Assembly: GCA_027621175.1 (NCBI GenBank)
Contig: JAQCCM010000002.1
Coordinates: 124,001-188,000 of the forward strand
Origin: Bacteroidota bacterium
GTDB taxonomy: Bacteria; Bacteroidota; Bacteroidia; Flavobacteriales; Flavobacteriaceae
Direction: 5' to 3'
DNA length: 64,000 nt
Shown here: positions 1 through 64,000 of the stretch, one piece after another
Layout of the letters: every line of letters starts with the position of its first letter
Numbering within the stretch: the stretch's first letter is position 1
Notes under the pieces: model-generated
Told to the model about the DNA's origin: nothing
Database searches by the model: none
The model's input: the letters and a program-made list of their open reading frames with translations, nothing else
Program-made: the position numbers and the translations under genes

Positions 1-666
1 GATGCGGGGAATTTGTTAATCCACCCAGATACGGGTAAAATCATATTAAGTGACGATGTTGGAGCTGAGGATGAACTTATTGGAGATCCAAATGAAGATT
101 TCTACTTTACTAACATAAATACACTGTCCTATAAAAATTTCACTTTTGGAATTCAATGGGAATATACACATGGTGGTGATATTTATTCACTATCTGCCTC
201 TAACCTCTTAAGACGAGGAGTTACAAGAGATACTGAGGATAGAGAAGGTAGCTACATCATCCCCGGTGTTATAGGCGATCCTAACACTGGAGAGGTTGTT
301 CTTGATTCTAACGGCGATAAAATTAAAAACAATATACAGATTGGAGCCAACGATTTATACTTTATAAACTTGATGGATGTAGATGAAAATATTGTTTTTG
401 ATGCTTCTGTATTTAGGGTACGTGACATAAGCTTGTCATATGCATTGCCAAGCAAGGTTCTAGAAAATTTACCAATTGGTAGCGCATTATTCACCTTGCA
501 AGCAAACAACATTTTTTACAATGCACCAAACCTCCCGCAATACATGAATTTGGACCCAGAGGTATTGGGTGCTAATACAGATGGAGCTACTAATAGCAAG
601 GGATTAGATTACCAGAATGACCCATCTTATAAGCAAGTTTCGTTGGGTGTTAAATTAACCTTTTAA
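1..666 (+). CDS. SusC/RagA-family TonB-dependent outer membrane receptor, C-terminal fragment (5' end outside the window)
   Basis: Ends with TonB beta-barrel C-terminus (..ASVFRVRDISLSYALPSKVLENLPIGSALFTLQANNI..YKQVSLGVKLTF); immediately followed by a SusD-like gene. Confidence 0.85.
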   Translation, partial: DAGNLLIHPDTGKIILSDDVGAEDELIGDPNEDFYFTNINTLSYKNFTFGIQWEYTHGGDIYSLSASNLLRRGVTRDTEDREGSYIIPGVIGDPNTGEVVLDSNGDKIKNNIQIGANDLYFINLMDVDENIVFDASVFRVRDISLSYALPSKVLENLPIGSALFTLQANNIFYNAPNLPQYMNLDPEVLGANTDGATNSKGLDYQNDPSYKQVSLGVKLTF

Positions 667-676
667 TATTATTACT

Positions 677-2281
677 ATGAAAAATCAAATTAAAAAATAT
701 ATTTTCGGTTTCTGCACACTTGCACTAGTAAGTGTTACGTCATGCGAAACCACCGATTTGGACATCAATGATAACCCAAATCAACTTACAACTGAATCAG
801 CTGATCCAAACTATATCTTAAATGGTCTAATGTTTAGCAACGGTATTCAAAACGTACGATTAAGTGGTATAACAAGCGGAGTAGTTCGGCAAATCAATCA
901 GTTTGGTACTTATGCATCATCTGCGGGACAAGAAGCTATGGACGGTGCTTGGTACAATGCATATTCCTTAACTTCTAACTTACAGCTTTTAAAAACCCTT
1001 TCCAAAGAGAAAAATCTTCCAGTTCATGTGGGGATTGGACAAGTTTTGGAAGCCATGGTCTATGTGAATCTTGTTGATTATATAGGGACAGCGGTATACA
1101 GTGAAGCTGTAAATCCAGAATTCACTCAACCCAATTTAGATTCAGGGGTGGATATTTATAAGGCTATGCTTTTACAATTAGATGAAGCTTTAGCAAACTT
1201 AGATAAGGAAGGAAGTATTACTCATGAAGATATCTATTATCAAGATGTAGCTAATTGGAAAAAATTGGCCAATACTTTGAAAATTAAAATGTATGTACAA
1301 ACACGTTTAGCTGGCGATGATTGGGACGGTGATGGAACTAGCAACAAAAGTGCTATTGAAGCCATTGTTACAGGTGGAGACTTTATATCTGAAAATACAG
1401 ATGACTATCAGATATACTTTAACAGTAAAGAAACCAACCCTGACGCACGTCACTACGGTTTCAGCACCAATTATATTGTAGCAGCAGATGATTATATGTC
1501 AAATGATTTTATGAATCGTCTTATTAATGGTAAGTCAATAAATGATCCAAGACTACCTTACTACATTTACAGACAAACACTTGAAGATCCAATGACTATT
1601 GATCCAGACGGTGCTTTACTTCCATGTGATGGAGATTCGGATTTTCAGTACTGTTACTTAGGTGATGGATATTGGGGTAGAGATCATGCAGATGATGAAG
1701 GAATTCCTAATGATGGTGTTTACAGATCTACTTGGGGTATATATCCAGCCGGAGGAGCTTTTGATCAAGGTACTGGTGGGTCAACTTTAGAGTCTGTCAA
1801 TCTTGGTGGAGCCGGAATTCAACCCATCATCCTTGCATCATTTACGCATTTTTGGTTAGCAGAAGCTGTTTTAACCATGGGTGTTAGTGGAGATGCACGT
1901 GCACTACTTAAAAAAGGAATGGAACTTTCTTTTGATAAAGTTGGAACTTTTGCTAGCAAAGAAATTGCTACTGCCGATGTTGATGCTTACGTTAATGAAG
2001 TATTAACCAATTATGACAGCGCTAGCGATGAAGATAAATTAGCCATAGTTATTGAAGAATTTTACATTGCTTCTTTTGGTAATAGTGTAGAGCCTTACAA
2101 TAACTACCGAAGAACTGGCTATCCTGTACTTGGTAATTCGGTTATTGAAAACACTGATTTTCCTAGAAGCTTCTTCTTGCCTTCGTCTGAAATTAATTCT
2201 AATGACAATCCGGCACTTGAACAGAAAAAACTATCTGACCAAGTTTTCTGGGATACGAATCCAGCAGGCTTTATCAATTAA
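677..2281 (+). CDS. SusD/RagB-like nutrient-binding lipoprotein
   Basis: Lipoprotein signal (..VSVTSCETTD), SusD-like helical region, directly downstream of SusC. Confidence 0.88.
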   Translation: MKNQIKKYIFGFCTLALVSVTSCETTDLDINDNPNQLTTESADPNYILNGLMFSNGIQNVRLSGITSGVVRQINQFGTYASSAGQEAMDGAWYNAYSLTSNLQLLKTLSKEKNLPVHVGIGQVLEAMVYVNLVDYIGTAVYSEAVNPEFTQPNLDSGVDIYKAMLLQLDEALANLDKEGSITHEDIYYQDVANWKKLANTLKIKMYVQTRLAGDDWDGDGTSNKSAIEAIVTGGDFISENTDDYQIYFNSKETNPDARHYGFSTNYIVAADDYMSNDFMNRLINGKSINDPRLPYYIYRQTLEDPMTIDPDGALLPCDGDSDFQYCYLGDGYWGRDHADDEGIPNDGVYRSTWGIYPAGGAFDQGTGGSTLESVNLGGAGIQPIILASFTHFWLAEAVLTMGVSGDARALLKKGMELSFDKVGTFASKEIATADVDAYVNEVLTNYDSASDEDKLAIVIEEFYIASFGNSVEPYNNYRRTGYPVLGNSVIENTDFPRSFFLPSSEINSNDNPALEQKKLSDQVFWDTNPAGFIN

Positions 2282-2292
2282 TTATAAAACAA

Positions 2293-3222
2293 ATGAAAAA
2301 TTTAAAATACATATATAGTTTATTGGTCGCAATGATTATAGTATCATGTACAGACCAAAGTACATTTAGAAATCCTGCCATTCATGAGCTTGAAAACGGA
2401 GCTATGGTTCGGTTTGAAAGTTTACCACCTACTTCATATGACACAGTTGAAGGATTTGGTATCGCAGGAAAACTTGAAGATGTCAATGGAAATACGTCAA
2501 GTTATTCATTACACCTACAAGCTACAATTGGCGGTGTTCAAATTTCTGCTGAAGATATTTGGTCAACGAATAGTTTTCCTACAGATCTCAACTTAACAGT
2601 AGAGGATTTTGCAGCCGCTCTTGACATAGATGTGACTGATATTAGCATGGGTGACTTTTTTCAATTTTATGGAACAGCAACCAGGAATGACGGAACTGTT
2701 TTTTATGGAACAAAGCCAGATTACGGAAATGATAAAGACAATTCATCTCTTGGTTTTACTGAAGGTAATTTAAATTCAAATGCTTCATACAAGAGTGCAA
2801 TGAGTTTTAATGCCATTTTAGCTTGTCCTATACCATCTAATCTTTATGTTGGTGATTATAAAGTTTCAGGTGATATGTCTACTGGGACATATGGAGAACC
2901 TTTTTCGTTACCTAAAACAGTAACTTTAGAAGAATCATCTGTATATCAAAGAACTTTTCAAATTAACTATTTAGAAGTCTATGGCCTTGGTCAACCTGAT
3001 ATGGATTTTACTATTGATTTCATTTGTGGAAATGCAACAGCAAAAGACAACCTTTCTACTAATCTACTCTGTAACACAGATTTGGTCATAAGTGGTGCAA
3101 CTCCGTTAAGTTACGATGAAAGCGATGACTCCACTCTCACCATTAACTTCACTGACAACGTGTTGGGTGATTGTGGTCAGTCTCCTGTAGTATTAACTAT
3201 TACTCTAACTAAAATTAATTAA
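2293..3222 (+). CDS. Hypothetical lipoprotein of SusCD locus
   Basis: MKNLKYIYSLLVAMIIVSCTDQ lipobox; 11 nt after the SusD gene. Confidence 0.75.
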   Translation: MKNLKYIYSLLVAMIIVSCTDQSTFRNPAIHELENGAMVRFESLPPTSYDTVEGFGIAGKLEDVNGNTSSYSLHLQATIGGVQISAEDIWSTNSFPTDLNLTVEDFAAALDIDVTDISMGDFFQFYGTATRNDGTVFYGTKPDYGNDKDNSSLGFTEGNLNSNASYKSAMSFNAILACPIPSNLYVGDYKVSGDMSTGTYGEPFSLPKTVTLEESSVYQRTFQINYLEVYGLGQPDMDFTIDFICGNATAKDNLSTNLLCNTDLVISGATPLSYDESDDSTLTINFTDNVLGDCGQSPVVLTITLTKIN

Positions 3223-3223
3223 G

Positions 3224-4093
3224 ATGAAGAATTTAAAATATTTTTTATTCATTGTAGTTTCGATTTTCATCTCTTGTGAAGACGATAGCTATTCTATAGA
3301 ATATACAGATAATGAAGTAAAGCAAGACCTTAACGTTACGCTAACTTTGGACAGAGAAAGAGTTGCCGCAACTACGAATGTAGGGTTTACCGTGGCTATA
3401 GAAAGTGCTCTTTCAGTAGACGCTACTGTAACCGTAGCTTCTATCAACAAATGTGGAGGGCCACTATCGCATTTGGCTGAAACAACAACTGGAACAGCCC
3501 TTATTAAAGCTGGTAAAACTAGTGGAATGGGAACAATTAATGCTGCTGATTTTAATACTGAACTAGATGAACTAGATTGGGACGGAGCAACAGATTGTTT
3601 TACGTTCGATGTAACTGGAATCGCCCTTGCGGAAGGTGACGATCCTTATGTAGCTTCTGCTTCAACGCCAGCTATACTGACTGCCGTAAATGCAGATTAC
3701 ATGAGTGATGCGGACGATGACGCTGTTATGATTAGTATGGACTGGAAAAATCCTGATGCGAATGACTTTGATATGTATGTAACAAACGCTAATGGGAGTG
3801 TTTTTTACGAAATTGCAGAATCTGGCAGCCGTTTTGAAGGTGACTTTTTTGATAATGATTCAGACGCTTATTACCCAGCCGCAGACGGAGTATATCTTGT
3901 ATGGTGTTATGTATATACACAAGAAGCTGCAGATGTACCATCTGAAATATATTTTACGCACCCAATAACAGGTTTTGTAGATGTAATTGCATTTACTATG
4001 GCAAGCGGTTCTTCTGGTTTCTATCCGGTTGCTACAATTACAAAAACAACTGACGCAGAAGAAAATATGAGTTATGAAATAGCTGCATATTAA
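3224..4093 (+). CDS. Hypothetical lipoprotein of SusCD locus
   Basis: MKNLKYFLFIVVSIFISCEDDS lipobox; 1 nt after the previous stop; followed by a terminator. Confidence 0.75.
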   Translation: MKNLKYFLFIVVSIFISCEDDSYSIEYTDNEVKQDLNVTLTLDRERVAATTNVGFTVAIESALSVDATVTVASINKCGGPLSHLAETTTGTALIKAGKTSGMGTINAADFNTELDELDWDGATDCFTFDVTGIALAEGDDPYVASASTPAILTAVNADYMSDADDDAVMISMDWKNPDANDFDMYVTNANGSVFYEIAESGSRFEGDFFDNDSDAYYPAADGVYLVWCYVYTQEAADVPSEIYFTHPITGFVDVIAFTMASGSSGFYPVATITKTTDAEENMSYEIAAY

Positions 4094-4115
4094 CAAACTA
4101 TTTTAATGATTATTT

Positions 4116-4149
4116 AAATCCCTTCTCGATTGAGAAGGGATTTTTTTTT
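4116..4149 (+). terminator. Rho-independent terminator of SusCD operon
   Basis: AAATCCCTTCTC-GATT-GAGAAGGGATTT followed by a T run. Confidence 0.9.
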
Positions 4150-4207
4150 ACCGCAAAGTCATCTAAATTGTTTTTAAACTCTCTGTAAAAAATGTATGAA
4201 AAGTAAA

Positions 4208-4927
4208 TTATTCAATAACTCTAAATGTTTGTACTTGTGAATGGGAGTTATTACCCTTAGTGTCTTCAGTAAAAACACTCCAGTAGTATATGGTGTTCGG
4301 ATTTAGTTGTACACTTAAATTAGATGCACTTAAATTTATTTGATTTTCTGGTGGGGTTTGCAAACCGTCCACAGTGTCAACATATAATGTGTAGGTCATC
4401 GAGTCTCCATCCGGATCTTCACCAGACCACACTAAATTAAACTTTCCGTCAGTTAACTGAATTGATTTTCCAGGATCTGGCGTGATAAGTTGTGCTGTAA
4501 AAGGAGCGCTATTAGTCTCTCCATCGCCTTGAAGGTAAAAACGCCACGTATCGCTAACAGGCCTTTCTGTTGGAAATTCTTCAGAGGTAGATGTGACAAA
4601 CCAAGAATAGGCATAGCCTTTATCCAAATTTATAACGGCTGATGTTTGAACAATTCCAGCACGTTTGATTTTTTTGTTTGTTTCAATATTTGTGATTTCC
4701 AAAAAATAATTGGTAACATTTGCTGCTGCGTTCCATGAAAACTCCACTGCTGTCTGAGTGGAATTTATTGAAGTACCTGTATTGCAGTTTTCACCATTAT
4801 TTGGGAAAATTAACTGAGCAGAAACAGGGTTTTTTGGCCCATCATCCTTTGAGCAGCTAGATGCGATTATTAAAACAATAAGAGTTAAAAGTCTAGAATT
4901 AAGCATGTATTTATTCATTTTTGACAA
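4208..4927 (-). CDS. Lipoprotein with fibronectin-III-like repeats
   Basis: ..LIVLIIASSCSKDDG lipobox; repeated beta-sandwich pattern (FSWNAAANVTNYFLEITN.., FNLVWSGEDPDGDSMTYTLYVDT..). Confidence 0.7.
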   Translation of the reverse strand: MSKMNKYMLNSRLLTLIVLIIASSCSKDDGPKNPVSAQLIFPNNGENCNTGTSINSTQTAVEFSWNAAANVTNYFLEITNIETNKKIKRAGIVQTSAVINLDKGYAYSWFVTSTSEEFPTERPVSDTWRFYLQGDGETNSAPFTAQLITPDPGKSIQLTDGKFNLVWSGEDPDGDSMTYTLYVDTVDGLQTPPENQINLSASNLSVQLNPNTIYYWSVFTEDTKGNNSHSQVQTFRVIE

Positions 4928-7565
4928 TTTTTAGCGTCTGCATTACTGTGGGAGCACTCACCTCTATAAAATAAACGCCTTTAGCGTTATCTCCTAAATT
5001 AAAATCAACTTTTCTACTTTGTGAAAGAGTTTTAACTGTGTTTTGGATGATACTTCCTCGAATATCCCGAACTATAAATGATACTTCAGCATCATTACCA
5101 CCAACAAACATATGGACTATTCCGTCTGTTGGATTGGGGTAAAAGAAGACATCTTCGCTAATAAAATAAGTTTCTTCGAAAACGCCTTGGCATTCGTAAT
5201 CGGTAAACACTTGAACGGTGTTGATACCTTTATCCAAAGCAACTGTTATTTGATTTGAGGCAACTATTTTACTAACCCCATTGTGAACCATGTAATATGA
5301 TTGAGCACCTGAAAGGTTCAGGTAAAGGGAGTCATCTAAATTGGACTGTATGGCGGCTACAGCAAGTGGTTCTGGTTGTGAAAGAATAACATTATAACAT
5401 TGCTCAAATGTATTTTGTCCGCTTAGCGTAAAACACACAGGGTAAGTCCCTATTTCTAAATTCTCAACGGTTTTGGCATATCCTAAATTCGAATTTAACC
5501 CATACGCTACTCCATCAATGGTTACAAAATAACTCAAAGAAGTGTCTTTTGCAGAAACAGATATCGATCCATCTTGAGTTCCTATACATGAGTTTGAAGT
5601 AACTTTAACCTCAAAATTATCTGCTGCTAAGATAATAACCGTACAACCATATACATCAACATCGTTGCCCTGAGGGGTAGATGGACACTGATCAAGGTCA
5701 TCTGAAACGCCATCATTATCTGTGTCTTTTTGGAAATCTGCACAACCATCGCTGTCAATCTCTGCTCCAAGAGGCGTATCTGGACATAAATCTAAGTAAT
5801 CATTGACTCCGTCATTATCAGAATCTGCGCATCCTGTAGCATCCACTACTGAACCAGAAGGAGTTGAAGGACATTGATCAATATCGTTTGTTACACCATC
5901 ATTATCTGAGTCTAATTCAGAGGCTGCACATCCATTACGGTCAACAGATTCTCCAGCAGGAGTATTATCACAATCATCGAAAATGTCTGTTACACCATCA
6001 CCGTCTGAATCTAGATTAGGATCAATTGAGCTACATTCAGAAACAGAATGAGGGTCAATAACTCCACACATTGATGTTGATATATCTCTTGCAAGAATAA
6101 TTTCAGAACCAGGTAAATATTGATTTATTGAAGAAGTGCCTGGTCCCCTGCCACTATTATAATGCATAAGTGAGCTACTATCGATATTGTGTCCAAAACC
6201 CAGTGCGTGACCTAACTCGTGTTTAGCAGTGGAATTGAAGTCATATTGTGAGTTAGAAACGCTTTCATAACCCCAATCTAGAGCATCATTAAAAATGATA
6301 TCTATTTCACTCCAAGCAAATTGTGCGTCAGTGCCATTGTTAATTATACACCCAGAATACCAAGAATATGTGACACCCAATGCATTCGTTTGAGAAAATG
6401 TAATCACATTTGTATCATCACTAATTGCTGATGATATTTCTGTTACCTCATTAACAATTTCGAAATTTTGACCAGTAGTACACACCCAATCAATAAGTAC
6501 ATCTTCGAATGATTCTCTGGCCGCTGTGTTTTCTTGAAAATCCTTATTTAAAACGAATTGATATGCACCATTAAGTATATTGTCTTGTAATGGAGCATTG
6601 GGATCAGTTACGTTGCTTGACATGCTGCCTGTATGATAAATTGGATATTCAACCTCGTCATCGCTATCTCCACCAATTGAATACCTGTATGTGTTAATAC
6701 TATAGGGAATGGTAAGTAATTGTGAAGATTCAAAATTGGTGTTATCGGCTGTCGTCACACGAAAACTCCCCGAACCACTATCTGAGGGCACTTCTACCTT
6801 AATTTCTGTATCAGACCAACTAACTATTTGAGATTTTAAACAAGATAACCATCTTGATCCTCCAGAATCAGCATCTTTAAATGAAACATATCCGTGATTG
6901 TTGTTAATAATAAAGTCTCCAAAACCTGATCCCGTTATTGTAAGAACTTCCTTATTCCCAGCTACTATATTCGTTGGAGTGGCACTAACGACTTGTACGT
7001 TATGAGAAATATCAAAAGCATTAAATGCGCTTTTTTCTAAATCGAAATTTACATCTTTTGCTTTTTTTTTTGAAATCTGCAATAGCTTTTTTTCAAATTT
7101 CCTTTTAGTAGTCGTTTTGTAATCCGACAACATGACACTATTTGAGAATGAGTCATAATCAAAATAACCAGAAATGTTCTGATAGACTTCCATCAAAGGT
7201 TGGTCATGATCAAAACCAAAAAGCTTGATGCTTCGTGCTTTTTTGAGCATCAAGTAACCTGTTGAATTAACTTGTAATTTTAAACTTGGCTTCACTACAA
7301 CCCCTTCTAATCCAATTGCACCACCCTCAGTCAAGAGATATTGAAACCTACCGCTTTGTCCTTTAAATAATTTGGATACTTCAATTTTGTAAACAGTATA
7401 AATCATTTTACGATCAACATCCCAGTGAGCATTTTTCTCAACCACCCGGCCATTTACAACAATACTTGAAGAATTAAAGGCTTCTTCAATGTCTGTAGCA
7501 CCACCAGATGTTTGTGCAGAAAGAAAGCATGAAACGAATAATAAAGGATATATAAATTTTTTCAT
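4911..7565 (-). CDS. Secreted zinc metalloprotease (matrixin-like) with IPT/TIG domain, thrombospondin type-3 repeats and T9SS type A sorting domain
   Basis: HELGHALGFGH zinc motif plus SLMHY Met-turn; DSDGDGVTDIFDDCDNTPAG-type repeats; C-terminal FYPNPTDGIVHM...GVYFIEVSAPTVMQTLKIVKN. Start trimmed to MKKFIYPLLF. Confidence 0.88.
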   Translation of the reverse strand: MKKFIYPLLFVSCFLSAQTSGGATDIEEAFNSSSIVVNGRVVEKNAHWDVDRKMIYTVYKIEVSKLFKGQSGRFQYLLTEGGAIGLEGVVVKPSLKLQVNSTGYLMLKKARSIKLFGFDHDQPLMEVYQNISGYFDYDSFSNSVMLSDYKTTTKRKFEKKLLQISKKKAKDVNFDLEKSAFNAFDISHNVQVVSATPTNIVAGNKEVLTITGSGFGDFIINNNHGYVSFKDADSGGSRWLSCLKSQIVSWSDTEIKVEVPSDSGSGSFRVTTADNTNFESSQLLTIPYSINTYRYSIGGDSDDEVEYPIYHTGSMSSNVTDPNAPLQDNILNGAYQFVLNKDFQENTAARESFEDVLIDWVCTTGQNFEIVNEVTEISSAISDDTNVITFSQTNALGVTYSWYSGCIINNGTDAQFAWSEIDIIFNDALDWGYESVSNSQYDFNSTAKHELGHALGFGHNIDSSSLMHYNSGRGPGTSSINQYLPGSEIILARDISTSMCGVIDPHSVSECSSIDPNLDSDGDGVTDIFDDCDNTPAGESVDRNGCAASELDSDNDGVTNDIDQCPSTPSGSVVDATGCADSDNDGVNDYLDLCPDTPLGAEIDSDGCADFQKDTDNDGVSDDLDQCPSTPQGNDVDVYGCTVIILAADNFEVKVTSNSCIGTQDGSISVSAKDTSLSYFVTIDGVAYGLNSNLGYAKTVENLEIGTYPVCFTLSGQNTFEQCYNVILSQPEPLAVAAIQSNLDDSLYLNLSGAQSYYMVHNGVSKIVASNQITVALDKGINTVQVFTDYECQGVFEETYFISEDVFFYPNPTDGIVHMFVGGNDAEVSFIVRDIRGSIIQNTVKTLSQSRKVDFNLGDNAKGVYFIEVSAPTVMQTLKIVKNE

Positions 7566-7626
7566 AACAAAATATGTCGTCAATATAGTAATTAATACTT
7601 AAAAATATATTCTTTATTTTTGACAT

Positions 7627-8346
7627 ATGCAAAAAGAAAACATTTTCGGAATTAACGCCGTGAGGGAGGCCATACAAGACCCTTCAAGAATTCAAAAAGT
7701 ACTCATAGAAAACGGATTAGAATCACCAACGGCCAAAAAACTAAAGGACGAAGTTATGCGCTCAGGAATATCTATTTCCTTTGTGCCTGAGCAAAAACTC
7801 TACAAACACACCAAAGAAAACCACCAAGGCTTTGTGGCACTCATCGGAGAAATTCAATTTGCCACGCTTGAGGATATCATTGACACCAGTCAACAACAAC
7901 TCTTTTTGCTTTTGGATGGGGTCACCGATGTACGGAATTTTGGCGCCATCATTCGTTCGGCTGTTGGTTTAGGAGCAAGTGGTATTATCATTGGGCAAAC
8001 GGGATCTGCTCCGCTAAACAACATCGCCATTCAAGCCTCTGCGGGCGGTGCCTTTCACATCCCTATCATTCGGGTAAGTCACCTCAAAGATGCCATGTAT
8101 ATGCTACAATCACACGACATAACCCTTATGGGTTGTACCGAAAAGGCAGCACACTTTATCAGCGATACAAACCTTAAAAAATCGGTTGGTATTGTTATGG
8201 GAAATGAAAATAAAGGGATTAGTAAAGGCATCCTCAACCTCTGCGACGAGCAAATTAAAATACCGATTAACGAGACCCTTGATTCATACAATGTTTCTGT
8301 AGCAACTGCGCTGGTATTATACGAATACCACAGGCAAAATAATTAA
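7627..8346 (+). CDS. rlmB: 23S rRNA (guanosine-2'-O-)-methyltransferase RlmB / TrmH family
   Basis: FGINAVREAI, DGVTDVRNFGAIIRSA, GNENKGISKGI, IPINETLDSYNVSVA motifs. Confidence 0.93.
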   Translation: MQKENIFGINAVREAIQDPSRIQKVLIENGLESPTAKKLKDEVMRSGISISFVPEQKLYKHTKENHQGFVALIGEIQFATLEDIIDTSQQQLFLLLDGVTDVRNFGAIIRSAVGLGASGIIIGQTGSAPLNNIAIQASAGGAFHIPIIRVSHLKDAMYMLQSHDITLMGCTEKAAHFISDTNLKKSVGIVMGNENKGISKGILNLCDEQIKIPINETLDSYNVSVATALVLYEYHRQNN

Positions 8347-9032
8347 AGCAAAAATTTCAGTTCGTGTAGTTTTTCGATTTCGATATAATGCGTTGGATGC
8401 TTTTTTTCCAATGGCATAAAATGCACCGCATGCATGCCTGTTGCCAACGCACCCTCAATATCGGCTTCCAAATTATCACCTATCATTATAGATTCATGAG
8501 CAGAAACGCCACCAATCTTTAGCGCATGCTCAAATATTTTGGGGTCTGGTTTTTTCACTCCCACAGAAGACGAATCTGTCACCGTATCAAAAAACGGCAA
8601 CAATCCTGAATTTCGCATTTTGAAATACTGCACATCCTGAAAGCCATTGGTAATCACATGCAAAGCGTAGTGCTGTTTTAGATCTGTTAATATTTCAATA
8701 GCATCATCAAAAAGCATATTGTATTCTGGTAATGTTTGGATATAGGCATCAGACATATCGTCTATTAAGGAATTCGTTGCTGGAAAGTTAAGCCTATCAA
8801 AAACCGTTTTAAGACGTTCAAACCGCAAGGTTTCTTTGTCTATTTTTCCCTCTCTGTACAACTTCCAATACACATTGTTGTTTGGAATATAAGCAGCTAA
8901 GAATTCGTTTAAATCAAGGTCGATAGAATACTCCTTAAACAACGATTTAAATGCCAAGGCTGAATTCGCTTCAAAATCCCATAGCGTGTGATCCAAATCA
9001 AAATAAAGGGCTTTAATCTGCTGCTTATTCAT
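8343..9032 (-). CDS. YjjG-family noncanonical pyrimidine nucleotidase (HAD)
   Basis: YFDLDHTLWDFEANS, GVKKPDPKIFEHAL, MIGDNLEADIEGA. Confidence 0.9.
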   Translation of the reverse strand: MNKQQIKALYFDLDHTLWDFEANSALAFKSLFKEYSIDLDLNEFLAAYIPNNNVYWKLYREGKIDKETLRFERLKTVFDRLNFPATNSLIDDMSDAYIQTLPEYNMLFDDAIEILTDLKQHYALHVITNGFQDVQYFKMRNSGLLPFFDTVTDSSSVGVKKPDPKIFEHALKIGGVSAHESIMIGDNLEADIEGALATGMHAVHFMPLEKKHPTHYIEIEKLHELKFLL

Positions 9033-10317
9033 GTGATAGCATTTTAGTTAGTGTCGACAAGAAAGCTGCATTCTTGGAACGTGAATTAAAACTTTCGTTT
9101 GTTAGTGCTACCACAAAAGGTGCGTGGATTTGATCTAAACGTTCTTGGTATGATAAAAAAAGCTGACGCATCTTTCTAGAAAAACGCTGATTTCGAATAT
9201 GTGCTTCACTTAAGCAAACAGGATGAATCGTCAGCGGAGTTTGTTGCTCGTCACCCAAATCGTAAAAACGAAATGGAAAGGCTGTACTTGCGCGAAATCC
9301 AGGCGCATCTGCATACTGCATGGAATAATCATTTTTAATTCCAAGAGACGAAAACAAGCGATATGTGTGTGGAAATTGCACCATCAATTTGTGTTGTCGA
9401 ATGGATGTAATTGGACGGTGTATTAAGTCCGTAAAACGCGATATATCAACCCCAAGTGAGCTCTTGTCTATAGATGACTCAAATGATGCTAAGGGTGCCG
9501 TTGGTGCGTAATCTGAAATGCTTTTTATTTCTTGTTGATGTGTGACATTAAAAACACTTAAACTTCTGTCATGAATACCTAACTTGGTGAATAGCACAAA
9601 AAAATGGATCGAATCTATCTTTTGCATGAGCACTTCAATCCAATGATTTATGTTCGACAGCGGGTCTTCACGAACACCCAGAAGTACTAAAATTCTATCA
9701 AAAACTGATGCGAAACGGAATTGAAAAAAATCCTGAATCCCTTCCGCAAAAGACCGAAAAAACGATTTGTATTTATAGGCAAATAGTTGTGGAACGTCCA
9801 CTATAAGGGATACACTCGAAACGGAATCTTGCGCATGCGAGGTGTGAAAAAAGGCATCCCAAATAGACACAAAACGCTCAAACCATAAATCCACAAGAGG
9901 TAGATGCAAAAAGTCGTGTTTGCTTGCCAACGATTGCGATGAACCAAATCTTCCCAATGCATCTGCTACATAAGGTTGGTATTCTTCATAGCGAGACATC
10001 AAGTAAAATGCAGCAGCAAAAAAATCAAAAGGCAAAGTACTTTTATTTTGTGTAGCAAAAAAGGCAGGAAGCCCTTCCCAATCAAAAACCTGCAAGTCTA
10101 TAGTCTGAATACCTTGCTCGGTAAGTAAGCCATGCGCAGCAATAAAAAACTCGTTCCCTAGTGGTGTATTGCCATACGACATCTTTGGGCCATTATGCGC
10201 AATAAACGCACTTAAATCAGAAGTAAATGAGAGCTCCTCTCCCATTCTACTCCCAAAAAAATGCTTGAAAATATATCGAATTCGAGGTTTAACAACAGGC
10301 GTATAAACAAGAATCAT
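9025..10317 (-). CDS. Polysaccharide deacetylase-like family protein (DUF7033-like N-terminus)
   Basis: DFFAAAFYLMSRYEEYQPY...DALGRF, PFRFYDLGDEQQTPLTIHPV; recognised Bacteroidota family. Confidence 0.65.
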   Translation of the reverse strand: MILVYTPVVKPRIRYIFKHFFGSRMGEELSFTSDLSAFIAHNGPKMSYGNTPLGNEFFIAAHGLLTEQGIQTIDLQVFDWEGLPAFFATQNKSTLPFDFFAAAFYLMSRYEEYQPYVADALGRFGSSQSLASKHDFLHLPLVDLWFERFVSIWDAFFHTSHAQDSVSSVSLIVDVPQLFAYKYKSFFRSFAEGIQDFFQFRFASVFDRILVLLGVREDPLSNINHWIEVLMQKIDSIHFFVLFTKLGIHDRSLSVFNVTHQQEIKSISDYAPTAPLASFESSIDKSSLGVDISRFTDLIHRPITSIRQHKLMVQFPHTYRLFSSLGIKNDYSMQYADAPGFRASTAFPFRFYDLGDEQQTPLTIHPVCLSEAHIRNQRFSRKMRQLFLSYQERLDQIHAPFVVALTNESFNSRSKNAAFLSTLTKMLSHE

Positions 10318-10319
10318 CG

Positions 10320-11180
10320 CTACTGCTTAAAATTATTCTGAATCCACGCGCTGAGCTTATCATATTCCATCAAAGTGGACTCCATTTCAGCATCGATATT
10401 TTCTGGATTCGAAATTTTATTCAAATAATGCTGTGCAAAAGATTTGGGATAAGCAGCACCACCGTCATGCTTTTCAATAAATACTGAAAACAAACAGGAT
10501 GCTTTGCTCATGTCTTTTTGTAAATAAAACGCCAGAATACCCAAATGATAATAGGAGTCCTGTAACAAATCAGAAGGGAAATTGCAGGCCTGAATTTCAT
10601 TAATCGCGTTTAAAAACGCAACCAAGGCCTCTTTATTCTTTTTGGTTGAGCGGAAATAATAGCCTTCAGCCAAAAACCCCTCTAAAACAGACAAAGATTT
10701 TACAATTTCTAGTTTCTCCCATGCCTTTTTACTACTCCCCCCTAAAATAAAAGGAAGTTCAGTGTATAATTCTAACAAAACGATTTGAACATCAACTGCC
10801 TCAGGTTTTAAAGTACTTGCAGTTTCAAATGCCGTTTTCATGGCACTGACATAAGGCAACGACTTAACCCGTGGTAATTCTGTAGCCAAGATTCCAGAAA
10901 CACCACCATACAAGAATTGGTAATCAAAATTTTCAGGATATGCTGCGCACAGTTCAGCTAATAGCTCAAAAGCGTTTTCAAAATCTTTTGTGGAAGCATA
11001 AAGCATGGCTAACTCTTCCTGCTGTGCTCTTGTTTTTTCAGTTATGGTATCTAGTTCCTGTATACGCGTTTCTTGTGCAGCAGCAATCTCGATGGGTTCA
11101 AAAAGAGATTGGGGAATGCGTTGTCCAAAAGTAGCTGTCACGCAAAAAAATAAAAAAACTATGCGTTGAGCAAATGCCAT
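10320..11180 (-). CDS. Hypothetical TPR-like exported protein
   Basis: N-terminal signal peptide, helical repeats; 3' of obg, overlapping by 22 nt. Confidence 0.6.
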
Positions 11181-12157
11181 AGGCTGTCTTTTAATGTAGC
11201 AATGCCGTGTTGCGAAACAGATGAAAACAGAACGAAAGGAATATCTTTAAAAGCTGCTTTACACTCTGATTCAATAGCACTATATAGTTCCTCGTCCAAC
11301 AAATCAGCTTTTGATATACCTACGATAAAATTTTTGTCCAACAACTCGGGATTATACCGTGTTAGTTCATTGTTTAAAATAGTAAATTCTTCTTTAATAT
11401 CTTTCGTATCTGCAGGAATAACGTACAGCAGCACACTATTGCGCTCAATATGTCGCAAAAAATAATGCCCTAGCCCCTTCCCTTCTGCGGCTCCTTCAAT
11501 AATACCGGGGATATCCGCCATTACAAAAGAAGTAAAGTCACGGTGTTGAACAATGCCCAAATTAGGCTTTAGTGTGGTAAACGGATAATCTGCAATTTTG
11601 GGTTTTGCAGACGTTAACGCAGCCAATAAGGTAGATTTTCCAGCGTTGGGAAATCCAACCAACCCCACATCTGCCAATACTTTTAACTCTAATATAATGT
11701 CACGTTCAATGCCCTCTTTTCCTGGTTGTGCATAGCGTGGCGCTTGATTTGTAGGACTTTTAAAATGCCAATTTCCTCTACCGCCCATACCTCCTGGCGC
11801 TACAATAACATCTTCTTCGGATGTGATCTCTGCAATGCGTTCACCCGTGTTGGAATCTAATACGACCGTTCCCAAAGGAACCGGAACAATGAGGTCCTCA
11901 CCATCTGCGCCCGTACTTCTACTTTTACTTCCGTGAAAGCCGTGTTCTGCTTTAAAATGACGCTTAAACTTAAACGTTACAAGCGTCCACAAGTTTTTGT
12001 CGCCGCGAAGAATTACGTGTCCGCCACGACCGCCATCACCGCCGTCTGGGCCGCCTTTTGTAATGTATTTTTCCCGGTGAAAATGTGTAGATCCCTTCCC
12101 CCCATTACCAGAACTAACGTGGATTTTTACATAATCTACAAAATTCCCTTCCGTCAT
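11159..12157 (-). CDS. obg: GTPase Obg/CgtA
   Basis: [69 protein letters not shown]. Confidence 0.97.
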
Positions 12158-12729
12158 TACAGTTGTTCTACAATGGTGGTAAGTTGCTTGGCAATAGACG
12201 CAATAGAGCCTTCCCCGTTTATGGTATGAAATTTACCTTGTGCGGTGTAATAGTCAATAAGCGGTGCTGTTTTCTTATTGTATTCCGCAAAGCGATTTCT
12301 AATTTTTTCTTCGTCTTGGTCATCAACACGTCCACTGTCTTTTCCCCTATCTAACAGGCGAGCCACCAAAATATCTTCGCTTACATCGAGCGCTAATGTG
12401 GCAGCAATTGCCATATTGTTTTTAGTTAAAAAGGCATCTAAAGCCTCCGCTTGTGAAGTCGTTCGTGGAAATCCATCAAAGATAAATCCAGCAACTTTAG
12501 GATGTTTTAACACCTCATCTTCAAGCATTTGAATGGTTACTTCGTCTGGAACCAATTCGCCCTTATCCATATATCCTTTTGCTAAAACTCCCAAAGAAGT
12601 TTCGTTTTTGATGTTGTACCGAAACACATCTCCCGTAGAAATATGAAAAAGGTTAAACGTGTCTTTTAAAAACGCGGCTTGTGTTCCTTTTCCTGCACCG
12701 GGTTTTCCAAACAAAATGATATTCTTCAT
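12157..12729 (-). CDS. adk: Adenylate kinase
   Basis: [35 protein letters not shown]; the 33-aa N-terminal extension in the ORF track looks spurious. Confidence 0.95.
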
Positions 12730-12803
12730 GCGTAATTTTAAAGGACAAAGATATCCTATTTTAAGCAGTACGCCTACTGTGTGAACACATTGCAGAATAT
12801 CCG

Positions 12804-12811
12804 TACCTTTG
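12804..12811 (+). promoter_or_regulatory. Bacteroidota -7 promoter element TACCTTTG upstream of purK
   Basis: Matches TAnnTTTG, 8 nt before the purK ATG. Confidence 0.55.
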
Positions 12812-12819
12812 TGGGGGTT

Positions 12820-13977
12820 ATGAAACACGTTATTTCTTCAGATTTCACCCTCGGTATTTTGGGTGGAGGCCAGCTCGGCAAAATGCTTCTCGATGTTACG
12901 CGCCGGTGGGATATTCGCACACATATTCTCGATCCAAACCCTGAAGCATCTGCTCGGAATAGTTGCCATCATTTTGTTCAGGGAGACTTGATGGACTACG
13001 ACACCGTATTGCATTTTGGAAAAGATGTAGATGTATTGACAATTGAAATTGAGCATGTTAACATAGATGCGCTATACGCATTAGAAAAAAGAGGTGTACG
13101 CGTGTATCCCAAACCTGCAACCTTAGATGTGATTCAAAACAAACGCACGCAAAAAGAATTTTATACCACGCAAAATCTTCCCACGGCGTCCTATGTTGCC
13201 TTTGTAAACAAAGCTGAACTACAAGAATCGGCTGCAAATGGAAAGATCTCATTTCCTTGTATTTGGAAAGCTGCACGTTTTGGCTACGACGGTTTTGGCG
13301 TAAAGAAATGTGATGACATCACTGCCATAGATGCACTGCCAGACAGCGAATGCATCGTGGAGGACCTTGTGCCTATTGCAAAAGAAATTTCAGTTATTGT
13401 GGCGCGTAGTGCCTCTGGCGAAGTAGCGCTTTACCCACCCGTTGGCATGGCGTTTCACCCTACCGCAAATCAAGTGGAATTTGTGTATTACCCAACAGAA
13501 CTAGACCCTTCCATTTTAGAAAAAGCACAAAAGATTGCTGAAGAATTGGTGGCTGCTTGGGAGCATGTTGGTCTTTTGGCGGTGGAGTTTTTTGTTGACG
13601 AAAACAACGCCCTTTGGATTAACGAGGTAGCTCCGCGCCCTCACAACAGCGGTCACCTAAGTATTGAAGGTTGCATCACCTCTCAGTTTGAACAACACCT
13701 TCGCGCAATTTTAGATGCACCCCTAGGTAAAACTGATTTTTACCGGCCTACGATTATGGCCAATGTAGTAGGCCCTGCTGATGTTACTGGAACATTTACA
13801 TATAAGGGTGTTGAAACGGTTTTAAGTACACCACAAGCCAGACTGCACGTCTATGGTAAAAAAACAACAAAGCCGCAACGTAAGATGGGGCATATTACCC
13901 TAACAGGGGATGATTTAAATGGTATTTTTAAACAAATAAAAGAACTCAAAACGGTTCTTCAACTAAAAGCGAAATGA
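12820..13977 (+). CDS. purK: 5-(carboxyamino)imidazole ribonucleotide synthase
   Basis: TLGILGGGQLGKMLLD, EVAPRPHNSGHLSIE; start set at MKHVISSDFT. Confidence 0.95.
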   Translation: MKHVISSDFTLGILGGGQLGKMLLDVTRRWDIRTHILDPNPEASARNSCHHFVQGDLMDYDTVLHFGKDVDVLTIEIEHVNIDALYALEKRGVRVYPKPATLDVIQNKRTQKEFYTTQNLPTASYVAFVNKAELQESAANGKISFPCIWKAARFGYDGFGVKKCDDITAIDALPDSECIVEDLVPIAKEISVIVARSASGEVALYPPVGMAFHPTANQVEFVYYPTELDPSILEKAQKIAEELVAAWEHVGLLAVEFFVDENNALWINEVAPRPHNSGHLSIEGCITSQFEQHLRAILDAPLGKTDFYRPTIMANVVGPADVTGTFTYKGVETVLSTPQARLHVYGKKTTKPQRKMGHITLTGDDLNGIFKQIKELKTVLQLKAK

Positions 13978-13978
13978 T

Positions 13979-14464
13979 ATGAAAGTAGCTGTTATTATGG
14001 GAAGCAAAAGCGATCTTCCCGTCATGCAAGAAGCCATCGACACCTTAGCATTATTTGAAATAGACACGTTTGTTGATATTGTTTCTGCACACCGAACACC
14101 AGAAAAAATGATGCAATTTGCCACTACGGCACATAATAAGGACATTGATGTCATCATTGCGGGTGCGGGAGGCGCAGCGCATTTGCCCGGAATGGTAGCC
14201 TCTGCAAGTCCGCTTCCAGTGATTGGTGTTCCCGTAAAATCCTCCAACTCCATTGACGGTTGGGACTCTGTGCTTTCTATTTTACAAATGCCTGGCGGAG
14301 TACCTGTAGCTACAGTTGCGCTAAACGGCGCTAAAAATGCTGCACTGCTTGCGTGTCAGATTCTTGGTGTTAAAAACCCCGCACTAAGAGAAGCCATGAT
14401 TGCATACAAAGAATCCTTGGGAGAAAAAGTGCACCAAAGCGCAAAAGAACTCAATCAAAAATAA
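13979..14464 (+). CDS. purE: 5-(carboxyamino)imidazole ribonucleotide mutase
   Basis: VAVIMGSKSDLPVMQEA, GAGGAAHLPGMVAS. Confidence 0.96.
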   Translation: MKVAVIMGSKSDLPVMQEAIDTLALFEIDTFVDIVSAHRTPEKMMQFATTAHNKDIDVIIAGAGGAAHLPGMVASASPLPVIGVPVKSSNSIDGWDSVLSILQMPGGVPVATVALNGAKNAALLACQILGVKNPALREAMIAYKESLGEKVHQSAKELNQK

Positions 14465-14511
14465 GCGTATTACTCATCGTTTAGCGAATGACTGAAATGA
14501 TCCTGAATTGA

Positions 14512-14648
14512 ATCTGAAACGAGTTCAGATTGACAAGGAGGTTGACAAACGGGATGACAAAGGATGACAAACGGGATGGACTCTGCCTGCTTGTCACACT
14601 GAACTTGTTTCAGTGTCACACTGATTCCGAAACAAGTTCGGAATGACA
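14512..14648. repeat. Cluster of three degenerate palindromes with TGACA tags
   Basis: ATCTGAAACGAGTTCAGATTGACA (14512-14535), TGTCACACTGAACTTGTTTCAGTGT (14592-14616), ATTCCGAAACAAGTTCGGAATGACA (14624-14648). Confidence 0.85.
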
Positions 14649-14703
14649 AACGGGATGGATTCTGTCTGGCATACTGAACCTGCCTACGGGAGGCAGGCTC
14701 GTT

Positions 14704-15012
14704 TCAGGGTCTCCCTAACGGTTTCCATAAATTATCCCAATTCGGATTACGCGCTTCTATCAAATTAATCTTCCACGCTCTGTGCCAGTTTTTTAATTGT
14801 TTTTCCCGAGCAATGGCATCCAATACATATTGAAATTCTTCAAAATACACCAATTGCTTTACATTGTACTTTGCCGTGAATTTACTGCCCTCGTTTCTCA
14901 TATGACGTTCCATACGATCATCTAGGCCTCCCGTAACGCCAATGTATAATGCACCTCGGGGTTTGTTAGCTAGGATATATACCCAGTAGTTGTGATAGTA
15001 ACGTTTCGCCAT
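14704..15012 (-). CDS. GIY-YIG nuclease family protein
   Basis: WVYILANKPRGALYIGVTGGLDDRMERHMRNEGSKFTAKYNVKQLVYFE: GIY-YIG core (YIL..YIG), small YhbQ-like form. Confidence 0.92.
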   Translation of the reverse strand: MAKRYYHNYWVYILANKPRGALYIGVTGGLDDRMERHMRNEGSKFTAKYNVKQLVYFEEFQYVLDAIAREKQLKNWHRAWKINLIEARNPNWDNLWKPLGRP

Positions 15013-15093
15013 GGAAGGGATGTTTGGGGTTGATTATAAATATAAGAGTTTTCGGTTTGACGTGGGTGGATGGATTCTGTCTGGCGTACTGAA

Positions 15094-15136
15094 CCTGCCT
15101 GCCATGCCCGTTCGGTTGAGGCGGGCGGCAGGCAGG
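15094..15136. repeat. Long GC-rich hairpin within the repeat region
   Basis: CCTGCCTGCC (15094-15103) pairs with GGCAGGCAGG (15127-15136), plus an inner GCCCG/CGGGC stem. Confidence 0.8.
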
Positions 15137-15164
15137 CTTGTTTCAGTGTCTCGTTGATCCAGCA

Positions 15165-15250
15165 TGTCACACTGAACTTGTTTCAGTGTCTCGTTGATCC
15201 TGAAATAAATTCAGGATGACATAGGATGACATAGGATGACAAGGAGATGA
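15165..15250. repeat. Second cluster of palindromes plus tandem ATAGGATGAC repeats
   Basis: TGTCACACTGAACTTGTTTCAGTGT (15165-15189), ATCCTGAAATAAATTCAGGATGACA (15197-15221), then repeated ggatgacata. Confidence 0.85.
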
Positions 15251-15289
15251 CAAAACAGGAGAAAACAAGTTTTTTCATATTAGTATTAT

Positions 15290-15808
15290 TTATTCCTTAT
15301 CTAAAAATTTATAGTTTAAAAGGTTTCGTGTAAAGCGTTTACCCATAACTTCAACACTTAGGATATACTCTCCCTGAGCTAGGGTCCTTAACTCTATTCG
15401 TTGTTTTTGTTTAGCGTCATAAATTTGCTGCACTATCAGGCGACCGCTAACGTCATGAAGGTTAAACTCTAAATCACCAGAAACATTGGCGCTAAAAGAC
15501 AGCTCTAGGTAGTCCACAAAAGGGTTGGGATAAACCAGCAAATCGAAGTCCGTTACATTTGCTTCGTTAGTTAAGGCATTCTGAGGGAGTAGAAACCCTC
15601 GCAACACTGCGTGATTTTGTTGGTTAATAGGTCCTGTAATGCCCATTTGACCAATACTCTGCTGTACTTTAAAATTGCCTACTTGTATATTATGTGCATC
15701 TCGAACTGAAGAAGAAAGGGAAGCGCGAAGGACTTTGACCTGGGCAACAGAAAACCCAGTGTAAAGCAAGAAAAATAAGGCTAAGTATTTTGGGTAAATT
15801 TGTTTCAA
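15290..15808 (-). CDS. T9SS type A sorting domain-containing small exported protein
   Basis: Signal peptide; FDLLVYPNPFVDYLELSF...GRLIVQQIYDAKQKQRIELRTLAQGEYILSVEV. Confidence 0.8.
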   Translation of the reverse strand: MKQIYPKYLALFFLLYTGFSVAQVKVLRASLSSSVRDAHNIQVGNFKVQQSIGQMGITGPINQQNHAVLRGFLLPQNALTNEANVTDFDLLVYPNPFVDYLELSFSANVSGDLEFNLHDVSGRLIVQQIYDAKQKQRIELRTLAQGEYILSVEVMGKRFTRNLLNYKFLDKE

Positions 15809-16071
15809 ATTAGTTAAATTGGTTTTTTACAGGACGATATTTTTAGAATACCTTTCTTAAAATTATTTGATACAAATGTATTTTAGGGGTGTACCTGATT
15901 GGCGTTGAGAAGGATTTGCAAGGGGAAATAAGTGGTGAAACTACGTTGAAAGGGGGTGAACAGACATTAAAAGTCTGGATTTTCACTTGTAAGAAAAATC
16001 TTACTTTTGATGGTTTAATTATTAATTTTCATAAAAAAAGTAGTCATATTGTAGAACTACACACAAAAATG

Positions 16072-16079
16072 TATATTTG
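16072..16079 (+). promoter_or_regulatory. -7 promoter element TATATTTG upstream of rplS
   Basis: Matches TAnnTTTG. Confidence 0.6.
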
Positions 16080-16145
16080 CCACCCGCTAAGAAACCGCTG
16101 GCGAAGTACGTGTATGTTTCTTTGCGATAATTTAAACCATATACA

Positions 16146-16499
16146 ATGGAGGCCTTACTACAATATGTACAGGACGAGTTTGTTCCCAAAAATGAATTTC
16201 CAAGCTTTCAGGCTGGAGATACCATCACTGTTTATTACGAAATTCGCGAAGGCGAGAAAGTAAGAACTCAGTTTTTCAAAGGAGTTGTTATTCAAATTAA
16301 AGGAAGCGGCGCAACCAAAACCTTTACCATCCGCAAAATGTCGGGTACGGTGGGTGTAGAGCGTATTTTCCCTTTGAATCTTCCGGGAATTCAAAAAATT
16401 GAGGTGAATAGCCGAGGAAAAGTACGTCGTTCGCGCATTTACTACTTCCGCAACCTTACAGGTAAAAAAGCACGTATCAAGGAACGTCAGTTTAAATAG
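16146..16499 (+). CDS. rplS: 50S ribosomal protein L19
   Basis: FQAGDTITVYYEIREGEKVRTQFFKGVVIQ...GVERIFPLNLPGIQKIEV..KVRRSRIYYFRNLTGKKARIKE. Confidence 0.96.
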   Translation: MEALLQYVQDEFVPKNEFPSFQAGDTITVYYEIREGEKVRTQFFKGVVIQIKGSGATKTFTIRKMSGTVGVERIFPLNLPGIQKIEVNSRGKVRRSRIYYFRNLTGKKARIKERQFK

Positions 16500-16520
16500 T
16501 AGCTTACGCTCGTTTAACGC

Positions 16521-16547
16521 CGTTTACTTATTTAAATAAACGTTTTT
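16521..16547 (+). terminator. Candidate terminator after rplS
   Basis: CGTTTA-N10-TAAACG followed by TTTTT; weak AT-rich stem. Confidence 0.5.
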
Positions 16548-16608
16548 GGGGTTTCTCCTAACTTTTTGGAGACTGTCTCAAAAGACGTAGTATTTTAGTT
16601 CGTCATTA

Positions 16609-16675
16609 GCGCATTTACTACTTCCGCAACCTTACAGGTAAAAAAGCACGTTTCATGGAACGTCAGTTTAAATAG
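16609..16675 (+). pseudogene. Duplicated 3' end of rplS (67 nt, two mismatches)
   Basis: 16609-16675 repeats 16433-16499 including the stop codon; reads RIYYFRNLTGKKARFMERQFK*. Confidence 0.9.
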
Positions 16676-16851
16676 CCTCCAGAGCTTATTTAATGTTCAT
16701 GGTTATTTAAGATCTAAAAAAAATAGGTCTTTGTCGTCAATGCTTTGAGGTTCTATACCTATTCACTATTGCCTATTGCCTATTTTTTGTTACTAACAAA
16801 CAGCGCAGTTCAAAATTTAAGTTGTCGTTTTTTTATAACCGCATCGGGGTG

Positions 16852-16859
16852 TATATTTG
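16852..16859 (+). promoter_or_regulatory. -7 promoter element TATATTTG upstream of icd
   Basis: Matches TAnnTTTG. Confidence 0.6.
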
Positions 16860-16880
16860 CACCCAATTTAATCAAAAACC

Positions 16881-18110
16881 ATGGCCAAAATCCACGTTGC
16901 TAATCCCGTTGTAGAGATGGATGGAGACGAAATGACACGTATCATTTGGGACTTTATTAAACAACAACTTATCCTTCCTTATTTAGACGTAGAGCTTCTT
17001 TACTACGACCTCAGTGTTACTTCACGAGATGAAACCAACGACCAAATTACCATTGATGCCGCAGAAGCGATCAAAAAATATAATGTTGGAATCAAATGTG
17101 CTACCATCACACCCGATGAAAACCGAGTAGAAGAATTTAAGCTAAAAGAAATGTGGCGCTCTCCTAACGGTACCATCCGTAATATAGTAGGCGGAACCGT
17201 ATTCCGCGAACCTATTATCATGAGCAATGTGCCACGATATGTACAGGGTTGGACAAAACCGATATGTATTGGACGTCATGCGTTTGGGGATCAATACCGT
17301 GCTACGGATACTGTAATCAAAGGAAAAGGGAAACTCACCATGACCTTTACACCCGAAGATGGTGGCGAAGCCAAAACATGGGAGGTGTATAATTTCCAAG
17401 AAGGTGGTGTAGCCATGAGCATGTACAACATTGATTCCTCTATATATGGATTTGCACGTTCGTGTATGAACAGAGCCATCAGCAAAAAATGGCCGTTGTA
17501 TCTTTCAACAAAAAACACCATCATGAAGGCATATGATGGACGCTTTAAAGATATTTTCCAAGAAGTATTCGAAAATGAATTTGCTGATCAATTTGAAGCA
17601 TTGGGTATCACTTATGAGCACCGACTGATTGACGACATGGTGGCTGCTGCCATGAAATGGAGTGGCGGATTTGTATGGGCATGTAAAAACTATGATGGTG
17701 ATGTACAGTCTGATACTGTGGCACAAGGGTTTGGCTCGCTAGGGTTAATGACTTCTACATTGGTTACGCCAGACGGAAAAACCTTAGAAGCTGAAGCTGC
17801 GCACGGTACCGTAACACGTCATTACCGCCAGCACCAACAAGGAAAAGAAACTTCAACCAATCCCATTGCATCCATTTTTGCTTGGACACGTGGATTAGCA
17901 CACCGTGCTAAACTAGATAACAACCGTGATTTGGCTGAGTTCTGTACTACTTTGGAAGAAGTGTGTATCCAAACGGTTGAGGGAGGTCAAATGACCAAAG
18001 ACTTGGCGATGCTTATTCACAAAGAAGAAATGACGCGTGAAAATTACCTGACCACACAAGAATTTCTTGCTGCCATTAAAGAAAATTTAGACAAGTCTTT
18101 ATCTGCATAA
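16881..18110 (+). CDS. icd: NADP-dependent isocitrate dehydrogenase (homodimeric type)
   Basis: [51 protein letters not shown]. Confidence 0.95.
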
Positions 18111-18126
18111 ATTTGGATGCGTATCT

Positions 18127-20487
18127 TTGCAAAAAATTGCTTTGCTACGCTATCTATTATTTATTTTAATAAGTGTGGGATTCGCTTCCTATGCGCAATC
18201 CTATACACTTAGCGGCTCCATTACAGCTGCCGACACACAAGAAACCTTACTGGGTGTGACCGTTTATGCGCAATCCACAACCTCAGGAACGGTTACCAAT
18301 AATTATGGGGTGTATTCACTTACACTGCCAAAAGGGAATTACCGCATTGTATTTAAAAATCTTGGCTTTAAAACGAATATCCTTGAGGTTTCTTTAGACC
18401 GTGATCAAGTGCTCAATGTTTCGCTGGAACCACAATCGGAGGAACTGGACGAAGTAGTGGTAACTGAAGACGTGGAGCGCATTCGACTGCGCGCACCCGA
18501 AATGAGTGTGAATCGACTTTCATCCAACAGCATCAAACAAACTCCCGTAGTTCTGGGCGAATCCGATATCCTTAAAGTGATTCAACTTTTGCCTGGCGTT
18601 ACGAGCGCTGGCGAAGGGGCATCGGGCTTTAATGTACGTGGTGGTGGCGCAGACCAAAACCTAATCCTGTTAGACGAAGCAACTGTTTTTAACTCCTCGC
18701 ACCTGTTTGGGTTTTTCTCTATTTTTAATACAGACGCCATAAAAGATGTACAACTTTACAAGGGAGGCATACCTGCCTCTTACGGAGGAAGAACTGCTTC
18801 TGTTTTACGCATAGATCAAAAAGAAGGCACAAAAGACCGTGTGCGTTTTAACGGTGGCGTTGGTGTGGTTTCAAGTCGTGGGCTTCTTGAAGGACCACTT
18901 GGAAAAGGGTCGTTTTTAGTGGCGGGCCGAGGCACTTACGCCCATCTGTTTTTAAACGCATTTGATATATCAAACATTGCCTATTTCTACGACCTGAATA
19001 CGAAAATAACACTTCCTATAAATGACAAAAACCGCCTATTGCTATCGGGTTATTTTGGCAGAGACGTGGTAGCCTTTGACAATACTTTCGAAAACACCTA
19101 CGGTAACACGGTGGTTAATGTACGCTGGAATACGTTATTCTCAAATCGAGTGTTTGGAAATTTATCTCTTATTTATAGCGATTACTACTACGGGTTGGCA
19201 TTGGATTTTGTTGGATTTGATTGGGATTCCGGAATTCAAAACCTCAACTTAAAATACGATTTAAGCTACAATGTTTCTGAGAAACTATCTCTCGAGACTG
19301 GGATTCAAACCACATACTACAATTTCAATCCGGGCTTTATTAGACCCCTTACTGAAAGCTCGGGCTTTAATGACAAGCAGCTTCAACAAAAATTTGCAGC
19401 GGAAACGGCTATTTATGTAGGCGCGGAGCATGAGCTATCGCCAGCACTAGCACTACGCTACGGATTGCGTTTAAATCAATTTAACCGATTAGCGCAATCG
19501 GGACTGGAGCGTTATGCCAACGATCAACCCATCACATACAACAGCACACTCGGGATTTATCAAGAAGCAACGCCTATTGGCACCTATTCCAATGCAGAAA
19601 GCACCGCGTCGTTTACAAACATAGAACCTAGGTTTACGCTTGCCTATCGCACCAAAAAAAGTGCGTGGAAAGCAAGTTATCAGCGCATACATCAGTACTT
19701 ACATCTAATTTCAAACACTTCCTCACCTACTCCACTTGACGTATGGACCACAAGTGGCAAGTACCTAAAACCACAGCGTGGAGACCAATGGGCGGTTGGC
19801 TATGCCACCGAGCGTGATAATGGCAATTCGTTTGAAGTGGAAAGTTTTTATAAAATCACCCAAAACCGCTACGACTATATTGACGGTGCAGAACTGGTAG
19901 CCAACAAAGCCTTAGAACGGATTTTATTGGCTGGAAAAGGACGCGCATACGGGCTCGAAGTACTCTTCAAAAAAACACAAGGCCAGCTTACTGGGCTTGT
20001 GGCTTACACCCTATCCAAAGCAGAACAACAAACCAAAGGTTTTGGTCAGAACGATCCCGGTATCAATAACGGAGATTGGTATAATGCGCCCTATGACAAA
20101 ACCCACGATTTGAGTATGAGTGTGACCTATACACCTTCAAAACAGTGGCAATGGAACGCCAATTTTGTAGCACAAACAGGGCAACCTGTAACCTATCCTA
20201 TTGGACAGTATGAATTTATGGGAACCCGTGTGCCAAACTATGGAAAACGGAATGCGCAACGCCTACCCTTTTATCATCGGTTGGATATTGCTGCCACATT
20301 AACACCCAAAAAGAACAGCGTAAGAAAATTACAAGGAAGCTGGGTGTTTGGTATTTACAACATTTATAATCGCAGAAATGCTGCCACTATAAGTTTTAAG
20401 CAAGACCGTGAAACGGGAAACAATCAAGCGTATAGGCTTTCCATATTTGGTATTGTCCCTTCTGTAACATATAATATTCAATTCTAA
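18127..20487 (+). CDS. TonB-dependent receptor with carboxypeptidase-like N-terminal domain (start codon uncertain, TTG at 18127 or 18142)
   Basis: LSGSITAADTQETLLGVTVYAQ.., plug GFNVRGGGADQNLILLDEATVFNSSHLFGFFS, C-terminal barrel. Confidence 0.88.
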   Translation: MQKIALLRYLLFILISVGFASYAQSYTLSGSITAADTQETLLGVTVYAQSTTSGTVTNNYGVYSLTLPKGNYRIVFKNLGFKTNILEVSLDRDQVLNVSLEPQSEELDEVVVTEDVERIRLRAPEMSVNRLSSNSIKQTPVVLGESDILKVIQLLPGVTSAGEGASGFNVRGGGADQNLILLDEATVFNSSHLFGFFSIFNTDAIKDVQLYKGGIPASYGGRTASVLRIDQKEGTKDRVRFNGGVGVVSSRGLLEGPLGKGSFLVAGRGTYAHLFLNAFDISNIAYFYDLNTKITLPINDKNRLLLSGYFGRDVVAFDNTFENTYGNTVVNVRWNTLFSNRVFGNLSLIYSDYYYGLALDFVGFDWDSGIQNLNLKYDLSYNVSEKLSLETGIQTTYYNFNPGFIRPLTESSGFNDKQLQQKFAAETAIYVGAEHELSPALALRYGLRLNQFNRLAQSGLERYANDQPITYNSTLGIYQEATPIGTYSNAESTASFTNIEPRFTLAYRTKKSAWKASYQRIHQYLHLISNTSSPTPLDVWTTSGKYLKPQRGDQWAVGYATERDNGNSFEVESFYKITQNRYDYIDGAELVANKALERILLAGKGRAYGLEVLFKKTQGQLTGLVAYTLSKAEQQTKGFGQNDPGINNGDWYNAPYDKTHDLSMSVTYTPSKQWQWNANFVAQTGQPVTYPIGQYEFMGTRVPNYGKRNAQRLPFYHRLDIAATLTPKKNSVRKLQGSWVFGIYNIYNRRNAATISFKQDRETGNNQAYRLSIFGIVPSVTYNIQF

Positions 20488-21287
20488 TGAAAAAGTTAAT
20501 TTTTGTTTTTGGTCTATTCTTGATTTGGAGTTGCGAAGATCCTATTGATGTTAAACTCCCCAATACCGAGCAAAACGTGGTAATCGATGCCATGCTTTGG
20601 CGACCTGTTGCAGGCACGCAAGGCACACTAGAAGTTGTATTGACTAAAACTGCAGCCTTTTATTCAAATACAATTTCGCATATTTCAGGAGCAGATGTTT
20701 CGCTACACTATGGTAACACCAGCGTTCAAGCGGTTGAGGGCGATACTGGACGCTACAGTGCTGAAAACATACAAGTGTCTGAAAGTGATGTGTTTACAAT
20801 AAAAGTGGTGATTGATGATGTGGTTTATACCGCCACGGAAAAGCTTGTACTATCTACCACAATCGACAACATAACACAAGGACAGAATACCGTGTTTTCA
20901 GATGAGGAAGTAGAAGCTATTGTACAGTTTACAGACAGACCTGAGTTAGGGAATTATTACATTATGGATTTTGGCTATAATAATTTGTTTGTAACAAGAG
21001 ATGTGTTCTACAATGGGAATCAGCTCACATTTTCATTCTATTATGATGAGTTTTTTCCAAAAAACACCCCTACACCAGTGTATTTAATGGGTGTAGATAA
21101 AGATTTTTATACGTATATGCAGGTGCTTATTTCCCATGCAGGACAAGATGGTGGTGGTCCTTTTGCTACGGCAAAATCTACGTTGCGTGGAAACATCCAA
21201 AACACCGCTGACCCAGATGCATTTCCATTGGGCTATTTTAGGGTTGTTGAACGAGATAGCTTTATATTTACCGCAACAGAAAACTGA
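20487..21287 (+). CDS. DUF4249-type lipoprotein paired with the TonB receptor
   Basis: MKKLIFVFGLFLIWSCEDPIDVKLPNTEQNVVIDAML; overlaps the receptor stop. Confidence 0.75.
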   Translation: MKKLIFVFGLFLIWSCEDPIDVKLPNTEQNVVIDAMLWRPVAGTQGTLEVVLTKTAAFYSNTISHISGADVSLHYGNTSVQAVEGDTGRYSAENIQVSESDVFTIKVVIDDVVYTATEKLVLSTTIDNITQGQNTVFSDEEVEAIVQFTDRPELGNYYIMDFGYNNLFVTRDVFYNGNQLTFSFYYDEFFPKNTPTPVYLMGVDKDFYTYMQVLISHAGQDGGGPFATAKSTLRGNIQNTADPDAFPLGYFRVVERDSFIFTATEN

Positions 21288-21505
21288 TGAACAAACGAAA
21301 TCTGTTTCGAGGACTACGTGCCATGGCTTATGCTATTGTGCTGGCTTTTATTGGGCCAACCGTATTAACCTCTGCGTTTAAAAATCAAGATCATCCGCTC
21401 TATATTCCTGTTTTGGGTGTAGCCATTTTGATGTGTGCTGCAGCCATTGCGCTAGGTTTTTGGGGGATTAAGCTCATGGTAAAAGGGCTGTTTAATGAAG
21501 AGTAA
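21287..21505 (+). CDS. Small integral membrane protein (DUF6095-like)
   Basis: Two hydrophobic segments; overlaps the previous stop by 1 nt. Confidence 0.6.
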   Translation: MNKRNLFRGLRAMAYAIVLAFIGPTVLTSAFKNQDHPLYIPVLGVAILMCAAAIALGFWGIKLMVKGLFNEE

Positions 21506-21574
21506 TCCTATTTAACGATTATCCTTTAAAAAGTTCTTGAACACTTACACAATCCGCTTATCTTTGCCAACTAT

Positions 21575-23533
21575 ATGAGTTCAGTAATTGACATTCGTTT
21601 ACCCGACGGCGCCGTAAAGCAAATGCCCAGCGGCAGCACTCCTTTCGATGTAGCTAAAGCCATTAGCGAGGGATTGGCACGTGCTATCGTTTCAGCAGCT
21701 TACAACGGAGTGGTGGTTGAAACAAAAACACCCCTAACTGCAAACGGTGACTTGGTGCTTTATACCTTTAACGACGCAGCAGGAAGACAAGCCTTTTGGC
21801 ATTCTAGCGCGCACCTATTAGCGCAAGCCCTAGAACAACTTTACCCAGGAATAAAACTCACCATTGGTCCAGCTATTGACAGTGGTTTTTATTACGACGT
21901 AGACGCTGGGGAACACACCATTACGGAAAAAGAGTTGGGAGCTATTGAAAAACGTATGTTGGAACTTGCACGTGGCAAACACGAGTTTAAGATGCGCTCA
22001 TCTTCTAAAGCGGAAGCCCTAGCATTTTATAAAGAAGCAGGAAACGAGTACAAAACCGAACTGATAGAAGCCTTAGAAGACGGCACCATCACGTTTTGTG
22101 ATCATGATGATTTTACCGATTTGTGTCGTGGTGGACACATTCCAAACACAGGAATTGTAAAAGCCGTTAAGCTGACCAATATCGCAGGGGCATATTGGCG
22201 TGGCGATGAGAACAACAAACAACTCACCCGCATTTACGGGGTATCCTTTCCCAAACAAAAATTACTTACTGAGCATCTTGAACTTTTAGAAGAAGCTAAA
22301 AAACGTGATCACAGAAAATTAGGAGCGGAATTAGGTCTTTTTACGTTTTCACAAAAAGTAGGTCAGGGCTTGCCGCTTTGGCTGCCCAAAGGGGCAGCAC
22401 TGCGCGAGCGACTCGAGCAGTTTTTGCGCAAAGCGCAAAACAAAGCGGGATACGATCAGGTTGTTACCCCGCATATTGGACAAAAAGAACTTTATGTCAC
22501 TTCTGGACATTACGAAAAATATGGAGCTGATAGCTTTCAACCCATTCAAACACCTGCCGAAGGCGAAGAGTTTTTACTTAAACCCATGAACTGTCCGCAT
22601 CACTGCGAAATCTATAACGCTTCCCCTTGGAGCTATCGTGATCTACCCATACGTTTGGCAGAATTTGGTACCGTATATCGTTATGAACAAAGTGGTGAGT
22701 TACATGGACTAACGCGTGTTCGTGGATTCACTCAAGACGATGCACATATTTTCTGCACCCCCGAACAACTCAACGATGAGTTTATGGGTGTTATTGATTT
22801 GGTGCTTTATGTATTCAACGCGCTCGGATTTAAAGATTTTAAAACGCAAGTTTCTATACGTGACCCCGAAAAACCAGAAAAGTATATTGGCGATACCGCA
22901 CTTTGGGAAAAAGCAGAGCAAGCCATCATTGACGCTGCCGAGCAGAAAGGACTTGACTATGTTGTTGAAACTGGCGAAGCCGCATTTTATGGTCCTAAGC
23001 TTGACTTTATGGTTAAAGATGCATTAGGTAGAAGCTGGCAGTTAGGAACCATTCAAGTAGATTACAACTTACCTGAACGTTTTGACCTTAGTTATAAAGG
23101 AAGTGATAACGAAATGCATCGCCCGGTGATGATTCACAGAGCCCCATTTGGGAGTATGGAACGATTTGTAGCCATTTTAATTGAACATACAGGCGGAAAT
23201 TTCCCCTTATGGCTGACGCCCACACAGGTACAATTGCTCTGTGTGAGTGAAAAGCATGAAAAATACACTAAAAAAGTTTCAGAATTCTTAGAAAATAACG
23301 AAATTCGCGCCCTCGTGGATGATAGAAATGAGACTATTGGTAAAAAAATCCGCGAAGCTGAAATGAGCAAGGTGCCCTATATGGTCATCATAGGCGAACA
23401 AGAAGCTGCGCAAGAAACCGTCTCAGTTCGACAACACGGAGGAAACGACCTAGGGGTTATGCCACTAGATACTTTTGCAACACTGATTAAAAATAGAGCT
23501 GCAAAAGAAATTGAAATATTTACAACCAACTAA
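21575..23533 (+). CDS. thrS: Threonyl-tRNA synthetase
   Basis: TGS domain, [61 protein letters not shown]. Confidence 0.97.
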
Positions 23534-23544
23534 ATTCTTTTGTT

Positions 23545-24096
23545 ATAGCAATAAGAAGAAGAAGAAGCAGAGGCCCTGCTCGAATCATAAAAGAAGATAA
23601 ACACCGAATCAATCAAAAGATTCGGGTGCCTGAAGTACGTTTGGTTGGTGACAACGTTGAAATGGGTGTATATCCATTGCAAAAAGCCCTGCAAAAAGCA
23701 GGTGAGTTGGAGTTAGACTTGGTTGAAATTTCACCAAACGCTGCTCCACCGGTGTGTAAAATCATCGACTATAAAAAGTTCCTTTACGAGCAAAAAAAGC
23801 GCGAAAAGGTAATGAAAGCAAACGCCTCTAAGGTGGTGCTGAAAGAAATAAGGTTTGGACCACAAACCGACGAGCATGATTACGAGTTTAAAAAGAAGCA
23901 CGCAATCAAGTTTTTAGAAGAGGGCGCAAAGCTAAAAGCATTTGTGTTTTTTAAAGGACGCTCGATTATTTTTAAAGAACAAGGCCAAATCTTGTTGCTG
24001 CGATTGGCGCAAGACTTGGAGGATTATGGCAAAGTAGAACAGTTGCCTAAGTTAGAAGGAAAGCGGATGATTATGTTAATCAATCCGAAAAAATAA
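23545..24096 (+). CDS. infC: Translation initiation factor IF-3, proposed ATA start at 23545 (ORF track starts at an internal GTG)
   Basis: Frame extends upstream as [38 protein letters not shown], the conserved IF-3 N-terminus; no ATG/GTG/TTG upstream of 23626 after the in-frame stop at 23512. Confidence 0.88.
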
Positions 24097-24109
24097 AAAA
24101 GGAAGTAGT

Positions 24110-24307
24110 ATGCCTAAGATGAAAACCAAGTCGAGTGCCAAAAAACGCTTTAAGCTAACAGGTACAGGGAAAATCAAACGCAAGCATGCGTTTAAGAGTC
24201 ATATTTTGACAAAAAAATCTAAGAAGCGTAAGCTTAAACTAACCCAAAGTGGTTTGGTTCACGAAAGCGACGCTGACAATATCAAGGAACAACTTCGTTT
24301 AAAATAA
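24110..24307 (+). CDS. rpmI: 50S ribosomal protein L35
   Basis: [42 protein letters not shown]. Confidence 0.97.
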
Positions 24308-24367
24308 TAATAACCTGAAGTCGGCTTTAAAAGTGAGTTACTCCGCCTGCTTCACAATTTGTAAATC

Positions 24368-24712
24368 ATGCCAAGATCAGTAAACTCTGTAGCTTCTAGA
24401 GCAAGAAGAAAGAAAATTTTAAAACTAGCCAAAGGATACTTTGGTAGAAGAAAAAACGTGTGGACGGTTGCTAAAAACGCCGTTGAAAAAGCTCTACTTT
24501 ACGCATACCGCGACCGTAGAAATAAAAAACGTAGTTTCCGCGCATTATGGATTACACGTATCAATGCTGGTGCGCGTCTTTATGGTATGTCATACTCACA
24601 ATTTATGGGTAAAGTGAATGCCAATAACATTGCACTAAACCGTAAAGTATTGGCTGACTTAGCCATGAACCACCCAGAGGCATTTAAGGCGGTGGTTGAT
24701 AAAGTAAAATAA
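24368..24712 (+). CDS. rplT: 50S ribosomal protein L20
   Basis: [55 protein letters not shown]. Confidence 0.97.
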
Positions 24713-24716
24713 GAAA

Positions 24717-26231
24717 CTAGAACGGCATATCGTCGTCTGACGAAGAATCAAACGCATCGTTTGGATCTATGCGAGGCGTTTGAAACGATTCATCCGAGTT
24801 TATCTTGGACTGGAACTCTGTTGGTGCGTCAAACGAATCCAAGTTATCAAACTTACCTAATGCTCCGATAAATTTCAATCGGATACTATCCAAACCACCA
24901 TTTCGGTGTTTAGCAATAATAAATTCTGCCTGTCCGGCAGCAGGCGTACGTTCCTCGTCGTCCCACTCATCAATTTTGTAATATTCAGGACGATAAATAA
25001 ATGTTACCAAATCGGCATCTTGCTCAATGGCTCCTGATTCACGCAAATCTGAAATTTGCGGACGCTTACTGCCACCCCTCGTTTCAACAGCACGAGAAAG
25101 TTGCGAAAGCGCAATTACAGGAATTTCCAATTCTTTTGCCAAGGCTTTAAGATTCCGAGAGATCGTGGAGATTTCTTGCTCACGATTTCCTGCTTTACTA
25201 CTTCCCCCTGGCGTCATAAGCTGCAAGTAATCGATCATAATCATTCGAATACCAAACTGTGACGATAAACGTCGTGCTTTAGCGCGAAGGTCAAATATAG
25301 ATAACGAAGGAGTGTCATCAATATATAAAGGGGCATTTTCTAAAGCAGACACCTTTACATTGAGCTGCTTCCATTCGTGATCTTCTAATTTTCCGGTACG
25401 CAGTTTTTCAGATGAAAGACCCGTTTCAGATGAAATTAATCTCGTAATCAATTGTACGGATGACATTTCCAAAGAGAAAAAGGCAACCGGAATGTTTTGT
25501 TCAACGGCAATATTCCGTGCCATAGATAAGGTAAACGCTGTTTTACCCATACCTGGGCGAGCTGCGACAATAATCAAATCACTATTTTGCCACCCCGAAG
25601 TAAGTTTGTCCACCCCAAAAAAACCAGATGGCACCCCACTCATTCCTTCCTGATTAGCAATTTCTTCAATTTTTTTCTTGGCCTGAATCACAAGATTTTG
25701 CGCCGTTGTCGTTGACGACTTTAAATTCCCCTGCGAGACTTCGTAAAGTTTTGATTCTGCTTTGTCAAGCATGTCAAAAACATCTTTGGTTTCATCGTAG
25801 GCCTCCTCAATAATTTCACTTGAAATTTTAATCAAACTGCGCTGAATGTATTTCTGAAGAATGATACGCGCATGATATTCAATATGCGCCGAGGAAGATA
25901 CTTTTTTGGAAAGCTGAATCAAATAAAAATCACCACCAACTTGATTCAATTTAGCATCTTTTTTAAGCTGTGCTGAAACAGTTAACAAGTCAATTGGTTC
26001 TGAATTTTCGAACAACTTGACCATAGCGGTAAAAATAATTTGATGCGCTTCGCGATAAAATGCATCCGGAAGTAAAATATCAATTACCCCATCCACCCCT
26101 TTTTTATCTATCATCATGGCGCCAAGCACCACTTCTTCAAAATCGATTACTTGTGGTGGCAGCTTTCCGCGCTCCATAGGTACTACTGTTGCAGGAGAAA
26201 CTACAGACGGATTAGGATTCATTTTTTCCAT
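24717..26231 (-). CDS. dnaB: Replicative DNA helicase DnaB
   Basis: ARPGMGKTAFTLSMARN, FSLEMSSVQLITRLIS, DYLQLMTPGG, SDLRESGAIEQDAD. Confidence 0.96.
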   Translation of the reverse strand: MEKMNPNPSVVSPATVVPMERGKLPPQVIDFEEVVLGAMMIDKKGVDGVIDILLPDAFYREAHQIIFTAMVKLFENSEPIDLLTVSAQLKKDAKLNQVGGDFYLIQLSKKVSSSAHIEYHARIILQKYIQRSLIKISSEIIEEAYDETKDVFDMLDKAESKLYEVSQGNLKSSTTTAQNLVIQAKKKIEEIANQEGMSGVPSGFFGVDKLTSGWQNSDLIIVAARPGMGKTAFTLSMARNIAVEQNIPVAFFSLEMSSVQLITRLISSETGLSSEKLRTGKLEDHEWKQLNVKVSALENAPLYIDDTPSLSIFDLRAKARRLSSQFGIRMIMIDYLQLMTPGGSSKAGNREQEISTISRNLKALAKELEIPVIALSQLSRAVETRGGSKRPQISDLRESGAIEQDADLVTFIYRPEYYKIDEWDDEERTPAAGQAEFIIAKHRNGGLDSIRLKFIGALGKFDNLDSFDAPTEFQSKINSDESFQTPRIDPNDAFDSSSDDDMPF

Positions 26232-26336
26232 GACACTAAACTACATGAATTGTATTATATAGAACGGGGAAATCGCAAAAACTAACGAACAAAAAAGCGG
26301 TTAATAACACAAACAAAATTGTTCATAAGCCAAACA

Positions 26337-27290
26337 TTACTCGTCATAAACTCCCATAGCAAAAAACTTTTCCATACGCTCTTGCACCAGGTCTTTTGTA
26401 GGTTTGTCTTTAAGCTCCGCAAAGGTTTTGCAAATGGTTTTTCGAACGGTCTCGAACATGGCATCGCGATTTGTGTGTGCTCCGCCTAAGGGTTCTTTAA
26501 CAATTGAGTCAATCAATTTTTGACGCTTCATATCTTTGGCCGTAAGTTTTAAGGCTTCAGCTGCTTGCTCTTTGTATTCCCAACTGCGCCATAAAATAGA
26601 AGAACAAGATTCGGGGGAAATTACGGAATACCACGTGTTTTCGAGCATAAACACACGGTCACCAACGCCTATTCCAAGTGCACCCCCAGAAGCACCTTCG
26701 CCAATAATGACGACAATAATAGGTACTTTAAGTCGGGACATTTCAAGAATATTACGCGCAATGGCTTCACCCTGCCCACGTTCCTCAGCCTCCAATCCTG
26801 GATATGCTCCCGGTGTATCTACAAAACACACAACAGGAAGGTTGAATTTTTCAGCAGACTTCATTAAGCGTAGCGCCTTACGGTACCCCTCTGGATTCGC
26901 CATACCGAAATTTCGGTATTGTCGGGTTTTGGTATTGTACCCTTTTTGCTGACCTATAAACATAAAGCTTTGATCCCCAATTTTTCCCAAACCACCAATC
27001 ATAGCCTTATCGTCCTTAACCGTTCTGTCTCCGTGAAGTTCCAAGAAACTGCCTTTTGTTAGGGCATTTATGTAATCTAAGGTATAGGGCCTGGATGGGT
27101 GTCGTGAAACTTGTACACGCTGCCATGCGGTAAGGTTGCCGTAAATTTCTTTTTTTAAATCAACAAGACGTTCCGAGATTTTTGCACAGGTATCCGTAAC
27201 GTCTACATCGCTTTCGTCTCCAATGAGCTCGCATTTCTGTAGTTGATCTTCTAACTCTTTAATAGGTTGCTCAAAGTCCAAATACTCCAT
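26337..27290 (-). CDS. accA: Acetyl-CoA carboxylase carboxyltransferase alpha subunit
   Basis: [45 protein letters not shown]. Confidence 0.96.
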
Positions 27291-27319
27291 AGTGTGGTTG
27301 TTATACATAGCAAATATAC

Positions 27320-28231
27320 TTAAATTGATATCTGACTACCTACTTGTTTTGCTTTTTTTGTCCGTCTTAGCTTGAGAATTCCATTTGCAATCACAGCAGA
27401 TAAAATACATAAAACGCCTATGTAGAAAGGAGTTGACATGGCTTCTTTTTCACCAAAAACCACATAAGCCAAAGTAATCCCGTATACAGGCTCCATGTTT
27501 ATACCAAGCATGATAGAATAAGGTGTAAGATGCCGCATCACCACAATGGAAACTACAAAAGCGTACGAAGTACAAACAAATGCAAGCAGTGATAACCAAA
27601 AGAAATCTTGAGGGGAAATATCAAAAAAAGCGGGGGTAAATGCCCCTTGTGTAGCCAAAAGAACGCTAACGACTAATGCACCAACCAGAAGCTCATAAAA
27701 AGACAACACATAAGGATTTGTCTTGCTTACAAATTTGCCATTCACCAACGTAAACACCACAGCTAAAACAGTGGATATTCCAGCATACATAAACCCTTTT
27801 AGATGTACACCATCAGCGCCCAAAACCAATACCAATCCAATAATAACGAGTAAGCCAAATAAGACTTCGTAACCTATGACTTTTCGTTTGTAAAAAATGG
27901 GTTCCAACAACGAAGTAAGAAATGCACCAGAAGAAAGTACAGAAAGCGTAACAGAAACATTTGAAACTTTAACCGCTCCGAAAAATGTAATCCAGTGAAA
28001 GGCAATAAGAATACCACTAACAATGGCAACCCAAGCAATGGTTTTTGAAACTCGAAACGAATGCTTGCGCATCCATAAAAAAACACCCAAACCAATAGTA
28101 GCAAGTGTCATGCGATACCAGACCAATGGAATAGCAGAAATGCTAATAAGCGCACCCAATACCGCCGTGAATCCAAAAATGATGACAATAAAATGAAAGT
28201 GTATTGTACTTAAGAATTTATCTTTTTGCAT
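27320..28231 (-). CDS. EamA/DMT-family transporter
   Basis: Ten hydrophobic segments, duplicated EamA pattern. Confidence 0.85.
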
Positions 28232-29294
28232 AACGAAGCAAATAAACTGATAAAATAGCAAATATGGCATTTGGGGTCCAAGCCGCTATCCATGGAGTGA
28301 AGTTTGATTTTTCTACCATTACCTCAAAAATTTTATCGAAAAAGATGTAAAGGAACGCTAAAATGATTCCCAAAGCAAGGTTGATTCCCATACCTCCACG
28401 TTTTTTAAAAGAAGCCACAGCAACCGCAATAAGTGTTAGAATAAAAGCGGAAATAGGAATCGTCCATCGCTTATGACGAACTAGCAAGTGATGGTTGATA
28501 AGCGGACTGCCGTTCTCTTTTTCTACTTTAATGTAATCGTTCAATTCGAAAAAGTTAAGGGTTTGTGCTTTGTAGGTAATAGGAACCAATTCATCCAAAT
28601 CAAAATTAAAAAGAGTATCCAAACGAGATTCCTTTCGAATGATTTCAGTATCATCAACAATACTGCGTTGAAAAAACTGCGATAGTCTGTACAAGCTATC
28701 CTGTTCTACCCATCTAATATTTTGCGCTTTGATTTTGTATTGTAGCTCATCGCCATCAAAATGCTCCCAAGTGAAATTATATCCAATTTTTCTATTCGCG
28801 TTATAATTACTCAAATAAATAAAATCATTTTTACTCAGTTGTTTATAAATATTCTCTGTAAGACGAACTTTTGAACCTTTATTAATATACAAGTATTTAA
28901 AATCATTGTAACGTTCACTTGCATTAGGCAACCAGAACATACTTGCTCCAAACGCTAAGACCGCAATAAAAGCAGCAGCAAGGACAAAGGGACGCAAATA
29001 GCGATAAAACGACACACCAGATGAAAGAATAGCAATGACCTCTGTATTACTTGCTAGTTTTGAGGTAAACCAAATGACGGACAAGAATAAAAATATGGGA
29101 AAAAGCATATAGCCAAACACCCAAATAAAGTCGTAGTAATGCGATAAAATCTGAGATTGTGTGAGTTCGTTCTCCTTGAATTTGTCAATTTTTTGAGACA
29201 AGTCAACCAATACACTTATGGGAATAAACATACCCAACATGACAACAAAAGTGCTCAAGTATTTAATTACAATGTAGCGGTCTAATAACTTCAT
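28218..29294 (-). CDS. LptF/LptG-family permease
   Basis: MKLLDRYIVIKYLSTFVVML.., FWLPNASERYNDFKY.., C-terminal TM helices. Confidence 0.87.
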   Translation of the reverse strand: MKLLDRYIVIKYLSTFVVMLGMFIPISVLVDLSQKIDKFKENELTQSQILSHYYDFIWVFGYMLFPIFLFLSVIWFTSKLASNTEVIAILSSGVSFYRYLRPFVLAAAFIAVLAFGASMFWLPNASERYNDFKYLYINKGSKVRLTENIYKQLSKNDFIYLSNYNANRKIGYNFTWEHFDGDELQYKIKAQNIRWVEQDSLYRLSQFFQRSIVDDTEIIRKESRLDTLFNFDLDELVPITYKAQTLNFFELNDYIKVEKENGSPLINHHLLVRHKRWTIPISAFILTLIAVAVASFKKRGGMGINLALGIILAFLYIFFDKIFEVMVEKSNFTPWIAAWTPNAIFAILSVYLLRYAKR

Positions 29295-29296
29295 GG

Positions 29297-30427
29297 TCAG
29301 AGACGATTGTCCATTTGGTGCACCATGGTATTTTTCCACGATGCAAAATCACCCGCTAAAATATGTTTTCTAGCCTCACGAACCAACCATAAATAAAAGG
29401 ACAAATTATGTAGGGTTGCCAATTGTTTTCCAAGTAATTCGTTTGCAGCAAATAGGTGACGCAGATAGGCTTTGCTGTAAGCCGTGTCTACAAAGCTTGC
29501 GCCGTTTGGGTCGATGGGCGAAAAGTCATTTTCCCATTTTTTGTTTTTGATATTTATGGTACCCTCGGAGGTAAAAAGCATGCCGTTGCGGGCATTACGA
29601 GACGGCATTACGCAATCAAACATATCAACTCCCAATGCAATATTTTCCAAAATATTAATAGGGGTTCCAACACCCATCAGATACCGTGGCTTTTCTTCCG
29701 GTAAAATGGCACAAACCGCATCTACCATAGCGTACATTTCCTCCGCTGGCTCTCCTACAGACAAGCCACCAATGGCGTTCCCAGGAGCATTCGTATTGGC
29801 TATAAATTCCGCAGATTGTTCACGTAAATCGGTATAAACACTTCCCTGGACTATGGGAAAAAGCGTTTGCTCATATCCATATTTGGGTTGCGTTTTGGCA
29901 AAATGCTCCTGGCAACGTACCAGCCACCTATGTGTTAAATGCATAGAGTTTTTGGCATAGTCATACGGACATGGGTAGGGCGTACATTCATCAAATGCCA
30001 TGATGATATCTGCTCCAATAGTACGCTGAATATCAATCGCATACTCGGGAGTAAACACATGTTTTGAACCGTCAATATGCGATTTAAACGTAACCCCTTC
30101 TTCCGTAATTTTTCTGTTTTCTGACAAGGAATACACCTGATAACCTCCGCTATCTGTAAGTACGGGCCTGTCCCAGTGCATGAACGAATGAATGCCCCCA
30201 GCCTGCTCCAAAATTGAAGTGGTAGGTCGTAAATACAAATGATACGTATTGGCTAAAATGATATCCGGATTCACGTCTTGCGCCAAGTCCTGCTGATGCA
30301 CCCCTTTTACCGTCGCCGCAGTACCAACCGGCATAAAAATGGGCGTTTCGATGGTTCCGTGGTCAGTGATAAGTACCCCTGCCCTAGCCTTTGAGCCTAC
30401 ATCAGTTTTTTCTAAAGAAAATTTCAC
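29297..30427 (-). CDS. tgt: tRNA-guanine(34) transglycosylase
   Basis: LTDSGGYQVYSLSENRKI, GGLSVGEPAEEMY, MGVGTPINILENIALGVDMFDCVMPSRNARNG. Confidence 0.97.
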   Translation of the reverse strand: MKFSLEKTDVGSKARAGVLITDHGTIETPIFMPVGTAATVKGVHQQDLAQDVNPDIILANTYHLYLRPTTSILEQAGGIHSFMHWDRPVLTDSGGYQVYSLSENRKITEEGVTFKSHIDGSKHVFTPEYAIDIQRTIGADIIMAFDECTPYPCPYDYAKNSMHLTHRWLVRCQEHFAKTQPKYGYEQTLFPIVQGSVYTDLREQSAEFIANTNAPGNAIGGLSVGEPAEEMYAMVDAVCAILPEEKPRYLMGVGTPINILENIALGVDMFDCVMPSRNARNGMLFTSEGTINIKNKKWENDFSPIDPNGASFVDTAYSKAYLRHLFAANELLGKQLATLHNLSFYLWLVREARKHILAGDFASWKNTMVHQMDNRL

Positions 30428-30553
30428 GTGCCAAATATACGCAACCCTTTGCGGTTAGAACTAGCACATTTTTTTGATTATTGATTCGTAATTAATTTAA
30501 TTTTATAATGATTGCTTGGCTACAATCGTATATTTTTGTGCAAAATTATTCCA

Positions 30554-31399
30554 ATGGCATCATTAGAGACGCTTCAACAACTTGTTCCACAAGTTCGCCG
30601 CGACATTTTACGTATGGTTCATCAAGTTAATTCGGGTCACCCTGGCGGTTCTTTAGGCTGTGCAGAGTTTTTTGTGACACTCTATAACCATGTCATGGAA
30701 TATTCCACAGATTTTAATATGGACGGTAAAAATGAAGACCTCTTCTTTTTATCAAATGGACATATATCGCCTGTTTTTTATAGCACGCTAGCACGAAGTG
30801 GTTTCTTCCCTGTTGCTGAGCTTGCCACATTCAGAAAATTAAATTCAAGACTACAAGGACATCCCACTACACACGAAGGTCTTCCGGGAGTGCGTATAGC
30901 TTCTGGATCACTAGGTCAGGGCATGTCTGTCGCCATTGGTGCTGCTGAAACAAAAAAGTTGAATGGAGATGCGCATACCGTTTACAGCCTACACGGAGAT
31001 GGCGAACTACAAGAAGGGCAAAATTGGGAAGCAATTATGTATGCAGGATCGAAAGGGATTGATAATCTTATCTCTACAATAGATTACAACAAACAACAAA
31101 TTGACGGAAGTACTGACGATGTACTACCACTAGGCGACTTACGCTCAAAACTTGAAACGTTTGGTTGGATTGTTCTTGAAGTGGAAAAAGGAAATGACCT
31201 TGAATCCATCATAGAAGGAATGGAAGCTGCCAAAGCGGCCAGTGGAAAGCAAAAACCTGTAGCCATACTGTTGCATACTGTGATGGGGAATGGTGTAGAT
31301 TTTATGATGCACACACACGCATGGCACGGCAAAGCGCCAAACGACGAACAATTAGCAACAGGGCTTGCACAAAACGAAGAAACTTTAGGGGATTATTAA
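30554..31399 (+). CDS. Transketolase, N-terminal (TPP-binding) subunit
   Basis: VNSGHPGGSLGCAEF, GSLGQGMSVAIGAA, GDGELQEGQNWEA. Confidence 0.93.
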   Translation: MASLETLQQLVPQVRRDILRMVHQVNSGHPGGSLGCAEFFVTLYNHVMEYSTDFNMDGKNEDLFFLSNGHISPVFYSTLARSGFFPVAELATFRKLNSRLQGHPTTHEGLPGVRIASGSLGQGMSVAIGAAETKKLNGDAHTVYSLHGDGELQEGQNWEAIMYAGSKGIDNLISTIDYNKQQIDGSTDDVLPLGDLRSKLETFGWIVLEVEKGNDLESIIEGMEAAKAASGKQKPVAILLHTVMGNGVDFMMHTHAWHGKAPNDEQLATGLAQNEETLGDY

Positions 31400-31400
31400 G

Positions 31401-32360
31401 ATGGGATTAAAAGAATATACATTTACAGAAAAAATTGACACACGTTCTGGATTCGGTGTTGGACTTGCTGAGTTAGGTAAAACAAATCCAGATGTGGTTG
31501 CACTTTGTGCAGACCTTACCGGTTCCCTAAAAATGAATGCATTTAAAGATGCGCATCCTGAACGCTTTTTTCAAATTGGAATTGCAGAAGCCAATATGAT
31601 GGGGATTGCTGCAGGTATGACGATTGGCGGAAAAATTCCATTTACAGGAACGTTTGCCAACTTCTCAACGGGACGCGTGTATGACCAAATTCGTCAATCG
31701 ATAGCATATTCGCACAAAAACGTGAAAATATGTGCTTCTCACGCTGGAGTTACCTTGGGTGAGGATGGTGCTACACACCAAATCCTAGAAGACCTTGGCT
31801 TAATGAAAATGCTTCCAGGCATGACCGTAATTAACACCTGTGACTTTGAGCAAACACGCAAAGCCACTCACGCTATTGCGGCACATAACGGACCTGTGTA
31901 TTTACGTTTTGGACGTCCTGCGGTCCCAAATTTCACGAGCGATCTACCTTTTGAAATTGGAAAAGGAATCCTACTACAAGAGGGTACTGACGTAACTCTA
32001 GTGGCAACAGGCCATTTGGTTTGGGAAGCCTTAGAAGCAGCTAAAATTCTACACGATCAGGGCATCAGCGCTGAAGTGATCAACATACACACCATCAAGC
32101 CATTAGATGATGCCTTGATATTAAAATCGGCTAGAAAAACGGGCGCTGTAGTAAGTTGTGAAGAACATAATTACCTCGGTGGACTTGGCGAAAGTATAGC
32201 TCGTGTTTTTACTACCCAACATCCTACTCCTCAAGAGTTTGTTGCTACGCAAGATACGTTTGGTGAGTCTGGAACACCAGCACAATTGATGGAAAAATAT
32301 GGACTAAACACAGCCTCAATTGTAAAAAAATCAAAAGAAGTAATGAGCAGAAAAGCTTAA
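31401..32360 (+). CDS. Transketolase, C-terminal (Pyr/C) subunit
   Basis: TRSGFGVGLAELGK, FQIGIAEANMMGIAAGMTIGGKIPFTGTFANF. Confidence 0.93.
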   Translation: MGLKEYTFTEKIDTRSGFGVGLAELGKTNPDVVALCADLTGSLKMNAFKDAHPERFFQIGIAEANMMGIAAGMTIGGKIPFTGTFANFSTGRVYDQIRQSIAYSHKNVKICASHAGVTLGEDGATHQILEDLGLMKMLPGMTVINTCDFEQTRKATHAIAAHNGPVYLRFGRPAVPNFTSDLPFEIGKGILLQEGTDVTLVATGHLVWEALEAAKILHDQGISAEVINIHTIKPLDDALILKSARKTGAVVSCEEHNYLGGLGESIARVFTTQHPTPQEFVATQDTFGESGTPAQLMEKYGLNTASIVKKSKEVMSRKA

Positions 32361-33250
32361 TTGTCTTTATCTAAATAGTCAGGAGTACCGTCGTTATCAG
32401 TATCGTCAGGTGTTCCGTCGTTATTTTTATCATACTCATTACGCGTCAGAACTTTGTCGTTGTCGTCATCCACATCGCGATAGTTAGGAACACCGTCGCT
32501 GTCTGTATCGTCATCAAAGTATCCATCTCTATTTAAATCTTCTAAGTATGTTGGAACTGAATCGCCGTCGTGATCTGTGGTGTTGTAGGTGTATAAATCT
32601 ACAGCGAAAATCAAGGGGGAATACTGTGGAATAGAAGCTGTTTGTGAACTGTTATAATACCCGAGAGCAGAAGGCATAAAAACCGCTGCAGAACCAAAAC
32701 CATCAAAAGAGTAGGTGCCATCGGGATTTACTGTAGGCGCTGATGCCTTTTTTATATAAGGCATTAGAGCACTAAAGCCCCTAACCACGCTCAGAGATTC
32801 AAACCACAAGGGAGAAGTTCGCTCATCAAATTTTTTCAAATTCAACAACATGCCTTTATAAGTTACAAAAATGCTGTCTGCTGCGGTTGGAGATGTACCC
32901 ACACCCTCTCTTAATGGAAGAATATAGGCCGTATGATCGTAATATACATCATCGCTGTCTTTTACTTGCACTATTATTTCTTCTACTTGGTCAATTAGAG
33001 GGATTTTATTTGCATTTGTACCTTTAATGGTGTCAATTGTAAAGGTTACCAATTCGTTAGTCGCCGCAGTTTGATACGCTTCGTAATTGTAAAAGCGATT
33101 TTTTAGAAAGGTTAGAAGCGAATCGTTATCTACGGCTCTTTGGTCTAGATAATCTCTAGCAGGTACATTTATTCCTCTTTGGTCAGGTTCACACGAAGTT
33201 AAACCAATGATAATTATAAAAATTCCTGAAAAAAGCGTTAGTTTGTTCAT
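32357..33250 (-). CDS. FKBP-type peptidyl-prolyl isomerase-like lipoprotein with Asp-rich TSP3-like C-terminus
   Basis: Lipobox GLTSCEPD; FKBP-like region DSIFVTYKGMLLNLKKFDER...FSALMPYIKKA; tail DHDGDSVPTYLEDLNRDGYFDDDTDSDGVPNYRDVDDDND. Confidence 0.8.
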   Translation of the reverse strand: MNKLTLFSGIFIIIIGLTSCEPDQRGINVPARDYLDQRAVDNDSLLTFLKNRFYNYEAYQTAATNELVTFTIDTIKGTNANKIPLIDQVEEIIVQVKDSDDVYYDHTAYILPLREGVGTSPTAADSIFVTYKGMLLNLKKFDERTSPLWFESLSVVRGFSALMPYIKKASAPTVNPDGTYSFDGFGSAAVFMPSALGYYNSSQTASIPQYSPLIFAVDLYTYNTTDHDGDSVPTYLEDLNRDGYFDDDTDSDGVPNYRDVDDDNDKVLTRNEYDKNNDGTPDDTDNDGTPDYLDKDN

Positions 33251-33311
33251 CGATAAGATTTAAGGTGCAAGATACAATTTTCGTGCATTTTTCAATGTCA
33301 AACCATAAACT

Positions 33312-33683
33312 ATGCGAATAGATAAATATCTGTGGGCAGTACGGCTTTACAAATCGAGGAGTTCGGCAAGCATTGCCTGTAAAAAAGGCTATGTCCAAGT
33401 GCAAGGTCAAAACGCAAAACCCTCTAGAGAGATTTATATCTCAGATAAAATTTCCATACGTAAGAACCAACTTGTAAAACAGATTTATGTGCTAGATTTA
33501 CCCAAAAGTCGTGTGGGGCCAAAATTAGTTTCTCAATATAGCAAAGACATCACCGATGAAGAAACCATTGCCTTGCATGAAGCTATTGCTGAAAATCAAC
33601 GCCTATCCAGGATAAAAGGTACTGGCCGGCCCAGCAAAAAAGACCGTAGAGATTTGGAAGACTTTTTGGATGAGGATGCCTAA
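33312..33683 (+). CDS. RNA-binding S4 domain protein (HslR-like)
   Basis: MRIDKYLWAVRLYKSRSSASIACKKGYVQVQGQNAKPSREI; RPSKKDRRDLEDFL. Confidence 0.93.
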   Translation: MRIDKYLWAVRLYKSRSSASIACKKGYVQVQGQNAKPSREIYISDKISIRKNQLVKQIYVLDLPKSRVGPKLVSQYSKDITDEETIALHEAIAENQRLSRIKGTGRPSKKDRRDLEDFLDEDA

Positions 33684-33706
33684 TAGATAATGCGTATTTT
33701 TGTAGT

Positions 33707-34201
33707 ATGAGTGACGTGATTTTAACTGCTGAACAGATTGAGCAAAAACTTGAACGCATTGCGTATCAAATTTTAGAAGCCAATAGCGCAAACAACACCA
33801 TAGTGATTGCGGGAATTATGAAAAATGGCTATGCTGTAGCGGAGCGTATTTCAGACTTTCTAGAGCAAATTTCCTCCAAAAAAATAGTGCGCTGCCAAAT
33901 TACAATTGACAAAAAAAATCCATTGATGCCCGTAATAACCTCGCTACATGAAAATGAATATGCGAACGAATCGGTAACCATAGTCGATGACGTGCTCCAC
34001 TCTGGAACCACGTTAATATATGCGGTACGTCACTTTTTGAATGTTCCATTAAAACAATGTAAAACAGCTGTTTTAGTTGATCGGAACCACAAGAAATTTC
34101 CTGTAAAAGCGGATTTTAAAGGCGTATCTCTTTCGACTTCAATCAACGAAAACATAGTGGTTAAGGTAACAAACGGAACGTTTACAGCATCACTAATATA
34201 A
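33707..34201 (+). CDS. PyrR-like phosphoribosyltransferase family protein
   Basis: PRPP-binding loop VTIVDDVLHSGTTLIYAVRHFL. Confidence 0.85.
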   Translation: MSDVILTAEQIEQKLERIAYQILEANSANNTIVIAGIMKNGYAVAERISDFLEQISSKKIVRCQITIDKKNPLMPVITSLHENEYANESVTIVDDVLHSGTTLIYAVRHFLNVPLKQCKTAVLVDRNHKKFPVKADFKGVSLSTSINENIVVKVTNGTFTASLI

Positions 34202-34732
34202 GCTTGCGATAGCATCAACAACCTCTTGAATCGAGGTGTTGTCAACGGAAATGCGTTGGTTTGCCTGCCTGTAATAATACTGCCGCTCAAAGAGATGTTT
34301 GGCAATAAATTCTTTTAACTCGCTTTCCGTTTCAGTATGCGCAATTAAAGGACGGGTTTCACGTTGTGGAAAAAGACGCGCAGCTAAAGAAACAGCTGTC
34401 GCTTCAAGATAAAAAACATGTGGTGTAGCAGTATTAATACGATTCATATTGTCGTGATAACATGGCGTTCCGCCACCCAAAGAAAGTATTCTTTTCGTCG
34501 GATTGCTTAAAGTTTTTAGTAACATTTGATGTTCAATTTCCCTAAATCCTTTAGCCCCTTTTTTTTGAAATAGTTCAGCGATAGAGGACTTATATGTCGA
34601 TGTGATTTGATCGTCCAAATCCTCAAAAGGCATCTGAAGTTGCTTGGCAAGGGCAGCGCCCACAGTAGATTTTCCGCAGCCCATATAACCTAACAATATG
34701 ATACTCTTTTGGTTCGTAAAATCGTTTTGCAT
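34193..34732 (-). CDS. aroK: Shikimate kinase
   Basis: IILLGYMGCGKSTVGAALAKQL, SLGGGTPCY. Confidence 0.93.
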   Translation of the reverse strand: MQNDFTNQKSIILLGYMGCGKSTVGAALAKQLQMPFEDLDDQITSTYKSSIAELFQKKGAKGFREIEHQMLLKTLSNPTKRILSLGGGTPCYHDNMNRINTATPHVFYLEATAVSLAARLFPQRETRPLIAHTETESELKEFIAKHLFERQYYYRQANQRISVDNTSIQEVVDAIASLY

Positions 34733-34797
34733 CTAACAATAATTATGTCTTGCAAATTTAGCGGAATTTAATCTTTGAATAATAGTCAAAATGCGCC

Positions 34798-34805
34798 TAT
34801 ATTTG
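34798..34805 (+). promoter_or_regulatory. -7 promoter element TATATTTG of the tRNA-Lys/tRNA-Leu unit
   Basis: Matches TAnnTTTG 15 nt upstream of tRNA-Lys. Confidence 0.6.
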
Positions 34806-34819
34806 CACCTCCAAAAAAT

Positions 34820-34892
34820 GACTTGGTAGCTCAGCTGGTAGAGCATCTCCCTTTTAAGGAGAGGGTCCTGGGTTCGAACCCCAGCCAAGTCA
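34820..34892 (+). tRNA. tRNA-Lys (TTT anticodon)
   Basis: GACTTGG acceptor pairs with CCAAGTC; anticodon loop CTTTTAA; GGTTCGAACCC T-arm. Confidence 0.95.
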
Positions 34893-34905
34893 CTTCTTTC
34901 CAAAA

Positions 34906-34991
34906 GCGCACGTGGCGGAACTGGTAGACGCGCTAGGTTGAGGGCCTAGTGGGAGTTATATCCCGTGGAGGTTCGATTCCTCTCGTGCGCA
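34906..34991 (+). tRNA. tRNA-Leu (GAG anticodon)
   Basis: GCGCACG/CGTGCGC acceptor, anticodon arm CTAGG-TTGAGGG-CCTAG, long variable arm. Confidence 0.93.
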
Positions 34992-35034
34992 CGTTATTTG
35001 CAACATTTTCAATGTTTTATAAATAATTTTTTTA

Positions 35035-35042
35035 TAACTTTG
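35035..35042 (+). promoter_or_regulatory. -7 promoter element TAACTTTG of the MerR regulator gene
   Basis: Matches TAnnTTTG. Confidence 0.5.
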
Positions 35043-35072
35043 TTTAAAATTGTTAAAAAAATATTAAACAAA
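35039..35072. promoter_or_regulatory. Candidate operator dyad TTTGTTTAA-N16-TTAAACAAA
   Basis: Perfect 9-nt arms at 35039-35047 and 35064-35072; same dyad with the same spacing at 43816-43849. Confidence 0.75.
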
Positions 35073-35977
35073 TGAATCGCGTAAAAAATAGTTTCGCCAT
35101 AAAAAACCTTGAGCATCTCTCTGGTATAAAGTCACACACGATTCGCATTTGGGAAAAGCGGTACAACCTCTTTGAGCCTGAGCGTACTGATACCAACATC
35201 AGGATGTATGACTTAGAAAATCTTCAAAAACTTCTAAACGTTACACTGCTTTACAACAACGGTTATAAGATTTCTAAAATCGCACGACTATCGCCACAAG
35301 AAGTAGCCGAAAACGTACACAACCTAACAATTAACAAATCTGCAGACGATTGGTCGATTGGTTTATTTAAGCTTGCGATGATAAACTTTGATCAGCGATT
35401 GTTTACCAAAACATTCAACGAACTTCTTGAACAATTTTCGTTTAGAGAAATCTTCAAAAATGTGTTTGTTCCTCTAATGAACGAACTTGGTGTCTTGTGG
35501 CAAACGAATTCCATCAGCCCATCGCATGAGCATTTTATCACTAGTTTGGTAAAGCAAAAAATTCACTCGATGTGTGAAGAACTTCAATTGCAAGACACCA
35601 AAAGAAAAGACAGACGTTTTGTTTTGTATTTGCCAGACAACGAAATTCACGAACTTGGTTTGTTGTACCTTCAATACGAAGTACTTAACAACGGTTTTCA
35701 ATGTGTTTTCTTAGGTCAGTCCGTTCCACTTGAAAGCCTGAAAAACCTTGTAGATATTGGAGAGCCTATTACGTTTTTATCCTATTTTACGGTTGAACCA
35801 GGTCAAGATAAAATTAATGCGTATTTAAATACTTTTTCATCTGAAATCATTGAAAACATTGAATGTGATTTATGGGTTTTAGGATATCAAGTTCAGTTTA
35901 TCAAGGGAGAGCTGCCAAACAAAATACGGACTTTCAACTCCATAGATGATGTAATTAAAATGTTGAGTTTTATTTAA
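35072..35977 (+). CDS. MerR-family regulator with cobalamin-binding domain (CarH/LitR-like predicted light sensor)
   Basis: N-terminal MerR HTH (FAIKNLEHLSGIKSHTIRIWEKRYNLFEPERTDTNIRMY); LW-QTNSISPSH-EH (W-x9-EH) and EIHELG (ExHxxG) motifs. Confidence 0.9.
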   Translation: MNRVKNSFAIKNLEHLSGIKSHTIRIWEKRYNLFEPERTDTNIRMYDLENLQKLLNVTLLYNNGYKISKIARLSPQEVAENVHNLTINKSADDWSIGLFKLAMINFDQRLFTKTFNELLEQFSFREIFKNVFVPLMNELGVLWQTNSISPSHEHFITSLVKQKIHSMCEELQLQDTKRKDRRFVLYLPDNEIHELGLLYLQYEVLNNGFQCVFLGQSVPLESLKNLVDIGEPITFLSYFTVEPGQDKINAYLNTFSSEIIENIECDLWVLGYQVQFIKGELPNKIRTFNSIDDVIKMLSFI

Positions 35978-35996
35978 AAAAAATTAAACGTTTTTT

Positions 35997-36045
35997 TTAA
36001 GTGTCAACAGTAAGTATATATATTTTCTGTTATATTTACACTTAA
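35997..36045. promoter_or_regulatory. Interrupted inverted repeat upstream of crtB
   Basis: TTAAGTGT (35997-36004)/ACACTTAA (36038-36045) plus AACAG (36006-36010)/CTGTT (36027-36031). Confidence 0.5.
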
Positions 36046-36058
36046 CAAAATTTTTCAA

Positions 36059-36898
36059 ATGAAAACGCTTTTTGATCAGGTGTCCCACCAATGTAGCAAA
36101 CTTGTTACAGAGTCATATAGCACATCATTTTCCCTGGCTACTCGTATGCTATCTAACGAAATACGGCAAGATATTTATAATATTTATGGATTTGTACGCT
36201 TTGCCGATGAAATCGTCGATACATTTCACCAATACGACAAACCTGTTTTGTTTGAGCGTTTTGAGCAAGATTTAGAACATGCGCTTCAAGATAAAATCAG
36301 TTTAAACCCTATCCTTAATAGCTTTCAAGAAACTGTGCATAAATACAATTTAGATCGTGAGCACATAAATGCTTTTATGCAGAGCATGAAATGGGATCTA
36401 TCTAAAAAAGTCTACAACTCTGAAAAAGATTACAAACAATACATTTACGGCTCTGCTGATGTGGTTGGCTTGATGTGTTTAAAGGTTTTTGTCAAAGGAG
36501 ATGAATTGCTCTTTGACACACTTAAAGAATCTGCCATGGCACTTGGGTCTGCCTTTCAAAAGGTTAATTTTTTACGTGACTTAAAGGACGATTTCGATCA
36601 CCTTGAGCGTACATATTTCCCAAATGTTGACATGAATTGTTTTGATGAAAATTCAAAGCAACTTATTATTGCAGAAATAGAAGCGGATTTCAAAAATGGC
36701 CTTTCTGGTATTTTTAGGCTCCCCGATGATGCAAAATTTGGCGTATATACCGCCTACAAATACTATATGCGTCTGCTTAAAAAACTTAAAAGAGTTCCTT
36801 CGACTCAAATAAAATCAAAGCGTATAAGAGTACCTAACTACCAAAAAGCAGATGTGCTTGCACGTTCGTTTATTCGTTATCAATTTAATGTCCTCTAA
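36059..36898 (+). CDS. crtB: Phytoene/squalene synthase family protein (phytoene synthase)
   Basis: SYSTSFSLATRML, YGFVRFADEIVDTF, ALGSAFQKVNFLRDLKDDFDHLERTYFP. Confidence 0.93.
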   Translation: MKTLFDQVSHQCSKLVTESYSTSFSLATRMLSNEIRQDIYNIYGFVRFADEIVDTFHQYDKPVLFERFEQDLEHALQDKISLNPILNSFQETVHKYNLDREHINAFMQSMKWDLSKKVYNSEKDYKQYIYGSADVVGLMCLKVFVKGDELLFDTLKESAMALGSAFQKVNFLRDLKDDFDHLERTYFPNVDMNCFDENSKQLIIAEIEADFKNGLSGIFRLPDDAKFGVYTAYKYYMRLLKKLKRVPSTQIKSKRIRVPNYQKADVLARSFIRYQFNVL

Positions 36899-36907
36899 AA
36901 AACATAC

Positions 36908-37354
36908 ATGAGTATTGTTGCCCAAATTTTTGTGTTCTTCTCTACATTTTTTGCAATGGAATTTATGGCATGGTTTACACACAAGTACGTCATGCACGGT
37001 TTTCTTTGGTCATTACATAAAGACCACCACCATAAAAACCATGATTCTTGGTTTGAACGCAACGATTTATTTTTTATTTTCTATGCTGTAGTCAGTGCTG
37101 GATGTGTCATTCTTTGGGGCGAATATAACTTTGCACCAGGGCTTGCCATTGGAATTGGAATATTCGCATATGGTCTCGCCTATTTTTTTGTGCATGATAT
37201 TTTTATTCATCAACGATTTAAAATTTGGCGCAATGCGAACAACCGCTATGCGCGAGGCGTACGCCGTGCGCACAAAATCCATCACAAACATCTTGGTAAA
37301 GAAAAAGGCGAGTGCTTTGGTATGTTGTGGGTACCCGTAAAGTATTTTAAATAG
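36908..37354 (+). CDS. crtZ: Beta-carotene hydroxylase
   Basis: Histidine clusters: FTHKYVMHG, HKDHHHKNH, HDIFIHQRF, RAHKIHHKHL. Confidence 0.93.
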   Translation: MSIVAQIFVFFSTFFAMEFMAWFTHKYVMHGFLWSLHKDHHHKNHDSWFERNDLFFIFYAVVSAGCVILWGEYNFAPGLAIGIGIFAYGLAYFFVHDIFIHQRFKIWRNANNRYARGVRRAHKIHHKHLGKEKGECFGMLWVPVKYFK

Positions 37355-37814
37355 AAAGATGCGCCATTTCGATGGCAGCAGCAGCAGCCTCAGCGCCTTT
37401 GTTTCCTAATACACCTCCACTCCTAGCCTGAGCTTGTTCAATAGTATCGTCGGTTAAAACTCCAAAAATTACAGGCGAAATACCCAAAAGATTTAAGTCT
37501 TTTATTCCATTAGAAACGGCCTGACACATATAATCAAAATGCGCTGTTTCCCCTCTAATCACACTTCCCAGTGCAACAACAGCATCAAAACCTCCATGTA
37601 CCGCTTTTTTACACCCGTAAATCAACTCAAAACTTCCTGGAACGTCAATACGATGCACTTTGGTACATCCTTTTTGCGCTAACACATGAAGAGCACCTTG
37701 ATAGAGATTTTCAGTGATAGACGCATTCCAGCCTGAAACAACCACAGCAACACGAAGTTTTTTCGCACTCGGAAGGGATTCCAAATTTAATGTGCCATGC
37801 TGTGCAGTAGCCAT
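37347..37814 (-). CDS. ribH: 6,7-dimethyl-8-ribityllumazine synthase
   Basis: VVSGWNASITENLYQGAL, RIDVPGSFEL, ALGSVIRGETAHFDY, GVLTDDTIEQAQARSGG. Confidence 0.95.
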   Translation of the reverse strand: MATAQHGTLNLESLPSAKKLRVAVVVSGWNASITENLYQGALHVLAQKGCTKVHRIDVPGSFELIYGCKKAVHGGFDAVVALGSVIRGETAHFDYMCQAVSNGIKDLNLLGISPVIFGVLTDDTIEQAQARSGGVLGNKGAEAAAAAIEMAHLSI

Positions 37815-37817
37815 ATA

Positions 37818-38570
37818 TTAATTTTTTGCTTGTGCTGACAGAACAGCTACCTTCGACGCCTCTGGTGCGGAAGCGTAATTTTCTTTGAGATTTTCTAAAA
37901 GATCTAGGGCTACACTATTTTTGTCAACTGCCAAAGCCACCTGTGCGCCTTTCAATAAAAAGCGGGGTGTGGTTAAATTATTTTCAGCAAAAGAAGCCGC
38001 TTTTTGATAGTAGCCTAGCGCGTCTTCTAGTTGATTTAGCTCTGTAAAAGCATCTCCAATACCACCCAACGCAAGTGCGCCAAGAAGAGGGTCGGCAGTA
38101 GAAAAATTGTCCAAATAAGCAATAGCTTGATCAAAATCGCCTTGCTGTAAAGAAATCATACCCGCATTGTATGTTGCCAATTGACCTGCATCTGAACGAC
38201 CATAATTTTCAATAATTTCAACAAAGCCAGGTGCCACTCCATCACCCTCAAGTGCAAGTACAAAAAGTGAATCTTGAACTGTAGGGTCTTGCATTCCTTG
38301 TTTGAAGTAAGACTGCGCCTGCGCCATTGCATTTGTAGATTCCTCATTAAGAGGTTTTAAAACAAAGCTCATGTACGCCAAATAAGCGAGTACAATAACC
38401 ACAATAGCGCCTATACCTGTTAGGATGTAATTTTGATATCGTGCAACCCATGCCTCTGCACGTCCTGCAGAAGTATCAAGAGTTGTGAACACTTCAGCTG
38501 TGACACTGTCTTGTTCTGGGGCTTGTTGTGCCGATTTGTTTTTACCTCCGCGTTTTTTGTACGTCGCCAT
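37818..38570 (-). CDS. Tetratricopeptide-repeat membrane-anchored protein
   Basis: One TM segment near the N-terminus; TPR-like AALGGIGDAFTELNQLEDALGYYQKAAS. Confidence 0.8.
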   Translation of the reverse strand: MATYKKRGGKNKSAQQAPEQDSVTAEVFTTLDTSAGRAEAWVARYQNYILTGIGAIVVIVLAYLAYMSFVLKPLNEESTNAMAQAQSYFKQGMQDPTVQDSLFVLALEGDGVAPGFVEIIENYGRSDAGQLATYNAGMISLQQGDFDQAIAYLDNFSTADPLLGALALGGIGDAFTELNQLEDALGYYQKAASFAENNLTTPRFLLKGAQVALAVDKNSVALDLLENLKENYASAPEASKVAVLSAQAKN

Positions 38571-38669
38571 GTTTCAAAAGTTATGAAGGCAAAAATAAAA
38601 TTTTTATTCAATTCACCCTGCCACTAAATTGTTTATTTTGGTAGCTATATTCGCATCTTTCTTTTTGGC

Positions 38670-39758
38670 ATGAATAGTTTACGGCTAAACGCCCTCCATA
38701 TTACCCATTATAAAAACGTATCCGCTGCGGAATACCAGTTTGAAAAACCCATTCATTGCTTTGTTGGAAACAATGGAAAAGGTAAAACTAACACCTTAGA
38801 TGCCATTTATCATTTGGCTATGGGCAGGAGCTATTTTTCTTCCATAAATGCGCATACCATTAATCATGATGAAGATTTTATGCGCATTGAAGGACACTTT
38901 GTTCGTGAAAACAACAGCGAGCGCATTGAATGCCAGCTAAAGCGTGAAGCATCAAAAGTATTTATTCGGAATGGAAAAAAATACAACCGTCTTTCAGAGC
39001 ACATCGGCTTACTGCCAACAGTTATGATTTCACCCGCTGACGTGGATTTAATAAACGAAGGTAGCCAAACACGAAGAATTTTTATTGATAGACTCATTGG
39101 ACAAGCAGATAAAACATACTTGCAGCAGCTTATTCAATATCAAAAAATACTACAACAAAGAAACGCACTGTTAAAACAAATGGGGCGGTTTGCTCATGAT
39201 GCACAGGAAACGCTTAGCATTTATAACGATCAGTTGGTCCAGCTTGGCACACCTATCCACCATGCACGAATTGATTATTTAACCGCTTTCGAACCGCTTT
39301 TTCAAAAACGATACGCCACGATTAGTCGAGGAAATGAAAGCGCTACATTGGTTTATGAAAGCCAGTTAAAAGATGGTGATTTTAATGCACTGCTAAAAGC
39401 TGCTGCCACTAAAGATCAACAAGCGCAATTCTCTACCGTAGGTATTCATAAAGATGACTTAGCTTTTGAAATTGATGGCTATCCTATTAAAAGATTTGGT
39501 AGCCAAGGGCAACGAAAATCCTTTCTCATTGCACTTAAATTAGCTCAGTTTGATATGTTAAAAAAATCAACTGCCGTAACACCGCTGTTACTTTTAGACG
39601 ATATTTTTGACAAGCTTGACGAACAACGCGTTGCCGAAATCATTAACTTGGTTCACGAATCATCCTTTGGGCAATTGTTTATTACAGATACCCACCCGGA
39701 ACGAACTGCAAATGTCATCAAACAGACAAAACAACCCTTTGAACTTCATCAGTTATGA
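38670..39758 (+). CDS. recF: DNA replication/repair protein RecF
   Basis: FVGNNGKGKTNTLDAIYHLAMGRSYF, SQGQRKSFLIALKLAQF, LLLDDIFDKLDEQRV. Confidence 0.96.
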   Translation: MNSLRLNALHITHYKNVSAAEYQFEKPIHCFVGNNGKGKTNTLDAIYHLAMGRSYFSSINAHTINHDEDFMRIEGHFVRENNSERIECQLKREASKVFIRNGKKYNRLSEHIGLLPTVMISPADVDLINEGSQTRRIFIDRLIGQADKTYLQQLIQYQKILQQRNALLKQMGRFAHDAQETLSIYNDQLVQLGTPIHHARIDYLTAFEPLFQKRYATISRGNESATLVYESQLKDGDFNALLKAAATKDQQAQFSTVGIHKDDLAFEIDGYPIKRFGSQGQRKSFLIALKLAQFDMLKKSTAVTPLLLLDDIFDKLDEQRVAEIINLVHESSFGQLFITDTHPERTANVIKQTKQPFELHQL

Positions 39759-40156
39759 AAATCTATTATTTTATTGTTTTTGCGTTGCTTTTGGGATGCG
39801 CACCCAAAGTGACCAAAGAAAGTTTGGATTTTCTCAACGGATATTGGGTTATTAATGAAGCAAAAGCACCAAACGGTGAAAGCAGACCTTATATAGGTGC
39901 GGTAGAAGTAGATTTTTTTGAATTAAATGAACAAAAGGGATCTAGGAAAAAATTAAAACCACTACCCAACAATCAATTCAACAAAACCAACGACAAAGTT
40001 AATTTCACCATTTCATTTGAAGAAAAAGTATGTATCATTACTTATTTTCGTAAAGAGCACAGTTGGCAAGAAGAAGTTGTACAGCTAAACGAAAACGAAC
40101 TACAACTGAAAGATGGTAGAGGTGTTGTTTTTCACTACAGAAGATTTGAGCCATGA
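39755..40156 (+). CDS. Small lipoprotein of unknown function
   Basis: MKIYYFIVFALLLGCAPK lipobox; overlaps recF by 4 nt. Confidence 0.7.
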   Translation: MKIYYFIVFALLLGCAPKVTKESLDFLNGYWVINEAKAPNGESRPYIGAVEVDFFELNEQKGSRKKLKPLPNNQFNKTNDKVNFTISFEEKVCIITYFRKEHSWQEEVVQLNENELQLKDGRGVVFHYRRFEP

Positions 40157-40449
40157 ACACTAGAAAAGACGAACCGCAAGGAATTGGAGAAGTGTTACAA
40201 CAGTTTACCAAAGCGAATAAACTAGAATCGGGCTTAGATAACGCAAAACTTGAAACCCTTTGGGCAGAGCTTTTAGGTTCTGGTGTACAAGCTTACACCG
40301 AATCGATACGCCTATCTGGCGATATACTCTATGTGGGACTTACCTCATCGGTTCTTCGGGAAGAACTCAGTTATGGCAAAGACAATATTATTGCCATGCT
40401 AAACGAAGGACTTCAAAAAAATTGCATTAAAAAACTGGTATTGCGCTAA
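40153..40449 (+). CDS. DUF721 domain-containing protein
   Basis: Small protein next to rec[39 protein letters not shown]. Confidence 0.85.
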
Positions 40450-40883
40450 AACTGCTCTCTCCCCGAAAAGTGAAAGGCGATTTCAATAGCTGCATTTTCG
40501 TCGCTATCTGAGCCATGCACAGCATTCTCTCCCATAGAAGTAGCATAAAGCTTACGAATCGTACCCTCTGCAGCTTCTGCAGGATTTGTAGCTCCTATCA
40601 GTGTACGAAAATCGTTTACTGCATTTTCTTTTTCAAGAACGGCAGCAACAATGGGCCCACTTGTCATAAAAGAAACAAGCTCTCCAAAAAACGGTCTTTC
40701 ATTGTGAACTGCATAGAAAGCTTCTGCATCAGCTATTGTTAATTGTGTCATTTTCAGGGCAGAAATACGAAAGCCAGCAGCTGTTATTTTGTTTAAAATT
40801 GCACCGATGTGGCCGTTAGCAACCCCATCTGGTTTGATCATCGTAAACGTCTGGTTTGTTTTCATAAGCATAATTTTGTGCAA
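40446..40883 (-). CDS. ndk: Nucleoside diphosphate kinase
   Basis: [50 protein letters not shown]. Confidence 0.96.
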
Positions 40884-40941
40884 ACCTAATGAAATTACAG
40901 CAACGCACGTTTAAGTATTTACTTATTTGTAATTTTGACCC

Positions 40942-41694
40942 ATGATGCGAATAGCACTTATCGGCACGGGAAACCTTGCTATTCATTTGGTTCATGCTCT
41001 AACTAAGTGCAGCACTACTGAACTCGTGCAATGGGTTGGCAGAAAAAGCACACCTCCAAAACCAAGTTTAAACATACCCTATTACACAGAATACCAACAA
41101 CATATAGAAGCCGATTTGTGCCTTATTGCAATCTCCGATGATGCGATTTCAACTGTGGCACAACAACTCAAAAACATTGATGTGCTTGTAGCGCATACCG
41201 CTGGTGCGGTGTCTGTAGATGAATTAAATCCTATAAAACGTAAAGGCGTTTTTTATCCATTGCAAAGCTTTAAAGAGTCCATTACTGTGAATTGGAGTAC
41301 TATTCCCATTTGCATTGAAACAACGAACATAGAAGATATAGAAATCCTCGAAAAACTGGCATCTCAACTAAGCGAAAGCGTATATCAAATCAATGAAAAC
41401 CAACGATTACAACTGCATACAGCTGCGGTATTTGCCAATAATTTCTGTAATCACCTGATAAGGGTAAGTCAAAACATTACAGCAAAAGCCGCACTCCCTT
41501 TTTCTATACTGCAGCCACTCATACGAGAAACCTTTGAACGAAGCTTTTCAAATCTAGCAACAACCTTACAAACTGGTCCAGCCAAACGAAATGATGCCAT
41601 TACGCAACAAAAACATCTTTCTATTTTGCAAAAAGAAGACGCTGAACTCTATCGTATTTTAAGTCAATCTATTTTTAACACACATAACACATGA
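40942..41694 (+). CDS. Rossmann-like/DUF2520 domain protein
   Basis: IALIGTGNLAIHLVHAL; FANNFCNHLIRVSQNI. Confidence 0.85.
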   Translation: MMRIALIGTGNLAIHLVHALTKCSTTELVQWVGRKSTPPKPSLNIPYYTEYQQHIEADLCLIAISDDAISTVAQQLKNIDVLVAHTAGAVSVDELNPIKRKGVFYPLQSFKESITVNWSTIPICIETTNIEDIEILEKLASQLSESVYQINENQRLQLHTAAVFANNFCNHLIRVSQNITAKAALPFSILQPLIRETFERSFSNLATTLQTGPAKRNDAITQQKHLSILQKEDAELYRILSQSIFNTHNT

Positions 41695-42218
41695 GCTATA
41701 AAAAAGAATTTCGTCACATTACCACTTTTGTTTTCGATGTTGATGGCGTATTTACCGACGGCGGAATAACGATTCTACCTGATGGAGAAATGTTACGTAC
41801 TATGAACACCAAAGACGGATATGCCGTAAAAGCAGCACTACACGCAGGCTTTCGTGTTGCTATAATTTCTGGTGGTACTAACGAAGCTGTTCGACTTCGA
41901 CTGCAACAGCTTGGCGTAGGTGATGTGTATTTGGGAGCACATCAAAAAGGCCCTGTATTGACAGAATATGCCGAGAAGCACAACATCTCATATGATGAAA
42001 TACTTTTTATGGGCGATGATATTCCTGATATTGCTGCGATGAATTTGGCGCGCATGGGATGTTGTCCAAACGATGCCGTCCCAGAAGTTTTGGATGCAGC
42101 AGATTATGTTTCACACAAAAATGGCGGCAAAGGCTGTGTGCGCGATGTCATCGAACAAGTGTTAAAAGTACAAGGGAAATGGGGAACACTTACAAACGCA
42201 CGCAACGATAGCAAATGA
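41691..42218 (+). CDS. HAD-family phosphatase, KdsC-like
   Basis: FVFDVDGVFTDGGITI, GDDIPDIAAM. Confidence 0.88.
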   Translation: MSYKKEFRHITTFVFDVDGVFTDGGITILPDGEMLRTMNTKDGYAVKAALHAGFRVAIISGGTNEAVRLRLQQLGVGDVYLGAHQKGPVLTEYAEKHNISYDEILFMGDDIPDIAAMNLARMGCCPNDAVPEVLDAADYVSHKNGGKGCVRDVIEQVLKVQGKWGTLTNARNDSK

Positions 42219-42787
42219 CCCAAAAACTGTATTTAGGTTCTGGATCGCCAAGGCGTGTGGAATTACTCAGACAGATGAATATTCCATTTGAACAACGTGT
42301 ACTTGATGTTGATGAAGTGTATTCTCAAGATTTGAAAGGAGCAGCCATCACTGATTTTTTGGCAAAACTGAAAGGTGAAGCGCAACAAAAAATATTATTG
42401 CCTAACGAATTTGTGCTAACAGCTGACACCATTGTTTGGCACAACGGCATGGCACTTGGAAAACCAAAAAACGAACATGATGCCATGCAAATGCTCTCAT
42501 CACTTTCGGGGAGAACGCATGAAGTTATCAGCTCGGTATGTTTGAGTGGTATAGATAGCCAAAAATGCACCAACGACACTACAAAAGTAAGCATGCGCAA
42601 ACTCACTACAGAAGAAATTGAACATTACGTGCACACCTATAAACCACTTGATAAAGCTGGCGCTTACGGCATTCAAGAGTGGATTGGACTTGTTGGTGTT
42701 GCAAAAATTGAAGGATCTTACACCAACGTTGTAGGCTTACCCACACACAAAACCTTTGAATTGCTTTCTACCACCCAAATAATATAA
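42215..42787 (+). CDS. maf: Maf-like nucleotide pyrophosphatase
   Basis: LGSGSPRRVELLRQM, LTADTIVWHNG, KAGAYGIQEWIG. Confidence 0.93.
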   Translation: MTQKLYLGSGSPRRVELLRQMNIPFEQRVLDVDEVYSQDLKGAAITDFLAKLKGEAQQKILLPNEFVLTADTIVWHNGMALGKPKNEHDAMQMLSSLSGRTHEVISSVCLSGIDSQKCTNDTTKVSMRKLTTEEIEHYVHTYKPLDKAGAYGIQEWIGLVGVAKIEGSYTNVVGLPTHKTFELLSTTQII

Positions 42788-42822
42788 CATTAAGCTAAAC
42801 TGTAATGCGCTAATTTTGTGAA

Positions 42823-43482
42823 ATGCAAAAATTCACAGCTCTTTATGCTGAATTTATTGGAACGTTTGCCATGGTATTTTGTGGTACTGCCGCCATGACG
42901 GTAAACGAAACCACAGGAGCTGTTGCTCACGAGGGCGTTGCTATCACTTGGGGGCTTATTGTTATGGTTATGATTTATGCGTTTAGCGAGCAGTCTGGTG
43001 CGCACTTCAACCCTGCGGTTACTGTTTCTTTTGCTCTTGCAAAACGCTTTGAATGGAAAAAAGTACCTAGTTATATCATCACCCAGGCATTGGGTGCGAT
43101 TGCAGCAAGTATTGCAGTAAAAGCGCTACTTCCTGAAAGTGAACTAATAGGTGCTACCATACCCTCTATTCCACATGTGAGTGCCTTTTGGTTAGAACTA
43201 CTGTTGTCTTTTTTCTTAATGCTCGTGATTTTACACATCAGCACCGGGAGCAAAGAAATTGGACCTGTCGCTGGAGTTGCAGTGGGTAGTGTCATTTTAT
43301 TAGAAGCCATGTTTGCTGGGCCGCTAACCAACGCCTCCATGAACCCTGTGAGGTCATTAGGCCCTGCGCTTATTGGAAACCATTGGGAACCCATGTGGCT
43401 ATACCTTACAGCTCCTTTTGTAGGAATGGCACTTGCCGTTGCAGTATTTAAGGTTTTTGTACCTTCACAAAATGGACATTAA
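42823..43482 (+). CDS. Aquaporin / MIP family channel
   Basis: HFNPAVTVSFAL (NPA) and NASMNPVRSLGPAL (second NPx). Confidence 0.93.
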   Translation: MQKFTALYAEFIGTFAMVFCGTAAMTVNETTGAVAHEGVAITWGLIVMVMIYAFSEQSGAHFNPAVTVSFALAKRFEWKKVPSYIITQALGAIAASIAVKALLPESELIGATIPSIPHVSAFWLELLLSFFLMLVILHISTGSKEIGPVAGVAVGSVILLEAMFAGPLTNASMNPVRSLGPALIGNHWEPMWLYLTAPFVGMALAVAVFKVFVPSQNGH

Positions 43483-43813
43483 TCCCGCCACCCTTGTTTG
43501 TTTTCTTTGTGGTGTTATATATATCATCACAGCTTGGTTAATGCAGCGGTTTCCACCGAAAAAAATCAATGATTTTTACGGATACAGAACGAGTCTTTCT
43601 AAAAAAAGTCAAAAGCATTGGGATTATGCGCAAGTTGAATCAGCCAAATACATGAAACAGGTGGGGTATTACAGTTTGTTGTCCTGCGCACCATTTATCT
43701 TAATATCTCCTGAAAATTGGCATGTATGGGCGGCTATAATCATTGTTACCCTATTGCCTTTTGTTGCCCTTATCCAAACCGAAAAAGCATTAAAAAAAAG
43801 GTTTAAAGACTAA
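43472..43813 (+). CDS. SdpI-family membrane protein
   Basis: INDFYGYRTSLSKKSQKHWDYAQ motif; start at MDINPAT. Confidence 0.85.
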   Translation: MDINPATLVCFLCGVIYIITAWLMQRFPPKKINDFYGYRTSLSKKSQKHWDYAQVESAKYMKQVGYYSLLSCAPFILISPENWHVWAAIIIVTLLPFVALIQTEKALKKRFKD

Positions 43814-43815
43814 AT

Positions 43816-43849
43816 TTTGTTTAACTTTTGTGCTACAAGCTTAAACAAA
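43816..43849. promoter_or_regulatory. Candidate operator dyad TTTGTTTAA-N16-TTAAACAAA at photolyase operon promoter
   Basis: Perfect 9-nt arms at 43816-43824 and 43841-43849; identical to the dyad at 35039-35072. Confidence 0.78.
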
Positions 43850-43854
43850 AAAGG

Positions 43855-43862
43855 TATATTTG
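43855..43862 (+). promoter_or_regulatory. -7 promoter element TATATTTG of the photolyase operon
   Basis: Matches TAnnTTTG 15 nt upstream of the first ATG. Confidence 0.65.
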
Positions 43863-43876
43863 CGTAAAACAACGCT

Positions 43877-44335
43877 ATGTACCAATACACCTCCAGACAA
43901 GAATTGTCCACCACCATGACACAAGCGTGGACGTTTCTATCTGACCCTAAAAACTTAAAACGCATTACCCCAGATTATATGGGGTTTGACATTATTTCTG
44001 GCGCAGAACGCAAGATGTTCCCGGGTCAAATTATCCAATATCGTCTTACGCCACTTTTGGGAATTCCTTTTAGGTGGGTAACTGAAATAACACATGTAGA
44101 AGAGGGTGCGTATTTTGTAGATGAGCAACGATTTGGTCCATATACTTTTTGGCATCATAAGCATTTTATTAAAAAAACGGAAAGCGGTGTTGTGATGGAA
44201 GATATCGTAGATTATAAGCTACCCCTTGGTCCATTGGGTTGGTTGGCGCATGTGCTTTTTGTGCGCGCAAAGGTCAAGCATATTTTTGATTACAGAGAAA
44301 AAGCACTTAACGAAATTTTTAATTCAACATCATGA
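43877..44335 (+). CDS. SRPBCC-family protein
   Basis: MTQAWTFLSDPKNLKRITPDYMGFDI...FWHHKHFIKKTESGVVMEDIVDYKLPLGPLGWLAH. Confidence 0.88.
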   Translation: MYQYTSRQELSTTMTQAWTFLSDPKNLKRITPDYMGFDIISGAERKMFPGQIIQYRLTPLLGIPFRWVTEITHVEEGAYFVDEQRFGPYTFWHHKHFIKKTESGVVMEDIVDYKLPLGPLGWLAHVLFVRAKVKHIFDYREKALNEIFNSTS

Positions 44336-45033
44336 GTAAAACATTTTTATTGATTGGCGGAAGCTATGGTATTGGCAGCCAAATTATTGACGAACTTCCT
44401 GCAGATGCAACCATTATTGTAGCATCTAGAACAAACGAAGGCTTGGCTGGAAAAAACGTGACACACATTCCTTTTGATGTGCTTCAAGACACCTTACCTT
44501 TAGACCAACTTCCTGCCGTAATAGACGGATTTGCATACTGCCCTGGCAGTATCAATTTGCGTCCATTCAAAGGATTAAAGCCAGAAGCATTTACAGATGA
44601 CTTTTCCATCAATGTAATGGGGGCAGTAAAAACATTACAGCAATTACAACCGCTATTGGCTGCAAGTGAGCAAGCAAGTGTGGTGCTTTTTAGCACTGTT
44701 GCTGTACAAACAGGTATGCCCTTTCACGCAAGTGTAGCGGCTTCAAAAGGAGCTATAGAGGGTCTTGGACGTTCCTTGGCAGCAGAATGGGCGCCCAAAG
44801 TTCGAGTGAATGTTATTGCACCATCTATAACAGAAACGCCTTTGGCAAATCGGTTTTTAAATAACGATGCAAAAAAGGAAAAAGCAGCACTAAGACATCC
44901 GCTAAAACGCATTGGAACCACACAAGATGTGGCACAATTGGCAGCGTTTTTATTGTCAGATAAAAGCAGCTGGATGACAGGGCAAGTATTAGGTTTGGAC
45001 GGCGGTATGTCATCTTTAAATGTAAATGGATGA
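44332..45033 (+). CDS. SDR-family oxidoreductase
   Basis: FLLIGGSYGIGSQI, ASKGAIEGLGRSLAAEWAPKVRVNVIAPS. Confidence 0.92.
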   Translation: MSKTFLLIGGSYGIGSQIIDELPADATIIVASRTNEGLAGKNVTHIPFDVLQDTLPLDQLPAVIDGFAYCPGSINLRPFKGLKPEAFTDDFSINVMGAVKTLQQLQPLLAASEQASVVLFSTVAVQTGMPFHASVAASKGAIEGLGRSLAAEWAPKVRVNVIAPSITETPLANRFLNNDAKKEKAALRHPLKRIGTTQDVAQLAAFLLSDKSSWMTGQVLGLDGGMSSLNVNG

Positions 45034-46322
45034 TATTATTTTGGTTTCGTCGCGATTTACGTGAAGCCGATAACGCAGGGTTATTTTATGCACTTTCAGA
45101 TGCAAATGAGGTACTACCCGCATTTGTTTTTGATGAAAACATCATCGACAAGCTCCCCAAAAACGATGCACGTGTAAGTTTTATCCATGAACACATCTCG
45201 AAGTTAGACCGTGTTTTCAGAGCACATGGTAGCGGAATGCTTGTCAAAAAAGGAAATCCTTCAGATTGTATTTCAGCGTGGTGTGAAGCGCATAACATTA
45301 CTGCTGTTTACACCAACGAAGATTATGAGCCATACGCGAGAGAACGAGACGCCGAAATACAACGCAAACTAGCAGCAATTGGAGTTACGTTCAAGACCTT
45401 TAAGGACCAAGTTCTTTTTGCACCCCACGAAGTACTCAAAAAAGATGGGACACCGTATAAAGTTTATACCCCTTATTCTCGAATATGGCTAGCTCAAATG
45501 GAAGAAATGGGCGTGCCAAATTTTCCTTCTGAAACTTTGCTTGACAATCTTTTTAAGTTTGAATTTGAGGATATTCCTTCTTTGAAAGAACTCGGATTTT
45601 TTAAAGGACAACATGAAATCCCAACTTCGAACGAATCCAAAAGCATGATGGATGCTTATGACGACACACGAAACTTTCCCTCCATGGATAGCACAAGTAA
45701 ATTGGGAGTCTATTTGCGTTTTGGCGCAGTGTCTATTCGAAAAGTTATTGAAAAAGCCCGTAAAAGCACGCAGCCTACTTTTTTAAAAGAATTGGTATGG
45801 CGAGAATTTTTTATGCAGATTTTATGGCATTATCCGCATACAACACAATCGAGTTTTAAACCGCAGTATGACCGGATTGAATGGCGGAATAACGAAGAAG
45901 ATTTTAAAAAATGGTGCGAGGGAAAAACAGGGTATCCGCTTGTAGATGCGGGGATGCGTGAGCTTAACCAAACGGGCTTTATGCACAATCGCGTCCGCAT
46001 GCTTGTAGGTAGTTTTTTATGCAAACATTTGCTTATTGATTGGCGCTGGGGCGAAGCCTATTTTGCTGAAAAACTTCTTGATTATGAGCAAGCCAGTAAT
46101 GTAGGGAATTGGCAATGGGTAGCTGGTAGCGGCGTAGACGCAGCTCCCTATTTCCGCGTATTCAATCCTACAGAGCAAGTAAAAAAGTTTGACAAAGACC
46201 ACAAATACATTCAAAAATGGGTGCCAGAGTATCAATCCTTGACTTATCCAAATCAAATGGTGGAGCATAAAATGGCCAGAGAACGCTGTTTGCAAACCTA
46301 CAAAGCTGGGTTAGTAACATGA
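45030..46322 (+). CDS. phr: Cryptochrome/photolyase family protein, class I CPD photolyase-like
   Basis: [55 protein letters not shown]. Confidence 0.93.
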
Positions 46323-46465
46323 AAGGCGTAAAAAAGGAACACTTGCCCCAAAAAATTTGTGTGGTATGCAAGCTTCCTTTTGTATGGCGTAAGAAATGGA
46401 GTAAGAATTGGGAACACGTAAAATATTGTAGCGAAAGATGCAGAAGGCAAAAACAACAGCAATAG
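46319..46465 (+). CDS. DUF2256 small zinc-ribbon-like protein (48 aa; absent from ORF track)
   Basis: [48 protein letters not shown]; CxxC...CxxxC; overlaps the photolyase stop by ATGA. Confidence 0.9.
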
Positions 46466-47736
46466 TTTGGTTTAGGAACGATTTACGTATCCGAGATCAA
46501 CAAGCACTTACACAAGCCACCTCGAAACATAATCATGTAATTGGATTCTATCATATTCCAGAAATATGGTTAAAGGAAACGCCATGGGGTTTCAAAAAAA
46601 TGGAAGCCTTTAGAGCGCAATTTCTGCTACAAACATTAGCCCAACTGCAAATAGATTTGAGGAAGCTTAACATCACGTTATGGGTTTCCGTTGGAAATTT
46701 GAAACAAACTTTACAACAGCTTCAAGAACAATATCAGGTCACAGACTTATACGGACAGCGGGAATGGACACAAGAAGAAATAAATGATGTAGCACAAATC
46801 CCTAATAACATCAAAGCGCACTGGAATTACGATCAGTTTTTATTTCATCCTGACGATATTCCTATGGAAGTTTCCAATATTCCAGAGGTGTTTACCGTCT
46901 TTAGAAAAAAATGTGAAAAACAAAGTCACGTTAGACCTCCGATAGGGATTCCTGATCCCATGCCAACTGAAAATCTTATACAGGAAAGTCCTGAGTTGCC
47001 TACCCTAGAAAAATTAGGCTATCAAAACCCCAGCAAAGACGCAAGAACTGCCATTCCATTTTCAGGAGGGGAAACGGAAGCGTGGGCACGTATCCAAGAA
47101 TATTTTTGGGACACCAAGCAATTGTCTTTCTATAAAAAAACACGAAACGGTTTATTGGGAAAAAAATACAGCTCTAAGCTGTCACTTTGGATGGCGTTTG
47201 GGTCTATATCGCCAAGATCGATTTATGCAGAAGTAAAAAAATACGAGAAAACAATTGCAAAAAACGAGTCCACCTATTGGCTGATATTTGAGCTTATATG
47301 GCGTGATTATTTTAAATACATCTCTTTAAAACACGGAGATAAAATTTTTAAAATAGGAGGAATTTTAGATAAATCTTACGATTGGAAAACGGATATAAGA
47401 CGTGTACAAAAATGGATTGAGGGTAACACACCCGAACCTTTTGTCAATGCAAACATGCGCGAATTGGCTTGCACAGGTTTTATGAGCAATCGCGGACGAC
47501 AAAACGTAGCGAGTTTTTTCAGTAAAGAATGGTATTTGGATTGGCGTATTGGCGCGGCCTATTTTGAAGCGATGCTCATTGATTATGATGTGCATAGTAA
47601 TTATGGAAACTGGATGTATAATGCAGGTGTGGGCAATGACCCAAGAGACAGGAAATTCCATATTTCGTGGCAAGCAGAACGTTACGACCCCAACAATACC
47701 TACCAAAAAACCTGGCTACAAACAACACTTTTCTAA
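46438..47736 (+). CDS. Cryptochrome DASH
   Basis: [57 protein letters not shown]. Confidence 0.92.
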
Positions 47737-49262
47737 TGGAAGTACGACTCATACTTGGCGATCAACTCAACAAAGAACACAGCTGGTTTATGGAACCCAA
47801 TAATCAGGTGTGCTATGTGATGTTTGAAATGCGTCAAGAAACAGATTATGTCCGTCATCATGTGCAAAAAGTTGTTGCCTTTTTTGCCGCCATGCGCCAA
47901 TTTGCACGAAAGCTGGAGGAAGACGGACATACCGTTATCTACTACACCATTGATGACCCCAACAACTTCCAAAACTTGACAAAAAACATCGAGAAAGTGC
48001 TTAAATTACTCCAAGCAACTTCTTTCGCCTACCAACTACCAGATGAATTTCGATTAGACGCACAACTCAAAAAATTTGGAAAATCACTAGATATCAAAGT
48101 AAAAACTTGCGATACAGAACATTTTTTGACGACTCGAACCGAGTTAGCCGAATTCTATGAAGGCAAAAAAGGGTTGGTTATGGAGTTTTTTTATCGCTAT
48201 ATGCGAAAAAAACACCAATATCTCATGGTGGACGGACAACCCGAAGGCGGCAGCTGGAACTACGATAAATTCAATCGAAATACGTGGAAAGGCGGCACCA
48301 TACCTCCGCCCTATCAGCCTGATATGACTTTGGCTAAAGAAATTTACAATCAAGTAGTTGCAGCAAAAATAGACACCATTGGAACATTTGATCCGACATC
48401 TTTTCTATTTGCGGTATCACGCGAAGAATCACTACATCAATTAGACTATTTCTGCGACCATTTGCTACAAGATTTTGGCACCTATCAAGATGCTATGCAT
48501 CAAGATGAAACGAATTTATTCCACGCCCGGATTTCTTTTAGTCTAAACATAAAACTCATCAGCCCCGATGAAGTAATTGAGCGCGCCATTGCCGCTTACC
48601 GAAATAATGAAGCGATAAGTCTTTCGCAAATTGAGGGTTTTGTACGTCAAATTTTAGGTTGGCGCGAATATATCAGAGGCTTGTATTGGAAAGAAATGCC
48701 GGAGTACAAACAAAAAAATGAGTTGAATAATTTTGGAAAACTTCCTGATTTCTATTGGACGGGAAAGACCAAAATGAATTGTCTTAAAACCAGTATCACC
48801 AATAGTTTGGAAAACGCTTATGCACACCACATTCAACGCTTGATGATTACGGGAAACTTTGCGCTGCTATTGCAAACCCATCCCGATGAAGTAGATGACT
48901 GGTATTTGGGCATTTATGCAGATGCTGTTGAATGGGTACAATTACCCAACACGCGCGGCATGAGTCAGTATGCCGATGGTGGCATAGTGGCAACTAAACC
49001 CTATGTCTCGTCGGGATCTTATGTCAATAAAATGAGTAATTACTGCAGCAATTGTAGTTATGACAAAAAGAAGCGCACGGGTGAAAATGCCTGTCCATTT
49101 AATAGCCTATACTGGAACTTCTTGGATGATAAAAAAGAAGAATTAAAAGGGAATCACAGGATGGGGATGATGTTCAACTTACTAGGGAAAATCAAACCTG
49201 AAGAATTGGCAGAAATTAAGGCACGTGCCTATGAAATTATAGAAAACCCAGATGCATTCTAA
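47736..49262 (+). CDS. FeS-type bacterial cryptochrome/(6-4) photolyase (PhrB-like)
   Basis: LILGDQLNKEHSWF; C-terminal CSNCSYDKKKRTGENACPFNSLYW cluster; start at [10 protein letters not shown] (47736), sharing 1 nt with the preceding stop. Confidence 0.92.
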   Translation: MEVRLILGDQLNKEHSWFMEPNNQVCYVMFEMRQETDYVRHHVQKVVAFFAAMRQFARKLEEDGHTVIYYTIDDPNNFQNLTKNIEKVLKLLQATSFAYQLPDEFRLDAQLKKFGKSLDIKVKTCDTEHFLTTRTELAEFYEGKKGLVMEFFYRYMRKKHQYLMVDGQPEGGSWNYDKFNRNTWKGGTIPPPYQPDMTLAKEIYNQVVAAKIDTIGTFDPTSFLFAVSREESLHQLDYFCDHLLQDFGTYQDAMHQDETNLFHARISFSLNIKLISPDEVIERAIAAYRNNEAISLSQIEGFVRQILGWREYIRGLYWKEMPEYKQKNELNNFGKLPDFYWTGKTKMNCLKTSITNSLENAYAHHIQRLMITGNFALLLQTHPDEVDDWYLGIYADAVEWVQLPNTRGMSQYADGGIVATKPYVSSGSYVNKMSNYCSNCSYDKKKRTGENACPFNSLYWNFLDDKKEELKGNHRMGMMFNLLGKIKPEELAEIKARAYEIIENPDAF

Positions 49263-50724
49263 ACCAACAATACATGTTTTTTGGTTTAAGCGTGACTTGC
49301 GTATCCTAGATAATGAAGGGCTTCAAAATGCTATTGAATCCAACACTCCCCTCCTCTTACTTTATATTTTTGAGCCCAGCTTGGAGAAGAACCCGCACTA
49401 TCACAAACGGCATTGGAACTTTATTGCGCAATCCATTGAAAATCTAAATCAAGAATTAAATCCATACAAAACCAAAATACATTGTGTTCGTGGTGAAGCT
49501 ACTGAGGTATTGGAGGAATTAGGCAAGACCTGGCATATAAAAACGCTTTTTTCGATGCAAGAAACAGGCTTAAATTGTACTTATGATAGAGATAAAAAAG
49601 TAAAAAAATGGTGTGATTCAAAAAAAGTACATTGGGTAGAGCACATCAATAATGGGGTCTTTCGTGGATTGGCAAACAGAGCACATTGGCGGGACTACTG
49701 GACAAACTATATGATGCAATCCATAAAACCATTTACGGCTACTGAAAACGATTTTGTGCCTATTGAGGATATACAACTTAAAGAGCAGGCGCTCCAACCC
49801 AAAAAAATAGCGGGTATTCAAGAAGGAGGAACTAAAAAAGGGATAGCCTACTTGGAAAGCTTCTTAAAAACACGTCATAAAAAATACCAACAGTCGATTT
49901 CAAAACCGGAGGCAGCGCGGTTACATTGCGGGCGTGTGTCGCCCTATTTGGCATGGGGAAATCTTTCTGTACGCTATGTATGGCAACGGGCAAAACAAGC
50001 AAAAACCCTAGGAGCAAGTGCCTTCCAAATCAATGCGTTTACGTCAAGACTGCGCTGGCAAGCACATTTTATTCAAAAATTTGAAATGGAAACTCAAATG
50101 GAGTTTAGAAGCGTAAATAAAGGGTATCACAACATAAACAAATCCATAAACACAAACTTTATCGACGCATGGAAACAAGGCAAAACCGGCTATCCATTAG
50201 TGGATGCGTGTATGCGTTGTGTGGTAGAGACGGGATATTTAAATTTTAGAATGCGTGCCATGGTGGTATCGTTTTTCACCCATCATTTATGGCAACCTTG
50301 GCAAGCGGGCGCACAATTCTTAGGGCGTCAGTTTTTAGATTTTGAACCCGGTATCCATTACCCACAATTTCAAATGCAAGCAGGAGAAACAGGCATTAAT
50401 ATGGTGCGAATTTACAACCCTACAAAAAATGCCTTAGAACACGATCCTGATGGAAATTTTGTTCGAAAATGGGTTCCTGAATTAGCAGAATTGCCCACGG
50501 CATTTGTACTTGAACCGTGGACCATGACCGAAATTGAACTACAGGGCTATGGCTTTGTTTTAGGGGAAAATTACCCAAAACCAATCATAGACATTAAAAA
50601 AACCTACAAGTATGCCTCAAACGTTTTATGGCAAATGCGACGCAATGCCATTGTCCGCCATGAAAGTAGGCGTATTGTGGCAACACATACGTTGCCTGAC
50701 AGAGAAAATATTATGGACGCATGA
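49252..50724 (+). CDS. Divergent cryptochrome/photolyase-like FAD-binding protein
   Basis: VFWFKRDLRILDNEGL N-terminus; [18 protein letters not shown]-pocket segment FLDFEPGIHYPQFQMQAGETGIN. Confidence 0.88.
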   Translation: MHSKPTIHVFWFKRDLRILDNEGLQNAIESNTPLLLLYIFEPSLEKNPHYHKRHWNFIAQSIENLNQELNPYKTKIHCVRGEATEVLEELGKTWHIKTLFSMQETGLNCTYDRDKKVKKWCDSKKVHWVEHINNGVFRGLANRAHWRDYWTNYMMQSIKPFTATENDFVPIEDIQLKEQALQPKKIAGIQEGGTKKGIAYLESFLKTRHKKYQQSISKPEAARLHCGRVSPYLAWGNLSVRYVWQRAKQAKTLGASAFQINAFTSRLRWQAHFIQKFEMETQMEFRSVNKGYHNINKSINTNFIDAWKQGKTGYPLVDACMRCVVETGYLNFRMRAMVVSFFTHHLWQPWQAGAQFLGRQFLDFEPGIHYPQFQMQAGETGINMVRIYNPTKNALEHDPDGNFVRKWVPELAELPTAFVLEPWTMTEIELQGYGFVLGENYPKPIIDIKKTYKYASNVLWQMRRNAIVRHESRRIVATHTLPDRENIMDA

Positions 50725-50999
50725 AAAGAAAACTCACAGAAATAGAAATTGATAGGATTATTGAAATGGGTTGGGAAGATCGTACCCCGTTTGATGCCAT
50801 AAAAATGCAATTTGGACTAAAGGAACAAGAGGTGATAACCATTATGCGACGTAACATGAAACCAAATAGTTTTAAGTTATGGCGAAAAAGAGTTCAAGGA
50901 AGAAAAACCAAACATTTAAAAAAGCGAACAGACGAAGTTGGACGATTTAAATGTTCCCGTCAAAAAGGTATTAGCAACAATAAGGTTTCTAAACGCTAG
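50721..50999 (+). CDS. TIGR03643/DUF2805 family protein
   Basis: LTEIEIDRIIEMGWEDRTPFDAIKMQFGLKEQEVITIMRRNMKPNSFKLWRKRVQGR; recognised photolyase-associated family. Confidence 0.88.
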   Translation: MKRKLTEIEIDRIIEMGWEDRTPFDAIKMQFGLKEQEVITIMRRNMKPNSFKLWRKRVQGRKTKHLKKRTDEVGRFKCSRQKGISNNKVSKR

Positions 51000-51001
51000 C
51001 T

Positions 51002-52312
51002 TTATGAAATTCGCTCTATCTGAGCACCCAAAGCACGAAGTCGTGTGTCTATATTTTGATACCCCCTATCTATTTGTTCTATATTGAAGATGGTACTTGT
51101 GCCTTTGGCAGAAAGGGCTGCTATAAGTAAGGAAATACCAGCACGAATATCGGGAGAGGTCATTGTTGTTGCTTTAAGCGATGACTTAAAATCATGCCCA
51201 ATTACGTTAGCCCGGTGTGGGTCACAAAGAATAATTTTCGCCCCCATATCAATGAGTTTATCCACAAAGAATAAGCGACTCTCAAACATTTTTTGATGCA
51301 CCAACACACTACCACGTGCTTGTGTAGCTACTACGAGCACAATACTCAAAAGGTCAGGTGTAAAACCTGGCCAGGGTGCATCAGAAATAGTCATCACAGA
51401 ACCATCGATATAGCTTTGAATTTCAAAACCATCGGTGTGTGCGGGGATAAACATATCGTCACCTTTTTGCTCAATTGTAATGCCCAAACGACGAAATACA
51501 TCTGGGATTTGACCCAAATATTCCCAATGTACATTTTTTATGGTAAGTGCACTTTGCGTTAGTGCTGCAAGTCCAATCCAACTGCCAATTTCAATCATAT
51601 CGGGTAAAATACGATGTTCTGTTCCGCCAAGTTTTTCAACCCCCTCAATCGTAAGTAAATTAGAACCTATACCCGAAATGTTGGCTCCCATACGCACCAG
51701 CATATTGCAAAGCTGTTGTAAGTAAGGCTCGCAAGCAGCATTATAAATGGTGGTGGTTCCTTTGGCAAGTACAGCGGCCATCACAATATTTGCCGTCCCC
51801 GTAACAGAGGCTTCGTCCAACAACATATACGTGCCTCGAAGTTCATCGGCTTCTACGCCATAAAAATATTCCTCCTTGTTGTAACGAAATGTTGCGCCAA
51901 GTTTTATAAATCCTTGAAAGTGCGTATCTAATCTGCGACGACCAATTTTATCTCCACCAGGTTTGGGAATAAATCCTTTTCCAAAACGAGCCAGTAAAGG
52001 CCCAACAATCATAATGGATCCGCGTAATCCACGACCAGCAATTTTAAAATCGTCAGATTGAAGGTAGTCAATATCTACATGGTCAGCTTGAAATGTATAG
52101 GTGTCTGCATTGTGCTTTTCAACCTTAACACCTAATTGAATGAGTATATCAATAAGCTTATTGACATCAATAATATCTGGAATGTTGCTTATGGTTACAG
52201 GCGCTGGAGTAAGTAAAACAGCACATAAAATCTGAAGTGCCTCATTTTTAGCTCCTTGTGGTTGAATAGCTCCCGAAAGAGGTACACCGCCCGTAATCTT
52301 AAAAGCTCCCAT
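51002..52312 (-). CDS. murA: UDP-N-acetylglucosamine 1-carboxyvinyltransferase
   Basis: GGVPLSGAIQPQGAKNEALQILCA, GGDKIGRRRLDTH, GRGLRGSIMIVGPLLARFG. Confidence 0.95.
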   Translation of the reverse strand: MGAFKITGGVPLSGAIQPQGAKNEALQILCAVLLTPAPVTISNIPDIIDVNKLIDILIQLGVKVEKHNADTYTFQADHVDIDYLQSDDFKIAGRGLRGSIMIVGPLLARFGKGFIPKPGGDKIGRRRLDTHFQGFIKLGATFRYNKEEYFYGVEADELRGTYMLLDEASVTGTANIVMAAVLAKGTTTIYNAACEPYLQQLCNMLVRMGANISGIGSNLLTIEGVEKLGGTEHRILPDMIEIGSWIGLAALTQSALTIKNVHWEYLGQIPDVFRRLGITIEQKGDDMFIPAHTDGFEIQSYIDGSVMTISDAPWPGFTPDLLSIVLVVATQARGSVLVHQKMFESRLFFVDKLIDMGAKIILCDPHRANVIGHDFKSSLKATTMTSPDIRAGISLLIAALSAKGTSTIFNIEQIDRGYQNIDTRLRALGAQIERIS

Positions 52313-52969
52313 TTATTTACGACGTTGTTGCTTAGGATTTCGGTAATTTTTGTGCTTACTTCGTATACCACCTCCGCCTTTACCAAATCGTTTGTTTGTC
52401 AAGCGAATGAGGTTTTCAGAGTCGGTAAGGGTTACATGTTCACTGCTAAGCACTAATTTTCCTCCTGAAAGCTCGGCTAAATGGTTAAAAATAACATGGT
52501 CCTCAACCGTATCTTTATTATAATTCAAAAAACATTTTTTCATGTGATTGGCAATCACATAAACCAAGGCTTCTTTAAGATCGCCTTCTTCCCAGTCTAC
52601 AACAACATCAATCATTCCCTTAATATTATTGCCGTAAAAACGGTATTTCGGATAGGATTGTGGATAGTCTAGCGGGGCCGGAGGTGCAGCCAATACTTCT
52701 GCGCTTGGCTTTGGGAAAGGTGCATCTACATCCAACTCAAAGTCAGACATAATGAATAATTGATCCCAAAGTTTATGCTGAAAATCAGCAACATCACGTA
52801 AGTGTGGGTTTAGATTTCCCATTATACCAATAATGGCTTGGGCTTGTTTGTTTCGTTGCTCTTTATCGTCTTCAGCCATTACTTGCTGAATCATTTTATG
52901 AATGTGACGACCGTATTCTGGAATCGCTAAATCTGAGCGTTCGTTATTGTATTGGAGATTTTCTATCAA
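52313..52969 (-). CDS. DUF4290 domain-containing protein
   Basis: LQYNNERSDLAIPEYGRHIHKMI Bacteroidota family. Confidence 0.85.
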   Translation of the reverse strand: MIENLQYNNERSDLAIPEYGRHIHKMIQQVMAEDDKEQRNKQAQAIIGIMGNLNPHLRDVADFQHKLWDQLFIMSDFELDVDAPFPKPSAEVLAAPPAPLDYPQSYPKYRFYGNNIKGMIDVVVDWEEGDLKEALVYVIANHMKKCFLNYNKDTVEDHVIFNHLAELSGGKLVLSSEHVTLTDSENLIRLTNKRFGKGGGGIRSKHKNYRNPKQQRRK

Positions 52970-53007
52970 GTGAAGAATATTTATGAGGTAAAACTACTAA
53001 AAAAAGA

Positions 53008-53298
53008 TTAGAGCTGAATGATATTTGGAATTTTAGCTGCTTGCTTGTACTTATCGATAATTACAGCTGGGTTTTCGAAAGTCCCTTGAACGGAAATGCT
53101 GTTGTATGTGCCTTTGCTTGAAACGCGAACACTTATTTTGACAACATCCTTGGAAAATAAATCTTCAAGAATTTTTTGAGCATTACCGGAGGCTGGCACA
53201 ATAAACTTAAACACATACACGCTTGGCCATGAACTTGTATCTAAAAGTTGTTGGTGAAACCGTTCGTAAAAAGACTGGTCTTTAGCAGGTTGTTGCAT
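53008..53298 (-). CDS. DUF493 family protein
   Basis: YVFKFIVPASGNAQKILEDLF... small ferredoxin-like fold. Confidence 0.8.
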   Translation of the reverse strand: MQQPAKDQSFYERFHQQLLDTSSWPSVYVFKFIVPASGNAQKILEDLFSKDVVKISVRVSSKGTYNSISVQGTFENPAVIIDKYKQAAKIPNIIQL

Positions 53299-53347
53299 CT
53301 TGCAAAGATACAGTTTTGCAAACGGTTACAAATCCCGACATTTGTAT

Positions 53348-53878
53348 ATGTTTGAAAAACAAAAAGTAGTCTTTACCGGTTCGCCCGCAAGTGGAAAAAC
53401 CACACTACTTAACTGTGTAAATCACCCTGAAATAGCGTGCTACGAGGAGGTTTCAAGGGCTGTCATTTCAGCATCTCAAGCCAATGGAACCCAGCGTCCT
53501 TTTTTGGAAAATCCATTGGCTTTTAGCGAGACTATTTTTGAAAACAGGCTTCATGATTATTTTAAAGTAAGTAACACACCTGTGCAACTGTATGACCGTG
53601 GAATACACGACGTAGTGGCGTATTTACATGAATTAGGCGACGATGTGCCTTGTGGTATGGAGGAAGATTGTAAGAATTTTACCTACGACAAGGTATTCAT
53701 TTTCCCGCCTTGGGAGGCTATTTTTGAGCAAGATGAACAACGGGAAGAAGACTTTAACGAAGCTAAAAAACTTCATATTGCTTTAGTAGAAACCTATACT
53801 ACCTTTGGCATGAAATGCATTGAAGTGCCTCTTGTAAGTGTTGCCCAGCGCCTAGCGTTTATTTTAAAAAATCTATGA
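53348..53878 (+). CDS. AAA-like ATP/GTP-binding protein
   Basis: KVVFTGSPASGKTTLLNCV P-loop; LYDRGIHDVVAYL. Confidence 0.85.
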   Translation: MFEKQKVVFTGSPASGKTTLLNCVNHPEIACYEEVSRAVISASQANGTQRPFLENPLAFSETIFENRLHDYFKVSNTPVQLYDRGIHDVVAYLHELGDDVPCGMEEDCKNFTYDKVFIFPPWEAIFEQDEQREEDFNEAKKLHIALVETYTTFGMKCIEVPLVSVAQRLAFILKNL

Positions 53879-55728
53879 CTGTAACTGTAAAAAACACGCT
53901 TAAAACATATTGGGGTGCTTCCGATTTTCGGACGGGACAGTATGAAGCTGTTTCAGCAGTTCTGGATAGACGCGACTGTTTGGTAGTATTGCCAACCGGT
54001 GGAGGAAAAAGCCTTTGTTATCAATTACCAGCGTTGGTATTACCCGGGGTTTGCGTGGTGATTAGTCCACTGATTGCGTTAATGAGCGACCAAGTAGAGG
54101 GGCTTCAAAAGAAAGGCATTCGTGCCATGCATTTATCGGGGCCTATGCAAGAGGATGACCTTGTAAGGGCGTTAGACAATTGTAAGTTTGGAAATTTTAA
54201 ATTTCTATACCTATCGCCGGAACGAGCGCAGCACCCCTTGGTTCAAGCCCATTTATCTCAAATGCAACTTTCGCTACTTGCCATTGACGAAGCGCATTGC
54301 ATTTCGGAATGGGGGCACGATTTTAGACCTGCCTACCGCGAAATCATCTCCCTAAAAAATCTACTAACAGATATTCCAACCATTGCGGTTACAGCAACTG
54401 CAACTGCAGACGTAAGGGAAGACATCTGTAAAACCCTTGAACTACAAGCGCCAGAAAAAATTATTGGTTCGTTTGATAGACCAAATATTGAATTGCGTGT
54501 AGCGTCTAATTCAAATAAACTGGATGCTATTTCCGCAGCTTTAGAACCCAAAGGACTGCCAAGTATTGTTTATGTAGGCACGCGGAAAAGTGCTGAGTTG
54601 CTGAGCAATCACCTGAATAATATGGGGCATAAATCGGCTTTTTTTCATGGAGGTGCTACTGAAAAAGAATGGCGAATTGCCAACTGGATGCAAGAAAAAA
54701 CACCTGTAATGGTTGCCACTACGGCATTTGGTATGGGTATAGACAAGGCAAACGTAAAACGAGTAGTGCACGCCACTTTACCATTTAGCATGGAGCAATA
54801 TTATCAAGAAGTGGGACGGTGTGGCAGAGACGGAAATACTTCAACAGCTACGCTTTTTGTAGGACCTGAAGACCAAAGAAAACTTTGGGATAGACTCATG
54901 GCTAGTGTTCCACCGAGGGATGCCATCCAAAAAACATACAAGTATTTATGCCTGTATTTTGATATCGCCTATGGCGAATTACCGCAAGAATTGTTGGAGT
55001 TTAATTTAAATCTGTTTTGCAAGCGATATGATGTAAACCCAAAAACAACCTTTCATGTGTTAGAACTTTTACAGCGCGGACAGGTGCTATCGCTCACGCA
55101 ATACAACACACCAAAAACTTCACTTAAACTTGAAATAAACAGCAATCCAAAAAGTAATATTTTAATTGATTATTTACTTCGAAATATTGGCGGAATCACA
55201 GAGAGCATGCAATCTGTAAACTTATATGATGCTGCCAAGAAATGTAATTTGCCTTTGCAGCAGTGCATTGCGTTGTTGAAAAAGATGGAGCAAAATGGAA
55301 CGGCAAACATTCAGCAGCTGCATGTTGATAGCGCCATTCAGTTTCTTTCGCCAAGAGAGGATAACATAACCCTGCGAAATGTGCTCAAGCAAATGGATAC
55401 TTTTAAACGGGAAAAAAAGCGATTAGCAGATTCGGTTTGGGAATACTGTACCACGACTAAATGCCATCGGAAAAAACTCTTAAATTACTTTGGCGAAAAA
55501 ACAAAAAATAGATGTGAATCCTGCTCGAATTGCATGAAAAACAACACCTCAATTCGTGAAGTAATTCAGGAGTTAAAAAAAATACTTACCAATGGAGAAA
55601 CGGTATCTTTGAATCAACTGGTCATAGAATCAAAATTCGGCAGAGAACACGTTATTGATGGGCTTGGATTTTTAGTAGATGAGGAAATTATTGTGCAAGA
55701 AAAAATAAATTTTTACAGATTAAAATGA
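53875..55728 (+). CDS. recQ: ATP-dependent DNA helicase RecQ family
   Basis: FRTGQYEAVSAVL, LPTGGGKSLCYQLPAL, AIDEAHCISEWGHDFRPAY, TTAFGMGIDKANVK, QYYQEVGRCGRDG. Confidence 0.95.
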   Translation: MTVTVKNTLKTYWGASDFRTGQYEAVSAVLDRRDCLVVLPTGGGKSLCYQLPALVLPGVCVVISPLIALMSDQVEGLQKKGIRAMHLSGPMQEDDLVRALDNCKFGNFKFLYLSPERAQHPLVQAHLSQMQLSLLAIDEAHCISEWGHDFRPAYREIISLKNLLTDIPTIAVTATATADVREDICKTLELQAPEKIIGSFDRPNIELRVASNSNKLDAISAALEPKGLPSIVYVGTRKSAELLSNHLNNMGHKSAFFHGGATEKEWRIANWMQEKTPVMVATTAFGMGIDKANVKRVVHATLPFSMEQYYQEVGRCGRDGNTSTATLFVGPEDQRKLWDRLMASVPPRDAIQKTYKYLCLYFDIAYGELPQELLEFNLNLFCKRYDVNPKTTFHVLELLQRGQVLSLTQYNTPKTSLKLEINSNPKSNILIDYLLRNIGGITESMQSVNLYDAAKKCNLPLQQCIALLKKMEQNGTANIQQLHVDSAIQFLSPREDNITLRNVLKQMDTFKREKKRLADSVWEYCTTTKCHRKKLLNYFGEKTKNRCESCSNCMKNNTSIREVIQELKKILTNGETVSLNQLVIESKFGREHVIDGLGFLVDEEIIVQEKINFYRLK

Positions 55729-56675
55729 ACAAATCATTACGAGTGATTTTTATGGGAACACCCGCTTTTGCAGTAGCTGGGTTACGTGGTATTATTGAAA
55801 GCCATCATGATGTTGTGGCGGTGGTTACAACCCCTGATCGTCCTGCTGGACGCGGTAAAAAATTACGTTTTTCGGCTGTTAAGGAAGAGGCCTTGGCGCA
55901 AGGTATCCCATTACTTCAACCCGAAAAATTGAATGACACAAATACGATTGAGCAGCTAAAAGCATTCAAAGCGGATGTCTTTGTTGTGGTTGCATTTAGA
56001 ATGCTGCCAAAAGTGATTTGGAAAATTCCGCAACTTGGCACTTTTAACCTTCATGCATCTTTATTGCCACACTATCGGGGTGCTGCACCCATTCACTGGG
56101 CTATTATACATGGAGAAAAAGAATCTGGATTAACTACTTTTTTGATTGACGAAAAAATTGATACGGGTGCTGTTTTGTTACAAGAAAGCATGCGTATTAA
56201 ACCAGAAGAAACAATGGGGGAATTGAGTCAGCGCATGCAAGAAAAGTCAGGAGGAATGATTGTAAAGACGTTGGATGTTTTAGCTACGGGAACTGTTGAA
56301 GCAATACCACAACCTATGGCTAAAAATCTAATTCCTGCACCAAAACTAACAAAAGAAAACACGCGAGTAGACTGGAGTAAAAACGGTCAAGAAATTGTAA
56401 ATCACATCCACGGATTGAATCCTTTCCCTACTGCATGGAGCGTATTAGCATTTCCCAATGAGGAACTATATGTTAAACTGAAACGAGCACGTTTTATGAC
56501 AAGTACTCCGGTACATCCGCCAGGCATTATCACTATTGAAGACAGGCAACTTTATGTGTCCGTAATCGACGGCTATGTGTATTTAGATGAACTTCAACTG
56601 CCAAATAAGAAAAGTATGGATACTGCTGCTTTGCTCAATGGGTATAGCTTTCCAGAAAAATGTAGATTTGTGTGA
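55725..56675 (+). CDS. fmt: Methionyl-tRNA formyltransferase
   Basis: RVIFMGTPAFAV, LHASLLPHYRGAAPIHWAIIHGEKESGLT. Confidence 0.96.
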   Translation: MNKSLRVIFMGTPAFAVAGLRGIIESHHDVVAVVTTPDRPAGRGKKLRFSAVKEEALAQGIPLLQPEKLNDTNTIEQLKAFKADVFVVVAFRMLPKVIWKIPQLGTFNLHASLLPHYRGAAPIHWAIIHGEKESGLTTFLIDEKIDTGAVLLQESMRIKPEETMGELSQRMQEKSGGMIVKTLDVLATGTVEAIPQPMAKNLIPAPKLTKENTRVDWSKNGQEIVNHIHGLNPFPTAWSVLAFPNEELYVKLKRARFMTSTPVHPPGIITIEDRQLYVSVIDGYVYLDELQLPNKKSMDTAALLNGYSFPEKCRFV

Positions 56676-57205
56676 TGACAGGTAAACTTCTAGTGGCACA
56701 TCCTTCCATTCTTGGCGACCAATCTTTTGGGCGCAGCGTGGTGCTTATGACGGAACACAACGATGAAAGTTCTATGGGTTTCGTTGTAAATCAACATACA
56801 CATTACAACCTAAGCGATTTACTACCTGAACTAGGTGTTGACGCTCCTGTTTTTCAGGGCGGTCCCGTAGATGACGATACATTGTTTTACGTCCACACCA
56901 AACAAGATGTTGCAGATGCAAAACCACTTGGCAATGGTCTTTTTTGGGGAGGCGATTTAGATGACATAAAATTAGCTTTGCTATCCAATACGCTACCCAC
57001 TAATGAAATTAAGTTTTTACTCGGCTATGCTGGTTGGAATGCAGGGCAATTGACAGAAGAGGTCAAAACAAATGCGTGGATACTGGTTAAAAACAACTTC
57101 AACCTTTTTGAAAATGAGGAGCAACTCTGGGGAAGTGTTCTTAGAGGGTTGGGTGGCGAGCTTTCGCTATATGCCTATGCACCTACTTTTCCTGGACTGA
57201 ACTGA
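56672..57205 (+). CDS. YqgE/AlgH family protein
   Basis: GKLLVAHPSILGDQSFGRSVVLMTEH, FLGYAGWNAGQLTEEV. Confidence 0.93.
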   Translation: MMTGKLLVAHPSILGDQSFGRSVVLMTEHNDESSMGFVVNQHTHYNLSDLLPELGVDAPVFQGGPVDDDTLFYVHTKQDVADAKPLGNGLFWGGDLDDIKLALLSNTLPTNEIKFLLGYAGWNAGQLTEEVKTNAWILVKNNFNLFENEEQLWGSVLRGLGGELSLYAYAPTFPGLN

Positions 57206-58031
57206 CCGATTCATTTAATGCGTGTTGTAATTGAAGCGTAATTGTATTTTGATAGTCGGTTCTTCGATAAGAAGAAACGGGTTGAATTCCAGTAATAGCA
57301 TTGGTCATAAAAACCTCTTGAACTTGTTGCAAATCAAAAGGAGATATTTTTTCTTCAACACAGGAAATGTTTTGCTTTTTAGCCAATCGCATTACTTGCT
57401 TGCGCATGATACCGTCCAAGCATCCGGAAGTCAAAGGGGGTGTGCGAAGCATAGCTCCATCAACAACAAAAAGATTTCCGTTCAGAAATTCCACAATTTC
57501 CTTATCGTCATTAACCAAAATACCGTTATCAAAACCCTGTTCTTGCATAAAAATACTACCAATAACCTGTAGGGCTTTGTTATTTGATTTTAGATTTGAC
57601 AACATGCTTTTTTGCACGTAATAGTCTTTAAACAATTCTACGTTGTAGCTTTCTTTTGAAGTATATGTTTCTTCTTTGATAGGCTTGGCTTCTATGACAT
57701 AACTCACATCACGTGATGTAGGTAAATACACGCCGCCATCATTTCTAAAAACCGATAATCGAATGCGCCATGAAGGCGATGCAATACTTTGGGCCTCTAC
57801 CACACGTAAACATTCTTGTTCAAGAAATTCGGGAGTAAAAGTCATAGGGATATGCATGCGAAAGACACGCATGGCAGCCATAAGTCTAAAATAATGGTCT
57901 TCCCAAAAATGGAGGTGGTTTTGGCTGTAACGAAGGGTTTCAAAAACAGCATCTCCGTATAAAAAACCACGATTATGAACTGAAAAAGGTGGCGAAGTTG
58001 CAGATTGCAGTGCGCCGTTTAGGTTTATCAT
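57183..58031 (-). CDS. Class IV aminotransferase (BCAT/ADCL-like)
   Basis: RGFLYGDAVFETLR, EFLNGNLFVVDG, EVFMTNAITGIQPVSSY. Confidence 0.9.
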   Translation of the reverse strand: MINLNGALQSATSPPFSVHNRGFLYGDAVFETLRYSQNHLHFWEDHYFRLMAAMRVFRMHIPMTFTPEFLEQECLRVVEAQSIASPSWRIRLSVFRNDGGVYLPTSRDVSYVIEAKPIKEETYTSKESYNVELFKDYYVQKSMLSNLKSNNKALQVIGSIFMQEQGFDNGILVNDDKEIVEFLNGNLFVVDGAMLRTPPLTSGCLDGIMRKQVMRLAKKQNISCVEEKISPFDLQQVQEVFMTNAITGIQPVSSYRRTDYQNTITLQLQHALNESVSSVQEK

Positions 58032-58035
58032 ATAC

Positions 58036-58425
58036 TTATGCCGAGCCTAAAACTTGCTTTAAATCTCCAATCTGACTTTCCCAAAGCATTTTGGTCTCAT
58101 CGACTTCGTCTTCGTCAGCAAAGTCGGTTACCACAACAGAAACGTCTTTGGTAATCTCATCCACAACAATGCGCATTTCAAAGTAACAGTCGTCTTGATC
58201 GTCATCTCCGTTAAGCCAACGAAAGCGGACAAATTCATTTGCTTTTTTACGTAATAAAAGTGCTTCTTCTTCTGAGTCATCCCAAAAGAAAGAATATTTT
58301 TCGGTGCGTGCATTGACATTATCGGCAAACCATTCTGAAAGCCCAGAAGGAGTGTGCATGTATTGGTACAGTAGCTGAGGCGATGCTTGAATAATAAATT
58401 CAAGCTCTATTTTTGTTTTTGACAT
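58036..58425 (-). CDS. START-like domain protein
   Basis: KIELEFIIQASPQLLYQYMHTPSGLSEWFADNVN. Confidence 0.88.
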   Translation of the reverse strand: MSKTKIELEFIIQASPQLLYQYMHTPSGLSEWFADNVNARTEKYSFFWDDSEEEALLLRKKANEFVRFRWLNGDDDQDDCYFEMRIVVDEITKDVSVVVTDFADEDEVDETKMLWESQIGDLKQVLGSA

Positions 58426-58529
58426 ATAAAATAAAAAGTCCAATATATAGATTAAAAACGACCTTTAAAAGAAAAGGCAAAAAAACAGCGACAAAAAGGA
58501 AAAACAAATTGTTATATTTGCGCCGCTTT

Positions 58530-58603
58530 GGCGAGGTAGCTCAGCCGGTTAGAGCGTCGGATTCATAACCCGGAGGTCGGGAGTTCAAGTCTCCCTCTCG
58601 CTA
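58530..58603 (+). tRNA. tRNA-Met (CAT anticodon)
   Basis: GGCGAGG pairs with TCTCGCT (two G:U); loop TTCATAA; GGGAG-TTCAAGT-CTCCC T-arm; TATATTTG -7 element upstream. Confidence 0.93.
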
Positions 58604-58608
58604 CAATC

Positions 58609-58638
58609 GAGTCATCAGAAATGGTGACTCTTTTTTTT
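58609..58638 (+). terminator. Terminator after tRNA-Met
   Basis: GAGTCATC-N6-GGTGACTC followed by eight T. Confidence 0.85.
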
Positions 58639-58754
58639 GCTTTAAACTCAAGTATATCAGGTGTTTAAGGAAAATTTAACAACATCAAAAGCACCATAAA
58701 TAGTTAATTATTTACAATAATTACTACCAAGGTTAAGTGTCAAATATACATAAA

Positions 58755-58797
58755 ACTGGCAGTAAAAACACACTAAACTGACAGTAAAACTGACAGT
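58755..58797. repeat. Three copies of ACTGRCAGT(A)n
   Basis: ACTGGCAGT 58755-58763, ACTGACAGT 58777-58785, ACTGACAGT 58789-58797, each followed by a short A run. Confidence 0.85.
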
Positions 58798-58942
58798 AAA
58801 AACCCAAAAAAAATCCAGGAAAAGCAAATTAAACTATCCACCCCTATTGATTTTAAGATTGTTTTCAGTTTCGAGAGTTAGTTGACATTTAGACATATAA
58901 ACCAATCTATCTAGGCTTTAAACATGATGAAAGACACACATA

Positions 58943-61045
58943 TTACTTCACCATTTTCACATAGGTTTCTAAGCCTTGGTATTCTATTTTAAATATGTAA
59001 ACACCTTGCTTTAGTGACGTGGTGTTTAAAACGCTAATAGACTTCTCTTTGAGTACTTGACTACCAAGGATATTGTATACACTTACATCAACTAAACTCT
59101 CAGAGGATATGATGACTTTTTCTGAGAATGGATTTGGATAGACTTGAATCGAATCAGTAAAGTCTTTGACTGACAAAGACTGTACGACACTAATTTTACC
59201 AGATGTTAACGTTTCACTTGAAACATCTTGATTGTTTTGGTCTGAAATAACAACATTGGAATATGTTAAAGTATAGTCATTGTATGATGTGTCATTATTA
59301 ACTGAAAAAGGAAGTTCAAAAAGCACTTCACTTCCTGCACTAATGGATTCTCCTGAGGTGTTATAGATAATTATTCTTCTATTACCATTGGATAAGCTAG
59401 AACTCGAAATGGAAAAATTTGTTGTAGAGCTTGACATTACCATGTTAGAAAAGTCAAAAGAGAACCCCTGCGGAAAATCAATATCAACTTGAACACCTTT
59501 AACAGAGTTATAATTGTGCAGTCTAAATAATAGATTATAAGATTCTCCATTTAAAACCTTTATATCATCAATTGAAAGATAATTAGGAGAAAAAACATCT
59601 GCAGTTACATTGATGATATTCTGCTCAGTAGACCCATTGTGTCTAATTGATATATCTTGATCTACATCTCCATTTGAAGAGGGTGTAAAGGTTAGTGTTA
59701 TGTCTTTGTGTGCTCCTTGAGAAATAGTGAACGGAGTTGCAGTATCGATATCAAACAAAGAAACATCTTTAACAATACCGCTAATGTTAAGCGCTGCAGA
59801 TCCGTTATTAGTAAGCCTTATAACCTGCTGTCTTGTTTCGGTAATGGGAACCCTTCCAAATGATATTGAACTTGGGTTGGTAACCAGGTTTGGAGCATTT
59901 ATCTGAACAGATCCATTGTAACTGTCCGACTCTATATCTCCAAGGGTTATATTTGAGATAATTGGATTGGAAATAATTAAGTTGTAATTCCCAGAGCTTA
60001 CTTCTGGTTTTAATTTAAGGATCATAACCTCACCATCTGACCCGCTGAATTCAGCATTAGTATTTGAGTATGCAATCACTCTAAGGGTGTTTGCATTTAT
60101 CAGACTTCCACTTACGGAGTGGTCACTCTTTCGAGTGCTCAGCACTACTGAATTTTCAACATAATTGATGTCTTGTGGAAGGGTTAGATCAAACTGAAAG
60201 CCACTAAAGGGTTCCATGTTATTGATTGAAACTGGGATACTAATATCAGTGTGGATCTCTCCAGAACCTGACCCAATGTGTATCTCATTCACGGCATATA
60301 CATTTGCACTAACAGTTGTTTTTTGAAGTTGCCGTAATCCGTCATTATCATTAGTTGTAAAGGACACCTCAGATGATGCATCATACTTTTCACTAGAATC
60401 AAGTGCAATTGAAACACTTTGACTCCCGCCAGGAGTTATTGTCAAGGGAAACGTTGAAGTTAAACTTAGTGGACTTGAAAGGTTAACCGCTGAAATAGTA
60501 AGGTTTTCATTTCCGTTATTTGAAATTGATATCGAGCGCTGCTCATTATTTCCAATAGGCACCCTTCCAAAATTTACACTAGTTGTGTTTACATTCAAGT
60601 GCGCACCTCTAACAGAGACAGTGCCATTAGACGAACTACTACTTAGCTCAGTTCCTGTAGCGTCTGATAGCACCACATTTGAAATCGAAAAGGGGTAATC
60701 ATTTGGAAGTGTTTTAGAACTTAAGTCCAACTTTAGGATGGCACCAGATCCAACTTCAATAACACCACCAGATGATGAATACATCACAACCCTCATAATG
60801 TTATCAGAGGGGTTACTTGATGATACAGTAAAACCAGAAGCCCTAGTGGTCAATGTATGGTTACTTCCATAAGTAAACGCATCTTGATTTATATCTATGT
60901 CAAATTGAAGTGCAGATACAGCAGAATCATTATCAAGCCCTATCTCATACTCAAAAGAGGTGTTTTCATTTACGTTAAGACTACCACCCGATAATGTGTT
61001 CTGACTAAAAACAAAGAATGGGAGTAGTAAAAGAACTACTCTCAT
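58943..61045 (-). CDS. Secreted protein with three cohesin-like domains alternating with two ASH/choice-of-anchor-D domains and T9SS sorting domain
   Basis: Signal peptide; repeated FDIDINQDAFTYGS../FDLTLPQDINYVEN../VDIDFPQGFSFDFS.. segments; two SxxFGRVPI segments; C-terminal IQVYPNPFSEKVIIS...GVYIFKIEYQ. Confidence 0.8.
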   Translation of the reverse strand: MRVVLLLLPFFVFSQNTLSGGSLNVNENTSFEYEIGLDNDSAVSALQFDIDINQDAFTYGSNHTLTTRASGFTVSSSNPSDNIMRVVMYSSSGGVIEVGSGAILKLDLSSKTLPNDYPFSISNVVLSDATGTELSSSSSNGTVSVRGAHLNVNTTSVNFGRVPIGNNEQRSISISNNGNENLTISAVNLSSPLSLTSTFPLTITPGGSQSVSIALDSSEKYDASSEVSFTTNDNDGLRQLQKTTVSANVYAVNEIHIGSGSGEIHTDISIPVSINNMEPFSGFQFDLTLPQDINYVENSVVLSTRKSDHSVSGSLINANTLRVIAYSNTNAEFSGSDGEVMILKLKPEVSSGNYNLIISNPIISNITLGDIESDSYNGSVQINAPNLVTNPSSISFGRVPITETRQQVIRLTNNGSAALNISGIVKDVSLFDIDTATPFTISQGAHKDITLTFTPSSNGDVDQDISIRHNGSTEQNIINVTADVFSPNYLSIDDIKVLNGESYNLLFRLHNYNSVKGVQVDIDFPQGFSFDFSNMVMSSSTTNFSISSSSLSNGNRRIIIYNTSGESISAGSEVLFELPFSVNNDTSYNDYTLTYSNVVISDQNNQDVSSETLTSGKISVVQSLSVKDFTDSIQVYPNPFSEKVIISSESLVDVSVYNILGSQVLKEKSISVLNTTSLKQGVYIFKIEYQGLETYVKMVK

Positions 61046-64000
61046 TCAATAACGATTTTAGTTGTGTGATTAAATTTAGTCTCTCCACTTCTATTGGCAT
61101 TAATCATCATGATGTAAGTGCCTGTACTGAGTTTTTGCAAGTCAAGTGATGCTCTTGCATGTCCTTTTGTGTTTTTAAAACTGCCACTGTTCCACATCAG
61201 CCTTCCGCTTAGGTCAAACACCCCAACACTTAGGTTGTCCATCTGCTCTGGAAGGTAGTAGTGAAGCTTTATGAGTCCATTACTTGGATTAGGCGATACA
61301 GATAACACCTCTAACTTGTCCGTTTGAAGTGGTGCATCTATGTGAGAGATAGCACCTTGGTTGTAAAGAACAAAAATACTCTCTCCATAGCTTGTTGCCA
61401 TAGCTCCAGCAGTAACATCTAGTGGTTTGTTGCTAGTGGACAATAGTTTGTGTGTACCAGGCGTGATCTGGAAGCCATCAAAGCTGTACGCCATCACAAC
61501 TCTTTTATCATCTATCATAAAGTTATTCAGCTCATATCCCTCTAACAGCTCAGAAGCAGTAAAGGATAAATCTCCATCAAACGAAAGCTGTAATCCTGAG
61601 ATAGGTTTGTCTGTTTTAACATAAAGGTCGTTATCCCTCCAAAACAGTTCAGCCTCTCCCACGGGAGCATTAGAGACGTAATTAATAGGCTCTCCATTTA
61701 ATCTAACAGAACTTGTTGTTGGGTTTAGTATCATATCCACAATACCCACCACATCCAGCACATTCACTGAAGAGTCATTGTTCACATCCGTAGCATAATC
61801 AACAAATGGAGTGGGATTGTTTCCAAGGATATAGTCAACAGTATTTACAACATCCATAAGGTTTACACTGCTATCACCGTTACTATCCCCTAGAGCGGCA
61901 GTGAGTAGCTGAGAAGAGACTGCATTTGAATAATCTGTTTCTTCAAAGCTTGTTCTAAGGATCTTGTACTTATAAAAATACTGGGTGTCACGTGCTACAT
62001 CATAGTCTTTAAACGTGATATCCGCAATAAGTGATTCATTGATTTTTACTGGGTCTGTAAACGTTCCGTCTTCATTAGCGGTGTATCTATACATATTATA
62101 CCCTAGTACATCATTCAAATCAGACTCCGAAGGTGGAGTCCAATTCAAGGTAATCTCACCCAAACCAGCTGTTGCCATAAAACCAGTAGAAGCCGATCCA
62201 GCGGATTGAACAAGCATGTTGAACCTATAATCCTCAACAGGGATCTCAAAATAATCAAGGTCTCTTGCATCTTGAACACGGATTCGGTTTATCCCATCAG
62301 CTGCACCAATGTTTACATCGTGGGTGACTGTGTAGATTTTTCCGTCTGTAGACCAAGTCCCCTGCTCTGAAATAATCTTTTGATTGTAAGGCTCCCGAAC
62401 ACCATATGAAATCTGAGGATCAACACTTGTGTCCATCTCACGATTGAAATAAACTTTAAACTCATGGGTGCCTACACCAATGGGATCCATCTCATCATAT
62501 TCATCTTGAGCGTCCTTACCGTTAACAAGAACTTTCCAAACAATACCATGTGAGCCTTCGTGCGGTAGTTTTGAGATGTCTTTTCGCTCAATTAAACCTG
62601 TCCTACCCTCAGTTAATAGATCTGAAATATTTGAATTTATTATATCATCATTAGCACTGCCTAAATAGATGTTAAATCCTGTGGTTACTCCATTTTGAGT
62701 GCTATTACTTGTTACTATACTTTGACTTAAATTACCATTAGAATTAAAGTTATTAATTAAGTTTGTTGAAATGTTATTATAGAAAGATCTACCATCTGAA
62801 GTTGCAGAAATTGCACCAATACCAAAAGATCCACTATTGTTAATAATATTAATATCCTTCATATATTCGGATAATAAATTTCTATCGTCTGTTATCATAG
62901 AACCCATATAGTTTTCAACTAAATTTACCCTATTGTATGTAGGTTTAGATGTTGAGTTATAATTAACAGAACTTACATCTCCATTAAAGCCATAGTATGC
63001 TCTAGAATTTCTGATAATAACATCTTCATAAATAGCTAATTGACCAGTTGGACAAGGAAAGAAAGATTGACATGAAGAATCAAAGCCCCCTATATTTTCA
63101 AATATCACATATTTAAATTCTGAAATTGAATTAGTATTAAGACTAAAAGATTTCCACTCATTATCTTCAGCTGTGAATGTGATAAAATCATTTTTATTTC
63201 CAATAGCCAATAATTTAGCATTCTCTATGACGTTAAATGTTTTATTATCTGCGATTTTTAATATTACACCTGGGTTTATTTTTAATATTGAAGAGCCTCT
63301 CATAACTAAATTATCACTTACTAAATACTCTTTATCTTTTTCCAATGTTAAATCAGTATCATAAATACCAAACAGTAATATTGAATTTTTAACATTCACA
63401 ACAATTTTCTGTGACGACAAATAGTCTTGATTATCTCCAGACCAAACACTTACTTTAAATTGGATATTTACATTGTTTGCAATGTTATCAGCTAGTTTAA
63501 TTTTGAGTGACTGATCAAGTTTTTGAAGATTGGCATAAGCAGAAATTGAGCCAATTGCAATCTCACTCTCTAAAATCTCTGCCTTAGACGTATCTTCAAA
63601 CTCCCAAAATTCAATCCCTACCCGAACATCATCTGTTGGTCCCCAATAGTTTTTAATCATCGGAAACAACTCTAATGTTTCCCCTGGTTCCCAAAAACCA
63701 TTATTGTTCTGATCGTTAATCTCATCTTTTATGTCTGCACTTAAAACTTTAAGCACAGGAGTTGGTACTACATCAATAGCTGCTTTGATATCTACATTTT
63801 GACCACTTGTGTTAATTAGATTTCCAAAAATCAGCTCTTTAGAGTCATCAGGTTTTTGTTGCATGTACAGTGCCATTGCTCCTGCAACAAGTGGCGTTGC
63901 CATAGATGTTCCTGTAAGCGCTCTATATCCTCCATTAGGAACTGTATTCATAATGCCAGATCCTGGTGCTTTAACCTCGTAGTTTAAAAAGTTTGAATAC
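61042..64000 (-). CDS. S8 subtilase-family peptidase with dockerin-like repeats and T9SS sorting domain (N-terminus beyond the window)
   Basis: Catalytic-Ser motif ALTGTSMATPLVAGAMALYMQQ; GDSNGDSSVNLMDVVNTVDYIL...DVNNDSSVNVLDVVGIVDMIL; C-terminal SVSPNPSNGLIKLHYYL; frame open to the window edge. Confidence 0.87.
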   Translation of the reverse strand, partial: YSNFLNYEVKAPGSGIMNTVPNGGYRALTGTSMATPLVAGAMALYMQQKPDDSKELIFGNLINTSGQNVDIKAAIDVVPTPVLKVLSADIKDEINDQNNNGFWEPGETLELFPMIKNYWGPTDDVRVGIEFWEFEDTSKAEILESEIAIGSISAYANLQKLDQSLKIKLADNIANNVNIQFKVSVWSGDNQDYLSSQKIVVNVKNSILLFGIYDTDLTLEKDKEYLVSDNLVMRGSSILKINPGVILKIADNKTFNVIENAKLLAIGNKNDFITFTAEDNEWKSFSLNTNSISEFKYVIFENIGGFDSSCQSFFPCPTGQLAIYEDVIIRNSRAYYGFNGDVSSVNYNSTSKPTYNRVNLVENYMGSMITDDRNLLSEYMKDINIINNSGSFGIGAISATSDGRSFYNNISTNLINNFNSNGNLSQSIVTSNSTQNGVTTGFNIYLGSANDDIINSNISDLLTEGRTGLIERKDISKLPHEGSHGIVWKVLVNGKDAQDEYDEMDPIGVGTHEFKVYFNREMDTSVDPQISYGVREPYNQKIISEQGTWSTDGKIYTVTHDVNIGAADGINRIRVQDARDLDYFEIPVEDYRFNMLVQSAGSASTGFMATAGLGEITLNWTPPSESDLNDVLGYNMYRYTANEDGTFTDPVKINESLIADITFKDYDVARDTQYFYKYKILRTSFEETDYSNAVSSQLLTAALGDSNGDSSVNLMDVVNTVDYILGNNPTPFVDYATDVNNDSSVNVLDVVGIVDMILNPTTSSVRLNGEPINYVSNAPVGEAELFWRDNDLYVKTDKPISGLQLSFDGDLSFTASELLEGYELNNFMIDDKRVVMAYSFDGFQITPGTHKLLSTSNKPLDVTAGAMATSYGESIFVLYNQGAISHIDAPLQTDKLEVLSVSPNPSNGLIKLHYYLPEQMDNLSVGVFDLSGRLMWNSGSFKNTKGHARASLDLQKLSTGTYIMMINANRSGETKFNHTTKIVIE

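Follow-up and report, generated by a model that had tools for sequence, protein, structure and literature searches.

Members of the Flavobacteriaceae are among the most abundant heterotrophs of the sunlit ocean, and little is known of the switch that governs their pigment and photorepair genes. The stretch of flavobacterial DNA analysed here (64,000 nucleotides, referred to as the window; features given below as start..end lie on its forward strand) contains a gene with an ATG start at 35072..35977 that encodes a MerR-family regulator of 301 residues, and the question it raises is whether this protein senses light through bound cobalamin. We consider it likely that the regulator is a CarH-type adenosylcobalamin (AdoCbl) photoreceptor and repressor, in a variant form present across the order Flavobacteriales; AdoCbl binding, light switching, operator binding and repression are features that we infer from the sequence and from a structural model.

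The protein consists of an N-terminal winged helix, a four-helix cap and a Rossmann half. Its recognition helix carries the motif RIWEKRY (35144..35164), invariant in 45 homologues, which corresponds to the RxWERRY motif of CarH and CarA (PMC9304148). An earlier note on this DNA had reported both hallmark motifs of an AdoCbl photoreceptor, and on re-reading the sequence the open reading frame, the Trp, Glu and His codons and the start of EIHELG were all found as given there. The first motif, Wx9EH (35498..35533), is formed by W143 (codon 35498), the nine residues QTNSISPSH, E153 (35528) and H154 (35531), which would cap the adenosyl group as in CarH; the second, ExHxxG (EIHELG, 35642..35659; E191, H193 and G196), is that of the lower axial cobalamin ligand. 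CarH is defined by Wx9EH together with D/ExHx2G/P-x41-SxT/V-x22-27-GG (PMC8156234, PMC9304148), so that the observation held for Wx9EH and the first half of the B12 motif but not for the second half, which is degenerate here (S237-Y-F...G271-Y272, 35780..35887, in place of SxT/V...GG). Because the residues after ExHxxG read x40-SYF-x31-GY, the published definition makes this sequence a CarH-like variant and not a textbook CarH. A further difference lies directly after the Trp, where Q144 (35501..35503) takes the place of Thermus CarH His132, the upper ligand in the light state. The SignatureFinder signature of cobalamin photoreceptors comprises GxxW, EH, GxxH and GxxxP; the regulator contains GxxW (G140-W143), EH and GxxxP (G215-P219, which we placed by matching it to the position of Thermus G199-P203), and reads NEIH at the GxxH position, with the axial His kept.

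Family models and fold prediction both point towards CarH. Pfam matches above cut-off are MerR_1 (49 bits) and the four-helix B12-binding_2, and the Rossmann B12-binding model PF02310 found no match in the regulator. The best family model is the NCBIfam CarH equivalog, at 71.3 bits, which is below its cut-off of 400. Thermus LitR/CarH entries are the best relatives in a sequence search of the PDB (3whp, E 6e-13; 5c8d, E 7e-13). An AlphaFold2 model built from 45 homologues (pLDDT 88.6, pTM 0.83) gave top Foldseek matches that are all Thermus CarH (5c8e/5c8d), with CtMerR (8jbs) also among the matches. The comparison with Thermus CarH that the earlier note had suggested as a check thus agrees with its proposal, in that the predicted four-helix cap and Rossmann fold superimpose with a TM-score of about 0.8 for the cobalamin domain.

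Among 45 aligned Flavobacteriaceae homologues W143, E153, H154, E191 and H193 are invariant. When the 203 columns of the cobalamin-binding half were ranked by conservation in 68 homologues of the order from outside the window's genus, these residues came 12th, 1st, 8th, 5th and 11th respectively, compared with 39th for the Gln144 position, 61st for the Ser of SxT/V (50% conserved order-wide) and 187th for the second Gly of GG (the Y272 column). Judged by these alignments, the Wx9EH and ExHxxG residues exceed chance occurrence; the residues predicted to contact the adenosyl group and the cobalt have been retained, and the tail-binding GG and the Thermus light-state His have not. The residue after the Trp is Gln in 42 of the 45 homologues, His in two and Leu in one, and 80 named Flavobacteriaceae loci gave a similar picture (WQx8EH in 77, WHx8EH in two, both from Kordia, and WLx8EH in one), with ExHxxG in 79. 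Two CarH elements are missing clade-wide, the terminal GG of the classic motif (GY in the regulator) and the His beside the Trp (Gln in the regulator). The gene itself was found in 16 of 17 genomes of the window's genus, all of them incomplete MAGs (64-89%), the other copies being 81-94% identical to the one in the window, and a profile search of 148 genomes from across the order recovered it in 71, almost every Flavobacteriaceae genome among them. Two contigs, one titled Klebsiella pneumoniae and the other Rhizobium MAG (L188 and L193), also carry a clear Flavobacteriaceae carH, the former together with crt genes; these are probably misnamed bins.

What the regulator might bind is suggested by a perfect 9-bp inverted repeat, TTTGTTTAA-N16-TTAAACAAA (operator 1, 35039..35072, 18/18 positions), which lies over the regulator promoter, extends to the first nucleotide of the start codon and is conserved in the genus. 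It overlaps a -7 element of the Bacteroidota type, TAACTTTG (35035..35042). A second perfect copy (operator 2, 43816..43849, 18/18) is located upstream of an operon of photolyase genes, just 5' of the -7 element TATATTTG (43855..43862). These are the only two perfect copies in the window, the next best site scoring 14/18 and Markov controls 14-15. In 65 of the 80 named loci TAnnTTTG followed by TTTAA is found upstream of carH, against 8 of 1454 occurrences of TAnnTTTG elsewhere in the same loci; in the window this extended element supplies one arm of operator 1. An exact-pattern count of TTTGTnnAA-Nx-TTnnACAAA over 67 order-level loci yielded 34 sites with N16, six with N17 and two with all other spacers from 4 to 35 together (Markov controls 0). 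In other Flavobacteriaceae the right arm of the carH site is the start-codon region ATGAACAAY, and outside the carH promoter there are 29 N16 sites matching at least 16/18 positions, compared with 0-6 for each other spacer; 27 of the 29 precede crtI or crtB. Order-wide, the N16 repeat is encountered before crtI, carH, SDR/SRPBCC or ECF-sigma genes. The CarH half-site nAnnTnnACAn (PMC8156234) has the core TnnACA, which is present in its arms. We also considered a direct-repeat operator (TnnACA at 11-bp spacing) upstream of carH, but no 11-bp enrichment stood out; in place of the tandem 11-bp direct repeats nAnnTnnACAn of CarH operators, the N16 inverted repeat emerged. Relative to the -7 box the operator occurs in three registers (left arm over the box, right arm adjacent to it, or upstream), an arrangement of overlapping or abutting sites that fits repression by occlusion. 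In a group of families (loci L071-L093) an ECF sigma gene stands beside the CarH-like gene with the operator in front, which resembles light-responsive LitR-sigma cascades.

The genes that follow the regulator are carotenogenic. Phytoene synthase CrtB is encoded at 36059..36898 (Pfam SQS_PSY, 162 bits), and the next gene (36908..37354) encodes a His-box protein that we name beta-carotene hydroxylase CrtZ-like from synteny and motifs only, as it has no Pfam or NCBIfam match; it is conserved as the third gene of the cluster. In most of the 80 named loci crtI-crtB-crtZ is linked to the regulator. The window's genus has the order carH-crtB-crtZ, in which crtI is not beside crtB, unlike in most Flavobacteriaceae, and crtI was found neither in the window nor in the genus loci examined. 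No perfect operator precedes crtB in this genus; the gap between carH and crtB (35978-36058) contains a conserved TTATATTTACA and no full operator. Genes for tRNA-Lys and tRNA-Leu are located directly upstream of the regulator (34820-34992), and the genus as well as several other pelagic flavobacteria likewise have tRNA-Leu 5' of it.

The operon behind operator 2 (43877-50999) comprises seven genes, four of them of the photolyase/cryptochrome family. It begins with an SRPBCC-like protein (43877..44335, named by inspection, without a Pfam match) and a short-chain dehydrogenase (44332..45033, Pfam adh_short_C2), which are followed by a DNA photolyase (45030..46322, FAD_binding_7 and DNA_photolyase), a cryptochrome DASH (46438..47736, TIGR02765 at 505.9 bits against a cut-off of 317), a deoxyribodipyrimidine photolyase-related protein (47667..49262, Pfam DPRP PF04244; this is the open reading frame as listed, and the real start is probably further in), a further cryptochrome/photolyase family protein (49252..50724, Pfam FAD_binding_7) and a TIGR03643/DUF2805 protein (50721..50999). 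The repeat is found in all nine genus relatives examined, some 28-30 bp upstream of the orthologous SRPBCC gene; the spacer sequences diverge, and in one relative the spacer is N17.

These observations suggest a mechanism close to that of CarH. In the dark, AdoCbl would be held between the four-helix cap, whose Trp143, Glu153 and His154 would surround the adenosyl moiety, and the Rossmann half, with His193 under the cobalt. The holo-oligomer would then occupy TTTGTTTAA-N16-TTAAACAAA and cover its own promoter and that of the crt operon, which is crtI-crtB-crtZ at loci with a linked crtI, and, in the window's genus, also the promoter of the SRPBCC-SDR-photolyase/cryptochrome operon. AdoCbl is intrinsically photolabile, whether free or bound, and blue or green light would break the Co-C bond, so that the adenosyl group is lost and the oligomer dissociates, permitting expression of the carotenoid and photorepair genes.

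Several features of the protein count against this scheme. Both GG and the Ser help to bind cobalamin in CarH and MetH; here GG is lost, with few columns less conserved than that of its second Gly, and conservation of the Ser is only 50% order-wide. The dimer salt bridge R176-D201 of the Thermus protein is replaced by I192-S217 and G160 is absent, although G192 is kept as G208, and with these losses oligomerisation may differ. The inverted-repeat form of the operator, the lack of a perfect site before crtB in this genus, the incompleteness of the genus MAGs and the gene content of the genome G028 (below) also weigh against it. Together with the change of H132 to Gln in 42 of 45 homologues, and hence the lack of a bis-His switch, the altered interface residues could be taken to indicate a sensor of AdoCbl status, which at high AdoCbl levels represses the crt and photolyase genes and for which light is not the physiological or releasing signal. 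We regard this as improbable, given that the targets are photoprotective (carotenoids and four genes of the photolyase/cryptochrome family) and the cofactor is photolabile by nature. The experimental record on the His is divided: Thermus CarH H132A remains mostly tetrameric after light (PMC10442372), but CtMerR, which has Arg at this position, is tetrameric with AdoCbl and breaks up into monomers in light (PMC11796333). Since many but not all CarH proteins have the His after the Trp (PMC9304148), and since CtMerR dissociates without it, its loss is not decisive. It is possible that the light state of the flavobacterial protein resembles that of CtMerR, with a water-mediated contact from the EH glutamate, and not the bis-His form.

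It might also be argued that the shared inverted repeat is the site of another light- or stress-responsive regulator and that the CarH-like protein controls something else. This is improbable, as the repeat is autogenous to carH across the order and bears the CarH half-site core. Furthermore, the arm pairs co-vary symmetrically, TTTGTTTAA/TTAAACAAA being exchanged in one set of families for TTTGTATAA/TTATACAAA (at sites preceding SRPBCC or SDR genes), and in these same families the recognition helix of the CarH-like protein shifts, by eye, from KAHT to xK with two hydrophobic residues.

A third possibility is a CarA-like protein that binds its operator without AdoCbl and receives the light signal through another protein. 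The clade-wide degeneration of the second half of the B12 motif and the lack of a PF02310 match would be in keeping with this, but CarA is marked by loss of the Trp (PMC9304148), whereas the flavobacterial proteins keep Trp, Glu and His almost without exception amid a variable domain, which is not expected of a B12-independent protein. The B12 economy of the genus also makes the CarA-like reading quite unlikely, as uptake and adenosylation are retained in the apparent absence of methylmalonyl-CoA mutase. The mutase was found in none of the 17 genus genomes and a PduO-type adenosyltransferase in 16; in the order-wide sample the two nearly always occur together, so that a genus with the adenosyltransferase only is unusual. 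Each of the 17 genomes has one cobalamin riboswitch, which in the window's genome adjoins a gene for a BtuB-like receptor. MetH, present in eight of 17, is the only B12 Rossmann protein found in the genus. PF02310 matches of 493 residues proved not to be a further B12 protein, being IMP dehydrogenase, an assignment made in the window's genome, and an NrdJ-like match in that genome, which has a class I ribonucleotide reductase, is its NrdA of class I, encoded next to NrdB. None of the 17 genomes has MetE, which is therefore of no help in establishing that the absence of MetH is real; the patchy distribution of methionine synthesis perhaps reflects methionine auxotrophy, or gaps in the MAGs. A search of these incomplete genomes that covered the mutase, ribonucleotide reductase, B12 Rossmann proteins and cobalamin riboswitches left no users of AdoCbl other than the regulator and the riboswitch. 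The regulator is not the sole B12 user overall, given the riboswitch in every genome and MetH in eight. The joint absence of adenosyltransferase and regulator from one genome (G012) was set aside as evidence, since crtB is gone too and an assembly gap may be responsible. A single-contig genome of 1.9 Mb from the order sample (G028, family f12) has the adenosyltransferase without the mutase and without a CarH-like gene.

That the protein is a classical metal, redox or drug sensor of the MerR type, acting as an activator, is scarcely credible: a MerR DNA-binding domain and an inverted-repeat operator are typical of such proteins, but the C-terminal half is predicted to fold as a CarH cobalamin domain, no Cys metal site was seen in the regulator, and three operator registers fit occlusion and do not fit promoter twisting.

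The earlier preference for a B12-based light sensor over CarA-like or metal- and redox-sensing proteins is thus supported in its direction by the fold, the AdoCbl-contact residues including the Trp, the carotenoid synteny, the operator shared with the photolyase operon and the retention of adenosyltransferase without mutase, with AdoCbl binding and the response to light as predicted properties. We lean towards a wider interpretation of a likely CarH-type photoreceptor, namely that Flavobacteriales have, across the order, B12 photoreceptors without a bis-His switch or a GG pocket, which act through an undescribed N16 operator on a single photoprotection regulon (carotenoids, photolyases/cryptochromes and, for certain families, an ECF sigma factor); and that proteins of one streamlined marine genus now need AdoCbl mainly for sensing light, the purpose for which import and adenosylation are largely kept. 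If this is correct, one B12-based switch accounts for the light control of carotenoids and photolyases order-wide, its operator can be searched for to define the regulon in any Flavobacteriales genome, and the supply of B12 is predicted to set the light response. These proteins would also be natural test cases for the need of bis-His ligation in CarH-type signalling, and a marine genus without methylmalonyl-CoA mutase would be maintaining AdoCbl synthesis mainly to sense light.

CarH-like genes in Bacteroidota have been noticed before. In the zeaxanthin producer GF1 a MerR/B12-binding gene lies upstream of the crt genes and photo-oxidative regulation was suggested (PMC6974559); this is the same gene in the same cluster, and the GF1 strain record is one of our loci (L170). 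The accessible text of that paper contains no analysis of motif, operator, photolyases or B12 economy. Neither the altered motif nor the operator nor the photolyase link was described in the literature that we searched, and no experiment on any Flavobacteriales member was found there. These three features are apparently undescribed, although this is not proof of novelty, as most subscription papers lie outside the coverage of the search.

Compared with known systems, the regulator is most similar to CarH/class I LitR of Thermus thermophilus, Bacillus megaterium and Myxococcus xanthus, with which it shares the domain order, predicted fold, Wx9EH, ExHxxG, the RxWE(K/R)RY helix, linkage to carotenoid genes, the TnnACA core and an operator placed over the promoter. 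It differs from the Thermus protein, to which it is about 23% identical, in having no GG and SxF for SxT/V, in the Gln that replaces His132 in most members, and in the missing R176-D201 bridge and G160; its 16-bp-spaced inverted repeat stands in place of the 11-bp direct repeats of known CarH operators. Class II-V LitR and MlrA-type MerR proteins have the MerR DNA-binding domain in common with it, and class II LitR also regulates photolyase and other light-induced genes, but retains only the four-helix part. CarA of Myxococcus xanthus is likewise a MerR and cobalamin-domain paralogue that controls carotenoids through a similar recognition helix; unlike the regulator, in which the Trp is present in 45/45 homologues, it lacks the Trp of Wx9EH and is B12-independent. 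CtMerR of Chloracidobacterium thermophilum (PDB 8JBS/8JBT) combines a MerR and a cobalamin domain in the same way and similarly dispenses with the light-state His, although it has Arg where the flavobacterial protein has Gln and keeps GxxH where the latter has NEIH.
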